Source: Candidatus Moranbacteria bacterium RIFOXYA12_FULL_35_19
GTDB taxonomy: Bacteria > Patescibacteriota > Minisyncoccia > Moranbacterales > UBA2206
DNA: 46,293 nucleotides
NCBI GenBank assembly: GCA_001784805.1
Contig: MFSE01000025.1
Coordinates: forward strand, 1-46,293
Reading direction: 5' to 3'
Part shown: positions 1 through 46,293 of the stretch, in pieces
How positions within the stretch are numbered: the first letter of the stretch is position 1
How the letters are laid out: the number at the start of each line of letters is the position of its first letter
The notes under the pieces: generated by a model
The model's database searches: none
Told to the model about the DNA's origin: nothing
What the model saw: only the letters and a program-made list of their open reading frames with translations
Position numbers and translations under genes: made by a program

Positions 1-34
1 GTATTTTCTGAAATTAAAATTCGCTAATTATTTT

Positions 35-226
35 TTAAAAATATCCACTATTGTAGAATCTATTTCGGGGGACATTCTTAGATTGGAATATACTGCCCTC
101 AATACCTTCTTTTTTTATTTTCTTAAATTCCGCTAAACTTAACACGACATAATACTGCTCTTGGTCCTTTATCACCGCGCGCCCACCCAAAAGTTCCAGC
201 GCTTCTTTGAGTTTTTTATCTAGCAT
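35..226 (-). CDS. small hypothetical protein, antitoxin-like
   Basis: A 63-aa protein that I do not recognise with certainty. The middle reads YYVVLSLAEFKKIKK, which resembles the strand-helix end of Phd/YefM-type antitoxins, and the N-terminus is a short amphipathic helix. No ribosome-binding site is visible, as for most genes here. It lies alone, 160 bases upstream of the terminator module of the AbiEii-type gene, and no toxin partner is visible before the window edge. The function is unknown; an orphan antitoxin-like protein is the best guess. Confidence 0.45.
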   Translation of the reverse strand: MLDKKLKEALELLGGRAVIKDQEQYYVVLSLAEFKKIKKEGIEGSIFQSKNVPRNRFYNSGYF

Positions 227-285
227 AAAATTAAATTATTTTTACAATTAAATGCTAGCTTATTTTAAATTGGCTGTCAATGGAA

Positions 286-395
286 AAATAAAAAAAGACG
301 AGGCAGCGCCTCGTCTCTACGGAATTTAAATTTGTTTCATGCTTCATGTTTCATGTTTCATGTTTTATGCTACATGCTTCATGCTTTTTCTATTT
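286..395 (-). repeat. terminator module, copy A (hairpin plus CATG-rich tract)
   Basis: Read on the minus strand, a tract of imperfect ATGAAGC/ATGAAAC units (about 338-382) is followed by a 9-bp hairpin AGACGAGGC/GCCTCGTCT (296-304 with 308-316) and a T run, which is a classical intrinsic terminator. It sits directly behind the AbiEii-type gene. A near-identical module lies behind fusA at 1391-1492, including the ATTTAAATTTG spacer and the tract, so the whole unit of about 100 bp is duplicated. Confidence 0.8.
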
Positions 396-1067
396 TAAGA
401 TTATTTTTTTAGTAATGCGTAAGATTTCTTTTTTGAAATAATTTTTAATTTCTTTCCAATCCGCCTTAAAAGTAATGTCCGGCAGTGGATCATTTTCTGC
501 ATCCTGAAAATAAACCAAACTTTTCAAAATATGATGATAATCGTGTGCCACAAAAGGATATTGCACTTTCAATCTCATTATCAAATCTTCCAATGATTCT
601 ACATTTTTTGCGCACCAATACAAATCAAAAAAATCGCGCTTGCGTCCGCGTTGTGAAATAGCGATAATTTTCATCACGGCGATATCGCGTGGTTGCAAAA
701 TTTTAATCGAACCATATTGGATAAATTCTTGTTTAGGAACAAAAAAAGGATAAGCGATAAAACTTATTTTTGCTTTAGACAGTTCGCCATATATTGTGTT
801 ATCTTCTCCAAAACTTGTTCGCCACTCTTTATTATTTGAAAAATTATTAAGTAAAGTTTTTGAATTAAATTTTTGTTTTGTGGTAAAAAAATCCAAATCC
901 ACTGACTTGCGATTCCCTGTTTGCAGAGCCAGCGCAGTTCCACCAGCCAAATACCATCCGCCTTCACTAAGCCAAGGTTGTCCAGACAAAAAAACAAACG
1001 CTTTTTTTGTTTTTGCAGGTATAATATCGAGATTATATTCTATTTGCTTTCTAGAAGCATTATCCAT
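390..1067 (-). CDS. AbiEii-type nucleotidyltransferase (toxin-like)
   Basis: A 225-aa protein with the AbiEii/AbiGii signature GGTALALQTGNRKSVDLDFF near residues 42-61: a GG-T nucleotide-binding loop and the S-x-DLD acidic motif of the nucleotidyltransferase fold. The family acts as abortive-infection or type IV-like toxins that transfer nucleotides to RNA. Its start overlaps the end of the DUF6922 gene by 28 bases, implying translational coupling, and it is followed by a strong terminator. No ribosome-binding site is visible. The family assignment is from the motif; a toxic function is inferred. Confidence 0.82.
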   Translation of the reverse strand: MDNASRKQIEYNLDIIPAKTKKAFVFLSGQPWLSEGGWYLAGGTALALQTGNRKSVDLDFFTTKQKFNSKTLLNNFSNNKEWRTSFGEDNTIYGELSKAKISFIAYPFFVPKQEFIQYGSIKILQPRDIAVMKIIAISQRGRKRDFFDLYWCAKNVESLEDLIMRLKVQYPFVAHDYHHILKSLVYFQDAENDPLPDITFKADWKEIKNYFKKEILRITKKIILK

Positions 1068-1270
1068 AAATTTTTTGTTCTCGGCATTAGTGAGCGAGAT
1101 TTAGCTACAACTTTTTTTAGTAGCGATTTATCGTAGAAATTGTAAAGCCATCTAACCTCTTTATCATTACCAAAATCCAAAACGCGTTCAATGATATATT
1201 GAGCGTTTTTTTCTGTATCTATATTTTTTGGATTAGTATCCCAAAATAATGCCTGACGAAACTTTATCAT
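1040..1270 (-). CDS. DUF6922-like protein, AbiEii partner
   Basis: A 76-aa protein with FRQALFWDTNPKNID at the N-terminus, then a Y-I-I-E-R-V-L-x-F-G helix, and SRSLMPRTKNLW near the C-terminus. This is the pattern I associate with DUF6922 proteins, which commonly precede AbiEii-type nucleotidyltransferases in CPR genomes. It is the first gene of the pair and overlaps the toxin-like gene by 28 bases. By position it may be the antitoxin or regulator; that role is inferred. Confidence 0.7.
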   Translation of the reverse strand: MIKFRQALFWDTNPKNIDTEKNAQYIIERVLDFGNDKEVRWLYNFYDKSLLKKVVAKSRSLMPRTKNLWIMLLESK

Positions 1271-1321
1271 ATCTTACATTATATCATATTTTAGCCCAAT
1301 TTGCAAGAATTTGCACCTCAA

Positions 1322-1356
1322 GGAGGCTTAACCTCCCTTTTGGAGGTTGAGCCTCC
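1322..1356. repeat. REP-like palindrome, copy 1
   Basis: A hairpin of two 15-nt arms, GGAGGCTTAACCTCC and GGAGGTTGAGCCTCC, with loop CTTTT. One position is a G-T pair. The same element, perfectly paired, recurs at 15022-15056. No gene overlaps it and no T run follows immediately. Confidence 0.85.
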
Positions 1357-1390
1357 AAAGAATACCGAAATAAATCAAGTAATTTTACCA

Positions 1391-1492
1391 CAAAAAAGAC
1401 GAGGCAGTGCCTCGTCTCTACGGATACGGAATTTAAATTTGTTTCATGTTTCATGCTACATGCTTCATGCTTCATGCTTTTTCTATTTCTTC
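1391..1492 (-). repeat. terminator module, copy B, behind fusA
   Basis: The second copy of the module at 286-395. On the minus strand the ATGAAGC-type tract (about 1443-1480) and the ATTTAAATT spacer lead into AGACGAGGC/GCCTCGTCT (1397-1405 with 1409-1417; the loop differs by one base from copy A) followed by T6. It overlaps the last codons of fusA and should terminate the str operon. Confidence 0.8.
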
Positions 1493-3573
1493 TCCCCACT
1501 GATTATTCCTTCAGAAACACTTTTTGGTACTTCGGCATAGTGAGAAAATTCCATCACATAGTTGGCGCGACCTTGGGTCATGCTACGAAGTTGAGTGGCA
1601 TAACCAAACATTGAAGCGAGTGGCACTTCCGCGTTAATTTCTTTCACTCGCGCGTTGCCTTCGCCTCGATCATTCATTTCTTTGATGATACCTCGTTTGG
1701 AATTTAGATCACCCACTACATCGCCCATAAAATTTTCTGGAGTCGTCACTACTGTTTTCATAATCGGTTCCATAATAATCGGGGTTGCTCGGCGACAAGC
1801 TTCTTTGAAAGCCATCGATCCGGCAATTCTAAAGGCCGCTTCCGATGAGTCCACTTCATGAAAAGATCCATCATAAACTGTAGCTTTGATATCCACCATT
1901 GGATATCCCGCCAAAACTCCGCTATCCATTGCGTCCTTGATTCCTTTTTGAATCGGCGTGATATATTCCTGCGGGATAACTCCACCTTTAATTTCATCCA
2001 CAAATTCAAAGCCCTTACCAGCCTCTTGCGGTTCAACTTTGACCCAGCAATGACCGTACTGTCCGCGTCCACCAGATTGTCGAATATATTTTCCTTCCGC
2101 TTGGGCTCCCGCTTTGATTGTTTCTCGGTAAGCCACTTGGGGTGCTCCGATGTTAGCTTCTACTTTAAATTCTCTTTTCATTCGATCAACAATGATATCC
2201 AAATGTAATTCTCCCATTCCGGAAATAATAGTTTGAGAAGTTTCTTCATCCGTTCGCACCTTGAAAGTTGGATCTTCTTCCGCTAATTTTCGCAGAGCCA
2301 TTCCCATTTTTTCTTGATCAGCTTTAGTTTTTGGTTCCACTGCAATCGAAATAACTGGCTCCGGAAAAGTTATTTTTTCTAGCAGTATCGGATTTTCCGG
2401 ATCACATAAAGTATCTCCCGTAGTGGTGTTTTTCATTCCAACTAAAGCTCCGATTCCACCCGTATGAATTTCATCCACTTCTTCTCGGTGATTAGCATGC
2501 ATTCGCAAAATTCGGCCCACTCTTTCTTTTTCTCCCTTAGAAGAATTTAGAATATATGATCCAGCTTTTAACATTCCACTATAAACTCGAAAAAAAGTTA
2601 GCTGTCCCACGAAAGGATCAGTTGCTACTTTAAAAGCCAACGCAGAAAAAGGAGCGCTGTCATCATATTTAACCGCCACTTCTTTAGTTTCATCTTCTAT
2701 TTCCGTAGCCTTGATTGCTGGCACATCAATTGGTGATGGCAGATAATCTATTACCGCGTCTAAAACTAATTGCACACCTTTGTTTCGAAGCGCTGTACCG
2801 GTAAAAACTGGAACGAGTGCCACTCGAATAACCGCTTGGCGCAAAGCTTGTTTCAATTCATCTTGTGAAATTTCTTCTCCATTTAAAAATTTTTCAGTAA
2901 GTTTATCATTTGTTTCCGAAATTTTTTCCACCATTTTTTCTCGCCACTCTTTAGCTTTGTCTAACATCTCCGCTGGAATTTCTCCTTCGTTGACAATTTC
3001 TCCCATCTCACCAGAAAAAGTATAGGCTTTCATTTTTATCAAATCCACTACACCAGAAAAATCCCCTCGTTCGCCAATTGGCAATTGCACTGCCACAGCA
3101 TTGGGCGTAAGACGATCCCAAATAGTTTTTAGGGCATAATAAAAATCCGCGCCCTCTTTGTCAATTTTATTAATAAAACAAATGCGTGGCACTTTATATT
3201 TTTCTGCTTGACGCCAAACAGTTTCCGATTGTGGTTCCACGCCTTCCTTGCCGTCAAAAACTACCACGCCACCATCAAGCACGCGCAGAGATCTTTCCAC
3301 TTCCACAGTAAAGTCCACATGCCCTGGAGTATCGATAATGTTGATTTGATGATCTTTCCAAAAACAAGTAGTCGCCGCTGAAGTAATCGTAATTCCCCGC
3401 TCTTTTTCCTGCTCCATCCAGTCCATCACCGCCGCCCCTTCATGGACTTCTCCAATTTTGTGAGTAATGCCAGTATAAAATAAAACCCTTTCAGTGGTCG
3501 TAGTTTTCCCCGCATCAATATGAGCGATAATTCCGATGTTGCGATATTTGTCTATACTATATTCTCTCGGCAT
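1483..3573 (-). CDS. fusA: elongation factor G
   Basis: A 696-aa translational GTPase that drives ribosomal translocation and, with RRF, ribosome recycling. The P-loop [19 protein letters not shown] is at residues 17-35, followed by the switch region [19 protein letters not shown] and NKID. Domains II-V are complete and end in [12 protein letters not shown]. The length is normal for EF-G. It is the last gene of the str operon after rpsL and rpsG. There is no Shine-Dalgarno before the ATG, and a 92-bp inverted repeat separates it from rpsG. It is followed by the terminator module at 1391-1492. Confidence 0.98.
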
Positions 3574-3610
3574 ATAATTTAATTTTTACTTTCTTAATTT
3601 TATTTATTCT

Positions 3611-3702
3611 CCTACAAAATTACAAAAATTTACAAAAATACAAAAGTACAAAAAACGCTTTTGTATTTTTGTATTTTTGTAAACTATTTGTACATTTGTA
3701 GG
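3611..3702. repeat. long AT-rich inverted repeat between rpsG and fusA
   Basis: The spacer begins CCTACAAA and ends TTTGTAGG. Its centre pairs tandem ACAAAAAT units against TTTTTGTAT units around the short loop ACGC. It starts one base after the rpsG stop codon. As RNA it would form a long, weak A-U hairpin that could protect rpsG mRNA, attenuate fusA or act as a processing site. It may equally be a palindromic insertion. Confidence 0.75.
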
Positions 3703-3703
3703 A

Positions 3704-4171
3704 TTATGCGAAGTGTGCGAAGGCCTTATTAGCATCCGCCATTCGGTGGACATCTTCTCTTTTTTTCATAGCCCCACCAGTTTTATTTGAAGCATCAATA
3801 AGTTCATCGGCTAATTTTTCCGCCATCTTTTTGCCTTTTTTTGCTTTAACTGCATTTTTTATCCAGCGAATAGCCAAAGTAATTCTTCTTTCTCCCGCTA
3901 CAGGAATAGGCACTTGATAATTGGCTCCGCCGACTCGGCGAGATTTGAGTTCTACCAATGGAGAAACATTTTTTATCGCTTGTTCAAAAACATTTAAGCC
4001 TCCTTTTTTTGTTCGTTCATGAATTATTTCAAAAGCATCATACATTATTTTTTCCACCGCATTTTTCTTCCCGTCTTTCATAATGCTCATCATAAACTTC
4101 CCCACCAGCATATTATTATACTTTGGGTCAGGTTTGGTATTTTTTGGATAAATTCTTTTTCGTCGTGCCAT
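3704..4171 (-). CDS. rpsG: 30S ribosomal protein S7
   Basis: A 155-aa primary 16S rRNA-binding protein that nucleates the 30S head. It shows the family pattern MARRKRIYPKNT at the start, KFMMSIMKDGKK, ALKVSP-like NVSPLVELKSRRVGGANYQVP and the C-terminal KKREDVHRMADANKAFAHF. The length is normal. It lies 92 bases downstream of rpsL and is co-transcribed with fusA. No Shine-Dalgarno is visible before the ATG. Confidence 0.97.
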   Translation of the reverse strand: MARRKRIYPKNTKPDPKYNNMLVGKFMMSIMKDGKKNAVEKIMYDAFEIIHERTKKGGLNVFEQAIKNVSPLVELKSRRVGGANYQVPIPVAGERRITLAIRWIKNAVKAKKGKKMAEKLADELIDASNKTGGAMKKREDVHRMADANKAFAHFA

Positions 4172-4263
4172 ATATTCTAATTGTCGCTAATGTTTATACT
4201 AATGTATTCAAATAAATTATTCGCATTTATTAGTTTTTCCATTTGCAATTTATTAGCATTTAG

Positions 4264-4683
4264 TTACTCCTTAGCTTTTTCCCTCTTCGCTCCATATTTC
4301 GATCGGCCTTTTTTTCTGTTAGCCGTTCCAGCGCTGTCTAATACTCCCCGAACGATATGATATCTGACTCCTGGAAGATCTTTCACTCGACCTCCACGAA
4401 TCATTACAATAGAATGTTCTTGTAAATTATGTCCAATGCCAGGGATATAGGCAGTCACTTCCATTCCATTTGTCAGACGAACTCTGGCAATTTTTCGCAA
4501 AGCCGAGTTTGGTTTTTTAGGAGTAGTGGTGGAAACTTTCAGACATACTCCTCGCTTAAACGGTCCGTTAGTATCTACGGGTTTATTTTTAATTGTATTG
4601 AAAACATATTTAAAAGCCGGCGTTTTATTTTTTTGCTTGCTTGTTTTTCTCGGCTTCCTTTTAAGTTGATTGATTGTTGGCAT
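4264..4683 (-). CDS. rpsL: 30S ribosomal protein S12
   Basis: A 139-aa decoding-centre protein. It contains [17 protein letters not shown] and the loop [19 protein letters not shown], which carry the lysines contacted by streptomycin in other bacteria, and ends in a basic tail. It is the first gene of the str operon, preceded by a strong promoter and a short leader with a hairpin. No ribosome-binding site precedes the ATG. Confidence 0.98.
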
Positions 4684-4706
4684 ATAAATATAAACTAAAA
4701 AAATAT

Positions 4707-4773
4707 GGAATCGAATGAATTCGTTCCAACATCCATGTAAAACAATCTTAAACGATTAGAAATATTATGTCAA
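4707..4773 (-). promoter_or_regulatory. str operon promoter and leader hairpin
   Basis: On the minus strand TTGACA (4768-4773), a 17-bp spacer and TAAGAT (4745-4750) form a near-consensus sigma70 promoter. The leader of about 55 nt contains the hairpin GGAACGAATTCATTCGATTCC (about 4707-4728) just before rpsL. The hairpin could be a ribosomal-protein binding site, which is inferred. Confidence 0.8.
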
Positions 4774-4786
4774 TAGCTCGACATTT

Positions 4787-5509
4787 TTAATTTCTAAACT
4801 CCGGAATTTTGTTTTCAAATGGACGGCCAGCTTTTTTCCAAGCAGAAAAAGTATTGAATTTTGCATAGTTGATAGTCATAATTTTTTCCTTAGCCTCATC
4901 CTTCCCACAAGTACGAGAAAAATACACGACATATTCTGGTTTTTTTATCCAACTCAATGAGTTGGCCAACTCAAAAAGATCACAAATAACTTTATCAGTT
5001 TTTTCTTCAAAATCAGAAAATGCGCTTACCTCAAAAATCATTTTGACATTTCCCTTTTCGCAATTCACAATCACATCCGCTTCAATATAGTGTTTACCTT
5101 CTTTTGGACCAACTTTCACATATCTTCCAAATTCGACAAGATCAAGTGGGTATTTATGTTTCTCAACTAATTCTACATAGAGTTGGGCTTTGACAAGATT
5201 TTCTTCTTGTTCTTTTGTTTTTTGGTTATCTCCGGATAAATACACCACTCTTGATTCATCACGGATAATCAAAGTTTTAGCAAAAACCTGCGAAGCATAT
5301 TTTCTTTCTCCACCATCAGACAAACAAAATCCCCTGCTATTATTTTTGTTTTCCCAAAGTGCTTCAAATTTTTTCGCTGAAAGAACCACCATTTTAGGAC
5401 AACCCCTTTCTGTGAGTGTATAATACACATCACCTTTTTGCACTTCTTCAGCAATACCAAAAATATTCTTTCTGGCCGAGGTAATCGACAAAGTTGTTTT
5501 TGCACGCAT
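4787..5509 (-). CDS. Phd/YefM antitoxin domain fused to HsdR_N-like nuclease domain
   Basis: A 240-aa two-domain protein. Residues 1-55 look like a Phd/YefM DNA-binding antitoxin (SITSARKNIFGIAEEVQKG, then YYTLTERGCPKMVVLSAKKFEAL). Residues about 95-215 resemble the type I restriction HsdR N-terminal / PD-(D/E)XK domain: YVELVEKHKYPLDLVEFGR, IEADVIV (D145) and IFEVSAFSD (E160). The usual lysine of E-V-K is Ser162, so cleavage activity is doubtful. The promoter region has two direct repeats that suit autoregulation by the Phd part. There is no separate toxin gene; radC lies upstream. I do not know a characterised example of this fusion. Confidence 0.65.
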   Translation of the reverse strand: MRAKTTLSITSARKNIFGIAEEVQKGDVYYTLTERGCPKMVVLSAKKFEALWENKNNSRGFCLSDGGERKYASQVFAKTLIIRDESRVVYLSGDNQKTKEQEENLVKAQLYVELVEKHKYPLDLVEFGRYVKVGPKEGKHYIEADVIVNCEKGNVKMIFEVSAFSDFEEKTDKVICDLFELANSLSWIKKPEYVVYFSRTCGKDEAKEKIMTINYAKFNTFSAWKKAGRPFENKIPEFRN

Positions 5510-5535
5510 AATTGATTTTAAATTTAAAAGTTATG

Positions 5536-5558
5536 CGTACATAATAGCGTACATATTA
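5536..5558 (-). promoter_or_regulatory. direct-repeat operator overlapping the Phd-fusion promoter
   Basis: GCGTACATAAT (5536-5546) is followed with 12-bp periodicity by GCGTACATATT (5548-5558). On the minus strand the intervening TATTAT can serve as a -10 box about 30 nt before the start codon. Tandem repeats over a promoter are the usual arrangement for Phd-type autoregulation. The operator role is inferred. Confidence 0.55.
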
Positions 5559-5560
5559 TT

Positions 5561-6226
5561 TTATAGCAAGCCTTCACATTTCAAACTTAAAAAAGAGTTT
5601 TCGCTCACAATCACATGATCAATTATTTCAATGCCCAAAATATTCCCCGCTTCCACTAATCGCTTAGTGATTTGTAAGTCATCGGCCGAAGGATTGACAT
5701 CCCCTGATGGATGGTTGTGGCAAATTATTATTTGCGCGGCACAGTGGCGAATAGCTGGTTCAAAAACTTCCCGCGGATGAATCAAATTAGCATTAAGTAT
5801 TCCCACAGAAATAATTTCCCGTTGAATTTTTTGATTGCGCGTATCTAAATAGAAAACAACGAAGTGCTCTTTTTTGTTGTCGCGAATATCTTTCAAATTT
5901 TCCCAAGTGTCACGCGGGGACAAAATCAGTTCAGTTTTTTTGCCATTGAGAAATCTGCGTCCCAACTCAAAGCAAGCTAAAATTTCCGCTGATTTGACAG
6001 GACCGAGCCCAGAAGTTTCTTTTAATTCGAAAAAACTAGCTTTGGAAAAACCTTCCTTGCCAAATTTCCTGATAATTTTTTTCGAAATTTCAACTACATT
6101 AGCATCCTTATTGCCAGTTCGAAGCAAAATCGCCAAAAGCTCTGCATCAGACAATTTCTCCGGTCCATATTTTTCCATTTTTTCCCGCGGTCGATCAACA
6201 CGCGGAAGATCTTTTATTTTTGACAT
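5561..6226 (-). CDS. radC: RadC family JAB/MPN protein
   Basis: A 221-aa protein. Residues 1-90 form the helical UPF0758 N-terminal region with helix-hairpin-helix features (LSDAELLAILLRTG, SGLGPVKSAEIL). The C-terminal JAB/MPN metalloprotease-like domain has the HxHPSG motif CHNHPSGDVNPSADD. The molecular role in DNA repair is disputed. I chose the ATG at 6226 because MSKIKDLPRVDRPREKM matches the usual family start. An in-frame GTG at 6253 sits immediately behind the preceding gene's stop. Neither has a ribosome-binding site. Confidence 0.92.
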   Translation of the reverse strand: MSKIKDLPRVDRPREKMEKYGPEKLSDAELLAILLRTGNKDANVVEISKKIIRKFGKEGFSKASFFELKETSGLGPVKSAEILACFELGRRFLNGKKTELILSPRDTWENLKDIRDNKKEHFVVFYLDTRNQKIQREIISVGILNANLIHPREVFEPAIRHCAAQIIICHNHPSGDVNPSADDLQITKRLVEAGNILGIEIIDHVIVSENSFLSLKCEGLL

Positions 6227-6254
6227 TTGTTTGAAAAAAATATTACTAAGCACT

Positions 6255-8906
6255 TTACATTTTCATCTCCCCCAAATTGCTAATCAAAACACTTCTAGCT
6301 GGCTCGAGGATATTTTTAGCCACCGCTTTTTCTTTTTGGATTTTTTCAATGAGATCATTCGCTTCACGATTGATATTTCTGGCAAGATTTTTGAGCAGTT
6401 GATTCTTGAATTTGACCGGCCACGGACTAAGATTAATAGCGTCATAGAGCATTTTTTGGATTTTAATTACTCTCAATTTTGCATCAAGATAATTTTTAGT
6501 AGCTTTTTTAGTGATAAGTTTGTTTTGATAATAGTGTTCGACATTTTCGATTATAGAATCGATAGTTGGTTGGATTGAAAAAGCTATTATTTCTTCCTTG
6601 AAATTTCCCGCTTTGTCCATTGCTGATATTTTAAAGTTATGCTCGCCTTTTGTCAGATAGGCCATATCAATTTCATTTTTAGAAAATATTTTTTCATCCA
6701 AAAATATTTTTGTTTTTTCTTCGTCCACTTCGGAAGAATCATCAGTAATGGAAAAATCTATTGGAACAATCTCATCACTTAGATATATTTTGTTTTGCGG
6801 ACTGGAAATTGTGATTGTTGGAGCAATGACATCTTTTTCTTCGGTGATTATTTCATTTTCCAAAACTTCCACCGTTTTTTCTTCTTGAATTCCATTTTCC
6901 GCTGTGCCAATTATTTCGCCTATAATTTCACTGGCAACGCCAGAATCGTCTTCGGAAATCTTCGCTATTTCAATTCTATATTCCCCATCCCCCGTGCCTT
7001 GGGTAATGACTTTATATTCACCATTTTCCGGATTAGGAACGGTCAAAAATTCATTTTCTGTTTCATATCCAGAATAATACGCCCCGTCGATTTGTTCACC
7101 TTCATCCAAATTATTTATATTTTTTCCCGCCCATTGTCCGTTTGGGGAAACTATTTGAATGTCGATGGGAGAAAAAACTGAAGTTATTAATATATCCTTA
7201 ATCATAGAATCTCTATTTTCATTTTCCGGTCTAATTCCAGTCAGAAATTCTAGGACATCTTTTTGTGCATCAGTAGGAAGATTGCGATGGACTGAATTAA
7301 TTTCCATATATTCATCCGCTGGAATATTTTCACTCTTAGCTGATTCATATGGAACAGTTCCATCTTCACTTCCCTTTATCATTCCCCTATCACCAATCAA
7401 TGGAATTTCAAATCCTAAAGGATAACCATGATCCCAAAATTTTCCCATATCAGCATTAATAATCTTAAATCCAGCAATTGTTCCCGTATCACTTCCAGCC
7501 TTTCCAATAATTTTATCGAATTCTACTTTCCTCAACTTAGCAATATTTTCCGCTTGATTCAGATTTTCCAAAAATTCATTTTTTGGATAACCACTTGGAT
7601 AAATTTCATATTCATAATTATTTTCAACATCTTGCAAATAACTATATATTGGCAAAAGTTGTTCCAAAGAAGATACTGGTTTTTGATGAATGTAATCAAA
7701 TCTATCCGCATATTGCCCAGCACTTTCTTTAACCTTTTGATCTAATATTCTTTTGGCATACAAATCAGATCCGCCCCAAAACCAAGCATCGCCGTCCCAT
7801 TTCAAATAAGCTTCCGGCGCACCATTTTGTGGCGTGCCAAGTGTTATCAGTTGATCGATATCATCTGCATAATTTTCCGACTCAATATATTCTCGTGTCA
7901 AAAGTCCGCCCATCGAATGCGCCACTATGTCAACTTTCGACCAATTATTGGCGGTTTTTATTTCTTGGATTTTAATTTTTAACAATTCAGCGCTCTCAAT
8001 ATTACTTTTCTCCCAATCATATCCGAAGGTAAAAAGATCTTTTTCTGGAACATAACCATTATCCGCAAATTCCTTATATAGATTATCATAAGTATGCCAG
8101 ACTGGATCGATAGTCCATTTTCCATTTATTTCTTGAGATCCCAAAATCCCTGGCACAATAATCACCGGATCATGAAAATTAGGTTCAGCAAGCCAGCTAG
8201 AAGAATTAATTGTTCCAGAAACCGGCCAACAAGCATTATATATTTCACAATTTTTAATCGGACCAGCAGGATTCCCCCACCAATTATAGCGAAAATCAGC
8301 TGTTCCAGAAGTTTTGGTCCGTATCACTTCATATTGAAAATTATTCAAAAACTTGGAACGATTAACTTTAACCGTTGAATTGCTTCCTGTTATAGAAACT
8401 GCAATTAAATTGTCATGAAAATTGACATTTTGCGCACTAAATTTTCCACCATTAACATCCACCGCCCCTTGCATCGGACCATAAGCATAAGCCGTGTTCA
8501 AAATTGATTTTTTTTCTGCTGAAAAAGCCGAAGTGCCCCCACCTGTCACATCTGCATTGATCAATTCAAAATTTCCTCCAGAAAGAACTTCAAAAAAATA
8601 GCCGTAAGAGCCATCCTTTTTCTTTATTTTCACCGGCTCGTTTAGTGTTCCTTTGATAATCAACTCTCCTTCAATATCAACTTGAGCATTATCCATAGTG
8701 ATTGTCACTCCTTTTTTGACTACTACTGTTTTCCCCTCCGGTATTTCCATTTCTCCGCTAATTTCAAAGTCCTCTGTTATTTCCGTGTAATCTTCTTCTA
8801 GTAATGGATTTTCTTGAGAAAAAACAACGCGACTTATCGGAGAAATCGGAATAAAAGAAATTAAAATTGATAAAAAAATAACTAACGCTGTTTTATTTTT
8901 TTTCAT
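6255..8906 (-). CDS. secreted alpha/beta hydrolase (LCAT-like lipase/acyltransferase)
   Basis: An 883-aa exported protein. Residues 1-30 are a signal peptide. Residues about 45-235 read as a right-handed beta-helix. Residues about 246-560 are an alpha/beta hydrolase with an LCAT-like start (PVIIVPGILGSQ), a nucleophile elbow AHSMGG (Ser331) and later DGTVPYESA and SVHRNLP, supplying a plausible Asp and His. Ig-like strands (PTITISSPQNKIYLSDEI) and a C-terminal helical tail follow. It probably acts on lipids or esters at the cell surface, which is notable for a lineage that usually scavenges lipids. Its ATG overlaps the upstream small membrane protein gene in an ATGA arrangement, so the two are coupled. 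Confidence 0.8.
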   Translation of the reverse strand: MKKNKTALVIFLSILISFIPISPISRVVFSQENPLLEEDYTEITEDFEISGEMEIPEGKTVVVKKGVTITMDNAQVDIEGELIIKGTLNEPVKIKKKDGSYGYFFEVLSGGNFELINADVTGGGTSAFSAEKKSILNTAYAYGPMQGAVDVNGGKFSAQNVNFHDNLIAVSITGSNSTVKVNRSKFLNNFQYEVIRTKTSGTADFRYNWWGNPAGPIKNCEIYNACWPVSGTINSSSWLAEPNFHDPVIIVPGILGSQEINGKWTIDPVWHTYDNLYKEFADNGYVPEKDLFTFGYDWEKSNIESAELLKIKIQEIKTANNWSKVDIVAHSMGGLLTREYIESENYADDIDQLITLGTPQNGAPEAYLKWDGDAWFWGGSDLYAKRILDQKVKESAGQYADRFDYIHQKPVSSLEQLLPIYSYLQDVENNYEYEIYPSGYPKNEFLENLNQAENIAKLRKVEFDKIIGKAGSDTGTIAGFKIINADMGKFWDHGYPLGFEIPLIGDRGMIKGSEDGTVPYESAKSENIPADEYMEINSVHRNLPTDAQKDVLEFLTGIRPENENRDSMIKDILITSVFSPIDIQIVSPNGQWAGKNINNLDEGEQIDGAYYSGYETENEFLTVPNPENGEYKVITQGTGDGEYRIEIAKISEDDSGVASEIIGEIIGTAENGIQEEKTVEVLENEIITEEKDVIAPTITISSPQNKIYLSDEIVPIDFSITDDSSEVDEEKTKIFLDEKIFSKNEIDMAYLTKGEHNFKISAMDKAGNFKEEIIAFSIQPTIDSIIENVEHYYQNKLITKKATKNYLDAKLRVIKIQKMLYDAINLSPWPVKFKNQLLKNLARNINREANDLIEKIQKEKAVAKNILEPARSVLISNLGEMKM

Positions 8907-9178
8907 TTTTGTTTTTTATTTTTAAAATATTTAATTATTAGATACATGTTTAAAAGAGGCCAGATTAATAATGAAAATATTTGTAACCATTTAATATTAT
9001 AAGAATCAAACATAAATGAACCAATGTTTATTAAAAAACTTAAATTACCTAGCACTGAAAAAACAACCAACGCCAATAATTTTTTTCGAGTTATCGCTAG
9101 TATTATCAATGCAACCACAACCGAAAGCCCCAGAAAAAAAAGGCTAAGGTTTAAATCAAATAATGGATCTGCAAACAT
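8903..9178 (-). CDS. small three-TM membrane protein coupled to the lipase gene
   Basis: A 91-aa protein with three hydrophobic segments (LFFLGLSVVVALIILAIT, LALVVFSVLGNLSFLINIG, LQIFSLLIWPLLNMYLIIKYF) and a lysine-rich end. I chose the ATG at 9178 because GGGAG lies about 8 bases upstream; a TTG 27 bases earlier would place that ribosome site inside the gene. It overlaps the hydrolase gene by 4 bases (ATGA). It may help anchor or export the hydrolase, but this is only positional inference. Confidence 0.75.
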   Translation of the reverse strand: MFADPLFDLNLSLFFLGLSVVVALIILAITRKKLLALVVFSVLGNLSFLINIGSFMFDSYNIKWLQIFSLLIWPLLNMYLIIKYFKNKKQK

Positions 9179-9380
9179 ACTTTTTTCTCCCTCAACCTCC
9201 CGCAAAAATTATATTTATAATTCCAGCTTGAAGCGAGTTTTTTTTATTTTTATTTTATAAATCTACAATGATATTGTATCACTCCGCAAAATTTTGACAA
9301 CTCTTCGGCTGTGGATAACTTTGCCTCCCGCCTCATCGATTATTCGAAAAAAGTGTTACTTAACATGTTACTGAACAAAA

Positions 9381-10145
9381 TTATTTTAAAAATATTTCAA
9401 TCATAAAAAAAACAAACAGTGATACTATAATGATACATACTTTATATCGTATAATAACTGGTTTTCTTTTATCAAAATTATCCAGAATTTCATTAAGCTC
9501 TTCTGTTATTTCATGATAAAGATAATTCAGCTTATCTTGATTATCTCTGTTTCCAATTATTTCCACATGCACTGCTCTATGCAATCTGCGAATATTTTCA
9601 GCTAAATGAAAAATTTTCTCTTTCTTCTTTAAATTACGAATTTCATTTTTAAAATCATTGAACTTAACTTTTTCTTCACTTTCTTTTATGCCCAACCCAT
9701 TTAATCTTTCGTTTAATTCTTCAGACATTATTGGATTAGTAGAAACAATTTTCTTTATATGATCTAGTGCCGAATTAAATGCGATAACTCTTTCATTAAA
9801 TAATGTAAGATGATCAATAAATTTGTCTGATATGCATGGAAGTTCTTTTGCTCCCCGTCGAATTATTTCTGGTATTGATTCAAATTTCAGAGGATAAATT
9901 ATTTTAAGAGGTGAAAAAGATTTTTTGTCAGTGTATGTTTCTTGGGAATACCCGTCACCCCCAAGCCATGATTTTCCTAAAATTTCCAAATCACTTTTTA
10001 GAGAAATAAATAATGCCTTCCATGACTCTAAATCACGAGATAATACTTGGCAATATCCATAGAATGCTAAGACTACTGCGAAATAAGTTAACAAATCGGC
10101 AGAACGAATTTCTTTCCAAAAATTTAAATCAATGCAGATTATCAT
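9381..10145 (-). CDS. two-TM coiled-coil hypothetical protein beside the LexA-MTase gene
   Basis: A 254-aa protein with one hydrophobic segment near residues 18-36 (LLTYFAVVLAFYGYCQVLS) and one at the extreme C-terminus (YKVCIIIVSLFVFFMIEIF). Between them lies a long charged, helical region (EEKVKFNDFKNEIRNLKKKEK). I do not recognise the family. It is divergent from the LexA-methyltransferase gene, sharing a 164-base intergenic region, so it could be co-regulated with it. Membrane proteins with cytoplasmic coiled coils occur as effectors in defence loci, but nothing here proves that role. Confidence 0.7.
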   Translation of the reverse strand: MIICIDLNFWKEIRSADLLTYFAVVLAFYGYCQVLSRDLESWKALFISLKSDLEILGKSWLGGDGYSQETYTDKKSFSPLKIIYPLKFESIPEIIRRGAKELPCISDKFIDHLTLFNERVIAFNSALDHIKKIVSTNPIMSEELNERLNGLGIKESEEKVKFNDFKNEIRNLKKKEKIFHLAENIRRLHRAVHVEIIGNRDNQDKLNYLYHEITEELNEILDNFDKRKPVIIRYKVCIIIVSLFVFFMIEIFLK

Positions 10146-10245
10146 AATAAAAAATTACCTTATTTAAACAAACAACCCCTGCATCAAACCTTTCTTCCAT
10201 TTTTAATTTATTATTTATTTAATTAAAACTGTGGATAACTCGTCT

Positions 10246-10274
10246 TTGCTAGTTCGGTAAATTTTCGGTATAAT
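10246..10274 (+). promoter_or_regulatory. promoter with internal direct repeats before the LexA-MTase gene
   Basis: TTGCTA (10246-10251), a 17-bp spacer and TATAAT (10269-10274) form a strong sigma70 promoter. Inside the spacer and touching the -10 box are two TTCGGTA repeats (10253-10259 and 10264-10270), 11 bp apart, which is one helical turn. A repressor bound there would block RNA polymerase. That the LexA part binds them is inferred. Confidence 0.65.
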
Positions 10275-10309
10275 AGAATTATAACAAATCCATATCACAA
10301 GTCAATTAT

Positions 10310-11890
10310 ATGTCTACTCTAACAAAAAAGCAAAAACAAATATTGGATTTTATCAAATCCTACATAAGTAAAAAGGGACTATCCCCTACTATTGAAGAGA
10401 TTAGAAAACACTTCAAACTCTCTGCAGTGTCAACCATTCATCAACATTTGGAAGCACTAGAAAAAAAAGACTTCATTGAAAGAAATGGGAGCTCAGCCAG
10501 AGGAATTGAATTGAAAAAGAAAAATCCTTTCAGTCTTATAAAAATTCCACTAGTCGGAGTGATAACTGCCGGTCAGCCAATCGAAGCTATAGAAACAATA
10601 GGGGAAAGCGTTATGATTGCTTCGGGTAATATAAAAAAAGATGAACAATATTATGCTCTTGAAGTTAGGGGTACGAGCATGATTGATGAGGGAATTTTCG
10701 ATGGTGACATTGTGGTTATAAAAAAACAATCTTCGGCAGAAAATGGCCAGACAGTGGTCGCGATAATTGATGATAACGAAGCCACTTTGAAAAAAATTTA
10801 TCGAGAGAAAAACCAATTTCGACTTCAACCCGCCAATCAAACAATGCTTCCGATCTATAGAAGAGAAGTTGAGATTAGAGGGGTGGTTATTGAAATAAAA
10901 AGAAATTTAGAAAATATCTCTAGCGATTCAAAGCAAAAATTATTCAGAACTCTAGATTTATTTGCCGGAGTTGGAGGAATACGATTAGGTTTTGAAAACG
11001 CAGGCTTTGAAACAGTTTTTGCCAATGATTTTGACAAGCAATGTAAAGACACATATGATTTGAATTTCAAAAAATCAAAACTTATTGTTGAGGATATAAG
11101 AAAAATTGGGATTGATGATTTGCCAGAGTTTGATTTTCTTTTGGGCGGTTTTCCCTGCCAAGCATTTTCAATCGCGGGATATCGAAAAGGATTCAACGAT
11201 GAAAAAGATCGAGGAAATTTATTTTTTGATGTTGCGAGAATTTTGGAAGCTAGAAAACCAGAAGGGTTTCTTTTGGAAAATGTGAAGAATCTCAAAGGTC
11301 ATGACAACGGAAAAACTTTTAGCATAATCATCCAGACGCTAGAAGATTTAGGCTATTATGTGAAAACTAAAGTTTTAAACACTATGGAATATGGGAATGT
11401 TCCACAAAACCGAGAAAGAATTTATATAGTTGGATTTAAAAATAAAGATTATTCAGACAAATTTAAATTTCCAGAGCCACAAAAATTAAAAATAAAAGTC
11501 ACTGACATTTTGGAAAAAAATGTGGATAAAAAATATTATTATAATAGCAAACCACTTTTTGAGAAACTAAAAGATTTTGTAACCGAGGAAGGAAAAGTTT
11601 ATCAGTGGAGACGCCAGTATGTGAGGGAAAATAAAAAGGGAGTATGTCCAACTCTCACTGCTAATATGGGAACAGGTGGACATAATGTTCCAATTATAAA
11701 AGACAAAAAAGGAATCAGGAAACTGACTCCACTTGAATGTTTTAGATTACAAGGATTTCCAAAAACATTTATCCTGCCAAAAAATTTAGCTGATTCTTCT
11801 TTATACAAACAGGCTGGAAATTCTGTTAGTGTCCCTGTGGTTACAGCTGTGGCGAAACAAGTCATGAGAGCGATGGAGACGAATATTTAA
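10310..11890 (+). CDS. LexA repressor fused to C5-cytosine DNA methyltransferase
   Basis: A 526-aa fusion of two complete proteins. Residues 1-200 are LexA: winged HTH (TKKQKQILDFIKSYISKKG, LSAVSTIHQHLEALEKK), Ala87-Gly88 cleavage site in VGVITAGQP, catalytic Ser123 in GTSMIDEG, Lys161 in ATLKKIYRE. Residues about 211-526 are an m5C methyltransferase: motif I DLFAGVGGIRLGFE, motif IV GGFPCQAFS with Cys283, motif VI LLENV, motif VIII QNRER, motif IX LTPLECFRLQGFP and motif X QAGNSVSVP. All key residues of both halves are present, so self-cleavage would release the methyltransferase from its DNA-binding domain. The promoter has paired TTCGGTA repeats. The stop codon overlaps that of the convergent candidate endonuclease. 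I know of no characterised protein of this architecture. Confidence 0.93.
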   Translation: MSTLTKKQKQILDFIKSYISKKGLSPTIEEIRKHFKLSAVSTIHQHLEALEKKDFIERNGSSARGIELKKKNPFSLIKIPLVGVITAGQPIEAIETIGESVMIASGNIKKDEQYYALEVRGTSMIDEGIFDGDIVVIKKQSSAENGQTVVAIIDDNEATLKKIYREKNQFRLQPANQTMLPIYRREVEIRGVVIEIKRNLENISSDSKQKLFRTLDLFAGVGGIRLGFENAGFETVFANDFDKQCKDTYDLNFKKSKLIVEDIRKIGIDDLPEFDFLLGGFPCQAFSIAGYRKGFNDEKDRGNLFFDVARILEARKPEGFLLENVKNLKGHDNGKTFSIIIQTLEDLGYYVKTKVLNTMEYGNVPQNRERIYIVGFKNKDYSDKFKFPEPQKLKIKVTDILEKNVDKKYYYNSKPLFEKLKDFVTEEGKVYQWRRQYVRENKKGVCPTLTANMGTGGHNVPIIKDKKGIRKLTPLECFRLQGFPKTFILPKNLADSSLYKQAGNSVSVPVVTAVAKQVMRAMETNI

Positions 11891-12732
11891 ACTTCAAAAT
11901 TCAATTTAATATCTTTAATCTTTTCTATTTGTTCCTGCAAGTATTTTTCATTGATATTTTTTTCTCTTAAATCAATCTTGATAGAATTAAAAGATGTTGT
12001 TATTTTTATAGCCTTATTATCATCTATCCACCTTTTTGGACGAATTCTTAATTCAAGTCTTTTTTTAGCTTTATATATTTTTGTGTTTCCATAATCGCTA
12101 GATATAAAATTGTTCAAAAAAACAGAGTTACGAGTTGTCCTTAACGTATTAACACTTACTGAATTTAAATTTTTTAAATTTAAGACTGCACCAGCAAAAT
12201 AAAAGTTCGCGCCTACTTTTTGAACGCCTGGTCTAAGTATAAAAAAATAATAAATTTTCTTTATAAAAGGGTAATCCTTTTTTAAATCTCTGTATTTTTT
12301 CTTATACAATTTTACCCATTTATCCTTAATTTCTTCATAATTTTTTGATGAAAATAAAACGTCTAAATTAATACCTGCGTCTGAAAAATTTTGACCAAGT
12401 GAGGCCTCTCCACTTTCTAAATTTCTAACATTTCCCAACTCATCAACTTTAATATTAAGCATTTTTATATCCGCACCCCAATGCTCTCGATCATTATAAA
12501 TGTCTACCGGATATGAACCGGCTCCGACAGGCTTAACATTCAATGCTTGCGTGAACCATTGTTCAATATGCTCTTTGGGTATCTGGATTGGTAAATCTTT
12601 TTGACCAGTCTTAGTTTCTGGCTGAGAAAACAACGATTTGATAATAAAATACCTTATTATATTTTTTGCTTTATCATCTAAAAAATTTGCTAATTCACTC
12701 TGCTTTAATGGTTGTATTACAAGTTTTTCCAT
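11887..12732 (-). CDS. candidate restriction endonuclease partner of the LexA-MTase
   Basis: A 281-aa protein that I do not recognise by family. It has GAGSYPVDIYNDREHWGADIK near residues 70-90, where D77 followed by D88-I-K90 fits a PD-(D/E)XK core, followed by E106 and E109. The C-terminal half is basic and rich in strands (YKAKKRLELRIRPKRWIDD). It is convergent with the methyltransferase gene, sharing the four bases TTAA at the two stop codons, and follows an AbrB-like gene by 19 bases. Position and the acidic cluster together suggest a type II endonuclease. The family call is inference. Confidence 0.5.
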   Translation of the reverse strand: MEKLVIQPLKQSELANFLDDKAKNIIRYFIIKSLFSQPETKTGQKDLPIQIPKEHIEQWFTQALNVKPVGAGSYPVDIYNDREHWGADIKMLNIKVDELGNVRNLESGEASLGQNFSDAGINLDVLFSSKNYEEIKDKWVKLYKKKYRDLKKDYPFIKKIYYFFILRPGVQKVGANFYFAGAVLNLKNLNSVSVNTLRTTRNSVFLNNFISSDYGNTKIYKAKKRLELRIRPKRWIDDNKAIKITTSFNSIKIDLREKNINEKYLQEQIEKIKDIKLNFEV

Positions 12733-12751
12733 AATTTTCTATTTTCACAAT

Positions 12752-12934
12752 TTATTTTTTATACTTCCAATCCTTAATCATAATCCCACCAGCCACTCTT
12801 TTCACAATCACCTTCTGCTTATCCTTCCACCCCAATTCCCTCACAATTTCAATCGGCAAGGTGACGGCGATTGATTTTTTACCAACTTTGGTTAGTTTTC
12901 GAATATCTCTCTCGGTTGATTTTTTGTTTGCCAT
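12752..12934 (-). CDS. SpoVT/AbrB-like DNA-binding protein
   Basis: A 60-aa swapped-hairpin AbrB domain: RKLTKVGKKSIAVTLP, then EIVRELGWKDKQKVIVKRV and GGIMIKDWK. Such proteins act as transcription regulators or as antitoxins. It is the first gene of a two-gene unit with the candidate endonuclease 19 bases downstream. Its promoter carries a perfect 7-1-7 palindrome, which suggests autorepression that would also control the endonuclease. There is no Shine-Dalgarno. Confidence 0.85.
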   Translation of the reverse strand: MANKKSTERDIRKLTKVGKKSIAVTLPIEIVRELGWKDKQKVIVKRVAGGIMIKDWKYKK

Positions 12935-12948
12935 AATAATTACTTATT

Positions 12949-12963
12949 TAATTACGGTAATTA
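12949..12963 (-). promoter_or_regulatory. palindromic operator at the AbrB-like gene promoter
   Basis: TAATTAC-G-GTAATTA is a perfect 7-1-7 inverted repeat. On the minus strand its outer arm overlaps a TATAAT -10 box just upstream, about 15-25 bases before the start codon. A dimeric AbrB-like regulator binding here would occlude the promoter. Binding is inferred. Confidence 0.6.
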
Positions 12964-13053
12964 TACTATACCCCCATCTCTCAATAAATCAAAAAAAACG
13001 CAACCTATTATTCCGCTCTTGTTTCTGATTCGTTCATAAAATTTTTATCGCAA

Positions 13054-14073
13054 CTAATATTCTCCCAGTATTTTTAAAATCTTTTTCGAAAGACAGCTAA
13101 ATTCTTTTTGCGATTGTTCCAAATTTTCTTTTGTTCCTTTTATATTTTCAAAACCATCAATAACTGGGTCAAGATTGAAAATAGCCTTATTTTTGATTTG
13201 TGCTAACGGAGATAATTGCCCAAAGTCTTTAATTAAGGCCAATTCCGACTTCCATGATTTTTCAACCAGACCATTACGACAATGCTTTTCTGATAAATAC
13301 TTTTTAATATGCAATGGAATTTTTTCAATCCACTCTTCATTGCTTTTGATGGGTTTTTTTGAATATTGATTGTATGAATTTATTACATAGCCTATGAATA
13401 AACCTTCGCCATCCAGAACTTTGTTATGAGGAATCCCCTTGTCCTTTGCCAAAACTCGAGCAGTTTTTTTCCAGTTATCTTTCCATTCCTCAAAAGTGTT
13501 TCCTAAATTTTCAATGCCTTGAACGGAAAAAGCGTCTGGCATCAATGGTGTGATAAAATAATCAGAACCTAAAAATATTACTCTGTTTAAAAGATTAAGA
13601 TTCGGAGATGTATCGATAATAAAAAGGTCAATTTCTTCATCCAGCCCTTTTTCGGTTAGAAATCTATCAATCGCACTTGTGATAAAAAATCCTCGTTCAA
13701 CGCCTTGTGCCGCCTCTCCATAAGATGAGATTAAGGAATTTTCATATTGAGACAACTTAAGACTACCTGATAAAATAAATAGATTATCATTGGTTCCAAT
13801 TTTTTCAAAATTAACATTCTTGTCTATATCAGTGCCACCTTTAATAATACCTTCAAGAACTGTATAGATTGTTTTTTGATTATCAGAGAACAGATTTTTT
13901 TCAAACATGCCAAGTGCCAGCCTAGATAAATTACACTGCGGATCTAAATCCACCAAAACAGTTTTGTATCCCATCTCTGAAAACTTAACCGCACAATTAA
14001 AAGCCAGTGTAGTTTTGCCTACCCCACCTTTATTATTGGCAAATAAAAGTTTTTTTGTTCTGGCGAATTTCAT
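13054..14073 (-). CDS. ParA/Soj family ATPase
   Basis: A 339-aa protein with the deviant Walker A motif NNKGGVGKTTLA (residues about 12-23), VLVDLDPQCNLS (Walker A') and FIIDTSPNLNLLNR (Walker B region). ParA ATPases position DNA or protein cargo. No parB-like gene or parS array is visible next to it, and the protein is longer than minimal ParA, with a C-terminal extension. It lies between the AbrB/endonuclease unit and a decayed HsdS tail, so it may be a mobile-element or defence-island remnant rather than the chromosomal ParA. Confidence 0.85.
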   Translation of the reverse strand: MKFARTKKLLFANNKGGVGKTTLAFNCAVKFSEMGYKTVLVDLDPQCNLSRLALGMFEKNLFSDNQKTIYTVLEGIIKGGTDIDKNVNFEKIGTNDNLFILSGSLKLSQYENSLISSYGEAAQGVERGFFITSAIDRFLTEKGLDEEIDLFIIDTSPNLNLLNRVIFLGSDYFITPLMPDAFSVQGIENLGNTFEEWKDNWKKTARVLAKDKGIPHNKVLDGEGLFIGYVINSYNQYSKKPIKSNEEWIEKIPLHIKKYLSEKHCRNGLVEKSWKSELALIKDFGQLSPLAQIKNKAIFNLDPVIDGFENIKGTKENLEQSQKEFSCLSKKILKILGEY

Positions 14074-14101
14074 ATTCTAATTATAGCAGATGTTTATCTT
14101 T

Positions 14102-14220
14102 TTACAATTTCCCCGCAAAAGCCTTCCTCAGCACCGACTTTTTCAACTCCTCCAAATCCGCTAGTTTTTTGCCTTTATTTGCCTTTATTTTTCCTCCGGC
14201 TTATCCTTCAAAAGACTCAC
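14102..14220 (-). pseudogene. remnant of type I restriction specificity subunit (HsdS) C-terminus
   Basis: On the minus strand the bases ending at the TAA at 14102-14104 encode GKKLADLEELKKSVLRKAFAGKL, the typical C-terminal end of HsdS proteins (a helix followed by KAFxGxL-stop). Just upstream, LKDKPEEK is read in a different frame and meets a stop codon, so the fragment is frameshifted and lacks both target-recognition domains. No hsdM or hsdR is in the window. It marks an earlier type I restriction locus in this island. Confidence 0.65.
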
Positions 14221-14247
14221 CAAATATAAACTCACATACTTTCGTAT

Positions 14248-15009
14248 TTAGCTTATTTCGTATTTCGTAAAATTTAATATATATTCAAAAACTTTTCCCG
14301 CCGTCACAGCATAAATATTATGTTCACCGAAACGAGGCGTAAAAAATTCTTGTATTTCATTTTCATGACGCAACCAAAATTTTTGCCCATTTTCCTGTTT
14401 TTCGATTTTTTCGATTTGAAAAATTCCTGTCTTTTTGGTTTTGCCAAAATATTCCACTTGCGCTCGCGATTTTTTTGAAAGATTTCTCACTCGCGCGTTA
14501 TCATAATTCAAAATAAGCGCACCCGATTGCAAAGTCTGCCGGGCTAAATATTGATATTCTAAAAACAAATTATCCATCCCAGAAAAAGATTCAATATAGC
14601 GCTGATTGATTTCGCAAATGATAGAAATTTTTGGCTTGATAATAGAAAGCAAATAGCGCATATCCCCTTTTTGAGAAACGCCTAATTCCAGCACCAAAAA
14701 TTCGGGAAAGTTTTTTTGAAAAATTGCCCAGAAAGCTTTCCCAATAATCGGAAGCCACGCGCGATAGGAATTATATCCACTAGGAATATTAAGAATCGCC
14801 AAAGGCAAACCGATTTCAGTATTAAAATTCTTCGGATTAGCTCGCACTGTCTTTCCTTGAATTTCCAAAATTTTTCTAATTTCATCTCGAATAAAAGTTT
14901 TATTAGAACTGCCAGAAATCGCCACCACAGTGGGTCGATGAATAGCTAAAACTATTTTTGTCACATATTTCAGATAATATTTCAAAATTGTTTTGCAAAA
15001 AAATTTCAT
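14248..15009 (-). CDS. degenerate, truncated MurF-like Mur ligase
   Basis: A 253-aa protein that aligns in outline with the central ATPase domain of MurF: ISGSSNKTFIRDEI at the P-loop, NFNTEIGLPLAIL, LELGVSQKGDMRYLL and the N-Y-D-N nucleotide region. The P-loop, usually GSxGKTT, reads GSSNKTF, and the usual TNI-x-x-x-H position reads CEINQRYIES, so catalysis is doubtful. It ends soon after GEHNIYAVTAGKVFEYIL, where a full MurF continues for over 150 residues. The HsdS remnant begins just beyond the stop. It is probably a broken cell-wall gene, behind the aminotransferase and ddl genes. Confidence 0.65.
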   Translation of the reverse strand: MKFFCKTILKYYLKYVTKIVLAIHRPTVVAISGSSNKTFIRDEIRKILEIQGKTVRANPKNFNTEIGLPLAILNIPSGYNSYRAWLPIIGKAFWAIFQKNFPEFLVLELGVSQKGDMRYLLSIIKPKISIICEINQRYIESFSGMDNLFLEYQYLARQTLQSGALILNYDNARVRNLSKKSRAQVEYFGKTKKTGIFQIEKIEKQENGQKFWLRHENEIQEFFTPRFGEHNIYAVTAGKVFEYILNFTKYEIS

Positions 15010-15021
15010 AGCACACTTTGT

Positions 15022-15056
15022 GGAGGCTCAACCTCCCTTTTGGAGGTTGAGCCTCC
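15022..15056. repeat. REP-like palindrome, copy 2
   Basis: GGAGGCTCAACCTCC, loop CTTTT and GGAGGTTGAGCCTCC form a perfect 15-bp stem. The only difference from 1322-1356 is one base that restores pairing. It lies between the aminotransferase stop and the MurF-like start. Confidence 0.88.
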
Positions 15057-15063
15057 AAGAGAA

Positions 15064-16245
15064 TTATTTAAAAATTTTCTCCATCCTATCAAACGCTCGA
15101 TTGATGTCAGCTTCGGTTCGACCAAAGCTCAAACGAATGTGATCTTCGCCACTCGGGCCAAAAGCCACTCCGGGGACAACTGCCACTTGCGCTTTTTCCA
15201 AGAGCCAAAAAGCAAATTTGAAAGAAAAACTTTCCGGCGCCTCTATTGAGCTAAAATCAAAATCCTTTTTTATAATTTTTGGAAAAACATAATAGGCGCT
15301 TTCTGGTCGGACATAACTAAAAATATTTTTCAACTTATCGAGTCGTGCGCAAATCAAATCCCGCCGTTTCAAATACTCATCGTTGAAAAAAATTACATCT
15401 TTTTGCGCCATTTCCAGCGCCCCCATGGCGCCATATTGAGAGATGACGGGCGCGCAAGTGACCAGTGAATCATGCACTTTCAAAATTTCTTGAGTGACAC
15501 TTTCGTCGCAGTGGAGATATCCCACGCGGTACCCCGTCATCGCATATGATTTGGAAAAACTAAACAGTCGAATCACTCTTTTTCGCAGTTCGGGAATTTC
15601 TGCCAAGCTAAAAATTTTTTCTTTTCTGGCAAAAGTAAAATCTTTATACACTTCATCCGAGATTAGAAATAAATTATGCTTTTTAGCTAACTCGGCTAAA
15701 CCCAAAAGTTGTTCCCTAGAATAAATAGTACCCGTGGGATTGTTAGGATTACAATAAAAAATAGCTTTGGTTTTGGGCGTGATGGCTTTTTCAAATTTTT
15801 CTAATTCAAAACTCCAGCCCTTTTCTTCATTGAGCCCCACAAAAATTGGTACGCAACCGCAAAGCGTGATCACTTCGCGGTATGATGTATAAGTTGGTTC
15901 AGGAATAATTATTTCATCTCCCGAATTGGTAATTGCAAAAAGTGTGGCGGTGATTCCTTCAATCGAACCCGCGGTCACAATAATTTCTTTTTCAAAATCA
16001 TAAAACATATTATCCTCGGCCAGCTTGACTTCAATCAGTTCGCGCAGTTCCAAAAGTCCTGGGGAAAGTGAATATTTGGAAACAACTCCCTTTTGCAGTG
16101 CCAACTCTATGCGTCTTTTTATCCCTGACGGCGTATCAAAACTGGGCACGCCTTGCGCCAGAGAGATGACATCCGGAAACTTGGAAGCTCGCAGTTCCAT
16201 TTGTTTTATCACCGAAAGTCGAAGATCTTTTGTGCGTTCAAACAT
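15064..16245 (-). CDS. PLP-dependent class I/II aminotransferase
   Basis: A 393-aa fold-type I aminotransferase. It shows ISLAQGVPSFDTP near the N-terminus, YSLSPGLLELRE, the PLP-contacting NPNNPTGTIY (167-176), ISDEVYKDF and the Schiff-base lysine K232 in SFSKSYAMTGYRVGY, with a C-terminal IRLSFGR arginine. Substrate specificity cannot be read; aspartate or aromatic amino acids are typical. It starts 6 bases after the ddl stop, forming an operon, so a role in amino acid supply for the wall peptide is possible. Confidence 0.92.
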   Translation of the reverse strand: MFERTKDLRLSVIKQMELRASKFPDVISLAQGVPSFDTPSGIKRRIELALQKGVVSKYSLSPGLLELRELIEVKLAEDNMFYDFEKEIIVTAGSIEGITATLFAITNSGDEIIIPEPTYTSYREVITLCGCVPIFVGLNEEKGWSFELEKFEKAITPKTKAIFYCNPNNPTGTIYSREQLLGLAELAKKHNLFLISDEVYKDFTFARKEKIFSLAEIPELRKRVIRLFSFSKSYAMTGYRVGYLHCDESVTQEILKVHDSLVTCAPVISQYGAMGALEMAQKDVIFFNDEYLKRRDLICARLDKLKNIFSYVRPESAYYVFPKIIKKDFDFSSIEAPESFSFKFAFWLLEKAQVAVVPGVAFGPSGEDHIRLSFGRTEADINRAFDRMEKIFK

Positions 16246-16251
16246 AAAAAA

Positions 16252-17355
16252 TTACGCCTTAAATTCTCTTCTAAGTTTATTTTTTTGGGCTCTTTTTTCT
16301 TGAGCAAACTCAATTAGCAAATCCAATAATTTGGAATAATTTATTCCTGAAGATTCAAACATTTTTGGATACATACTAATACTGGTAAACCCTGGTAAAG
16401 TATTTATTTCATTGGCATATAATTTTCCGTTTTTTGTCAAAAAGAAATCCACTCTTCCCATACCATAACAGCCTAAAGTTTTGAAAATTTTTACCGCCGT
16501 TTCCTGAATTTTTTTTATCGTTTTTTTATCCAGATCAGCTTTTGGCACTGGCACGGCGGAATTTTCATCGATATATTTCGCTGTGTAAGAATAGAAATCG
16601 CTGTTTAATTTTATCTCCCCTGGGATAGAAGCAATCGGCTTATCATTACCCAAAACACTACACTCAATTTCTCGGCCAGCTAAATTTTCTTCTAAAATTA
16701 TTTTAGTATCAAATTCAAAAGCAAATTTAATGGCTTTTTCTAATTCTTTTTTATTGTAAGCTTTGGAAATTCCAACAGATGAACCCAGATTGGCTGGTTT
16801 GACAAAAATCGGAAAGCGCAATTTTTCAATCGCTCCTGCAATTGCTTTGGTACTACAATCATTTTCTTCCCAAGCGCAAAATTTTCCAATTTCAATCCCC
16901 GCTTCTCGAAATAATCTTTTCATTACATCCTTATCCATCCCAACTGCCGAACCCAAAACTCCTGGGCCGACATAAGCAACTTCCAACATTTCTAAAAAAC
17001 CTTGCAGACAACCGTCCTCTCCGAATGTTCCGTGAGTAATTGGAAAAAAAACATCCACGCTAGCGATTTTTTTGCCGTTAGCCAAATTTATCAAATATGT
17101 TTTTCCGTTATAATTAGCTACTGTAATCAAAATTGATTTTGGATTCAGTTTTATTTTTTTTGTATCATTAGGATTGATCCAAAAATCTTTTGGCTTTCCC
17201 AATCTCCAATTGCCATTTTTATCAATGCCAATCAAGTGAATGTTGTATTTTTTCTTATCCAAAGCGTTGAAAATCGATCGACCAGAAACCAAAGAAACTT
17301 CATGTTCACCGGACTTTCCGCCAAAAATAATAGCTAGATTAATTTTTTTATTCAT
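16252..17355 (-). CDS. ddl: D-alanine--D-alanine ligase
   Basis: A 367-aa ATP-grasp ligase that makes D-Ala-D-Ala for peptidoglycan. It has the N-terminal IFGGKSGEHEVSLVSG loop, PITHGTFGEDGCLQGFLE, the ATP-grasp segment FVKPANLGSSVGISKA, LEENLAGREIECSVLG and the metal site region GRVDFFLT with NEINTLPGFTSISMYPK. The length is normal. It is followed at 6 bases by the aminotransferase gene. Confidence 0.97.
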   Translation of the reverse strand: MNKKINLAIIFGGKSGEHEVSLVSGRSIFNALDKKKYNIHLIGIDKNGNWRLGKPKDFWINPNDTKKIKLNPKSILITVANYNGKTYLINLANGKKIASVDVFFPITHGTFGEDGCLQGFLEMLEVAYVGPGVLGSAVGMDKDVMKRLFREAGIEIGKFCAWEENDCSTKAIAGAIEKLRFPIFVKPANLGSSVGISKAYNKKELEKAIKFAFEFDTKIILEENLAGREIECSVLGNDKPIASIPGEIKLNSDFYSYTAKYIDENSAVPVPKADLDKKTIKKIQETAVKIFKTLGCYGMGRVDFFLTKNGKLYANEINTLPGFTSISMYPKMFESSGINYSKLLDLLIEFAQEKRAQKNKLRREFKA

Positions 17356-17372
17356 AATAATTTTAGATTTTT

Positions 17373-17409
17373 AACTTTATAACTTTATAACCTTATGAAC
17401 TTTATGAAC
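17373..17409. repeat. 8-bp tandem repeat (AACTTTAT units)
   Basis: Between the 179-aa gene and ddl, AACTTTAT is repeated about four times, with drift to AACCTTATG and AACTTTATG. It lies in the spacer read before ddl on the minus strand. No function is visible. Confidence 0.7.
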
Positions 17410-17948
17410 TATTCTATGCAACAATCAATGGCTTTTCTGACCAGTTCGCCAAGCTTTCCCATAAAACCAGATTTTGCTTTGTCATTTTTATCTAACGCTT
17501 GCTCGTCAATTTTTTTTACCTCATCCGTACTAATCACTTTCATATTTATTCCCCAAAATAAAGAATAAAGATCATACGCTTTGCCAAAAAGTTCGCGCGC
17601 TTCTTCTTTCTTGCCCATCCCCTGTTGTTTAGTACCCACTTCCATCAGTCGCATTGAAGCTGCCAAAAGATGTTTTGAAATACACCAAACTTCCCCTTCT
17701 GGCTCTTTGACAATTTTTCGCAAAAGTTCCCCGCGCATTTTTCTCACTTCTTGCAAAAGATCAAAATATTCCGGCTTATTTAATTTCGTGCCCGTAAAAA
17801 AGAAATGCTCTTCAATGCTCACCAAATTCATAATGGCAATTGACAAATCCTGATCCGAACTCAAATCAAGCTTGTCCTGCTTTTTCATGGTGTCAACTTT
17901 TTCAATTAGTTCATTAAGATTTTTGATTGGGTTATTGTTTTGTTCCAT
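17409..17948 (-). CDS. conserved CPR hypothetical protein
   Basis: A 179-aa helical, soluble protein with NLVSIEEHFFFTGTK, VRKMRGELLRKIVKEPEGEVWCISKHLLAASMRLME and ARELFGKAYDLYSLFWG. I recognise this pattern from conserved hypotheticals of CPR genomes, but no function is known to me. It lies upstream of ddl on the same strand, separated by a tandem repeat. The invariant-looking E-V-W-C-I-S-K-H segment suggests a binding or catalytic site. Confidence 0.75.
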   Translation of the reverse strand: MEQNNNPIKNLNELIEKVDTMKKQDKLDLSSDQDLSIAIMNLVSIEEHFFFTGTKLNKPEYFDLLQEVRKMRGELLRKIVKEPEGEVWCISKHLLAASMRLMEVGTKQQGMGKKEEARELFGKAYDLYSLFWGINMKVISTDEVKKIDEQALDKNDKAKSGFMGKLGELVRKAIDCCIE

Positions 17949-17960
17949 ATATTTGTTATT

Positions 17961-18117
17961 CCTTACGAATTAAGAACTTTTACCCGCCTCGCGTCGACGA
18001 GCAATCGTCTTTGCGAGTCGAGGCGGGCGAATGTACTAATATGAACTAAGTAGTTTCTTACTGTTTTATTAAATTATTCGTATTTCGTACATTCGTACCG
18101 ATTCGTAATTCGTAAGG
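17961..18117. repeat. nested inverted-repeat element of 157 bp
   Basis: The outer arms CCTTACGAATTAAGAA (17961-17976) and TTCGTAATTCGTAAGG (18102-18117) pair at 15 of 16 positions. Inside are the GC-rich arms CCCGCCTCG (17983-17991) and CGAGGCGGG (18019-18027), which extend inward through CGACGA/TCGTC. The right half has ATTCGTA-type tandem units. The local GC content is far above the surroundings. No coding is seen. It looks like a small palindromic mobile repeat. Confidence 0.75.
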
Positions 18118-18120
18118 GCT

Positions 18121-18636
18121 TCAGCAGGTTAAAAAATAAAAAACTCCACTTAATATTCCCAGCATCACAATTGGCACGACAACTTTTTGAAATGGAAAAA
18201 AAACTTTTCCGCCATTTTTCTTTTTCAAAAAATCATTGACAAAAACTGCCAGTAGAAAAAAGACACTTCCAAAAATTATACCGAGCAAAAGTTTATCTAT
18301 CCCCCAAATTTCATTCATTGGATGGCCGATAAATTCACTTTTATACAGTGGGCCGACAGTAAAAACATAAAAAAGAACCGTGACTAGAATTTTTCTTCCA
18401 TAAAAATTGATATTTTTTCTTTTTAACCAATCGATTGTCCAAATGATTACGGAAATCAAAAGTCCTCCAATCCACAATCCAGAAATAGAATCATCCACTC
18501 CCAAATATCTGGAAAGCCCAACGCAACCGCTCACCGCCACCACACACACCGGACAAACCGCTTGCGCACTGTGAGCAAAAAGAAAAATTACAATTATACA
18601 AAATGATTTGAAATATTTTTTGCATTTATTGATCAT
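18121..18636 (-). CDS. membrane protein with N-terminal CPVC motif, thiol-redox candidate
   Basis: A 171-aa protein starting with a signal-peptide-like segment (SFCIIVIFLFAHSAQA), followed directly by VCPVCVVAVSGCVGLSRYLG and four hydrophobic segments. A CxxC just outside a membrane bundle recalls DsbB/VKOR- or DsbD-like electron carriers, though I cannot match a family. I chose the ATG at 18636: the 18 codons further upstream in the same frame are made of the palindrome at 18651-18699. The gene for an exported thioredoxin-like lipoprotein lies immediately upstream, supporting a redox pair. Confidence 0.7.
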   Translation of the reverse strand: MINKCKKYFKSFCIIVIFLFAHSAQAVCPVCVVAVSGCVGLSRYLGVDDSISGLWIGGLLISVIIWTIDWLKRKNINFYGRKILVTVLFYVFTVGPLYKSEFIGHPMNEIWGIDKLLLGIIFGSVFFLLAVFVNDFLKKKNGGKVFFPFQKVVVPIVMLGILSGVFYFLTC

Positions 18637-18650
18637 TGTTTTTTGTTTGC

Positions 18651-18699
18651 AGACACTGGATGTCTTTCGGCTGTTACTGTCGCGAGACATCCAGTGTCT
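18651..18699. repeat. palindrome AGACACTGGATGTCT / AGACATCCAGTGTCT
   Basis: Perfect 15-bp arms at 18651-18665 and 18685-18699 enclose 19 bases. It sits between the lipoprotein gene and the CPVC membrane gene. It is followed on neither side by a convincing T run, so it is more likely a palindromic repeat than a terminator. Confidence 0.8.
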
Positions 18700-18717
18700 A
18701 AAATTTCTTACTTCTTT

Positions 18718-19092
18718 TTATATTCCTATCTTATCTTCAAAAAATTTAATTATATCTTCATCACCCATATAACATTTCCCCTCTGTCCAAAGAAAAGGCA
18801 CACCGATTGAATCTTGGGCAATCCCACATTCAGTCGCTTTTTGCTTGAGCACAGCTGAATTATCTTTATTATGGTAAACTTCCGCTTGGGAAAATTTTAT
18901 TTTTTCCGCAACTTTATTTTCCTCAATATACTTTTCTACAACTTTGCAATGCGGACATTCTCGACCATAAAAAAACATAATTTCAGCATTAGAATCAATT
19001 GGCAAATCCACTTGCTCATTCTTCTCGCCACATCCCGCAAAAACCAAACTTATTGAGAAAATTGCAAGAAACAAAAAAAATTTTTTATTCAT
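18718..19092 (-). CDS. thioredoxin-fold lipoprotein with CPHC
   Basis: A 124-aa protein. Residues 1-20 are a lipoprotein signal with lipobox VFAGC. A thioredoxin/glutaredoxin-like strand then leads to the active site FFYGRECPHCKVVEKYIEEN, with GVPFLWTEGKCYMGDEDIIKFFE providing the cis-proline region. CPHC is the DsbA-type dipeptide. It should act outside the membrane in disulfide exchange. The gene for a CPVC membrane protein follows on the same strand and could recycle it. Confidence 0.88.
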   Translation of the reverse strand: MNKKFFLFLAIFSISLVFAGCGEKNEQVDLPIDSNAEIMFFYGRECPHCKVVEKYIEENKVAEKIKFSQAEVYHNKDNSAVLKQKATECGIAQDSIGVPFLWTEGKCYMGDEDIIKFFEDKIGI

Positions 19093-19306
19093 TATTTTTT
19101 AAAAAATTAATTAAAAATTCGTAAATTTACATTACTGGTTAATACTATCATAAAACTTTGTTTGTTTCAATATTTCGCATCTTTTTTTGGCTTAAATAAA
19201 GCTAGATTAAATTTTATTAATAAAGTTTTAGAGCTAAATTTTGCAAAAATTCCAACCTTTAGACTCTAAGTGTCTAACTTTATATTGACTAAGCCTTAAC
19301 CTATTT
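19093..19306. other. AT-rich spacer without recognisable genes
   Basis: A stretch of 214 bases between the lipoprotein start and the palindromic element. I see AT-rich sequence and a small inverted repeat TTAGAC...GTCTAA near 19258-19276, but no ORF with coding character and no tRNA. Confidence 0.6.
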
Positions 19307-19426
19307 TGTCATTGCGAGCGAAATGTAATGTAGCGAAGCAATCTCGTAAAAGTAAGATTAGCTATTATTATAAAGGGATTGCCACGGTCAATTTCGATTA
19401 TCATCGAAATTTCCCTCGCAATGACA
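19307..19426. repeat. TGTCATTGCGAG-type palindromic repeat, 120 bp
   Basis: The element begins TGTCATTGCGAG (19307-19318) and ends CTCGCAATGACA (19415-19426), a perfect 12-bp terminal inverted repeat. Inside are GCGAAGCAATC and GGGATTGCCACGGTC, features of the CATTGCGAG...CGCAATGA repeat family that is widespread in unrelated bacteria. It is probably a non-autonomous mobile or extragenic palindrome. It has no coding content. Confidence 0.88.
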
Positions 19427-19491
19427 GAAGAAAAAATACCACACTATTTGTTAAAGAACCAACTATTTTTTTACTCCTCTTTTTTAAAATA

Positions 19492-19526
19492 AAAAACAGC
19501 CCCGATTACTCGGAACTGTTTTTATT
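19492..19526 (-). terminator. intrinsic terminator of the RRM gene
   Basis: AAAACAG-CCCGA-TTAC-TCGG-CTGTTTT forms a hairpin with A and T runs on both sides, 13 bases behind the RRM stop codon. It can work in both directions. Confidence 0.85.
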
Positions 19527-19538
19527 CGCATACTACTA

Positions 19539-19868
19539 TTAATAGCGGTCTCTTCGTCCGCCGAAATCTCGGCCACGACCATTTCCGCCTCCGAATCCGC
19601 CCGCGTTTCTTGGGCGATCTTCTTTTGGTCGAGCTTCATTCACTGTCAAGGCTCGTCCTTCTATTTCTTTTCCATTGAACATATCAATAGCTGCTTGCGC
19701 TTCGCTGTCAGAACTCATTTCAACAAATCCAAAACCTTTGGATCGTCCGGACATTCTGTCAGTGATGATAGTCGCTGAAGAAACAGTTCCCGCTGCGGAA
19801 AACATTTCTTTCAAAGCTTCATCATTTACTCCGTAGGATAAATTTCCTACATATAGTTTTTGTGCCAT
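19539..19868 (-). CDS. RRM-type RNA-binding protein with Gly/Arg-rich tail
   Basis: A 109-aa protein made of one RNA-recognition motif: RNP2 LYVGNL at 5-10 and RNP1 KGFGFVEM at 44-51. A tail rich in Gly, Arg and Phe follows (about 88-109). Single-RRM proteins of this size in bacteria are usually RNA chaperones and often respond to cold. It has a strong promoter and a leader of about 100 nt with an inverted repeat covering its AAGG ribosome site, which suggests post-transcriptional control. Confidence 0.93.
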   Translation of the reverse strand: MAQKLYVGNLSYGVNDEALKEMFSAAGTVSSATIITDRMSGRSKGFGFVEMSSDSEAQAAIDMFNGKEIEGRALTVNEARPKEDRPRNAGGFGGGNGRGRDFGGRRDRY

Positions 19869-19874
19869 TTTTTT

Positions 19875-19944
19875 GCCTTATTAAATTAATATTGCAAGGC
19901 GACCTCTCTCATATCGCTTGTCCCTTACTTTTTTTAGATAAGGC
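19875..19944 (-). promoter_or_regulatory. folded leader of the RRM gene with a short uORF
   Basis: On the minus strand GCCTTAT (19938-19944) pairs with ATAAGGC (19875-19881). The latter contains the only ribosome-site-like AAGG before the RRM start. The enclosed loop holds AAGGGA followed by an 8-codon ORF MREVALQY (19886-19912). The pairing could hide the start region, as in cold- or autoregulated leaders. Whether the uORF is translated is unknown. Confidence 0.5.
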
Positions 19945-19976
19945 AAAACTTACTGAGAAGACTTACAACTAAAAAG

Positions 19977-20005
19977 ATTGTAGCTTAAAACACGAAAATC
20001 GTCAA
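19977..20005 (-). promoter_or_regulatory. promoter of the RRM gene
   Basis: On the minus strand TTGACG (20000-20005), a 17-bp spacer and TACAAT (19977-19982). It would start transcription about 100 bases before the RRM start codon. Confidence 0.8.
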
Positions 20006-20033
20006 CTTGGATTATATTTTAAAAATGCTTTTA

Positions 20034-20074
20034 ATAAAAAACTGACCCCCGTCACACAGCGTGTAGACGAGGGC
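20034..20074 (-). terminator. strong terminator of the micro-ORF locus
   Basis: On the minus strand CCCTCGTC-TACACGCTGTGT-GACGGGGG is a GC-rich stem, whose inner ACAC/GTGT can extend it, followed by CAGTTTTTT. It lies 36 bases after the 26-codon ORF. Confidence 0.85.
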
Positions 20075-20109
20075 ACTGGGAGCTATCCTTTTAGCTCCGG
20101 TATCTGCGG

Positions 20110-20190
20110 TTATCGTTTCAGGCAGCCGCCAGCGGTCATTGTGGCGATAATTGTCATTACTGAACAAGACGGGGGTGCTTTGGAATACAT
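20110..20190 (-). CDS. micro-ORF, 26 aa, with good ribosome site
   Basis: MYSKAPPSCSVMTIIATM is followed by TAGGCLKR. The ATG is preceded by GGGAG at about 7 bases, in a genome where most genes lack such sites. It has a hydrophobic centre. A strong terminator follows and no other gene overlaps. I know no homologue; it could be a small protein, a leader peptide or part of a regulatory RNA. Confidence 0.4.
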   Translation of the reverse strand: MYSKAPPSCSVMTIIATMTAGGCLKR

Positions 20191-20292
20191 GGCAGTTCTC
20201 CCTTACTTAAAAAGGATTTAAAAAAAAAGAAAAAAAAATCAAGCTACATAGCTACGAGCTACGCGACTTCTCGCCGAAGAGGTGACGGCGAA

Positions 20293-20346
20293 CTACAGTT
20301 TACCTCTTTGAATCTGCGATCCCTTCCTTTGAGCAAAGGCTCTCAT
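20293..20346 (-). CDS. micro-ORF, 17 aa, with consensus ribosome site
   Basis: MRAFAQRKGSQIQRGKL, strongly basic, starts 8 bases after AGGAGG. It is read from a near-perfect promoter 130 bases upstream. A hairpin TCGCCG/CGGCGA and a long T-rich tract lie behind it. The consensus ribosome site is the main support; no family is recognised. Confidence 0.4.
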   Translation of the reverse strand: MRAFAQRKGSQIQRGKL

Positions 20347-20480
20347 AGGCATTTCCTCCTAGCTTAAAGGTTTTCGGTTTAGGCCCGAAACTCATCAGGC
20401 AGTGAAAAACGATAACCAATATTTTTAGCTGTTTTATAAACAGCATAATTTCGAAAGAACAATTCCTTATATCTACAAAA

Positions 20481-20509
20481 ATAGTACTATTACTCAAAAA
20501 TTATGTCAA
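20481..20509 (-). promoter_or_regulatory. promoter of the micro-ORF locus
   Basis: On the minus strand TTGACA (20504-20509), a 17-bp spacer and TACTAT (20481-20486). The transcript would begin near 20474. It contains the hairpins GCTGTTT-ATA-AAACAGC and TTTCGG-GCCTAAA-CCGAAA before the AGGAGG site. Confidence 0.82.
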
Positions 20510-20528
20510 TACACTTATGAAAATAAAT

Positions 20529-21281
20529 CTATGGAGTAGTTTTTTCTAAATCCTGTACTTCTGGAACTTCATCTATTTGTGGTTGTTTAGATTGATCACT
20601 TGCAGAAGCTTCTGAATTATTTTGCTCCTCGATTGGCACTATTTCGGGCACAACTTCCGGTGGCAATTCTCCTTTTTGCAATACGGCATATCCAAAGAAA
20701 GCGCTGAAGCGATTGGACCAAATCAAAACATTGAAATATTTTTCCAAATCAACTGACTTATCGATTGAATAATTGACATTTCCAGTAGTTGATTTCATTG
20801 GTCCCAAATCAATAACATCCTTTTTATCCAAATTTAAAATTGGCGAAAGATAAATATGCATATCTTGCCCATTGACCATTTCAAAATCCTCTAATCGCAA
20901 AAAAATATCTCCTCCGCTTTTAACAAAAAGCGCCTTACCTGTTAAGACTTGCTCGACATTATTAAATCTTCCTTGAGCAATTATTTCTCCGCCCGCCGGA
21001 AAAGTTTCGTCCAAGTTATCAATTTCTATCACCTTACCTGGTTCTTGCAAATCAACCGAAATTGAATTTTTCGGCAGTGAGTGCGGAGCATTTTTTTTCT
21101 TTTTTACCAGAAATATTATTCCCCCAATGATTGCTAAAATTAGAGCTACAACCAAAATTAAAAACACCATCTTTTTCCAAGTTTTTTTCTGATAAGTTTT
21201 GCGCATTATCATCGTCGGTTTTTTGAATTTTTTTATTTTCTCAATTATCTTCTCAAATATTTTTTTAATTTTATTTTTCAT
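20529..21281 (-). CDS. membrane-anchored DM13 domain protein
   Basis: A 250-aa protein with a basic N-terminus, one TM segment (MVFLILVVALILAIIGGIIFLV, about 38-59), an external DM13 domain (about 85-205: GRFNNVEQVLTGKALFVK, LRLEDFEMVNGQDMHIYLSP, YFNVLIWSNRFSAFFGYAVL) and a Pro/Glu/Ser-rich C-terminal tail. DM13 has been proposed as a redox or adhesion domain at the cell surface. It is a common CPR protein and monocistronic here. Confidence 0.88.
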   Translation of the reverse strand: MKNKIKKIFEKIIEKIKKFKKPTMIMRKTYQKKTWKKMVFLILVVALILAIIGGIIFLVKKKKNAPHSLPKNSISVDLQEPGKVIEIDNLDETFPAGGEIIAQGRFNNVEQVLTGKALFVKSGGDIFLRLEDFEMVNGQDMHIYLSPILNLDKKDVIDLGPMKSTTGNVNYSIDKSVDLEKYFNVLIWSNRFSAFFGYAVLQKGELPPEVVPEIVPIEEQNNSEASASDQSKQPQIDEVPEVQDLEKTTP

Positions 21282-21360
21282 TTTTTTATTTTAATTAATT
21301 CCAAGATAATTATAATGCAATAATGAAAAACTCGCCAGAAAAAACTTTTTAGGCGAAGTC

Positions 21361-21389
21361 TTGATTTATCTGAAACATCTTGTTATAAT
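21361..21389 (+). promoter_or_regulatory. promoter of tRNA-Asn
   Basis: TTGATT (21361-21366), a 17-bp spacer and TATAAT (21384-21389), about 29 bases before the tRNA 5' end. Confidence 0.8.
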
Positions 21390-21417
21390 CAATTTGTTTT
21401 AAAAATTGAATATTTAT

Positions 21418-21489
21418 TCCGCGATAGCTCAATGGTAGAGCAGTTGACTGTTAATCAATTGGTTCCAGGTTCGAGTCCTGGTCGCGGAG
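21418..21489 (+). tRNA. tRNA-Asn (GTT)
   Basis: A 72-nt cloverleaf with acceptor TCCGCGA/TCGCGGA, D arm AGCTCAATGGTAGAGC, anticodon loop CTGTTAA with anticodon GTT, T arm with GGTTCGAGTCC and discriminator G. CCA is not encoded. The 3' part is overlapped on the opposite strand by the last codons of the serine recombinase gene, which marks it as an integration site. Confidence 0.97.
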
Positions 21490-22965
21490 CCTATTACCTG
21501 TTTTGGCATATTCAAGTATCCCCGTAAAGGGGATTTTTGCTTCAAACAGGAGCTTTTTGCCCTCAAGAAAAAAGTTCTGGTGAATAAAATTTAAAAGTTG
21601 CGTTTTTTCCTCAGGTTCAGAACTTATAAATAATTCGTAGGCTTTTTGACTGATATCAAGGATTTTCGATGAAGTAACGAAAAAGTTCTGGTTAGCTTTT
21701 GAATGATCGTCGATTTGAAGCAATAAGTCCTGTTCTTTCACTTTCCACTCATTCATCATCTTGTCAAATATGTCAGTAGTAATTCGCCCATCAAGTCTAT
21801 CCTCATACGCAATTCTATAGCTATCTCTAATTCTTTTTAATTTTCTTTCTAGCGTGGCTATATTTTTCTCGCAATAAGACTGCTCTGCGTCGTGAATGAC
21901 TCTCAAGTCCCTTTTGAGTACTTCGAGCGCTTCAGGGATGAGTTTTAGACCTTTCAGGGAGGATGCAGTTTGCTCAATTAAATCTTCTTCTCTTATCCAA
22001 GTGACATTTTCACAGTTTCCTGAATAATTTGTGCAATGGTAGTATATATATTTTCCTTTTTTAATCTCGGGAGTTATTAAGCACCCGCACTCCTTGCATT
22101 TAATCATTCCTCTAAAAATATAAGGGTTATTGGTTCGCTTGAAATTTTGTTTGTTATATCCTTCTATTACTGATTGAACTTTATCAAATAAATACTTTGA
22201 AATTAGCGGTTCATATTTATGCGGATATAGTTTTCCCTTAACTCTCATCACTCCATAATAAAATGGGTTCTTCAAAATAGTTTCAATCTGACTCGTAACT
22301 ATGGGAACTCCGCTCGGGCGGTTTGTCAGTCCTCTTGCATTCATTTCCTTCATCAATTTTTTCATTGAGTATTTCCCAGAAGCATATAATTCGAATGTTT
22401 TCTTTATTAAAAAATCTCGCTCCTTGTCCGGCACAATATCTTTTTTGTTGTCGGAGAGCGTTATATTCTTGTAGCCAAGATAGGATTTCCCAATCCATTC
22501 GCCATTTCGCAATTTTTGCTCATAGGCTCTTTTTACATTGTCGCTAATTGCATCTGAATAATATTTTGCTAAACCAAGATTTATACCAAAATGAAATTTT
22601 TCCGCAGCGGATATATTTGGTGTGATAACTAAATTATCAGAAACAAAATGCAACTCAATTTTATCTTCCATTGCAAGTTCATACAGAGTAGCTACTCTTT
22701 TATCAAAAACATTTCTGGAAAATCTATCAACCTTATCAAAACAAACTGCAAATTTTTCTTTCGGATGAGATTTTAAATAATTTAGAATTTTATCAAACTC
22801 ATCTCGTTTAGTTTTGTAGGCACTCTCATCAAAACTGAAAATTTCAACTACGGGAAATTCTTTTTGTTTACAATAATTTTTAAGACGAACGAGTTGAGCC
22901 GGAAGTGAATTTCCGGCTTCTTTTTGTTCTTCAGTTGAAACTCTAGCTAAAATTATTGCTTTCAT
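21451..22965 (-). CDS. large serine recombinase (integrase)
   Basis: A 504-aa site-specific recombinase. The resolvase catalytic domain is at 1-150 with Ser10 in IILARVSTEEQ. The recombinase domain follows (about 170-280, with the YASGKYSMKKLMKEMNARG helix), then a zinc ribbon CKECGCLI...YHCTNYSGNC (about 293-318) and a coiled coil (about 365-425). The last residues, RLRDQDSNLEPID, are the antisense translation of the tRNA-Asn 3' half, so the frame was completed by integration into that gene. It is the last gene of a compact unit, 4 bases behind the gene ending at 22970. Confidence 0.95.
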   Translation of the reverse strand: MKAIILARVSTEEQKEAGNSLPAQLVRLKNYCKQKEFPVVEIFSFDESAYKTKRDEFDKILNYLKSHPKEKFAVCFDKVDRFSRNVFDKRVATLYELAMEDKIELHFVSDNLVITPNISAAEKFHFGINLGLAKYYSDAISDNVKRAYEQKLRNGEWIGKSYLGYKNITLSDNKKDIVPDKERDFLIKKTFELYASGKYSMKKLMKEMNARGLTNRPSGVPIVTSQIETILKNPFYYGVMRVKGKLYPHKYEPLISKYLFDKVQSVIEGYNKQNFKRTNNPYIFRGMIKCKECGCLITPEIKKGKYIYYHCTNYSGNCENVTWIREEDLIEQTASSLKGLKLIPEALEVLKRDLRVIHDAEQSYCEKNIATLERKLKRIRDSYRIAYEDRLDGRITTDIFDKMMNEWKVKEQDLLLQIDDHSKANQNFFVTSSKILDISQKAYELFISSEPEEKTQLLNFIHQNFFLEGKKLLFEAKIPFTGILEYAKTGNRLRDQDSNLEPID

Positions 22966-22969
22966 TTTT

Positions 22970-23641
22970 TTAATAAGTAATTATTTTGTTTGTTGTTTCT
23001 GATGTATCATCAATCCCATTTAGGAATATTGTAAATTCGTGCATTTTTGAATTAGCGTTCTTTGTATAGCTTCCGACATAATGCTTACCAACATAATCCA
23101 TTTCTGACTGTGTTGGGTTTTCAAGCATCTTGCCTTGAAGATCGGCTGATTTTTTATCTGTATGCACAAAGACAAAAGCATTTCTTTCATTTTTCAAATC
23201 TTCTCTTAATGTTTCGCCTAAGGCAGTCATATTATCAAAGTTCAGATATTTTGGATCTATAACAATTCGTTCTCCTTTTCCGCCGTTATTAATACTCCAC
23301 TCTAAAACAACTTCGTAAGGTATATTTTTTTTCTCTGGCTGTTGAACTATGAGCGCTTCATCTTTTGCTTTTTGTGTCTGAGTTGGACTGGAAACAGTTG
23401 TCTTTTGGTTTGATGTTTGAGTGCTATCTTGCCCAGTACTCCCAATTGTACCCATTGAAAAAATAATCACAAATGCGGTAGCTATCCATTTTGCCTTGTT
23501 GCTCCATTGTGTTTTTGCCCAAATATACCAAATAACAAAAATTGGCAATATTATAATCGCAACTATTACGCCCCACCAATTTTTATACCATTCTTTTTTC
23601 TGGCTGTTTTGTGCCTCGCCAGTAGGCTGTTGATTTTCCAT
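22970..23641 (-). CDS. membrane-anchored hypothetical protein of the element
   Basis: A 223-aa protein with an N-terminal polar stretch, two TM segments (WWGVIVAIIILPIFVIWYIWA and WIATAFVIIFSMGTIG) and a Thr/Gln-rich linker. A soluble domain follows (about 115-223) containing RIVIDPKYLNFDNMTALGETLREDLKNE. I do not recognise the family. I chose the ATG at 23641; an upstream in-frame GTG at 23686 would overlap the SNase gene. It lies between the nuclease and recombinase genes in one operon. Confidence 0.65.
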   Translation of the reverse strand: MENQQPTGEAQNSQKKEWYKNWWGVIVAIIILPIFVIWYIWAKTQWSNKAKWIATAFVIIFSMGTIGSTGQDSTQTSNQKTTVSSPTQTQKAKDEALIVQQPEKKNIPYEVVLEWSINNGGKGERIVIDPKYLNFDNMTALGETLREDLKNERNAFVFVHTDKKSADLQGKMLENPTQSEMDYVGKHYVGSYTKNANSKMHEFTIFLNGIDDTSETTNKIITY

Positions 23642-23660
23642 TTTTTTAATTATTAAAAAA

Positions 23661-24626
23661 TTATCTCTTAGGCAATCTCCCGCCACTTTTTAAACATTCC
23701 TCGATTGAGTTGTAAGGTGTGAAACTAAGAGTTTTATTATAGTAAGTTGTTCCCGGAGCGTGGCAAATTCCAGTTTTACTTTTTTTCACGACTGATCCGC
23801 TTGAATTATTTGTAGCTGACGAAACTATTTCAGGCGAGCTGTTGCTATCTGCAGATTTTACAGCTACAGCTTTTGTAGTATCACCATTACAAGTGTCAGC
23901 GCTCCATAGTCCTTTTTTATTTTCTCTAGCTTGTTTTTCGGCTTCTTTGAATTCAGTTTGATATTTATATGGATTACTTTGATAAGTATATTCGTGAGCA
24001 TATCCTTCGGCTATCATATATTTATTAAAAAAAGTTCCGTCTTCTAAATAAACATATCGCAAAAGTCTTTTATAGCTATCTCTTTCGTCTTGCGAATTAT
24101 CCGCTTCAATACTTACCATTTTTCCACTTAACATTTCCTTAGCCTTATCGGATGCTTCTTTGCCAAAGCATTGCACTACTTTTCTTGGGTCAACTGTTTC
24201 GGGTGTGTCCATTCCAATAAGTCGTATTCTTTCAATCTTTCCATCCATATCAATATCCAAGGTATCGCCGTCAACAACTCTTGATACCTTAAATAAAACT
24301 TTATTCGTTTGTTCTATTTTTTCTTCTTGCAATTCAGCTACTTGTTCCTCTGTCTTCTGCTCTATTTTGTTTTCACTTTCAGGTTGTGCTTCTTGGGCAT
24401 TTTTATTAAGAACAGTTTCGTTTTTTTGAACATTTTTTTCTTCTTGACTGCTAGAAAAAATACCGAAAAGAACAAAGAAAAATATTACTAAAACAATCAA
24501 AATATTTCTGTGATTTTTATCATAATGCTTGCCTTTGAAAATTAAGGAAAAGAAAGAAGGGAAAAATTCGCCTATTATTAAATAACCAGCAGAAATTAAA
24601 AACAAAATTAAAAATAAATCATCCAT
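23661..24626 (-). CDS. membrane-anchored micrococcal nuclease (SNase)
   Basis: A 321-aa protein with two N-terminal hydrophobic segments (1-30 and 42-58), a Glu/Gln/Lys-rich linker and an SNase domain (about 110-245). VVDGDTLDI, RIRLIGMDTPE with Arg135 and Glu143, and DSYKRLLRYVYL with Arg187 match the catalytic residues of staphylococcal nuclease. The C-terminal motif GICHAPGTTYYNKTLSFTPYNSIEECL is a small Cys-containing module often attached to CPR surface nucleases. It probably degrades external DNA or RNA. It is 4 bases behind the lipoprotein gene. Confidence 0.92.
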   Translation of the reverse strand: MDDLFLILFLISAGYLIIGEFFPSFFSLIFKGKHYDKNHRNILIVLVIFFFVLFGIFSSSQEEKNVQKNETVLNKNAQEAQPESENKIEQKTEEQVAELQEEKIEQTNKVLFKVSRVVDGDTLDIDMDGKIERIRLIGMDTPETVDPRKVVQCFGKEASDKAKEMLSGKMVSIEADNSQDERDSYKRLLRYVYLEDGTFFNKYMIAEGYAHEYTYQSNPYKYQTEFKEAEKQARENKKGLWSADTCNGDTTKAVAVKSADSNSSPEIVSSATNNSSGSVVKKSKTGICHAPGTTYYNKTLSFTPYNSIEECLKSGGRLPKR

Positions 24627-24630
24627 ATTC

Positions 24631-25059
24631 TTATTTTAAAGCATTTTTTAAGTTATCAATAAATTCAGTATCTTTCGAATGGACCACAATTAACAAGGAA
24701 TTGTTTTCGAAAATAATACTATCAGCGGTTTCCATAGTTTCCTTGGCGTTTTTTTTGGCATCTTTTTGTGCTTCGTTATATTGATAAATTTCAACATTAA
24801 TATCATTAATGTTAATCTTCGTTCCATCATAAGCCCCAATCATTTGATAATAGGCTTCATTTTTTTGTCCCGCAGAAAAACCAGCTACTTTTAATTTTTC
24901 TATTGCATTATCAATAGTCTGCGTTTCTTGTTTTTTATCTTCTTGTACAACACTCACGATACTGTCATTTTTTTCAGATGAATTAGTTTGCTTATTTTCA
25001 CAACCAGTCAAAAAGCTAATTGCAAAAATTACTAAAACGATACCTACAATCTTTTTCAT
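24631..25059 (-). CDS. hypothetical lipoprotein
   Basis: A 142-aa protein with a signal peptide and lipobox (ISFLTGC), a polar linker, and a compact C-terminal domain with KLKVAGFSAGQKN and NNSLLIVVHSKDTEFIDNLKNAL. It resembles small lipoproteins of mobile elements. It is the first gene of the unit ending in the recombinase, and the structured RNA at 25090-25262 forms its leader. Confidence 0.72.
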   Translation of the reverse strand: MKKIVGIVLVIFAISFLTGCENKQTNSSEKNDSIVSVVQEDKKQETQTIDNAIEKLKVAGFSAGQKNEAYYQMIGAYDGTKININDINVEIYQYNEAQKDAKKNAKETMETADSIIFENNSLLIVVHSKDTEFIDNLKNALK

Positions 25060-25089
25060 ACTTTTTTATATTAATAATTAATTTTGCTA

Positions 25090-25262
25090 GCTGGAAATAC
25101 AAAGAACTCCCCGCCAGCAGTAATCTTTCGACTACCATATTCCTTTCGAAATATGACCATCCCTGGATACTGAACGAGGAGTTCACTATCAGGGATGGAT
25201 TTTGTGCCATATCCTACAGAAAACTGCAGGGGTTAGGCATAAATTGTTAATTCAATTATGCC
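25090..25262 (-). ncRNA. candidate structured RNA or riboswitch-like leader
   Basis: Six helices tile this stretch almost without gaps. In plus coordinates they are 25090-25118 (GCTGG/CCAGC), 25120-25135 (on the minus strand GTAGTC-GAAA-GATTAC), 25136-25155 (CATATT/AATATG), 25157-25198 (CCATCCCTG/CAGGGATGG with an inner TGAAC/GTTCA), 25213-25230 (CCTGCAG-TTTT-CTGTAGG) and 25236-25262 (GGCATAATTG/AATTTATGCC). The GAAA tetraloop appears only on the minus strand, which is also the direction of the lipoprotein-to-recombinase unit starting at 25059. GAACTCC in the large hairpin can instead pair with GGAGTTC in the last one, giving a possible switch or pseudoknot. No known RNA family is recognised. 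Confidence 0.6.
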
Positions 25263-25380
25263 CTTTTAGCTGATAAAAGTAAAGTAGTGCTTTTCCCCTT
25301 TATTTAAAGTACAAAATGCCTTGTTTTTCAAATACTTAGTGCCTAAAAATGTAATCCAATGCAATCCAATGTTCTCGCCA

Positions 25381-25884
25381 TTAATTGAATATTCCTTTCA
25401 ATTTTTCCCTTAATTCTTCAACCTCTGAGTAGTTATTCTGCATTTCAATTTTCTGCACTGCCTTACCTTCATTACGATCCTGAATATCCTTACTCGCTCC
25501 TAGACGAACTGCGCCCGAATAGCGCTTACTCAAAAGAGCAATGACTGTTGAAACAGCTAGACTATGAGCATTTCGTCGATTGCATATTCCTTCTTTCAAG
25601 CTTTCCTCTGCTATCATCTCACTATAAATTTTATACGCATTGTGCAATTTTCCTTCTGACGATAAAATATTACGCAAAGCAGATGCATTAAAGGATTTTA
25701 TTCTACCAGTCCCGATAATTTTTTTAAATTCTTTTCTAAGTGCATCCGATATCTCATTGTATCCCATACCCCAATTCCTTAATTCTATTAGTCGTATTTC
25801 CCATAGGGTTAAGTTCCTTGTCATTGCTATCCATTGTCGTTGTATATTATTTTTATCTTCTTCCTTCAATTTTAAATAATTCAT
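25381..25884 (-). CDS. hypothetical helical protein of the element
   Basis: A 167-aa, mostly helical, charged protein with LWEIRLIELRNWGMGYNEISDALRKEF, which looks like a helix-turn-helix, and a later basic segment ICNRRNAHSLAVSTVIALLSKRYSGAVRLGASKDIQ. It might be a DNA-binding or terminase-small-subunit-like protein, but I cannot assign a family. It stands upstream of the structured RNA. Confidence 0.6.
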   Translation of the reverse strand: MNYLKLKEEDKNNIQRQWIAMTRNLTLWEIRLIELRNWGMGYNEISDALRKEFKKIIGTGRIKSFNASALRNILSSEGKLHNAYKIYSEMIAEESLKEGICNRRNAHSLAVSTVIALLSKRYSGAVRLGASKDIQDRNEGKAVQKIEMQNNYSEVEELREKLKGIFN

Positions 25885-25998
25885 AAGTTTAATTTATTAA
25901 TCATTAAAATATATAAAAAAATTATTTTTTTGCTATTCTTGTAAAGAATATTCTATGATTTAGTCTTTGTTATACTCTATGTAATGTTTCGCTCGATT

Positions 25999-26418
25999 TT
26001 ACTTTTCAATTTGCCAGTATCTGCAAATTAAGTCGTTAATTCTGGCAATATCCCCCTCGCAATAACCTAATAGCCTCAACAGTTTATTTGTATTTACTTT
26101 GAAGTGCCTCTTAGGTGGAATGCCTTTTAACTTAACATCCAAAACTTCTAATCCTCGCCATATTTTTATTGCCCTATCTTGCTCCGATCTTATTAGACAG
26201 GTTTCCTTTTGAAAATCTTTTACCGTTTTATATATATAACCCTCCTTATGACCCTTGCCTAACCAATACAAAAGCTGTGATAAAAATAATCCTGCAATCG
26301 CGCTTTCAGCAAGCTCGCTTAACTCCGTGTTGTAAGCTATTGGTCTTTGTTTCGATAGGTGCAAAATCAGTGAATTAAAACACTTAAATTTTTTACCATT
26401 AATTTCAATGGGTTCCAT
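25999..26418 (-). CDS. replication-type winged-helix protein
   Basis: A 139-aa protein with AIAGLFLSQLLYWLGKGHKEGYIYKTVKDFQKETCLIRSEQDRAIKIWRGLEVLDVKLKGIPPKRHFKVN. This matches the N-terminal winged-helix pattern seen in plasmid and prophage replication-initiation proteins (a SQLLYW helix, a wing after GLT/CLI, then the RHFKVN strand). It is shorter than typical RepA-like proteins, so it may be a remnant or a minimal version. It supports a plasmid- or phage-like origin of the element. Confidence 0.72.
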   Translation of the reverse strand: MEPIEINGKKFKCFNSLILHLSKQRPIAYNTELSELAESAIAGLFLSQLLYWLGKGHKEGYIYKTVKDFQKETCLIRSEQDRAIKIWRGLEVLDVKLKGIPPKRHFKVNTNKLLRLLGYCEGDIARINDLICRYWQIEK

Positions 26419-26434
26419 AAAATTACAATTTTCA

Positions 26435-26695
26435 TTAAAATAATTCTTCTATTTTTTTAAATATTAATTTTTCAATCATTATCCCCAAGCTACTTGATAT
26501 TGGATGATAAATGTTTAAATTTTTTTCGCCGACTTTTTTAGTAGGATAGGTTAATCTATAACCGCTTCCGTCAATTTTCCTATGTACGCCTATTGAGCCT
26601 AAATACAACTCTTCGTTCAAAACAACGCTCGCAAATGCTATCAAGCCGTTATTAGGCTTTATCGGCAATATTTGAATTTCTGTTATCTTGTTCAT
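26435..26695 (-). CDS. SpoVG family protein
   Basis: An 86-aa protein with ITEIQILPIKPNNGLIAFASVVLNEELYLGSIGVHR and YRLTYPTKKVG, matching the SpoVG fold (KPxGxLxAFASVxxDxxFxVxxIxV...PS/TxK). SpoVG proteins bind DNA or RNA and are common on mobile elements. It overlaps the start of the upstream 62-aa gene's end by 44 bases. Confidence 0.8.
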   Translation of the reverse strand: MNKITEIQILPIKPNNGLIAFASVVLNEELYLGSIGVHRKIDGSGYRLTYPTKKVGEKNLNIYHPISSSLGIMIEKLIFKKIEELF

Positions 26696-26840
26696 TATTT
26701 TTTTCGTTTAACCTTTTATCTATTTGTAAAAGCAAATCAAAAAATCCCACAAAATTACTTTTCGCCTCAAAAACTTCCTGATCCGAAAGCTCACGCGCGG
26801 ATAGTTTTTCATAAAATTGTTTGTCGCTTACTTGAAGCAT
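26652..26840 (-). CDS. small hypothetical protein preceding SpoVG
   Basis: A 62-aa acidic, helical protein (MLQVSDKQFYEKLSARELSDQ is its first part). Its 3' end overlaps the SpoVG gene by 44 bases in another frame. No ribosome site and no family are recognised. The long overlap leaves some doubt, but the residue composition looks coding. Confidence 0.45.
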   Translation of the reverse strand: MLQVSDKQFYEKLSARELSDQEVFEAKSNFVGFFDLLLQIDKRLNEKNNEQDNRNSNIADKA

Positions 26841-26904
26841 AAAAAAAATAGGATATTAACTTATATCCTAATTTTCTCATTTTATTAAGACTTGACGTTC
26901 TTTG

Positions 26905-28029
26905 TTAGGTTTTTGTTAGGTTTTTCTTTTTCGCCTTGTAATAATATTTTCTTTGTCTTACCCTATTTCTTATTTTTTCACACTTTTTAAATGTTTTTGA
27001 TTTCTCTGGACAATACTTACCAACGAAGCCATCTGGAAGAATGGAATTACAATTTTGACACCGCTTTACTTTTATAAGGCAATTTTTTAATTCCCAAAAC
27101 AACAGCGACTCCAGAGAATAAAAAAATCTAAAGTCATCCTTTTTTGTATTTTTATTAAATACTGTTCCATTTTTGTTATATTCGCATAAATATTCTTTTT
27201 CTTTGACTGACTCCCAAAAAGACGGGACATTGATGTGTTGAATATGATTTGTAGAAATATTTTTAATCTGATCCATTTCTTTAGGGGTAATTGATTTATT
27301 GACAATCTTATTAATAAATTCTTCTAATTTTGCAAAACCAAAAGATTGAACGCTCAATGATGCTTCAGGGAATATATTGTAAAGAGGGCTAAGCTTGGCT
27401 CTTATTTTTATATTTTTCTTATTAAGATAAGACTCTGAATATCTAATGAAATTATACAAAACTGAATAAGGAGAAAATTTTCTGTAATCAATACATAGAA
27501 TAATTAAGCTCTTTTGTTCGGATATCTTCCTAGAAGATAAAAATATTTTATTGTCTGAAGTTCTTGGTAAAATAAAAATATTTCCATTGACTAATTCTTC
27601 CTGCCTATAGGTTAATTTATAATATTCTTTTTCTTCTCGCGACTTTATTTTTAAGTTCCTAATATTTTTTATTTTTCTCTTAAGCTCTTTTGACGCTTTA
27701 CTAAAAGAATATGTCTTATCACCAAAATCCTTTAGCCATGGTAGCTCTTTTTCTAATTCTTCAATTTCTTGTTTTGTCGGCTTATCATCCTGATTTTTAA
27801 ACTCACGAAAAACTAAAAAAGAAAAAATACCTTTCCCTAGAAGGATATCCCTAGCTACGTAAAATATAAATTTTTCATTAAGCAGATATTCCTTTTCTGT
27901 AATTTCCGTATTTGACATATCAAATTTATGCCTTTCCCATTCAGGAATAAAACAAATCACCTTATCCTTTAGGTCGGGAAGTCTCAATATTTTTCTTGCT
28001 TTCTCTGATATACTATTTACATCTTTCAT
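26905..28029 (-). CDS. hypothetical protein with C-terminal zinc finger
   Basis: A 374-aa protein. The N-terminal part is mixed alpha/beta and rich in Lys and Glu. The C-terminus has RCQNCNSILPDGFVGKYCPE and KKCEKIRNRVRQRKYYYKAKK. The Cys pattern, followed by a basic N-R-x-R-Q-R-x-Y helix, resembles the CGNR and related treble-clef fingers that bind nucleic acid. It is the most upstream minus-strand gene of the element. Its function is unknown; a regulator or replication accessory protein is possible. Confidence 0.65.
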   Translation of the reverse strand: MKDVNSISEKARKILRLPDLKDKVICFIPEWERHKFDMSNTEITEKEYLLNEKFIFYVARDILLGKGIFSFLVFREFKNQDDKPTKQEIEELEKELPWLKDFGDKTYSFSKASKELKRKIKNIRNLKIKSREEKEYYKLTYRQEELVNGNIFILPRTSDNKIFLSSRKISEQKSLIILCIDYRKFSPYSVLYNFIRYSESYLNKKNIKIRAKLSPLYNIFPEASLSVQSFGFAKLEEFINKIVNKSITPKEMDQIKNISTNHIQHINVPSFWESVKEKEYLCEYNKNGTVFNKNTKKDDFRFFYSLESLLFWELKNCLIKVKRCQNCNSILPDGFVGKYCPEKSKTFKKCEKIRNRVRQRKYYYKAKKKNLTKT

Positions 28030-28090
28030 TAAATTTTTCTTTAACTACTGTTATTTTAGGACTATTTAAGAATTATTTCAAATATTTGAT

Positions 28091-28381
28091 ATGAAAAGAA
28101 ATGTAAAGTATAATGATTATATTATAAAGAAAAAAAGTCAGAAGTTAATTTCGGAAAAGTTTGTAAAGAGGGCTATTATTAAATGGCTTTCCAGAAATGG
28201 CTTCTGGAGAAATTTGCAATACGGCGATTTAAGAGAAAAAGGTGTTGATATTAAAGTTCAAAATAACAAATACGGAGTTTACTTTTGGATTTTCGATAGT
28301 GGCTATGAAAATATGGGAAAATGGATTGATGAGGCGGTTTTATCTGCTCAGTTTAAAAAAATGCTTAAAAAACCTTTATAA
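28091..28381 (+). CDS. small PD-(D/E)XK-like protein, probably degenerate
   Basis: A 96-aa protein with VKRAIIKWLSRNGFWRNLQ and REKGVDIKVQNNKYGVYFWIFDSG. It resembles a CPR family of small restriction-endonuclease-fold proteins whose core reads G-x-D-I...Y-x-x-x-x-I-E-C/V-K-G. The first Asp is present, but the E-x-K motif is replaced by IFDSG and the protein stops early. It is probably a truncated or inactive copy, divergent from the zinc-finger gene. Confidence 0.5.
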   Translation: MKRNVKYNDYIIKKKSQKLISEKFVKRAIIKWLSRNGFWRNLQYGDLREKGVDIKVQNNKYGVYFWIFDSGYENMGKWIDEAVLSAQFKKMLKKPL

Positions 28382-28453
28382 TATCCTGCTTGTTATCGGG
28401 CAAAAATAAGAAGCTGTAATTCCATTTCCATTTGCCCAATATTTAAGTGGCGC

Positions 28454-28510
28454 AACATATCCGTTAGGGGGAGCCATTCTAAAAATACAGAATTTATTCT
28501 GTATTTTTTT
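28454..28510. repeat. 57-bp repeat with hairpin, copy 1
   Basis: AACATATCC, eight variable bases, then GAGCCATTCT and AAAAATACAGAAT-TTATTCTGTATTTTTTT. The second part is a hairpin with A and T runs and can terminate transcription from both sides. The same arrangement recurs at 29304-29360. On the minus strand it holds ATGGCT and a conserved GGATATGTT, so each copy opens a short frame (MAPPNGYVAPLK here). Confidence 0.8.
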
Positions 28511-28665
28511 TATTGACATAAAGACAATAATTCTATACACTCTAAAATCATAGTTTTTTAACAAAGACCATCTTTCAAAAAAGATGAATTATATATAAAG
28601 TGGTAAATGGAATTTCAAAAGATCAGAATAAAAATCTTCAACAATAAATTGCAGGAGGATTTCGC

Positions 28666-29175
28666 ATGAACAAAAAAGATAAGTACGAACCGGAAGTGTT
28701 AAGTCTGTTAGGACAAGAGATTTATGATTTCTGTCAAAAACACCCACAAGCTATTTTCAACACACCACCCGATTATCAGCCAGAATTTATGGAAATGGTT
28801 AAAAAGGAAGATTCTCAAGCATATCTTAATTTGCAACGCGACCATCTCTATCAAAATCGGGCTATTGTTAACTTTTTTGAACAGATAATCCCCGGCGACA
28901 TGCTCATGATGTTAGTGGCAGGAAAAGAATTTGCCACAATCATAGCAAAATGCGCGGAAATTCAAAATTTCAATGATTTGCCTCCCAACCGAAGAATTAT
29001 CATCCATCACACCCGTAATTGTAAGAGATTAATTAAAAGTTGCAACGGTATTTGGGCATCACAGGTTATTGCGGTTTCTCTTGCCCAATCTCTATCGCGA
29101 GAGATGTGCTCAAGAGATCCTCTGGGAAAAATTTTTATGGAAAAAGTAAAAAAATACGGATTTACGAAAGACTGA
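28666..29175 (+). CDS. hypothetical protein in a repeat-flanked cassette
   Basis: A 169-aa soluble, mainly helical protein (EIYDFCQKHPQAIF, FFEQIIPGDMLMMLVAGKEF, RRIIIHHTRNCKRLIK, QSLSREMCSRDPLGKIF). No family is recognised. AGGAGG lies about 7 bases before the ATG, a rare feature here. It has its own terminator and is bracketed by two copies of the 57-bp repeat, so it looks like an inserted single-gene cassette. Confidence 0.7.
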   Translation: MNKKDKYEPEVLSLLGQEIYDFCQKHPQAIFNTPPDYQPEFMEMVKKEDSQAYLNLQRDHLYQNRAIVNFFEQIIPGDMLMMLVAGKEFATIIAKCAEIQNFNDLPPNRRIIIHHTRNCKRLIKSCNGIWASQVIAVSLAQSLSREMCSRDPLGKIFMEKVKKYGFTKD

Positions 29176-29202
29176 ATATGTAAACCCAGATCTATTATAA
29201 AG

Positions 29203-29243
29203 CAACCGGAGCCTATCCTAAAAAGGGTATGCTCCGGTTTTAT
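29203..29243 (+). terminator. terminator of the cassette gene
   Basis: CCGGAGC-CTATCCTAAAAAGGGTAT-GCTCCGG followed by TTTTATTTT. The inner TATCC/GGGTA can also pair. Confidence 0.85.
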
Positions 29244-29303
29244 TTTACACAAAAAGCTAGTAATTCCAACTTTTGCGTCATTTTTATTAAGTTTAAGGTT
29301 CTG

Positions 29304-29360
29304 AACATATCCACCAGTTTGAGCCATTCTAAAAATACAGAATTAATTCTGTATTTTTTA
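29304..29360. repeat. 57-bp repeat with hairpin, copy 2
   Basis: A direct repeat of 28454-28510. Only the eight-base spacer and a few positions differ, and the AAAAATACAGAATT/AATTCTGTATTTTT hairpin is perfect. On the minus strand it opens the frame MAQTGGYVQNLK, similar to copy 1. The rest of the gap to 29522 holds only AT-rich sequence and the start region of the CBS gene. Confidence 0.8.
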
Positions 29361-29522
29361 TTAAAGAAGATAAAATACATAGATAAAACTATTGAATTTA
29401 TCAAAAAAGAGAAAAGATTTGAAAGCTTTAGGCCATAAGGGTTATTAAGTATTGAAATAACCTCTCTTCCCTTAAATGCAATTATATGCTAAAATATATA
29501 CATAATAATTAGACAAAAAAAT

Positions 29523-30182
29523 ATGAAAATTAAAGACATAATGATTAGAGATGTTATAGCAGTCGATCCGGAAACAACCGTTTCAAGAGTAGCTGATATT
29601 TTGTTCACTAATCGTTTTCACGGCTTGCCCATCGTTGAAAATGGAAAACTAGCCGGCATCATTACCGAAGATGATTTTTTCCTAAAAAACTACGACGAGA
29701 TATATCTGCCATCTTATCTCCGTTTTATTGAAGAGAATAAATCCGCGGATAACTTGCCTCCTGAAATAAAAGATAAGATTGAAAAACTTTTGGGATTCAA
29801 AGTCAAAGACATTATGACTACTGATTGCGTAACGGTAAAACAAGATATGGATATTTCCGATTTTATGAATTTAGTAAGAGAAACAAAATTTACCACCTTT
29901 CCAGTAACTGATATGGAAAATAATCTTGTTGGCATTGTCGCTTTATCGGATGTTTTAGGAACAGTGCGAGAAGGTTCAATCCAAATGAAGAAAGCTTTTA
30001 AAGGAAAATTCAAAAGTATGGAAGCGGAAGAATTGGCAAAAGAATTGGATTTCCTCTGGAAAGAAAAGTTGGTTTTAGTCAGTAAAAAAAATGTCAGTAC
30101 TTGGAAAGGAATAGCCCTTGTTTCGATAATTTCCACTATTGGCTTGCTTATCTGTATTAGCTTTATATTATCCAATATCTAG
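29523..30182 (+). CDS. CBS-domain-pair protein with C-terminal TM anchor
   Basis: A 219-aa protein with two CBS motifs: IKDIMIRDVIAVDPETTVSRVADILFTN with FHGLPIVENGKLAGIITEDD, then VKDIMTTDCVTVKQDMDISD with TTFPVTDMENNLVGIVALSD. A C-terminal TM helix (GIALVSIISTIGLLICISFIL) follows. CBS pairs bind adenosine nucleotides and act as energy sensors; a membrane-tethered sensor is inferred. It is monocistronic with a strong terminator behind it. Confidence 0.9.
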   Translation: MKIKDIMIRDVIAVDPETTVSRVADILFTNRFHGLPIVENGKLAGIITEDDFFLKNYDEIYLPSYLRFIEENKSADNLPPEIKDKIEKLLGFKVKDIMTTDCVTVKQDMDISDFMNLVRETKFTTFPVTDMENNLVGIVALSDVLGTVREGSIQMKKAFKGKFKSMEAEELAKELDFLWKEKLVLVSKKNVSTWKGIALVSIISTIGLLICISFILSNI

Positions 30183-30195
30183 CCTTTTAAAATTT

Positions 30196-30237
30196 AAAGG
30201 GAAGGCCGTGAAATGATTTCACGCCTTCCCTTTTTTT
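30196..30237 (+). terminator. strong terminator of the CBS gene
   Basis: GGGAAGGC-GTGAAAT-G-ATTTCAC-GCCTTCCC followed by T7, directly behind the stop codon. It can also serve the opposite strand weakly. Confidence 0.92.
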
Positions 30238-30250
30238 GCATTGAAAGTTT

Positions 30251-30391
30251 TCAATACTTACCTCCCGCCCGTAAACGCAAACCTTGTTGCTTATTTTTTT
30301 TTATTTTAATATTTTTTTCGTCATCGCCGAAAAGAAATACGTAACCCTTAACTACCACCGACATTATTAATGTCAAAAATAAATCTTTCAT
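30251..30391 (-). CDS. small single-TM protein, 46 aa
   Basis: MKDLFLTLIMSVVVKGYVFLFG forms a short membrane segment, followed by a polar basic tail (DDEKNIKIKKNKQQGLRLRAGG). AAAGGAGG lies 4-5 bases before the ATG, deciding this start over a longer frame that would begin 78 bases earlier. The function is unknown. Confidence 0.65.
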   Translation of the reverse strand: MKDLFLTLIMSVVVKGYVFLFGDDEKNIKIKKNKQQGLRLRAGGKY

Positions 30392-30458
30392 GTCGCCTCC
30401 TTTTATATAAAAAGTTATATTTAACTTTATACGGTTATGAAAAATATTTTTAAAGGAC

Positions 30459-30487
30459 AAAAAAACCACTCCTTAATAGAGTGGTCT
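30459..30487 (-). terminator. terminator of the YtxH-like operon
   Basis: On the minus strand GACCACTC-TATTAAG-GAGTGGT followed by T7, about 70 bases behind the YtxH-like gene. Confidence 0.85.
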
Positions 30488-30558
30488 TGTATATAAATTT
30501 TCTATTGTTTGAATTTTCATATCTCAATAATAACCCCACCTTCACATTTCGTCAATGC

Positions 30559-30954
30559 CTATTTTTTGATTTTCTTAGCTACTCTCATAACACGAGAAGC
30601 ATCTTTGGCGACATCTTGTTTGGCAGAAATTGCCAGTTTACTTATCGATTTCCAGTGTTTTTTGAGATCATCAGCAATCGCTCCAATTTCCTCTTGAGTT
30701 GCCATTTTTTCTTTAGCGTATTCCTTTGACACTGCGTCGATAATTTCAAGATAAATTGGCTCGGTAATTTCTTTGGCTTTCTCCAGTCTTTCAACAACCT
30801 CCCCCTTCATTTTGATTGCCCAAGATTTGGCATGTTCACGATGCTTCTTGCCTTTTGGCCCGAAGAAAAAATAGGCAGTCGCTGCTATACCAGCCAAGCT
30901 TGCGCCAATGACTGCTAGCTTAATCACTTTTGAATTATCCTTTTTCTTTTTCAT
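30559..30954 (-). CDS. YtxH-like membrane-anchored protein
   Basis: A 131-aa protein with an N-terminal TM helix (VIKLAVIGASLAGIAATAYFFFGPKGKKHR), typical of YtxH/gas-vesicle-like proteins of CPR bacteria, and a long amphipathic helical tail rich in Lys and Glu. It may be an envelope or stress protein. It is 17 bases behind the DUF948-like gene, forming a two-gene operon. Confidence 0.75.
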   Translation of the reverse strand: MKKKKDNSKVIKLAVIGASLAGIAATAYFFFGPKGKKHREHAKSWAIKMKGEVVERLEKAKEITEPIYLEIIDAVSKEYAKEKMATQEEIGAIADDLKKHWKSISKLAISAKQDVAKDASRVMRVAKKIKK

Positions 30955-30971
30955 AATATTTATTTAAAAAA

Positions 30972-31250
30972 TTAATTAGCTTTTTTTTCGTTTTTCTTTT
31001 CTGATTGTTTCCTCTTGCGTGCTGGAGGAAAAAACATTCGAAAGATGATATTATCCTCTAATCTTTCTTTGAGCTCTAGAATAAATTCTTTTGACTCTTC
31101 GAAATTATCTTGCAATTTTTCTGAAATCAAATATAAATTTCTACCAGCTTTGATAAAATAAAACAAGCCAATGGAAATAAGCACTGCAAGGAGCACCGTT
31201 GTCACCGAAGAAATAAAAAAGAAAATATCTGCTTTCATTATTGTTTCCAT
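30972..31250 (-). CDS. DUF948-like small membrane protein
   Basis: A 92-aa protein with one TM helix (IFFFISSVTTVLLAVLISIGLFYFI), an amphipathic helix (LYLISEKLQDNFEESKEFILELKERLED) and a basic tail. Pairing with a YtxH-like gene is usual for this type. An alternative start is Met5. The function is unknown. Confidence 0.7.
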   Translation of the reverse strand: METIMKADIFFFISSVTTVLLAVLISIGLFYFIKAGRNLYLISEKLQDNFEESKEFILELKERLEDNIIFRMFFPPARKRKQSEKKNEKKAN

Positions 31251-31376
31251 ATAATAATCATAACATATTTTTTTCTTTTTAACAATTCAACAAACCTACA
31301 CTCTTTCCAAATTTAACCAAGTGCGCTAGAATGAAAACTCACTGCTTTTTTTATTTATTTAACCTATCTCAACATT

Positions 31377-32828
31377 ATGGCGAAAGACGATGTCGCAGTT
31401 CGATTCAACAAAGTTTCTTTTGAATACAGCCACAAAAAACCCATCCTTGATGAGGCTTCTTTTTCTATTAGACAAGGGGCAAAAATCACTCTGATGGGAC
31501 AAAATGGCGCTGGAAAATCAACTATTTTGAATTTGATCACAGGATCTTTGAAAGAAGAAGATGGATCGATCTATATCAATCCTAATCTCAAAATTGCTTA
31601 TGCCAAACAAGTCATTCCCAAAGAACAAATGACGCTCACTGTCAAAGAATTTTTTGCTAAATGTTTTGATAAGCAACTATATAACCTTGACCCAAAAATT
31701 GACAAAGTGCTAGACCTTGTAAATTTGAAAGCCCCACATGACAAGATAATCAAATCCTTTTCCGGCGGACAACAAGCTCGACTACTTCTAGCTTCCGCTT
31801 TGATTCAAGATCCAGATCTTTTGATTCTGGACGAACCAACGAATAATTTAGATCATTCTGGCATTTCTCATCTCACGCAATTTTTGATGAATTATGAAAA
31901 AACTTGCATCGTGATTTCTCATGACGCTGATTTTTTGAATTCTTTTACTGACGGCGTGCTCTATCTCGACATTTTCACGCACAAAGTTGAACAATATCTC
32001 GGCGACTACTATGTGGTGGTGGCAGAAATTGCTGATCGAATTGAAAAAGAAAAAATGAAAAACGCCCAATATGAAAAAGAAATCATTGCCAACAAAGAAA
32101 AAGCCAACTTTTTTGCCAACAAGGGTGGAAAGATGCGACTCGTCGCCAGAAAGATGCGCGACAAAGCGCAGGAGATGAAGGAAGCCAAAGTGGATGTCCG
32201 ACGCGAAGACAAAGCTATTCGTGATTTTGAAATTCCTGTCCAAAATGGACTCATCGGAGAAATATTAAACATCACTTCACTCACGGTAATGAAAAATCAC
32301 GAACCGGAAATAAAGAAAGTCGGAATTTCTCTCAAGAAAAAAACTCATCTACTTCTCGCCGGACCAAATGGCATTGGCAAAAGTACACTATTGGAATCAC
32401 TCGCTTCCGGTCACGCCAAGGGCGCGAAAATTACCGAAGGTATTCGCGTCGGATATTACCGCCAAGATTTTTCCACGCTCAATTTTGAAGACACAGTCTA
32501 TGACTCACTCTCTTTCGTTATGAAAAATAATGACGAAGAAAAATTGCGCTCGGTCGCCTCTGGATTTTTGATTGATAAAAATATAATCGGCGCTAAAATC
32601 GGTTCACTTTCTGAAGGACAAAAAGGTCTCGTGGCTTTTGCCCGTCTCACTCTTGAAGAACCAGGACTCTTGATCCTAGACGAACCAACCAATCACATCA
32701 ACTTTCGCCATCTACCCATCATCGCCAAAGCCCTCGATTCCTATGAAGGCGCCATGATTCTCGTGAGTCACGTCCCAGAGTTCGTTTCGCAAATTAGGAT
32801 TGATGAAGTGCTAGATTTGGAAAAATAA
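31377..32828 (+). CDS. ABC-F family ATPase
   Basis: A 483-aa protein with two ABC cassettes and no TM segments. Cassette 1 has Walker A GQNGAGKST, signature SFSGGQQARLLLA and Walker B LLILDEPTNNLDH. Cassette 2 has Walker A GPNGIGKST, signature SLSEGQKGLVAFA and Walker B LLILDEPTNHINF. The linker (about 215-270) is rich in Lys and Glu. ABC-F proteins act on the ribosome in translation control or antibiotic protection; which subtype is unclear. A TAGAAT -10 box lies about 45 bases upstream. There is no Shine-Dalgarno. Confidence 0.93.
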   Translation: MAKDDVAVRFNKVSFEYSHKKPILDEASFSIRQGAKITLMGQNGAGKSTILNLITGSLKEEDGSIYINPNLKIAYAKQVIPKEQMTLTVKEFFAKCFDKQLYNLDPKIDKVLDLVNLKAPHDKIIKSFSGGQQARLLLASALIQDPDLLILDEPTNNLDHSGISHLTQFLMNYEKTCIVISHDADFLNSFTDGVLYLDIFTHKVEQYLGDYYVVVAEIADRIEKEKMKNAQYEKEIIANKEKANFFANKGGKMRLVARKMRDKAQEMKEAKVDVRREDKAIRDFEIPVQNGLIGEILNITSLTVMKNHEPEIKKVGISLKKKTHLLLAGPNGIGKSTLLESLASGHAKGAKITEGIRVGYYRQDFSTLNFEDTVYDSLSFVMKNNDEEKLRSVASGFLIDKNIIGAKIGSLSEGQKGLVAFARLTLEEPGLLILDEPTNHINFRHLPIIAKALDSYEGAMILVSHVPEFVSQIRIDEVLDLEK

Positions 32829-32866
32829 AATGACCTGTTCTTAATAAGCAACAGGTCATATTTTTT
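32825..32866. terminator. bidirectional terminator
   Basis: ATGACCTGTT (32829-32838) and AACAGGTCAT (32849-32858) flanked by A and T runs. It serves the ABC-F gene on the plus strand and the convergent nucleotidyltransferase gene on the minus strand. Confidence 0.9.
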
Positions 32867-32871
32867 GTGAC

Positions 32872-33690
32872 TTATTTAGCCACTAAAATATTCGTCAATC
32901 TAATGAACTCCAAGACATTAGGAATAATAACTTCGGTCTCTTTTAGTGTATTGAGATACTCCGCCTCATCAGAGCATTTCAACTGTTGAAGTATTTTTTT
33001 AGTGTAACTCGCATCTGTCATAACTGCTTCTCTGAAAAATTTCAAAGATTCCGAGCCATTAAAATGCTCCGAATAAAGTTCCACGATTCTTCGCTTGGAG
33101 TCGTCAAAAGAAATATCCACTCCCCGCCAACGAATAATCTTTCTGGCTATGTAAACAGGGGCCTCTAAAATCTTCTGAAGAAAATGAAATCGTTGCTCGG
33201 AACTCGCTTCAGGATACTTAATCCAACGCTTGGTCAGTTTGTTGAGTTTCAGGCGGACATAATTTTGCAGTTCTTGCCCCATATCCAAGTCAAACGAAAG
33301 CATTGGAATGGGATTTGTTTTGATGCATCCGCCATTTCTGGCAGACCAATCCAAATGCATACCGAATGACATTTCCACTGTCGACGTGTGAGCCACCCGA
33401 ATGTCCACGGGAATAAATTCTACTGGGACATAAAGCTGTTTAGCAAAACGATTCAATTCTTGAAGCAAACCAATAATTTTCAGAATGTTCTGACCACTAT
33501 GGACTACCAAGCAGTCAACATCACTCCTTACATTATGGTCGCCTCGGATAACTGAACCGCAAATTACGCCACCGATTATTTCATCGCATTTTTCCAACTC
33601 TGAAATTATCAGGCTTCGGACAATGCTAAAATCTTCCAGTTTCGGAATCTGCCCGTTTGCAATTTCTTTCCAAGAAAATACTTTGCCCAT
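32872..33690 (-). CDS. nucleotidyltransferase-domain protein
   Basis: A 272-aa protein with the polymerase-beta-like nucleotidyltransferase core GGVICGSVIRGDHNVRSDVDCLVV (GS-x5-10-D-x-D) and a helical C-terminal half, as in minimal or kanamycin-type nucleotidyltransferases. The substrate is unknown. I chose the ATG at 33690 because AAGGAGGTGATT, a 12-base match to the 16S anti-Shine-Dalgarno, lies just upstream. The gene is monocistronic. Confidence 0.82.
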   Translation of the reverse strand: MGKVFSWKEIANGQIPKLEDFSIVRSLIISELEKCDEIIGGVICGSVIRGDHNVRSDVDCLVVHSGQNILKIIGLLQELNRFAKQLYVPVEFIPVDIRVAHTSTVEMSFGMHLDWSARNGGCIKTNPIPMLSFDLDMGQELQNYVRLKLNKLTKRWIKYPEASSEQRFHFLQKILEAPVYIARKIIRWRGVDISFDDSKRRIVELYSEHFNGSESLKFFREAVMTDASYTKKILQQLKCSDEAEYLNTLKETEVIIPNVLEFIRLTNILVAK

Positions 33691-33792
33691 TCCAATCACC
33701 TCCTTCCTTAATTTAATTTTTAAGGTTTGAAAACTGTTATTTTCATTATTTATTGAATAAAGCATCCTAGCATAAAACATTAAAAAAAGTCA

Positions 33793-33828
33793 AAAAAAGA
33801 TGCACCTCATAAGTCACATCTTTTTTTA
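33793..33828 (-). terminator. terminator of the DEAD-box gene
   Basis: On the minus strand AAAAAAAGATG...CATCTTTTTTT forms an A/U-rich hairpin that begins at the helicase stop codon. Confidence 0.7.
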
Positions 33829-35028
33829 TTCCACAAAAGTCAGCGCGTTGCCTTTTTTGTCGGCTCGACCGGTGCGACCGATGCGGTGGATATAATCTTC
33901 ATAGGTAGCAGGCAGATCAAAGTTGATGACATGACTCACATTGGGAATGTCGAGTCCGCGAGCAGCCACATCCGTGGCCACCAAAATTTCCACCACATTT
34001 TCTTTGAACATTTTGAGCGCGCGTTGTCTTTTGCCTTGAGTTTTGTTACCATGAATAGCTTCCGTTTTGAAACCTCTTTGCAATAATTTTTTCGACAAGT
34101 TATCCGCGCCATGCTTGGTGCGAGTAAAAATCAAAACTTTTTCAAATTCAGTTTTGATGAGCAAATCGTGAAGCACTTCGATTTTATCCTGACTAACCGC
34201 TACGCGAATGATGTTTTGTTCAATTTGAGAAGCTGTTTCTCTAGATTTGATGAAAATGCGCGTTGGATTATATAGAAAAGTTTTGGTCAGATTTTCAATT
34301 TCTTTTCCAAAAGTAGCGGAAAAAAGCATCGCCTGTTTTTTTCTAGGCATCAAGGATAACAACAATTTCACATCATTGATAAAGCCCATATCCAACATTC
34401 GATCCGCTTCATCTAAAACGATATTGCCAAATTTTGACAAATCCAAAATTTTTCGAGAAATTAAATCCTTCAATCTTCCCGGTGTTCCCACCACTAAATT
34501 ATGACGCAAACGCAATTCTTTGATTTGTCGACGAATATCCGCTCCACCCACCACTGCCACAGAAAAAATATTTAGTCTTCTCGCCAAGGCAACGAATTCT
34601 TCTTGAATTTGCATCGCCAATTCCCGAGTTGGCACAACTACCAACACCTTTTCTTGAGGATTGATTAATATCTTATTCAGCATTGGAATCAAATAGGCGG
34701 CAGTTTTTCCGGTACCCGTATTGGCCAAGCCAATCAAATCTTGCCCTGCCAAAATAGCCGGGATAGCTTGATCTTGAATCGGCGTCGGTACAGCAAAACC
34801 ACGATTAGCAATAGAACGCTTGAGCACATCGTGAATAGCTAAATCGCAAAAAGCACATTGAGGTTTGAAAACATCCTCCGCTTTTATCGTTTCGGCTTTG
34901 CAAATGAAACGATTGACATTTATCGCGCTAGAAGAAAAATTTCTTTTTCCAAAACGAGAATTGCTTCGATTTCCTCTTTTTCCAAAACTGCTGGCGCGAG
35001 AGCTTCGTGCATTGTTTCTGTTATACAT
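33826..35028 (-). CDS. DEAD-box RNA helicase
   Basis: A 400-aa helicase. A basic, Ser/Arg/Asn-rich N-terminal extension (1-45) precedes the Q motif region FAVPTPIQDQAIP, motif I ANTGTGKT, VPTRELAMQ, motif II VLDEADRMLDMG, motif III SAT, and motifs IV-VI ending in HRIGRTGRADKKGNALTF. It stops soon after motif VI and lacks the C-terminal extension of cold-shock helicases. It unwinds structured RNA. A strong promoter and a 13-bp hairpin in the leader suggest temperature- or autoregulation. Confidence 0.95.
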   Translation of the reverse strand: MYNRNNARSSRASSFGKRGNRSNSRFGKRNFSSSAINVNRFICKAETIKAEDVFKPQCAFCDLAIHDVLKRSIANRGFAVPTPIQDQAIPAILAGQDLIGLANTGTGKTAAYLIPMLNKILINPQEKVLVVVPTRELAMQIQEEFVALARRLNIFSVAVVGGADIRRQIKELRLRHNLVVGTPGRLKDLISRKILDLSKFGNIVLDEADRMLDMGFINDVKLLLSLMPRKKQAMLFSATFGKEIENLTKTFLYNPTRIFIKSRETASQIEQNIIRVAVSQDKIEVLHDLLIKTEFEKVLIFTRTKHGADNLSKKLLQRGFKTEAIHGNKTQGKRQRALKMFKENVVEILVATDVAARGLDIPNVSHVINFDLPATYEDYIHRIGRTGRADKKGNALTFVE

Positions 35029-35033
35029 TGTCG

Positions 35034-35067
35034 TCTAAACATAAAAATTAATTATTTTATGTTTAGA
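35034..35067 (-). promoter_or_regulatory. leader hairpin of the DEAD-box gene
   Basis: TCTAAACATAAAA (35034-35046) pairs perfectly with TTTTATGTTTAGA (35055-35067) around an 8-base loop. Its base is 5 bases from the start codon. An AT-rich hairpin in this place could open with temperature or be a helicase target. This is inferred. Confidence 0.65.
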
Positions 35068-35100
35068 TACTCGTGTGAAGATGTATTAACATAAAAAGTA

Positions 35101-35129
35101 AGTATACCCCTTATTTTTTGTTTTGTCAA
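35101..35129 (-). promoter_or_regulatory. promoter of the DEAD-box gene
   Basis: On the minus strand TTGACA (35124-35129), a 17-bp spacer and TATACT (35101-35106). The -35 and -10 hexamers and spacing are identical to those of the cspA promoter at 38200-38228. Confidence 0.88.
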
Positions 35130-35160
35130 CCTTGTGAAAATATCCCAGCTTTTTTGAATT

Positions 35161-36159
35161 TTATTTTTTCACTGACAATAATGTCGTGACAAGCGCTGTC
35201 ATTTGGTTCATCTTTTTTGGATTACTTTCTGCAATTAAAAGCGTGAGGGCGGTAAGCGCGCTTGGGTTGATATTTTTTGCGCCTTGTATTTTTATTTTTC
35301 GCAAAAACCACACAAAAGCAAAAGCGCCAGAGCGTTTGTTGCCGTCGTCGAATGGGTGATTCTTTACCATAAAATACAAAAGATGCGCCGCCTTTTCTTC
35401 AGCGGTAGGATATAAATTCTTGCCACCAAATGATTGCATTACATTTCCCACTATTCCCTCAATACTTCCTGCTCTTTTTTCTCGCGCAAAAAGATCAGAG
35501 GCTTCACCTTTTTTCATAAGCTCATTTCGAAGATCGCAAATTGCCTCTACTAGCTCTTCGCCTGACAACTTGATTGCTTTTTTGGATGTGCCAATTGTGC
35601 GCAAAGATTCTTTGTCATAAGCATCTAAGGCCACCCAAGTACTGGCGAATTCTTTGATAAGTTCCAAAACTAGTTTTGGATCAAGCGCGACATGTTCTGG
35701 CAAAAGATTTTGGATACTAGATACTGTCTGTATAAAAGCCTCATAATTTTTGACAATTTGTTTTTTGTTGATGGTGTAGCCTTTAATCAAATATTCTTTC
35801 AAAACTTTATTCGCCCATTTTCTAAATTCGATAGCTTTAAAAGAATTTGTCCGATATCCCACAGACAAAATCATATCGAGAGAATAAAATTCAACTTTTT
35901 TTGTTTGAGTTTTACCCTTAATTGCTCCATGCTTAGTGGTCTGTGCAAAATTTGCACATACCACTTTTTTATCAAGCTCTTTGTCTGTTAAAATTTTCTT
36001 AATGTGCTTCGTTACTACTGTTCTATCAATCCCAAAAATGTCAGCAATCTGTTTTTGCGAAGCCCAAATATTTTCATGCTTAAAATCGCCCCGCAATTCG
36101 ATGGCACCATCTTTAGCTTGATAAATAATTATCTCCTTTTGTTCTTTTTTGTTTCTCAT
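35161..36159 (-). CDS. RhuM N-terminal domain fused to Fic/Doc domain
   Basis: A 332-aa protein. Residues about 10-150 match the RhuM family (IWASQKQIADIFGIDRTVVTKHIKKIL, FYSLDMILSVGYRTNSFKAIEFRKWANKVLKEYLIKGY), which looks DNA-binding. Residues about 230-320 form a Fic/Doc domain with HPFDDGNKRSG at 268-278; lysine in GNKR is the Doc-type variant linked to kinase rather than AMP transfer. No inhibitory antitoxin gene is adjacent. I chose the ATG at 36159 rather than a TTG at 36198. RhuM-Fic fusions are known in bacteria, but their role is not. Confidence 0.87.
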   Translation of the reverse strand: MRNKKEQKEIIIYQAKDGAIELRGDFKHENIWASQKQIADIFGIDRTVVTKHIKKILTDKELDKKVVCANFAQTTKHGAIKGKTQTKKVEFYSLDMILSVGYRTNSFKAIEFRKWANKVLKEYLIKGYTINKKQIVKNYEAFIQTVSSIQNLLPEHVALDPKLVLELIKEFASTWVALDAYDKESLRTIGTSKKAIKLSGEELVEAICDLRNELMKKGEASDLFAREKRAGSIEGIVGNVMQSFGGKNLYPTAEEKAAHLLYFMVKNHPFDDGNKRSGAFAFVWFLRKIKIQGAKNINPSALTALTLLIAESNPKKMNQMTALVTTLLSVKK

Positions 36160-36199
36160 AACTTTTTTTATTTTACCCCTTTTGCCTTGAAAAATCAAA

Positions 36200-36237
36200 A
36201 AAAACCGCTTGGCTTATGCAAACCAAGCGGTCTTTGT
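36200..36237 (-). terminator. terminator of the secreted protein gene
   Basis: ACCGCTTGG-CTTATGCAAA-CCAAGCGGT. On the minus strand it is followed by T8, 22 bases behind the 156-aa gene. Confidence 0.88.
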
Positions 36238-36258
36238 TATTTTTCGCCTCGAATTTAC

Positions 36259-36729
36259 TTACTCAAGGCATTTTCCTAACCCCGCCTTTTCAAAAAAATT
36301 AGCGGGCGGTTCTGAAAGTGGAAGCTTCATGTTGTGAGCTTCCAGAATTTTTTTCAACTCGACGCGGAGACTCTCGAAAGTCTCTAGCACATCCGCGCCT
36401 AATTTTTTGTCCCGTAATCCCTCCACTCGAGCCAATAAATTAATTCCGACATAGAGAAAATACTGTCCCTCTAAGTCGAATGATCCATTCCAATTCTTGT
36501 CAGACATCGCGAAAAACTCCCGCGCGATATCCGACAATATTTCATCATCGGAATTTTCCAAGGCTAAACTAATAACCTCTTCATATTCCGAAAAAACCTC
36601 CTCGCAGTAGTAAAGAGCTTGAAGCTCCTCCGCCTTTTCTAAAAATAAGGAGGAGGGTTTGGAAACTCCCGCCAAAGCAGTTCCACTCAAAATAAAAAAA
36701 ACAACCACCAAAATTTTTAATCTTTTCAT
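36259..36729 (-). CDS. secreted hypothetical protein
   Basis: A 156-aa protein with a signal peptide (MKRLKILVVVFFILSGTALA) and a helical, acidic mature part with LYYCEEVFSEYEEVISLALENSDDEIL and a second Cys near the C-terminus (GLGKCLE), perhaps forming a disulfide. AGGAG lies about 8 bases before the ATG at 36729, which decides this start over an upstream GTG. No family is recognised. Confidence 0.72.
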   Translation of the reverse strand: MKRLKILVVVFFILSGTALAGVSKPSSLFLEKAEELQALYYCEEVFSEYEEVISLALENSDDEILSDIAREFFAMSDKNWNGSFDLEGQYFLYVGINLLARVEGLRDKKLGADVLETFESLRVELKKILEAHNMKLPLSEPPANFFEKAGLGKCLE

Positions 36730-36857
36730 TGCTCGCTCCTTTTTTTGTTTTTTTAAGTTATTTTCTTTCGCCACTTAAATCAAGAAAAAAATTCCATATT
36801 CAAGATGCAAAGGAAAAATATTAAGTTTTTAAGGAGCTACCTCCTAATAACAGCGAA

Positions 36858-36885
36858 TGATAACACATCCACAGTTTTTGTCAAT
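36858..36885 (-). promoter_or_regulatory. promoter of the secreted protein gene
   Basis: On the minus strand TTGACA (36880-36885), a 16-bp spacer and TATCAT (36858-36863). The leader of about 120 nt includes a small hairpin AGGAGGTAGCTCCT. Confidence 0.7.
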
Positions 36886-36943
36886 ATATATCCATTTTTG
36901 AATTGTGGATAATTTTGTTTAACAATGCTAGGATGAAATTATT

Positions 36944-38203
36944 ATGCCTGACTTAAAAGAAGAAAAATTTGATGTTGTGATTATTGGAGGTGGAGCCAGT
37001 GGAATGATGGCGGGAATTTTGGCAAGCGTTGGCGGGGCGAAAGTGGCGATTCTCGAAAAAAATTCAACACTAGGAAAAAAGTTGCTTTTGACTGGTAACG
37101 GGCGGTGCAACCTCACGCAGGCTAATTTTTCCAATCGAGAGTTTGTGGAAAAAATTGGCAAAAATGGCAAATTTCTTTTTTCGGGACTCTCCGTTTTTGG
37201 TCCGCGTGAGACTCAATATTTTTTTGCAAGACTTGGGCTCAAACTCAAAACCGAAACAGATGGCCGAGTTTTCCCCCAGAGCGACAAAGCTCAAGATGTG
37301 CTAAATGTTTTAAAAAAAAGTTTGAAAAAAAATGGCGTGACAGTGAAACTCAATCAAAATGTTTTAGATTTTGAAATAAAAGATGCAAAAATAGTCTGTG
37401 TCAAAACAGCTGACCAAAAAATTTATGCTAAGAATTTTATTCTCTCTACTGGCGGAAAATCTTTTCCAATTACGGGTTCAACTGGCGATGGCTACAACTG
37501 GCTAAAAAAAATGGGACATACTCTTGTTTTGCCAGCACCTGCGCTTACGCCGATAAAAATAAAAGAAAGCTGGGTCAAAAAATTATCCGGAATAAGTCTT
37601 CCAAATGTTGAAATAAAAATATTACAAAATAATAAGAAAATAACTACCGCATGCGGAGAAATTATTTTCACGCATTTTGGCCTTTCTGGACCAGCTATTA
37701 TCAACATCAGTAAATATGTTAGTCGAAATCTTTCTCAAGGTGAAATTTTCTTGGAACTTAACCTCTTCCCTACTCTCACACAAAATGCACTAGAAGAAAA
37801 ATTGAAAATAGATTTTGAAGAATATAAGAAAAAAGATTTGAAAAATTATCTGGCTGAATATTTTTCGCAAAAATTAGCCCTCACAATTTTAGAGCTTTCA
37901 AAACTTGAAACCGACCGAAAAATTTATTCTCTCGGCAAAACTCATCGCAATAATTTAGCCAAACTTCTCAAAAACATTCGTTTGAGCGTCGATTCCCTTT
38001 TGGATTTTGAATTCGCTATGATAACTTCCGGCGGAGTGAGTTTGAAAGAAGTAGAGAACAAAACTATGCGCTCTAAAATTATTTCTAATTTATATCTGGC
38101 TGGCGAAATCTTGGATCTCGACGGTCCCACCGGCGGATACAACCTCCAAATCACTTGGACTACGGGATATGTCGCTGGAAAGTCTAGCGCCCAAAGCCAT
38201 TGA
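36944..38203 (+). CDS. BaiN/HI0933-like FAD-dependent oxidoreductase
   Basis: A 419-aa flavoprotein. The FAD-binding Rossmann motif VVIIGGGASGMMAGILA (10-26) is followed by LEKNSTLGKKLLLTGNGRCNLTQ, DGRVFPQSDKAQDV and the C-terminal GGVSLKEVENKTMRSKI and DGPTGGYNLQITWTTGYVAG, all typical of this family. The substrate is unknown. The last codons overlap the -35 box of the cspA promoter. Confidence 0.93.
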   Translation: MPDLKEEKFDVVIIGGGASGMMAGILASVGGAKVAILEKNSTLGKKLLLTGNGRCNLTQANFSNREFVEKIGKNGKFLFSGLSVFGPRETQYFFARLGLKLKTETDGRVFPQSDKAQDVLNVLKKSLKKNGVTVKLNQNVLDFEIKDAKIVCVKTADQKIYAKNFILSTGGKSFPITGSTGDGYNWLKKMGHTLVLPAPALTPIKIKESWVKKLSGISLPNVEIKILQNNKKITTACGEIIFTHFGLSGPAIINISKYVSRNLSQGEIFLELNLFPTLTQNALEEKLKIDFEEYKKKDLKNYLAEYFSQKLALTILELSKLETDRKIYSLGKTHRNNLAKLLKNIRLSVDSLLDFEFAMITSGGVSLKEVENKTMRSKIISNLYLAGEILDLDGPTGGYNLQITWTTGYVAGKSSAQSH

Positions 38204-38228
38204 CAAAATTGAAAAATAGGCGTATACT
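38200..38228 (+). promoter_or_regulatory. cspA promoter
   Basis: TTGACA (38200-38205), a 17-bp spacer and TATACT (38223-38228). The TGA stop of the oxidoreductase gene is part of the -35 box. A leader of about 85 nt follows, as is usual for cold-shock genes. Confidence 0.88.
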
Positions 38229-38320
38229 AGTTTACAAGTCCCAATAAGCCTGCAGTGAGAAGATTAGTCGAACTTTTTTGCAAGCTTTAATGGTACGATT
38301 TAAATCATTATTTATCAAAA

Positions 38321-38521
38321 ATGAAACAAGGAACAATCAAGAAATTGACTGACCGTGGATTCGGATTCATTTCCGTTGAAGGAAGTGATAAGGATCTTTT
38401 CTTTCATTCAAAAGAACTTCAAGGTGTGAGCTTTGAGGATCTGCGAGAGGGAGACAAAGTTGAGTTCGAAGTAAGCGAAAGCCCAAAAGGACCATGCGCT
38501 GTCAATGTATCAAAAATCTAA
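38321..38521 (+). CDS. cspA: cold shock protein
   Basis: A 66-aa OB-fold single-stranded nucleic acid-binding protein: MKQGTIKKLTDRGFGFISVEG with RNP1, DLFFHSKEL with RNP2, and REGDKVEFEVSESPKGPCAVNV. The length is normal. It probably acts as an RNA chaperone. It has its own strong promoter, a leader of about 85 nt and a terminator 20 bases after the stop. Confidence 0.95.
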   Translation: MKQGTIKKLTDRGFGFISVEGSDKDLFFHSKELQGVSFEDLREGDKVEFEVSESPKGPCAVNVSKI

Positions 38522-38540
38522 ATACTTTCAGTATATTAGA

Positions 38541-38575
38541 AAAAAACCGTCCCGATTCATCGGGACGGTTTTTAT
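38541..38575 (+). terminator. terminator of cspA
   Basis: AAAAACCGTCCCGA-TTCA-TCGGGACGGTTTTT, a perfect 8-bp GC-rich core with A and T runs. Confidence 0.93.
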
Positions 38576-38578
38576 TTG

Positions 38579-38587
38579 TGCTATAAT
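38579..38587 (+). promoter_or_regulatory. extended -10 promoter giving a leaderless P-ATPase mRNA
   Basis: TGCTATAAT is a TGn-extended -10 box that ends 7 bases before the ATG at 38595. Transcription would start on or next to the start codon. No convincing -35 box is visible within the cspA terminator. Confidence 0.65.
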
Positions 38588-38594
38588 TAAACTT

Positions 38595-41258
38595 ATGCAA
38601 ACAAAAAATAACCCCAACTATTCCAACCTTTCCATTTTTGAAATTATCAAAGAACTTTCTTCCAACGAAAAAGGTTTGAGCGAAAGAGAAGCCCGAAAAA
38701 GACTTTTGGCTTTTGGCCCCAACAAATTGCCCGATCAAAAACCGGATGGAGTTGTTAAGATTTTTATTGAACAATTCAAAAGCCCCCTCATCTACATTCT
38801 GCTTCTTGCAAGTATAATTGTTTTTTTCACAGGAGAAATAATTGACGGATGCATTATTCTTTTTGTTCTTTTTTTCAATGCCCTTGTTGGCACTTTCGAA
38901 GAAGGCAAATCACAAAACATTTTACTCGCCCTTAAAAATTTCGTCCAGACCAAAGCCACTGTTATTCGAGGAGGAAAAGAACACATAATCTCTGACGAAG
39001 AATTAGTTCGGGGAGATGTAATTATCTTGCGCGAAGGCGAAAAAGTTCCAGCTGACGCCAGAATTATTTTTTCCAATTCCCTAAAAGCGGACGAGTCCTC
39101 TTTGACAGGCGAATCTAATCCAGTTCACAAAAAAACTGAAACAGATAATTTGATTTTCAAAGGAACCACTATTGTTTCTGGAACAGGTCAAGCAATCATT
39201 ACCGCTACGGGACCCAAGACAGTTATTGGTAATATTTCCGGAAAATTATCTAAAGCCACTGATGATCTTCCGCTTAAGAAAGATATCGGCCGATTATCCA
39301 ATATAATTATTTTGCTTGTTTTGACTATTGGAATTATAATATTTACTCTTGGCACAATAAAAGGTTTTGCTTTGAAAGAAATTTTTACCACCATCGTGGC
39401 TATTTCCGTTTCCGTCATTCCCGAAGGACTGCCAATTGTAGTCACTTTGGTCTTAGCTACGGGTGTTTGGCGGATGAGTAAAAAAAATGTTTTGGTAAAA
39501 AAAATGCAAGCGGTGGAAGCTCTTGGCCAAACAAAAATTATCGCTGTCGACAAAACCGGCACGCTCACTAAAAATGAACTGATGGTAGAAGAGTTATATA
39601 TTGATGGAAAAATTTTCCAACTAAATGGTTTTGGTTATGAACCAAAAGGAGAAATATTTTTAGATAAAAAAATTCTTGAGCCAATCAACCACGAAGCGCT
39701 TTTGTTAGCCGGAAAAATTGCCACCCTTAATAGCAATGTTTATTTATCTTTTTCTAAAAAAGAAAAAAAATGGAACATCTCCGGCGACCCGACCGAAGCT
39801 TCTATTTTGGTTTTAGGAGAAAAGATTGGTTTTCAAAAAGAAAATTTGGAAAAAGAAATGCCTAAATTAGATGAAGCGCCTTTCAACTATGAATTGAAAT
39901 ATCACTCGGCACTCCATTCATCCGAAGGCAACTCCTTTCTTTCCGTCGTCGGCAATCCAGAATCAATCCTGAATTTATCGGAAAAAATTTGGGAAAAAGG
40001 AGAAGAAAAAATATTCGATGAAAAAAAATATTGTGAGTTGGAAAAAATCCAAAATTCAATGGCCAAAAAAGGCTTGCGCGTGGTAGCTTTTGCTTATAAA
40101 AATATCGACAAGCAAACAAAAAATATTCCCGATAATATTTCGGGTCTTGTTTTTTGCGGATTTTTTGCCATTATGGATGGCCTGCGAGAAAATGTTGAAG
40201 AAGCGGTAGAAAAAGTTAAATCAGCTGGGATAAAATTAGTTATGATTACAGGAGACTATCCCCTCACCGCCAAAACTATTGGCGAAGAAGCCGGCATCTA
40301 TCAAAAAGGAGACGCCATTCTAACTGGACAAGAAATTGAAAAATATAGCGAAAATGAATTGGCGGAAAAAATAGGTTCGGTGAGTATTTTTGCCAGAGTA
40401 GCGCCCACTCATAAATTAAAAATAATTAACGCTTATAAATTAAATGGCAGTGTTACAGCAATGACAGGCGACGGAGTCAATGATGCTCTTTCTTTGATTT
40501 CCGCCGATGTCGGCGTAGCGATGGGAAAAATTGGAACAGAAGTAGCCAAAGAAGCTTCCGATATAATTTTATTGGATGATAATTTTTCCAGTCTTGTTTC
40601 TGGCGTAGAAGAAGGAAGAAATATTTTTCGATCTATAAAAAAGGTTATTCTTTATCTTTTTTCTACTAGCGCCGGGGAATTACTCACAATAATTGGCGCT
40701 TTGCTAATAAATTTTCCTCTCCCAATACTCCCCGCTCAAATTTTATGGCTTAATTTAGTTACTGATGGATTTTTAGATATTTCCTTGGCAATGGAACCAT
40801 CTGGAGAAAAAGATACAGCTCAAAAATCCCAACCAAGCAATGGTTATTTGATAGATAAATTGATGTCTCAAAGAATTATTCTTATGGCTTTGCCCATGGC
40901 TATTGGAACACTTTTTATTTTTAGCCGATTTTATGTTGATAATTTAGCTAAAGCTTGGACAATTTCACTTATAACTTTATCCGTCTTTCAATGGTTTAAT
41001 GCTTGGAATTGCCGATCCAAGAAAAAATCGATTTTCCAAATGAACTTTTTTTCCAATAAATTTCTTTTTGGGGCAACTCTGATTGTAATCACTCTCAATC
41101 TTTTAGCAATTTATACTCCCTTTATGCAAAAAATATTACGCACTGTTCCGCTAAATTTTTCTGATTGGCTAATAATTATTCTAATTGCCTCCTCTATAAT
41201 ATGGGTTGAAGAAATAAGAAAATTTTTCCAACGAAAATATGAAAAAAATAGATACTAA
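38595..41258 (+). CDS. Ca2+-type (P2A) cation-transporting P-type ATPase
   Basis: An 887-aa ion pump. It has an N-terminal cation ATPase domain (LSEREARKRLLAFGPNKLP), actuator TGES (SSLTGESNPV), TM4 motif PEGLP of P2A Ca2+ pumps, the phosphorylated Asp319 in DKTGTLT, and the nucleotide-binding region with VMITGD and TGDGVNDALSL. About ten TM segments are present, with the C-terminal cation ATPase block. I chose the ATG at 38595; an upstream frame would run through the cspA terminator. The promoter position implies a leaderless mRNA. An M23 peptidase gene follows after 8 bases. Confidence 0.94.
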   Translation: MQTKNNPNYSNLSIFEIIKELSSNEKGLSEREARKRLLAFGPNKLPDQKPDGVVKIFIEQFKSPLIYILLLASIIVFFTGEIIDGCIILFVLFFNALVGTFEEGKSQNILLALKNFVQTKATVIRGGKEHIISDEELVRGDVIILREGEKVPADARIIFSNSLKADESSLTGESNPVHKKTETDNLIFKGTTIVSGTGQAIITATGPKTVIGNISGKLSKATDDLPLKKDIGRLSNIIILLVLTIGIIIFTLGTIKGFALKEIFTTIVAISVSVIPEGLPIVVTLVLATGVWRMSKKNVLVKKMQAVEALGQTKIIAVDKTGTLTKNELMVEELYIDGKIFQLNGFGYEPKGEIFLDKKILEPINHEALLLAGKIATLNSNVYLSFSKKEKKWNISGDPTEASILVLGEKIGFQKENLEKEMPKLDEAPFNYELKYHSALHSSEGNSFLSVVGNPESILNLSEKIWEKGEEKIFDEKKYCELEKIQNSMAKKGLRVVAFAYKNIDKQTKNIPDNISGLVFCGFFAIMDGLRENVEEAVEKVKSAGIKLVMITGDYPLTAKTIGEEAGIYQKGDAILTGQEIEKYSENELAEKIGSVSIFARVAPTHKLKIINAYKLNGSVTAMTGDGVNDALSLISADVGVAMGKIGTEVAKEASDIILLDDNFSSLVSGVEEGRNIFRSIKKVILYLFSTSAGELLTIIGALLINFPLPILPAQILWLNLVTDGFLDISLAMEPSGEKDTAQKSQPSNGYLIDKLMSQRIILMALPMAIGTLFIFSRFYVDNLAKAWTISLITLSVFQWFNAWNCRSKKKSIFQMNFFSNKFLFGATLIVITLNLLAIYTPFMQKILRTVPLNFSDWLIIILIASSIIWVEEIRKFFQRKYEKNRY

Positions 41259-41266
41259 ATAATCCC

Positions 41267-42532
41267 ATGAAACAAATAAATCGCCCTAGATTGCAAAAGA
41301 AAAAATCTGCTTGGAAAATTTTTTTTACCGGCTTGTTTTTTTTATTGCTAATTTTATTTTTTCTGAAAGGGTTTTTTTGGTTGAAAAGCAAATTAGAAAC
41401 TAAAACTGAATCCAAAATTGAACTCACTCCTTCGCCAGAAACTATCACGGAAAATAAAATAACGGACAAAGTGATCGAGTACACCATTTCCGAAGGCGAC
41501 ATTCCCGCAGAAGTTTTTGTCTCCCAAGGAAAATTAGATTTCAATAATGTAGAAGAAATTTTGTCTTGCGCTAAAGATATTTATGATTTTACTAACATAA
41601 AAATTGGTCGAAAATTCCGCTTCTATTTCGGCGAGGAAGAATGCGCCAAAAAAATTGAATACGACCGAGACAGTGAAAATTTAATCATCATCGAAAGAAA
41701 CGGCAATGATTTTAGCGCCAAAGAAGAAAAAATAAATTATGCTATTAGCCAAGAAATCGCCCGCGGAAAAATTGACAACTTTTTTTATGCTGATGCGCTG
41801 GAAGCGGGATTGCAAGAAGCTACCGTTTTAGAAACAGCCGATATTTTTTCTTTTGATATTGATTTTACCACGGAAATTCAAGCCGGCGATGAGTTTGTGA
41901 TAATTTATGAAAAACGGTTGCGCGATGGCAAAGTGGCTCCCGACGGAAAAATTTTAGGCGCTAAATTTGTCAATTCTGGCGTTTCCTATTTTGCTTATTA
42001 TTTTGATAACGCCGGAAAAAACGGATACTACGATAGCGAGGGACGATTTCTAGAAAGACAATTTTTGAAAGCTCCTTTGAGTTATCGCCATATTTCTTCC
42101 GGCTTTACGGGAGCAAGAATGCACCCGATCACTCGAAAAATTTCTGCCCATTATCAAATTGATTATGCCGCGCCAATCGGCACGCCCGTTTCTGCCAGTG
42201 CTAACGGCACAGTTGTAAGTGCCGGATGGGAAGGTGGCTGGGGAAATATGATTCGACTTCGCCATGAAAATGGTTATACCACTCACTACGGGCATTTGAG
42301 TAAATTTGCTTCAGGCATCCGCTCCGGAGCCAGCGTAAGTCGCGGACAGATCATCGGCTATGTCGGCTCCACCGGCTGGTCAACGGGACCGCATCTAGAT
42401 TATGGAATCAAACTCAATGGCACACCCATCAATCCCCTCAAAATGGATTTGCCCAAAGGCGCTCCGCTGGACGAGGAACAAATGAAAATTTTCCAAGAAA
42501 CAAAAAATAAATTTGCGGAATTATTAAAATAA
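41267..42532 (+). CDS. membrane-anchored M23 (LytM) peptidase
   Basis: A 421-aa protein with an N-terminal TM anchor (IFFTGLFFLLLILFFLKGFFW), a beta-rich middle domain and a C-terminal M23 domain: SAHYQIDYAAPIGTPVSASANGTVV (H-x3-D zinc ligands), HYGHLSKF and GPHLDYGIKLNGTPINPL. All zinc ligands are present, so it should cut peptidoglycan cross-links. It follows the P-ATPase by 8 bases. Confidence 0.94.
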   Translation: MKQINRPRLQKKKSAWKIFFTGLFFLLLILFFLKGFFWLKSKLETKTESKIELTPSPETITENKITDKVIEYTISEGDIPAEVFVSQGKLDFNNVEEILSCAKDIYDFTNIKIGRKFRFYFGEEECAKKIEYDRDSENLIIIERNGNDFSAKEEKINYAISQEIARGKIDNFFYADALEAGLQEATVLETADIFSFDIDFTTEIQAGDEFVIIYEKRLRDGKVAPDGKILGAKFVNSGVSYFAYYFDNAGKNGYYDSEGRFLERQFLKAPLSYRHISSGFTGARMHPITRKISAHYQIDYAAPIGTPVSASANGTVVSAGWEGGWGNMIRLRHENGYTTHYGHLSKFASGIRSGASVSRGQIIGYVGSTGWSTGPHLDYGIKLNGTPINPLKMDLPKGAPLDEEQMKIFQETKNKFAELLK

Positions 42533-42567
42533 AAAAAAAATTATACGATATTTATTTAGTCTTTACA

Positions 42568-42595
42568 CTAGATTCCCGTTTTCACGGGAATGACA
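42568..42595. repeat. ATTCCCGT...ACGGGAAT palindromic repeat
   Basis: ATTCCCGT-TTTC-ACGGGAAT followed by GACA, a fragment of the common GATTCCCG...CGGGAATGACA extragenic repeat seen in many bacteria. It lies between the peptidase and permease genes. Confidence 0.75.
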
Positions 42596-42608
42596 TATAA
42601 TTAATTCT

Positions 42609-43565
42609 ATGTTAAAAATTTTCGCCGATTGGCTCACTTATTCAATTTTCAATCTTACTCCCGAAACTCTTTTGGCAGAAGCGGTCAATTTTTTTATTTT
42701 TGATACAATAAAAATATTTATTTTATTAGCCGTTATAATTTTTAGCGTTTCCATAATCCGCTCGTTTCTGCCTCCGGAAAAAATTCGCGCCATTCTTTCC
42801 AGCGAGAAAAAATATTTCGGCAATATTCTGGCCTCGCTCTTGGGAATTATCACACCTTTTTGCACTTGTTCGGCTATTCCACTATTTTTGGGTTTTTTAG
42901 AAGCCGGCGTACCGCTTGGCACAACCTTTTCTTTTTTAGTGGCTTCCCCAATGATAAACGAAGTAGCACTGATTTTGCTTCTTGGAATGTTTGGCTGGAA
43001 AATTGCTTTGTTATATATTGTCAGTGGACTTGTTATTTCATTTTTTTCAGGAATTATTATTGGACATTTAAAAGTAGAAAATTTAGTGGAAGAATTTGTA
43101 TATAAAAATAAAGTTAATAAACAATTAGAATTACCAAAACTGGATTGGAAGCAAAGAATAAATTATGCGAAAAATTATACGCTAAACATTATTAAAAAAG
43201 TTTGGCTATATATAATTATTGGAATTAGCATCGGCGCGTGGATTCACGGCTATGTGCCAACTGATTTTCTGACGCATTATGCTGGAGCGGATAAATGGTA
43301 TGCTGTACCCTTGGCAGTTTTGATTGGTATTCCGCTTTATTCCAATGTGGCCGGCATAATTCCGCTGGTCGGTGTTCTAACGGAAAAAGGTGTATCCATA
43401 GGAACAAGTCTGGCTTTTATGATGTCTGTCACGGCGCTTTCCTTGCCTGAATTTATGATTCTAAAAAAAGTGATGAAAATAAAACTTATCCTTATTTTTG
43501 CCGGCATTGTTGGAACAGGCATTGTCCTCACCGGCTATTTATTTAATTTTATCTTAAGCAAATAA
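42609..43565 (+). CDS. YraQ/ArsP-like permease (UPF0718)
   Basis: A 318-aa polytopic membrane protein with eight or so TM segments. The conserved TPFCTCSAIPLFLGFLEAGVPLG has the C-x-C motif of the DUF318 family, which includes the ArsP organoarsenical exporters. A second half begins at WLYIIIGISIGAWIHGYVP and includes GIPLYSNVAGIIPLVG. The substrate is unknown; a metal or metalloid is possible. The downstream gene starts 3 bases after its stop. Confidence 0.88.
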   Translation: MLKIFADWLTYSIFNLTPETLLAEAVNFFIFDTIKIFILLAVIIFSVSIIRSFLPPEKIRAILSSEKKYFGNILASLLGIITPFCTCSAIPLFLGFLEAGVPLGTTFSFLVASPMINEVALILLLGMFGWKIALLYIVSGLVISFFSGIIIGHLKVENLVEEFVYKNKVNKQLELPKLDWKQRINYAKNYTLNIIKKVWLYIIIGISIGAWIHGYVPTDFLTHYAGADKWYAVPLAVLIGIPLYSNVAGIIPLVGVLTEKGVSIGTSLAFMMSVTALSLPEFMILKKVMKIKLILIFAGIVGTGIVLTGYLFNFILSK

Positions 43566-43568
43566 AAA

Positions 43569-44180
43569 ATGTTTAATATCCCCGAAGAAAAATTGAAGAT
43601 TCTAAAATCGCTAAATACTCCCAAAAAAATTCAGGATTTTTTGGATGCGATGCCGATGAATTTTGAAAAAGACGGCGAAACTTTTCTTTCCCCACTGTCA
43701 GTTTTAGAAAAAAAAATTTGTCATTGCACCGAAGGAGCGGTCTTGGCCGCGTTAGCTTTGCGCGTCAATGGACAGCCTCCCCTAGTTTTGGATCTTACAG
43801 CTACTCGCGATGATTTTGATCATGTAATCGCGCCCTTTAGAAAATATGGCCATTGGGGCGCCATTTCCAAAACCAATCACTCTGTTTTGCGTTATCGCGA
43901 ACCGGTTTATTCTTCTATTCATGAATTGGTTATGAGTTATTTCCACGAATACACCGACCCCAAAGGACGAAAAACTTTGCGCAGTTATTCTCAACCAGTT
44001 AATTTGAAAATGTTTGATAAATTTGATTGGATGACAACTCAAGAAGAAATTGATTACATTCCCGAATATTTGGTAAAAGTAAAGCACTTCCAAATTTTAA
44101 ATCGCAATCAAATCAGGAATTTGAGAATTGCCGATAAAATTGAAATAGCGGTGAGCAATATCCAAGATTGGAAAAGATAA
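43569..44180 (+). CDS. conserved hypothetical protein, transglutaminase-like pattern
   Basis: A 203-aa soluble protein with CHCTEGAVLAALALRVNG, PLVLDLTATRDDFDHVIAPFRKYGHWGAIS and HELVMSYFHEYTDPKGRKTLRSYS. The Cys at the start of a helix and later His (FDHV) and Asp recall the Cys-His-Asp order of papain/transglutaminase-like folds, but activity is unproven. It is coupled to the permease gene. The family is conserved and of unknown function. Confidence 0.7.
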   Translation: MFNIPEEKLKILKSLNTPKKIQDFLDAMPMNFEKDGETFLSPLSVLEKKICHCTEGAVLAALALRVNGQPPLVLDLTATRDDFDHVIAPFRKYGHWGAISKTNHSVLRYREPVYSSIHELVMSYFHEYTDPKGRKTLRSYSQPVNLKMFDKFDWMTTQEEIDYIPEYLVKVKHFQILNRNQIRNLRIADKIEIAVSNIQDWKR

Positions 44181-44216
44181 AAAAACCATCCCCGTCCACT
44201 GGACTTATTTACTGGG

Positions 44217-44245
44217 TTGTGTTAGAATTATTTTTGTTGTAATAT
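44217..44245 (+). promoter_or_regulatory. candidate promoter of tRNA-Glu
   Basis: TTGTGT (44217-44222), a 17-bp spacer and TAATAT (44240-44245). A small TGCCTTAAGGCA hairpin with T6 follows and may instead be a weak terminator of the gene ending at 44180. Confidence 0.5.
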
Positions 44246-44280
44246 TTATATGCCTTAAGGCATTTTTTATTAAACTGTTT

Positions 44281-44356
44281 GCCGCGTTCGTCTAGTCCGG
44301 CCTAGGACGCCAGGTTTTCATCCTGGAAATCAGGGGTTCGAATCCCCTACGCGGTA
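44281..44356 (+). tRNA. tRNA-Glu (TTC)
   Basis: A 76-nt cloverleaf with acceptor GCCGCGT/ACGCGGT (the first pair is G-T), anticodon stem CCAGG/CCTGG around TTTTCAT with anticodon TTC, T arm AGGGGTTCGAATCCCCT and discriminator A. CCA is not encoded. The weak G1-U72 pair is unusual. Confidence 0.95.
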
Positions 44357-44362
44357 CGAATT

Positions 44363-44959
44363 TCAATAAAAACTTCTTTTTCGAAAATAGCGCGACTCTT
44401 GGGCGAGTTTCTTTTTGGCTCGACTGATGAGGGTCCCGACTGTGTTTACAGATTTTCCTAAAATTTTACCAATCTCTTGGTATGATTTATCTGCATAATA
44501 CCGCAGAGCCAAAACTTGCCGATATTTCAAAGGCAATTTTTCCATCGCCATATTGACTTCCCTGCCAATTTCTTTTCGAAGCCAAGCCTTGTCAGCGCTC
44601 TCCTCCGAGCTCACCATTTCTAATTTATCTTTCGTCGAAGCGATATCTTCCCACGGGATAAATCTTTTGAGCGATTTTCTTTTAATATGATTTACCGCTT
44701 CGTTATGGGCAATGCGATAAATCCAAGAAGAAAATTTCCGCGTTTTGTCATAGCTTTTTAGATTTTTATAAACCTTGATAAAAATGTCTTGCAAGATATC
44801 TTGCGTTTCTTCGCGAGAACCAATCAGACGGTAAAGATAAGCAAACAGTTTCCCTTGGTATCTTTCCATTATTTCGCCATATCTTTCCGCATCAAAATTA
44901 CGGACAATTTCCGCCAGTTCACCATCAGTCAATTCTTTTTTGACTTTATTTTTTTTCAT
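44363..44959 (-). CDS. ECF-type sigma-70 family factor
   Basis: A 198-aa sigma factor with region 2 (YRLIGSREETQDILQDIFIKVYKNLKSYDKTRKFSSWIYRIAHNEAVNHIKRK) and region 4 (LPLKYRQVLALRYYADKSYQEIGKILGKSVNTVGTLISRAKKKL), and no region 3. It directs RNA polymerase to a stress or envelope regulon. No anti-sigma gene is adjacent; the tRNA-Glu gene and tsaD flank it. Confidence 0.93.
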   Translation of the reverse strand: MKKNKVKKELTDGELAEIVRNFDAERYGEIMERYQGKLFAYLYRLIGSREETQDILQDIFIKVYKNLKSYDKTRKFSSWIYRIAHNEAVNHIKRKSLKRFIPWEDIASTKDKLEMVSSEESADKAWLRKEIGREVNMAMEKLPLKYRQVLALRYYADKSYQEIGKILGKSVNTVGTLISRAKKKLAQESRYFRKRSFY

Positions 44960-45039
44960 TTATAATATCTTACTTATGACTTTATATTTCCCTATAATAA
45001 TGATACTATAATATCGGCATTAGGACTAATCCAGAATTT

Positions 45040-46191
45040 ATGATTATTTTAGGCATTGAGACATCTTGCGACGAAACTGCTTGCGCCATTTTGGAAGAAA
45101 AAAATGGCAGTTTTTCGGTTTTAGCTAACATTGTCTCTTCCCAAATTGCTTTGCATTCCGCTTGGGGTGGTGTCGTGCCAAATTTGGCCGCCAGAGAACA
45201 TTTGAAAAATATTTTGCCCGTGATCAATGAGGCGTTAAAAAAAGCTAAACTATCTTCCAATGAGATTGATTTAATTACTGTTACAAATGGCCCTGGACTT
45301 ATTCCGGCGCTTCTAATTGGAGTAGAAACTGCCAAAACATTATCCTATCTTTGGCAAAAACCGCTTATCGGAATTCATCATATCGAAGGGCACATTTACG
45401 CCAACTTTATTCCGCTTGAGCGGAATAAAGTTGGCGTAAATCTCAAATCTCAAATCTCAAATCTCAAACAAATTCAAAATTCAAAATCAGAAAAAGAAAA
45501 AGGGGAAGAAATAAAGTTTCCGATTTTATGTTTGGTAGTTTCTGGCGGGCATACGCAATTAATTTTTATGAAAAAACATTTGCATTATGAAATTATCGGC
45601 GAAACACTAGATGATGCCGTGGGTGAAGCTTTTGATAAAACAGCGAGAATTTTGGGGTTGGGTTATCCTGGTGGCCCTGTTATTTCGACGAAAGCCACAG
45701 AATGGACATCGAATGTCCATTTTGGACATTCGATGTCCAAAATTACATTGCCAAGACCGATGATAAGTTCCAAAGATTTTAATTTTTCTTTCTCTGGACT
45801 CAAAACTGCTGTTTTGTATTTAGTCAAAAAAAATGAAAAGTTGCTATCCGACAAAAATTTTGTCAGTGCCGTTTGCCATGAATTTCAAAGTGCCGTTTGC
45901 GATGTTTTGATTTCCAAAACCATGCGTGCGGCCAAAAAATATAATCCCAAAACTATTATGCTAGCTGGCGGAGTGTCTGCCAATACCCAGTTGCGTCAAC
46001 AGCTTGGCGCGTCAGTGAAAGATGAATTACCCCATGCTTCATACATAATACCTGATATTTCCTACTCCGTAGATAATGCCGTGATGATTGCCGTGGCTGG
46101 GTTTTTCCGCTATAAATCAGAAAAAAATAAAAAAGGCTTGCGTGATAATTGGAAAAAATTAGCCACCTCCGCTAACCTTAAACTCAACTAA
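45040..46191 (+). CDS. tsaD: tRNA N6-adenosine threonylcarbamoyltransferase
   Basis: A 383-aa protein of the t6A37 pathway, acting with TsaB/E/C. It has ILGIETSCDETACAIL, PNLAAREHLKNILP, HHIEGHIYAN (metal ligands), VSGGHTQLI and LAGGVSANTQLRQQL. It is about 40 residues longer than usual. The extra length lies at about residues 124-160, where a 46-bp palindrome and TCTCAAA tandem repeats encode IPLERNKVGVNLKSQ and on, and near 220-235, where a 37-bp palindrome encodes WTSNVHFGHSMSK. Both insertions keep the frame, and the catalytic motifs are intact. Confidence 0.95.
   Translation: MIILGIETSCDETACAILEEKNGSFSVLANIVSSQIALHSAWGGVVPNLAAREHLKNILPVINEALKKAKLSSNEIDLITVTNGPGLIPALLIGVETAKTLSYLWQKPLIGIHHIEGHIYANFIPLERNKVGVNLKSQISNLKQIQNSKSEKEKGEEIKFPILCLVVSGGHTQLIFMKKHLHYEIIGETLDDAVGEAFDKTARILGLGYPGGPVISTKATEWTSNVHFGHSMSKITLPRPMISSKDFNFSFSGLKTAVLYLVKKNEKLLSDKNFVSAVCHEFQSAVCDVLISKTMRAAKKYNPKTIMLAGGVSANTQLRQQLGASVKDELPHASYIIPDISYSVDNAVMIAVAGFFRYKSEKNKKGLRDNWKKLATSANLKLN
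45395..45440. repeat. perfect 46-bp palindrome inside tsaD, plus tandem tract
   Basis: Two perfect 21-nt arms (45395-45415 and 45420-45440) enclose TTGA. TCTCAAA repeated four times follows (45441-45469). The element is translated in frame between the HIYAN metal-site loop and the VSGGHT motif of TsaD. Confidence 0.92.
45703..45739. repeat. second perfect palindrome inside tsaD
   Basis: TGGACATCGAATGTCCA (45703-45719), loop TTT, then TGGACATTCGATGTCCA (45723-45739), a perfect 17-bp stem. It lies in frame between GYPGGP and the LPRP motif, a surface region of the protein. Confidence 0.92.
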
Positions 46192-46293
46192 ATGAAAATC
46201 ACTGAAGAATTAAAATTTTTGAGAAATTCTTGTTTGAGAATCCGAATTTCCTCCAAAAATTTCCTTTGGTAGCCGTTGATTGAGGGAAATTTT
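46188..46293 (-). CDS. 3' end of a gene running off the window
   Basis: The minus strand is open from the window edge to a TAG at 46188-46190 and encodes FPSINGYQRKFLEEIRILK, then QEFLKNFNSSVIFI. The helical, Lys/Glu-rich composition looks coding. It is convergent with tsaD and shares three bases with its stop region. The product is not identifiable from 35 codons. Confidence 0.45.
   Translation of the reverse strand, partial: KFPSINGYQRKFLEEIRILKQEFLKNFNSSVIFI

Follow-up and report, generated by a model that had tools for sequence, protein, structure and literature searches.

A gene in the window, the 46,293-nt stretch of DNA analysed here, encoded what is, by its domain matches, a complete LexA (helix-turn-helix and S24 domains) joined to a complete m5C DNA methyltransferase. 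LexA is the SOS repressor, which cuts itself after DNA damage. In restriction-modification systems, the methyltransferase labels the DNA of the cell as self. The reading favored for the fusion, with a probability of about 0.68, is that it would be a self-repressing methyltransferase with RecA-triggered cleavage, that is, a damage-sensing feedback on a modification enzyme. The genome to which the window belongs comprised 0.99 Mb in 32 contigs and was 99.5% complete.

The fusion gene (nt 10,310–11,890, plus strand) was one stop-free frame of 526 aa, starting with an ATG at nt 10,310 and with its stop codon ending at nt 11,890. The initial annotation had proposed an intact LexA and an intact m5C methyltransferase in this frame; both sets of Pfam and NCBIfam domains were complete, and Ala87-Gly88, Ser123, Lys161, and Cys283 were all found at the positions it had named. 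The LexA half possessed a winged-HTH domain (residues 1–65, nt 10,310–10,504; PF01726 LexA_DNA_bind, 1.6e-18), with a recognition helix at approximately residues 40–48 and Gln45 as the variable contact residue, and an S24 self-cleavage domain (residues 80–194, nt 10,547–10,891; PF00717 Peptidase_S24, 6e-30). Against NCBIfam TIGR00498 (lexA) the fusion scored 189 bits (cut-off, 111), covering positions 1–202 of the 203 in the model. A linker at about residues 195–211 (nt 10,892–10,942) joined the two halves; in the structure prediction, residues 200–209 had a pLDDT below 50, as would be expected of a flexible linker. The m5C methyltransferase domain (residues 212–519, nt 10,943–11,866; PF00145 DNA_methylase, 3e-95), also encoded on the plus strand and containing Cys283, scored 348 bits against TIGR00675 (dcm; cut-off, 101), and its best solved relative was M.HhaI (E 1.5e-57). 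It possessed the catalytic Pro-Cys, Glu-Asn-Val, and Gln-x-Arg-x-Arg of m5C enzymes, the residues P282 C283 Q284, E323 N324 V325, and Q366 R368 R370 being invariant in all 33 aligned m5C fusions.

A total of 113 LexA-methyltransferase fusions were collected, nearly all from Patescibacteria, encompassing m5C and several amino-methyltransferase types. The m5C Pro-Cys motif was present in 38 of them; the remainder were mostly amino-methyltransferases of several lengths with DPPY, SPPY, NPPY, or DLPY motifs, along with odd forms such as a truncated one at locus L063. One amino-methyltransferase fusion (LexA plus N6_N4_Mtase, 486 aa) was encoded in the same genome as the window, on contig 30 (locus L049, nt 4061–5521), with the operator TTCGGGN5TTCGGG and a convergent neighbor gene of 347 aa. 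In a rapidly built tree of LexA domains most m5C fusions clustered, yet several changes of methyltransferase type were required, which suggests that the LexA module was probably joined to, or exchanged among, different methyltransferases more than once.

Of 88 loci, 72 had the next gene pointing towards the fusion and directly adjoining it, with a 4-base overlap in 31; in 13 the gene ran in the same direction. Its product matched endonucleases of the families MvaI/BcnI (15), Bsp6I (11), PDDEXK_5 (6), TaqI (5), Endonuclease VII (5), NgoFVII C (4), BglII (2), Tsp45I, HNH, and others, counts that may overlap. In sister cassettes a gene for an XRE HTH protein of about 73 aa often stood before the endonuclease gene, and the small HTH genes of the cassettes belonged to HTH_3 in 26 of 26 cases. 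As predicted from their genes, the fusion cassettes are type II restriction-modification cassettes. In the window, a putative restriction endonuclease of 281 aa was encoded convergently at nt 11,887–12,732 (minus strand), overlapping the last 4 bases of the fusion gene. It had no match in the profile libraries searched and no fold match at E ≤ 0.001; HincII, DpnI, and other nucleases appeared among fold matches too weak to be usable. Homologues of this protein (69%, 54%, and 39% identity) occupied the same place beside LexA-m5C fusions at loci L096, L157, and L090, and its conserved YPxDxY...GADxK resembled PD-(D/E)xK. Ahead of it, at nt 12,752–12,934 (minus strand) and in the position held by the XRE HTH gene in many sister cassettes, was a gene for a MazE/AbrB-like small DNA-binding protein of 60 aa (PF04014, E 1.4e-7). 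The window fusion thus appears to be the modification half of a type II cassette, with a putative endonuclease partner belonging to no known family.

Other genes lay nearby on the minus strand. Two upstream of the fusion (nt 9381–10,145, 254 aa, and nt 8903–9205, 100 aa) had no match in Pfam or PHROGs, and one at nt 13,054–14,073, two genes past the putative endonuclease, encoded a ParA-like ATPase whose PHROGs match was a ParA-like partition family. Bsp6I-type systems recognize GCNGC; its counts were low in the window, but those of some similar motifs were low as well, so the motif was not retained as the specificity of the window system.

Upstream of the fusion gene, a putative core promoter (TTGCTA, 17 bp, TATAAT; nt 10,246–10,274, plus strand) was read from the sequence, and its −35/−10 spacer contained a putative operator, the direct repeat TTCGGT-AAATT-TTCGGT with an 11-bp period (nt 10,253–10,269, plus strand). 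The general form upstream of fusion starts was the direct repeat TTCGGTnnnnnTTCGGT, with variants such as TTCTATnnnnnTTCTAT and the 11-bp period, located just before the −10 element or sometimes after it on the other strand. Operators scoring above threshold were observed in 85 of 93 fusion promoters versus 7.1 in shuffles, and perfect ones in 53 of 93 versus a shuffle mean of 0.1; 8 of the 93 had no clear operator at the chosen start. A search of the fusion promoters for an inverted-repeat operator gave nothing convincing, the element being a direct repeat. The alphaproteobacterial LexA box, GTTC-N7-GTTC, has the same spacing (PMC8565304), and a Patescibacteria LexA study is cited among direct-repeat LexA motifs (PMC7739468).

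Helix and half-site varied together. Of the 205 columns in the LexA half, that of residue 45, in the recognition helix, covaried most strongly with the half-site: TTCGG was paired with Gln or Glu, and Phe, Tyr, or His accompanied TTCTA and TTCGA. Relatedness contributes to this signal, and other columns correlated as well. The exceptions appear to be stronger evidence: helices with Pro41 went with TTAGG sites in 7 of 7 cases and helices with Phe40 with ATCGG sites in 3 of 3, both in different methyltransferase backgrounds. These pairings, the repeated exceptions above all, are good evidence that the LexA arm would bind the direct repeat in its own promoter. Also upstream of the promoter was an exact match to the DnaA-box-like 9-mer TGTGGATAA (nt 10,230–10,238, plus strand), which 58 of 93 fusion genes had in the 150 nt upstream of them, versus a shuffle mean of 0.05, mostly 12–15 bp before the operator. 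With 48 copies in the genome versus 2 of its reverse, it may serve promoters in general.

The residues needed for self-cleavage were compared in 113 fused and 38 stand-alone LexA domains. In the alignment, Ala87, Gly88, Ser123, and Lys161 were identical in 113 of 113 fused domains, and just 18 positions of the LexA half were invariant over these fusions, many of them surrounding the cleavage site and the active site. The cleavage residues are thus, as far as aligned proteins can tell, under absolute constraint across the fusions. Autoproteolysis is the predicted property that this favors, because Ala-Gly, Ser, and Lys stayed constant although few other LexA positions did; such a pattern would be expected from selection for it. 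It also bears on the possibility that the LexA half is a mere autorepressor, like the N-terminal HTH of M.EcoRII and M.SsoII, in which the S24 domain dimerizes and cleavage has no regulatory role. Modification methyltransferases are known to be controlled through autorepression by an N-terminal HTH (PMC3874152; PMC12707154), and the operator evidence fits this explanation equally well. However, dimerization needs none of Ala-Gly, Ser123, and Lys161, which are nevertheless invariant across very different methyltransferases, and a purely autorepressive role is considered unlikely.

For the self-repressing, cleavable methyltransferase, the following course is proposed. A dimer of the fusion would bind its own operator and repress its own gene, keeping the methyltransferase at a set level. 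RecA filaments on damaged DNA, the source of damage perhaps including the partner endonuclease cutting under-methylated host DNA, would lead to cleavage of the Ala87-Gly88 bond. Because the LexA operator lies in the gene's own promoter, this cleavage would release the methyltransferase from its DNA-binding arm and lift repression; with the HTH arm lost, more methyltransferase would be made and the chromosome re-protected. We infer autorepression, RecA-triggered cleavage, and derepression with more methyltransferase after damage from the operator in the gene's own promoter and the retained LexA cleavage residues. The feedback would be a sensible one: when the endonuclease cuts a chromosome that is under-methylated, the resulting damage is itself the signal by which methylation would rise.

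The opposite outcome has also to be weighed, in which the methyltransferase fragment left after damage is degraded, methylation drops, and the endonuclease kills the cell, as altruistic or post-segregational killing. In E. coli, the fragments of LexA are substrates of ClpXP and Lon and are degraded by them. Restriction-modification systems, moreover, can act as addiction modules (PMC3874152). Such a self-destruct device is nonetheless quite improbable, as cleavage would also derepress the methyltransferase gene through the operator in its own promoter. Damage-triggered loss of the methyltransferase and the purely autorepressive LexA would be the main rivals of the damage-sensing feedback.

How far LexA control would reach was assessed from the distribution of operators. 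Exactly two sites of the form TTCGGKN5TTCGGK were observed in the 0.99-Mb genome, 57 bp before the window fusion and 58 bp before the second fusion; no perfect site was present at host DNA-repair genes of this genome, degenerate sites not being excluded by this count. The fusion loci, 0.69 Mb in all, had four perfect repeats beyond the 250-bp zone; two of these fell in the promoter of the fusion itself, whose start had been mis-set, and one preceded another LexA frame, so that, fusion and lexA promoters aside, a single perfect operator was found. Thirty further genomes contained 20 operator sites, of which half belonged to fusion or lexA promoters. This distribution argues that the LexA arm would mainly regulate its own gene. 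The initial annotation had gone further, with restriction-modification tied to the SOS response in one polypeptide. Of that proposal the fusion itself, its cleavage residues, its own operator, and its cassette were supported. Control of the restriction side was not, as the operon of the putative endonuclease in the window had no perfect operator upstream, and neither was derepression of a wider set of LexA targets, the only perfect operators of the genome preceding the two fusion genes.

The same counts tell against the fusion standing in for the housekeeping LexA and controlling the general SOS regulon as well. Similar direct repeats were readable before several stand-alone lexA genes of Patescibacteria, which would be in keeping with such a role; the perfect operator occurred in this genome at fusion genes only, however, the cassettes were sporadic and at high identity across families, and a separate LexA-like gene was present in the same genome, so that this explanation is very improbable. 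This gene, on contig 17, answers the question raised by the initial annotation of whether a second, stand-alone lexA exists. Its product (222 aa, approximately 35% identical to the fusion over residues 1–166) was divergent, with Cys-Gly at the cleavage site, which leaves the SOS circuit of this genome putative and weighs against the damage-feedback model; recA was present. At locus L077 (nt 1594–4236), the gene was followed by a 263-aa gene with no Pfam family and then by an m5C methyltransferase gene, the run lying ahead of a UvrA-like frame. Close relatives keep the homologue of this LexA in another gene context, without the 263-aa gene and methyltransferase pair. Contig 23 of the genome carried a LexA-free m5C methyltransferase gene and, after it, a gene whose product matched EcoRII-C weakly (locus L076, nt 3200–5232).

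Elsewhere, stand-alone LexA genes were directly followed by a methyltransferase gene at loci L070, L072, L129, L140, L150, and L079, and such adjacent pairs are likely to be the two-gene counterpart of the fusion. A frame of approximately 840 aa came directly after the stand-alone LexA gene at L129 (nt 2439–4958) and L140 (nt 4591–7113), the one at L129 containing an m5C methyltransferase and an Eco57I-type methylase domain. At L068 (nt 2286–2687), a Vsr mismatch endonuclease gene separated a LexA gene from one for an m5C methyltransferase.

The full-length fusion was widely distributed. Among 187 related genomes, seven more copies with 70% to 95% identity were observed, both within the genus and in other families, with two of these full-length homologues in a single genome; LexA domains were also seen at the head of other long frames. 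Further homologues came from a second genome collection. In a scan of one genome per species, the best 80 loci were nearly all from Patescibacteria and in their majority fusions; a few bore Armatimonadetes or Omnitrophota names and may be mis-binned contigs. In 380 evenly drawn Patescibacteria genomes, the 22 best-scoring LexA domains, from 20 genomes, all headed frames of at least 494 aa; below these, the matches listed were frames of about 200–280 aa. At 80% cover, the full-length fusion was absent from 72,556 plasmid records, among the matches listed, and from 50,697 phage records; relatives of the LexA half were few in IMG/VR. That an assembly or annotation artefact merged two adjacent genes is hardly conceivable and, as judged from the homologues, already refuted, for although unfused neighboring LexA and methyltransferase genes exist (e.g., L072, L129, and L150), a single open frame recurred in independent genomes and other families at 70% to 95% identity and in more than 100 further fusions, which excludes an error between the two halves as well as a lack of homologues with the same fusion, two of the findings that were to speak against the initial annotation.

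It is a long-standing question how cells spare their chromosome from their restriction enzyme once DNA has been replicated, repaired, or damaged. If the proposed feedback is true, damage itself would turn up protection, a direct answer to the question of self-restriction, by a simple circuit of one polypeptide and one promoter with more than 100 natural variants and a readable recognition code. It would also mean that a regulated form of defence is widespread among uncultivated bacteria whose genomes are very small. On a broader scale, the chances are evenly balanced that these systems form a widespread Patescibacteria type II class, in which the modification enzyme is the damage sensor, RecA-triggered cleavage of the fusion raises its output once DNA is damaged, and the DnaA-box-like element may provide a link to replication. 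In type I systems, other means are known by which restriction is alleviated once DNA has been damaged.

Compared with LexA as defined by TIGR00498, the fusion shared a full-length match above cut-off, the cleavage site, the Ser-Lys dyad, the winged HTH, and a putative operator in its own promoter, whereas it carried a methyltransferase of approximately 310 residues after the usual LexA C-terminus, and the genome had perfect operators for it only at the two fusion genes. C-protein systems such as PvuII and BamHI likewise have a small HTH gene ahead of the endonuclease gene, as in many of the cassettes; here, in contrast, LexA forms part of the methyltransferase as a further regulator, and the small gene in the window is MazE/AbrB-like. 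With Bsp6I-type systems the likeness lies in the Bsp6I-family endonucleases of eleven sister cassettes and in an m5C methyltransferase of a Lactococcus plasmid, approximately 56% identical to that of the window and encoded beside an annotated Bsp6I-family endonuclease; the plasmid methyltransferase, however, lacks LexA, and the endonuclease candidate in the window is of another, unnamed family.

Methyltransferases with an N-terminal repressor domain are known, namely M.EcoRII, M.SsoII, and M.Ecl18kI (PMC3874152; PMC12707154), and what appears to be new is a self-cleaving LexA as that repressor; no description of a LexA-methyltransferase fusion was found in the literature searched, the 2017 Patescibacteria SOS paper lying outside it. 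By domain order and operator covariation, the fusion would fit a dual-function repressor of the M.EcoRII type, with an N-terminal HTH on a modification methyltransferase that is predicted to bind and repress its own promoter. It differs from these enzymes in that their bare HTH is replaced by a complete LexA with a self-cleavage domain, in that the operator is a direct repeat of the LexA type, and in that the same arrangement is found with m5C enzymes and with several types of amino-methyltransferase.

Follow-up and report, generated by a model that had tools for sequence, protein, structure and literature searches.

The window analysed here, a stretch of 46,293 nt from Candidatus Moranbacteria bacterium RIFOXYA12_FULL_35_19, carries on its minus strand, at 25239-25120, a full-length LOOT RNA (Rfam family RF03000). 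Position and strand, in the window and in homologues, make a well-supported case that LOOT is a cis-acting leader. From the pairing partners found in its sequence we consider it rather probable that this leader serves as an attenuator of a mobile-element cargo operon, acting through an inner segment of its third hairpin (B) that is complementary to a downstream segment (B'') lying directly before a U-tract.

The RNA and its family

The RF03000 match scores 85.4 bits against a gathering threshold of 46.4 (E 7e-15) and covers model positions 1-121 in full; by the gathering-threshold rule for membership, the RNA is a LOOT. The Rfam scan gave no other match in 24900-25450. An initial annotation, made from the sequence alone, had recognised no known family at this place, which the Rfam match corrects. 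The original description of LOOT is reportedly that of Weinberg et al. 2017. The features of the leader, all on the minus strand, are as follows.

25255-25283, minus: candidate sigma-70-like promoter from a promoter scan (-35 TTTACT at 25283-25278, 17-nt spacer, -10 CATAAT at 25260-25255)
25240-25247, minus: ACAATTTA, conserved initial transcribed sequence, corresponding to a start motif in homologues
25120-25239, minus: LOOT RNA core, with covariation in homologues
25205-25239, minus: P1 (25239-25236 with 25208-25205), enclosing the conserved CCUAA and hairpin P2 (25230-25213)
25157-25198, minus: hairpin P3, with outer 5′ strand A (25198-25187), inner 5′ arm and loop B (25184-25173) and outer 3′ strand A' (25166-25157)
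25136-25155, minus: hairpin P4, GAAA tetraloop; 99% paired cells in the homologue alignment
25120-25135, minus: hairpin P5, GAAA tetraloop; from the Rfam alignment, covariation and fold
25104-25115, minus: B'' (GGCGGGGAGUUC), 12 bp complementary to B, beyond the Rfam model
25095-25103, minus: U-tract (UUUGUAUUU) directly after B''
25090-25118, minus: possible local hairpin GCUGG/CCAGC, with B'' in its 5′ arm and loop

LOOT RNAs are marked by conserved CCUAA and AUGG segments, an A-rich joint before P3, helices P1-P5 and GNRA loops on P4 and P5. In the window the two conserved segments are present as UGCCUAAC and AUGGCACAAAA, and the GAAA tetraloop noticed initially on the minus strand occurs twice, on both P4 and P5. 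The minus strand of 25262-25090 has a folding energy of -66.7 kcal/mol. Its 200 dinucleotide shuffles average -40.1 +/- 4.0 (z -6.6), and none of them folds as well. RNA from the plus strand was rejected, since that strand folds less well (z -4.2 against shuffles) and has no Rfam match.

Six helices had been proposed to tile these 173 bases. P2, P3, P4, P5 and the final GCTGG...CCAGC hairpin were retained from that proposal. Its first helix (approximately 25262-25236) overlaps the -10 box at 25260-25255 and the conserved initial transcribed bases 25247-25240, and is therefore probably not part of the RNA as a helix; it was dropped, and its last bases (25239-25236) serve P1 instead. The local hairpin around B'' shows little specificity between copies (32% reach a helix score of 16 or more with their own partner and 12% with swapped partners), so it was rejected as the main conserved feature of this region.

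The family was compared across 156 non-redundant LOOT copies, with gene neighbours scored for 146 on the downstream and 151 on the upstream side. Covariation was assessed in 100 distinct homologues, all from outside the window. Standard pairs fill 88.8% of pair cells compared with 61.1% after shuffling, absolute figures that lean towards the structure because the alignment was fitted to it. Double-sided changes occur in 37 of 38 tested base pairs, although the copies are related, so that neither these nor the repeat counts given below are fully independent events. The pairing signal collapses when partners are slid against each other. The inner three pairs of P1 have approximately 98% paired cells, and the helix A:A' of P3 exchanges all pair types freely, which is unlikely to come from fitting alone. 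The minus-strand frame starting with the AUG at 25210, the coding competitor named in the initial annotation, was rejected: 33 homologues have ACG in place of the AUG, and another 118 reach a stop codon in this frame after 13 codons in the median. Of the checks proposed there, an Rfam scan, a collection of homologous leaders and covariation gave positive results.

The window's genome (0.99 Mb) has a single LOOT. The family occurs in 31 of the 128 genomes of the window's order and in 83 of 379 sampled Patescibacteria genomes (approximately 22%), patchily and with one to seven copies each; none was found in 14 well-known control genomes, and named records with the LOOT P4 signature are nearly all Patescibacteria. 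Two LOOTs (L134 and L140) are in records labelled Woesearchaeota and Lentisphaerae; these are short metagenome contigs that may be mis-binned Patescibacteria or their phages. At one locus (L086; G239:C3:17612-17748 and 17988-18107) a tandem pair of LOOTs is separated by approximately 240 nt, and a third lies at a distance of 9 kb.

Leader position and start-site repeats

The promoter-like site listed above is the only one in 25000-25400; shuffled sequences average 1.5, so the scan alone is not significant. Homologues strengthen the call. Of the 156 copies, 76 have the start motif ACAAYTBA in the 35 nt before LOOT, compared with 1.4 (maximum 4) in shuffles, and homologues aligned on it reveal a TATAAT-like box 7 nt before the motif and a TTG-like box at -35. 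The window transcript probably starts near 25247. With a promoter and start motif just upstream, LOOT therefore probably begins the transcript.

The next downstream gene is on the same strand as LOOT in 137 of 146 loci (94%; p 1.5e-30), at a median of 38 nt beyond the extended model, whereas the upstream gene is on the same strand in 65 of 151, as at random. In the window the start codon of the first gene is 60 nt past LOOT and approximately 35 nt past the U-tract, a gap too short to hold a second complete promoter; the LOOT promoter therefore probably serves the gene as well.

Part of the family bears a further mark of action in cis. Strand A of P3 can recur just before the downstream start codon, and we call this copy A'', counted at a length of at least 8 nt. 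It is absent from most copies but occurs in 31 of 146, mostly 0-6 nt before the ATG, and 15% of copies have a match of 10 nt or more, compared with 0.035% of cross-locus pairs. The repeats comprise approximately two dozen different A sequences and have a direction: A is copied downstream 31 times and upstream four times, and A' is copied once. AAA precedes A'' in 30 of the 31 cases, as it precedes A in LOOT, and stands at the corresponding position in 30 of 112 other loci. Since A recurs at the start site, A' can pair with either A or the start site. No A'' or other start-site copy of its A sequence was found for the window LOOT; a trans regulon of that sequence was accordingly rejected, and A'' is an observation on the family rather than a property of the window. 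At four loci whose LOOTs all have start-site copies (L075, L079, L081 and L088), a same-strand gene of 70-76 aa ends approximately 28 nt upstream of LOOT; the one of the four that was tested, at L088, is MerR/HTH_17-like.

These observations bear on the type 'Gene; sRNA' under which Rfam lists the family. LOOT might be a free sRNA that ends at the U-tract and acts in trans, the downstream gene being a mere neighbour; its own promoter and U-tract-like 3′ end would suit this. We think it unlikely. The same-strand linkage at short distance leaves little room for a second promoter, and the A'' repeats lie in cis at the neighbour's start codon. At the A''-bearing locus L083, the A sequence occurs in its genome (G482) only at A and A'', besides a one-mismatch copy at its own complement, and several LOOTs within one genome carry differing P3 sequences. 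The same-strand leader position and the cis repeats argue instead for a cis leader.

Alternative pairing before the U-tract

The initial annotation had also pointed out that GAACTCC in the large hairpin could pair alternatively with GGAGTTC further on. This pairing is present and longer than claimed, 12 bp in the window (25184-25173 with 25115-25104), and is one case of a family-wide complementarity between B and B'', just past the Rfam model, of 9-21 bp. Paired with their own partner, 76% of copies reach a B:B'' helix score of 18 or more, compared with 9% when partners are swapped between different B types. In 111 copies the five positions that follow B'' (+1 to +5) have T frequencies of 0.59-0.85, falling to approximately 0.25 beyond them. 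The conserved sequence thus runs past RF03000 at the 3′ end, with B'' and the U-tract, as it does at the 5′ end with the start motif.

The B:B'' helix extends into the A strand of P3 or abuts it in 28 of the 111 copies, and in 35 of 111 it has at least 12 bp with a connector of at most 4 nt; both findings argue that the helices are exclusive rather than simultaneous. A nested model puts the P3 and B:B'' states close in energy (median difference 2.4 kcal/mol, quartiles -0.4 and 4.0). The leader therefore has what an attenuator calls for, a stem directly 5′ of a U-tract that competes with an upstream helix, with a structured loop of approximately 60 nt. Two results count against attenuation in the window: the same model favours the P3 state by 4.8 kcal/mol, and a standard short-loop terminator scan found no terminator there. 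Ordinary intrinsic terminators have a short loop, whereas the terminator-like stem of LOOT spans the long structured one.

The fold might also be fixed, with B:B'' as a permanent pseudoknot and control exerted by binding of a protein or metabolite instead of by switching. In many copies B:B'' is 9-11 bp long and its connectors measure 5-9 nt, dimensions that could allow A:A' to form alongside it. We hold such a static arrangement to be quite unlikely, since a subset of copies cannot form both helices fully, a pseudoknot has no need for a U-tract, and the downstream genes have no metabolic theme.

The attenuator that we prefer would work as follows. Transcription would start just upstream of LOOT. 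In one state P3 is intact, B'' is free and the polymerase would read on into the operon; in the other B pairs with B'', and this helix and the U-tract would act as an intrinsic terminator, stopping transcription before the gene. In approximately one-fifth of copies, the window's not among them, the released A' could pair with A'' and cover the ribosome-binding site, giving control in two layers. The choice of state might be made by a factor that recognises the conserved LOOT core, be it a phage or host protein or a ligand, or else by folding kinetics. The benefit may be that cargo genes are held back until the element is established. Tentatively, we propose the full two-layer switch as a possibility: the inner arm of P3 would supply the terminator half that is missing, its outer 5′ strand would imitate the ribosome-binding region, and one rearrangement would thereby silence both transcription and translation. 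If so, element-borne cargo genes would be shut off in this way across Patescibacteria.

Mobile-element setting and known systems

The window operon and its insertion site are made up as follows.

24631-25059, minus: first downstream gene, 142-aa lipoprotein-like protein, no Pfam match
23661-24626, minus: membrane-anchored staphylococcal-nuclease-like protein (Pfam SNase, 7.5e-27)
22970-23686, minus: small membrane protein with a conventional start near 23641 (cluster c1)
21451-22965, minus: serine recombinase (integrase) reading into tRNA-Asn (Pfam Resolvase/Recombinase; PHROG 95 integrase, 1e-76)
21418-21491: tRNA-Asn, intact in the window

The initial suggestion of a structured regulatory RNA leading this lipoprotein-SNase-membrane protein-recombinase unit agrees with the Rfam match, strand linkage, covariation and mutually exclusive pairing. 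Two of the proteins recur behind LOOT elsewhere: SNases are also among the first genes in other loci, and cluster c1 relatives of the small membrane protein directly follow LOOT in others. The recombinase frame ends inside tRNA-Asn read antisense (21451-21491), giving the C-terminus RDQDSNLEPID. Three congeners have other content after tRNA-Asn, with synteny resuming near 30.2 kb, which marks this site as a hot spot for integration; no convincing right-hand attachment repeat of the tRNA-Asn end was found in the window. One congener (L238; G099, contig C26, 5807-6050) has a group I intron (RF00028, 76.9 bits) in the tRNA-Asn anticodon loop, at the equivalent of window 21451/21452. On the other side of LOOT, a replication-initiator-like gene (26002-26418; PHROG 9773, 4e-22) and a weak terminase-small-subunit-like gene (25384-25884; 7e-4) suggest a small prophage, satellite or remnant as the identity of the window element.

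Within the order a serine recombinase lies within 10 kb of 25 of 40 LOOT copies, where approximately 2% would be expected. The RNA had been called possibly element-specific; this holds insofar as recombinases lie close to most copies, but LOOT is distributed across the phylum Patescibacteria. Genes for the large and small terminase subunits, a DNA methylase and a serine integrase adjoin LOOT in several loci, and therefore some LOOT elements are prophages. A general prophage origin was rejected, and we keep the term 'prophage' for loci with terminase genes beside LOOT; a Terminase_6C-type terminase occurs in two of the 128 genomes of the order. A 203-base query found no LOOT match in a phage record collection, and two IMG/VR contigs carry full LOOT matches.

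The genes after LOOT are diverse, including membrane-anchored zinc-ribbon proteins, SNases, DUF2726, DUF4352, methyltransferases and others. Among first genes encoding 100 aa or more, 85 of 123 have an N-terminal hydrophobic segment, compared with 168 of 686 control ORFs. The 137 downstream genes represent 90 Pfam families with no common pathway, which speaks against a classical metabolite riboswitch and against the initial label 'riboswitch-like' in the sense of a metabolite sensor.

Diverse operons, phage and mobile-element genes, compact tetraloop hairpins and a leader position would also fit a processive antitermination element that acts on RNA polymerase in cis. HK022 put and EAR are structured cis RNAs of this kind, located towards the start of phage or long operons; LOOT may be likened to them in general layout. 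Pairing with a downstream U-tract segment is no defining part of these elements, and antitermination by itself leaves both the B/B'' complementarity ending in a U-tract and the A'' copies at start codons unexplained. We judge it distinctly improbable. A DNA-level role of the repeats, as recombination cassette or attachment site, is suggested by the nearby serine recombinases but is very improbable given the compensatory changes throughout, the tetraloops, the upstream promoter and the fixed strand relative to the gene.

LOOT appears in Rfam 14 as one of the metagenomic-based RNAs taken from the ZWD collection (PMC7779021) and in Rfam 15 as one of the families improved with the help of covariation (PMC11701678); Rivas 2020 notes that it is rich in covariation (PMC7657543). 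The passages on LOOT in these sources state no function. The promoter, fixed strand, B'' and U-tract, and start-site copies in a subset turn an orphan RNA catalogued for years into a testable cis switch. Our results suggest extending the Rfam model at the 3′ end and reconsidering its sRNA type. If the attenuator reading is true, LOOT would be a widespread way for the mobile elements of the largely uncultured Patescibacteria to restrain their cargo genes.

Transcription attenuators and riboswitch expression platforms of the intrinsic-terminator type resemble LOOT in their leader position, their mutually exclusive helices and a terminator-like helix followed by a U-tract. LOOT differs from them in that its terminator-like helix takes its 5′ half from an inner hairpin arm approximately 60 nt away, its loci share no pathway and a subset carries a copied P3 strand at the start codon.
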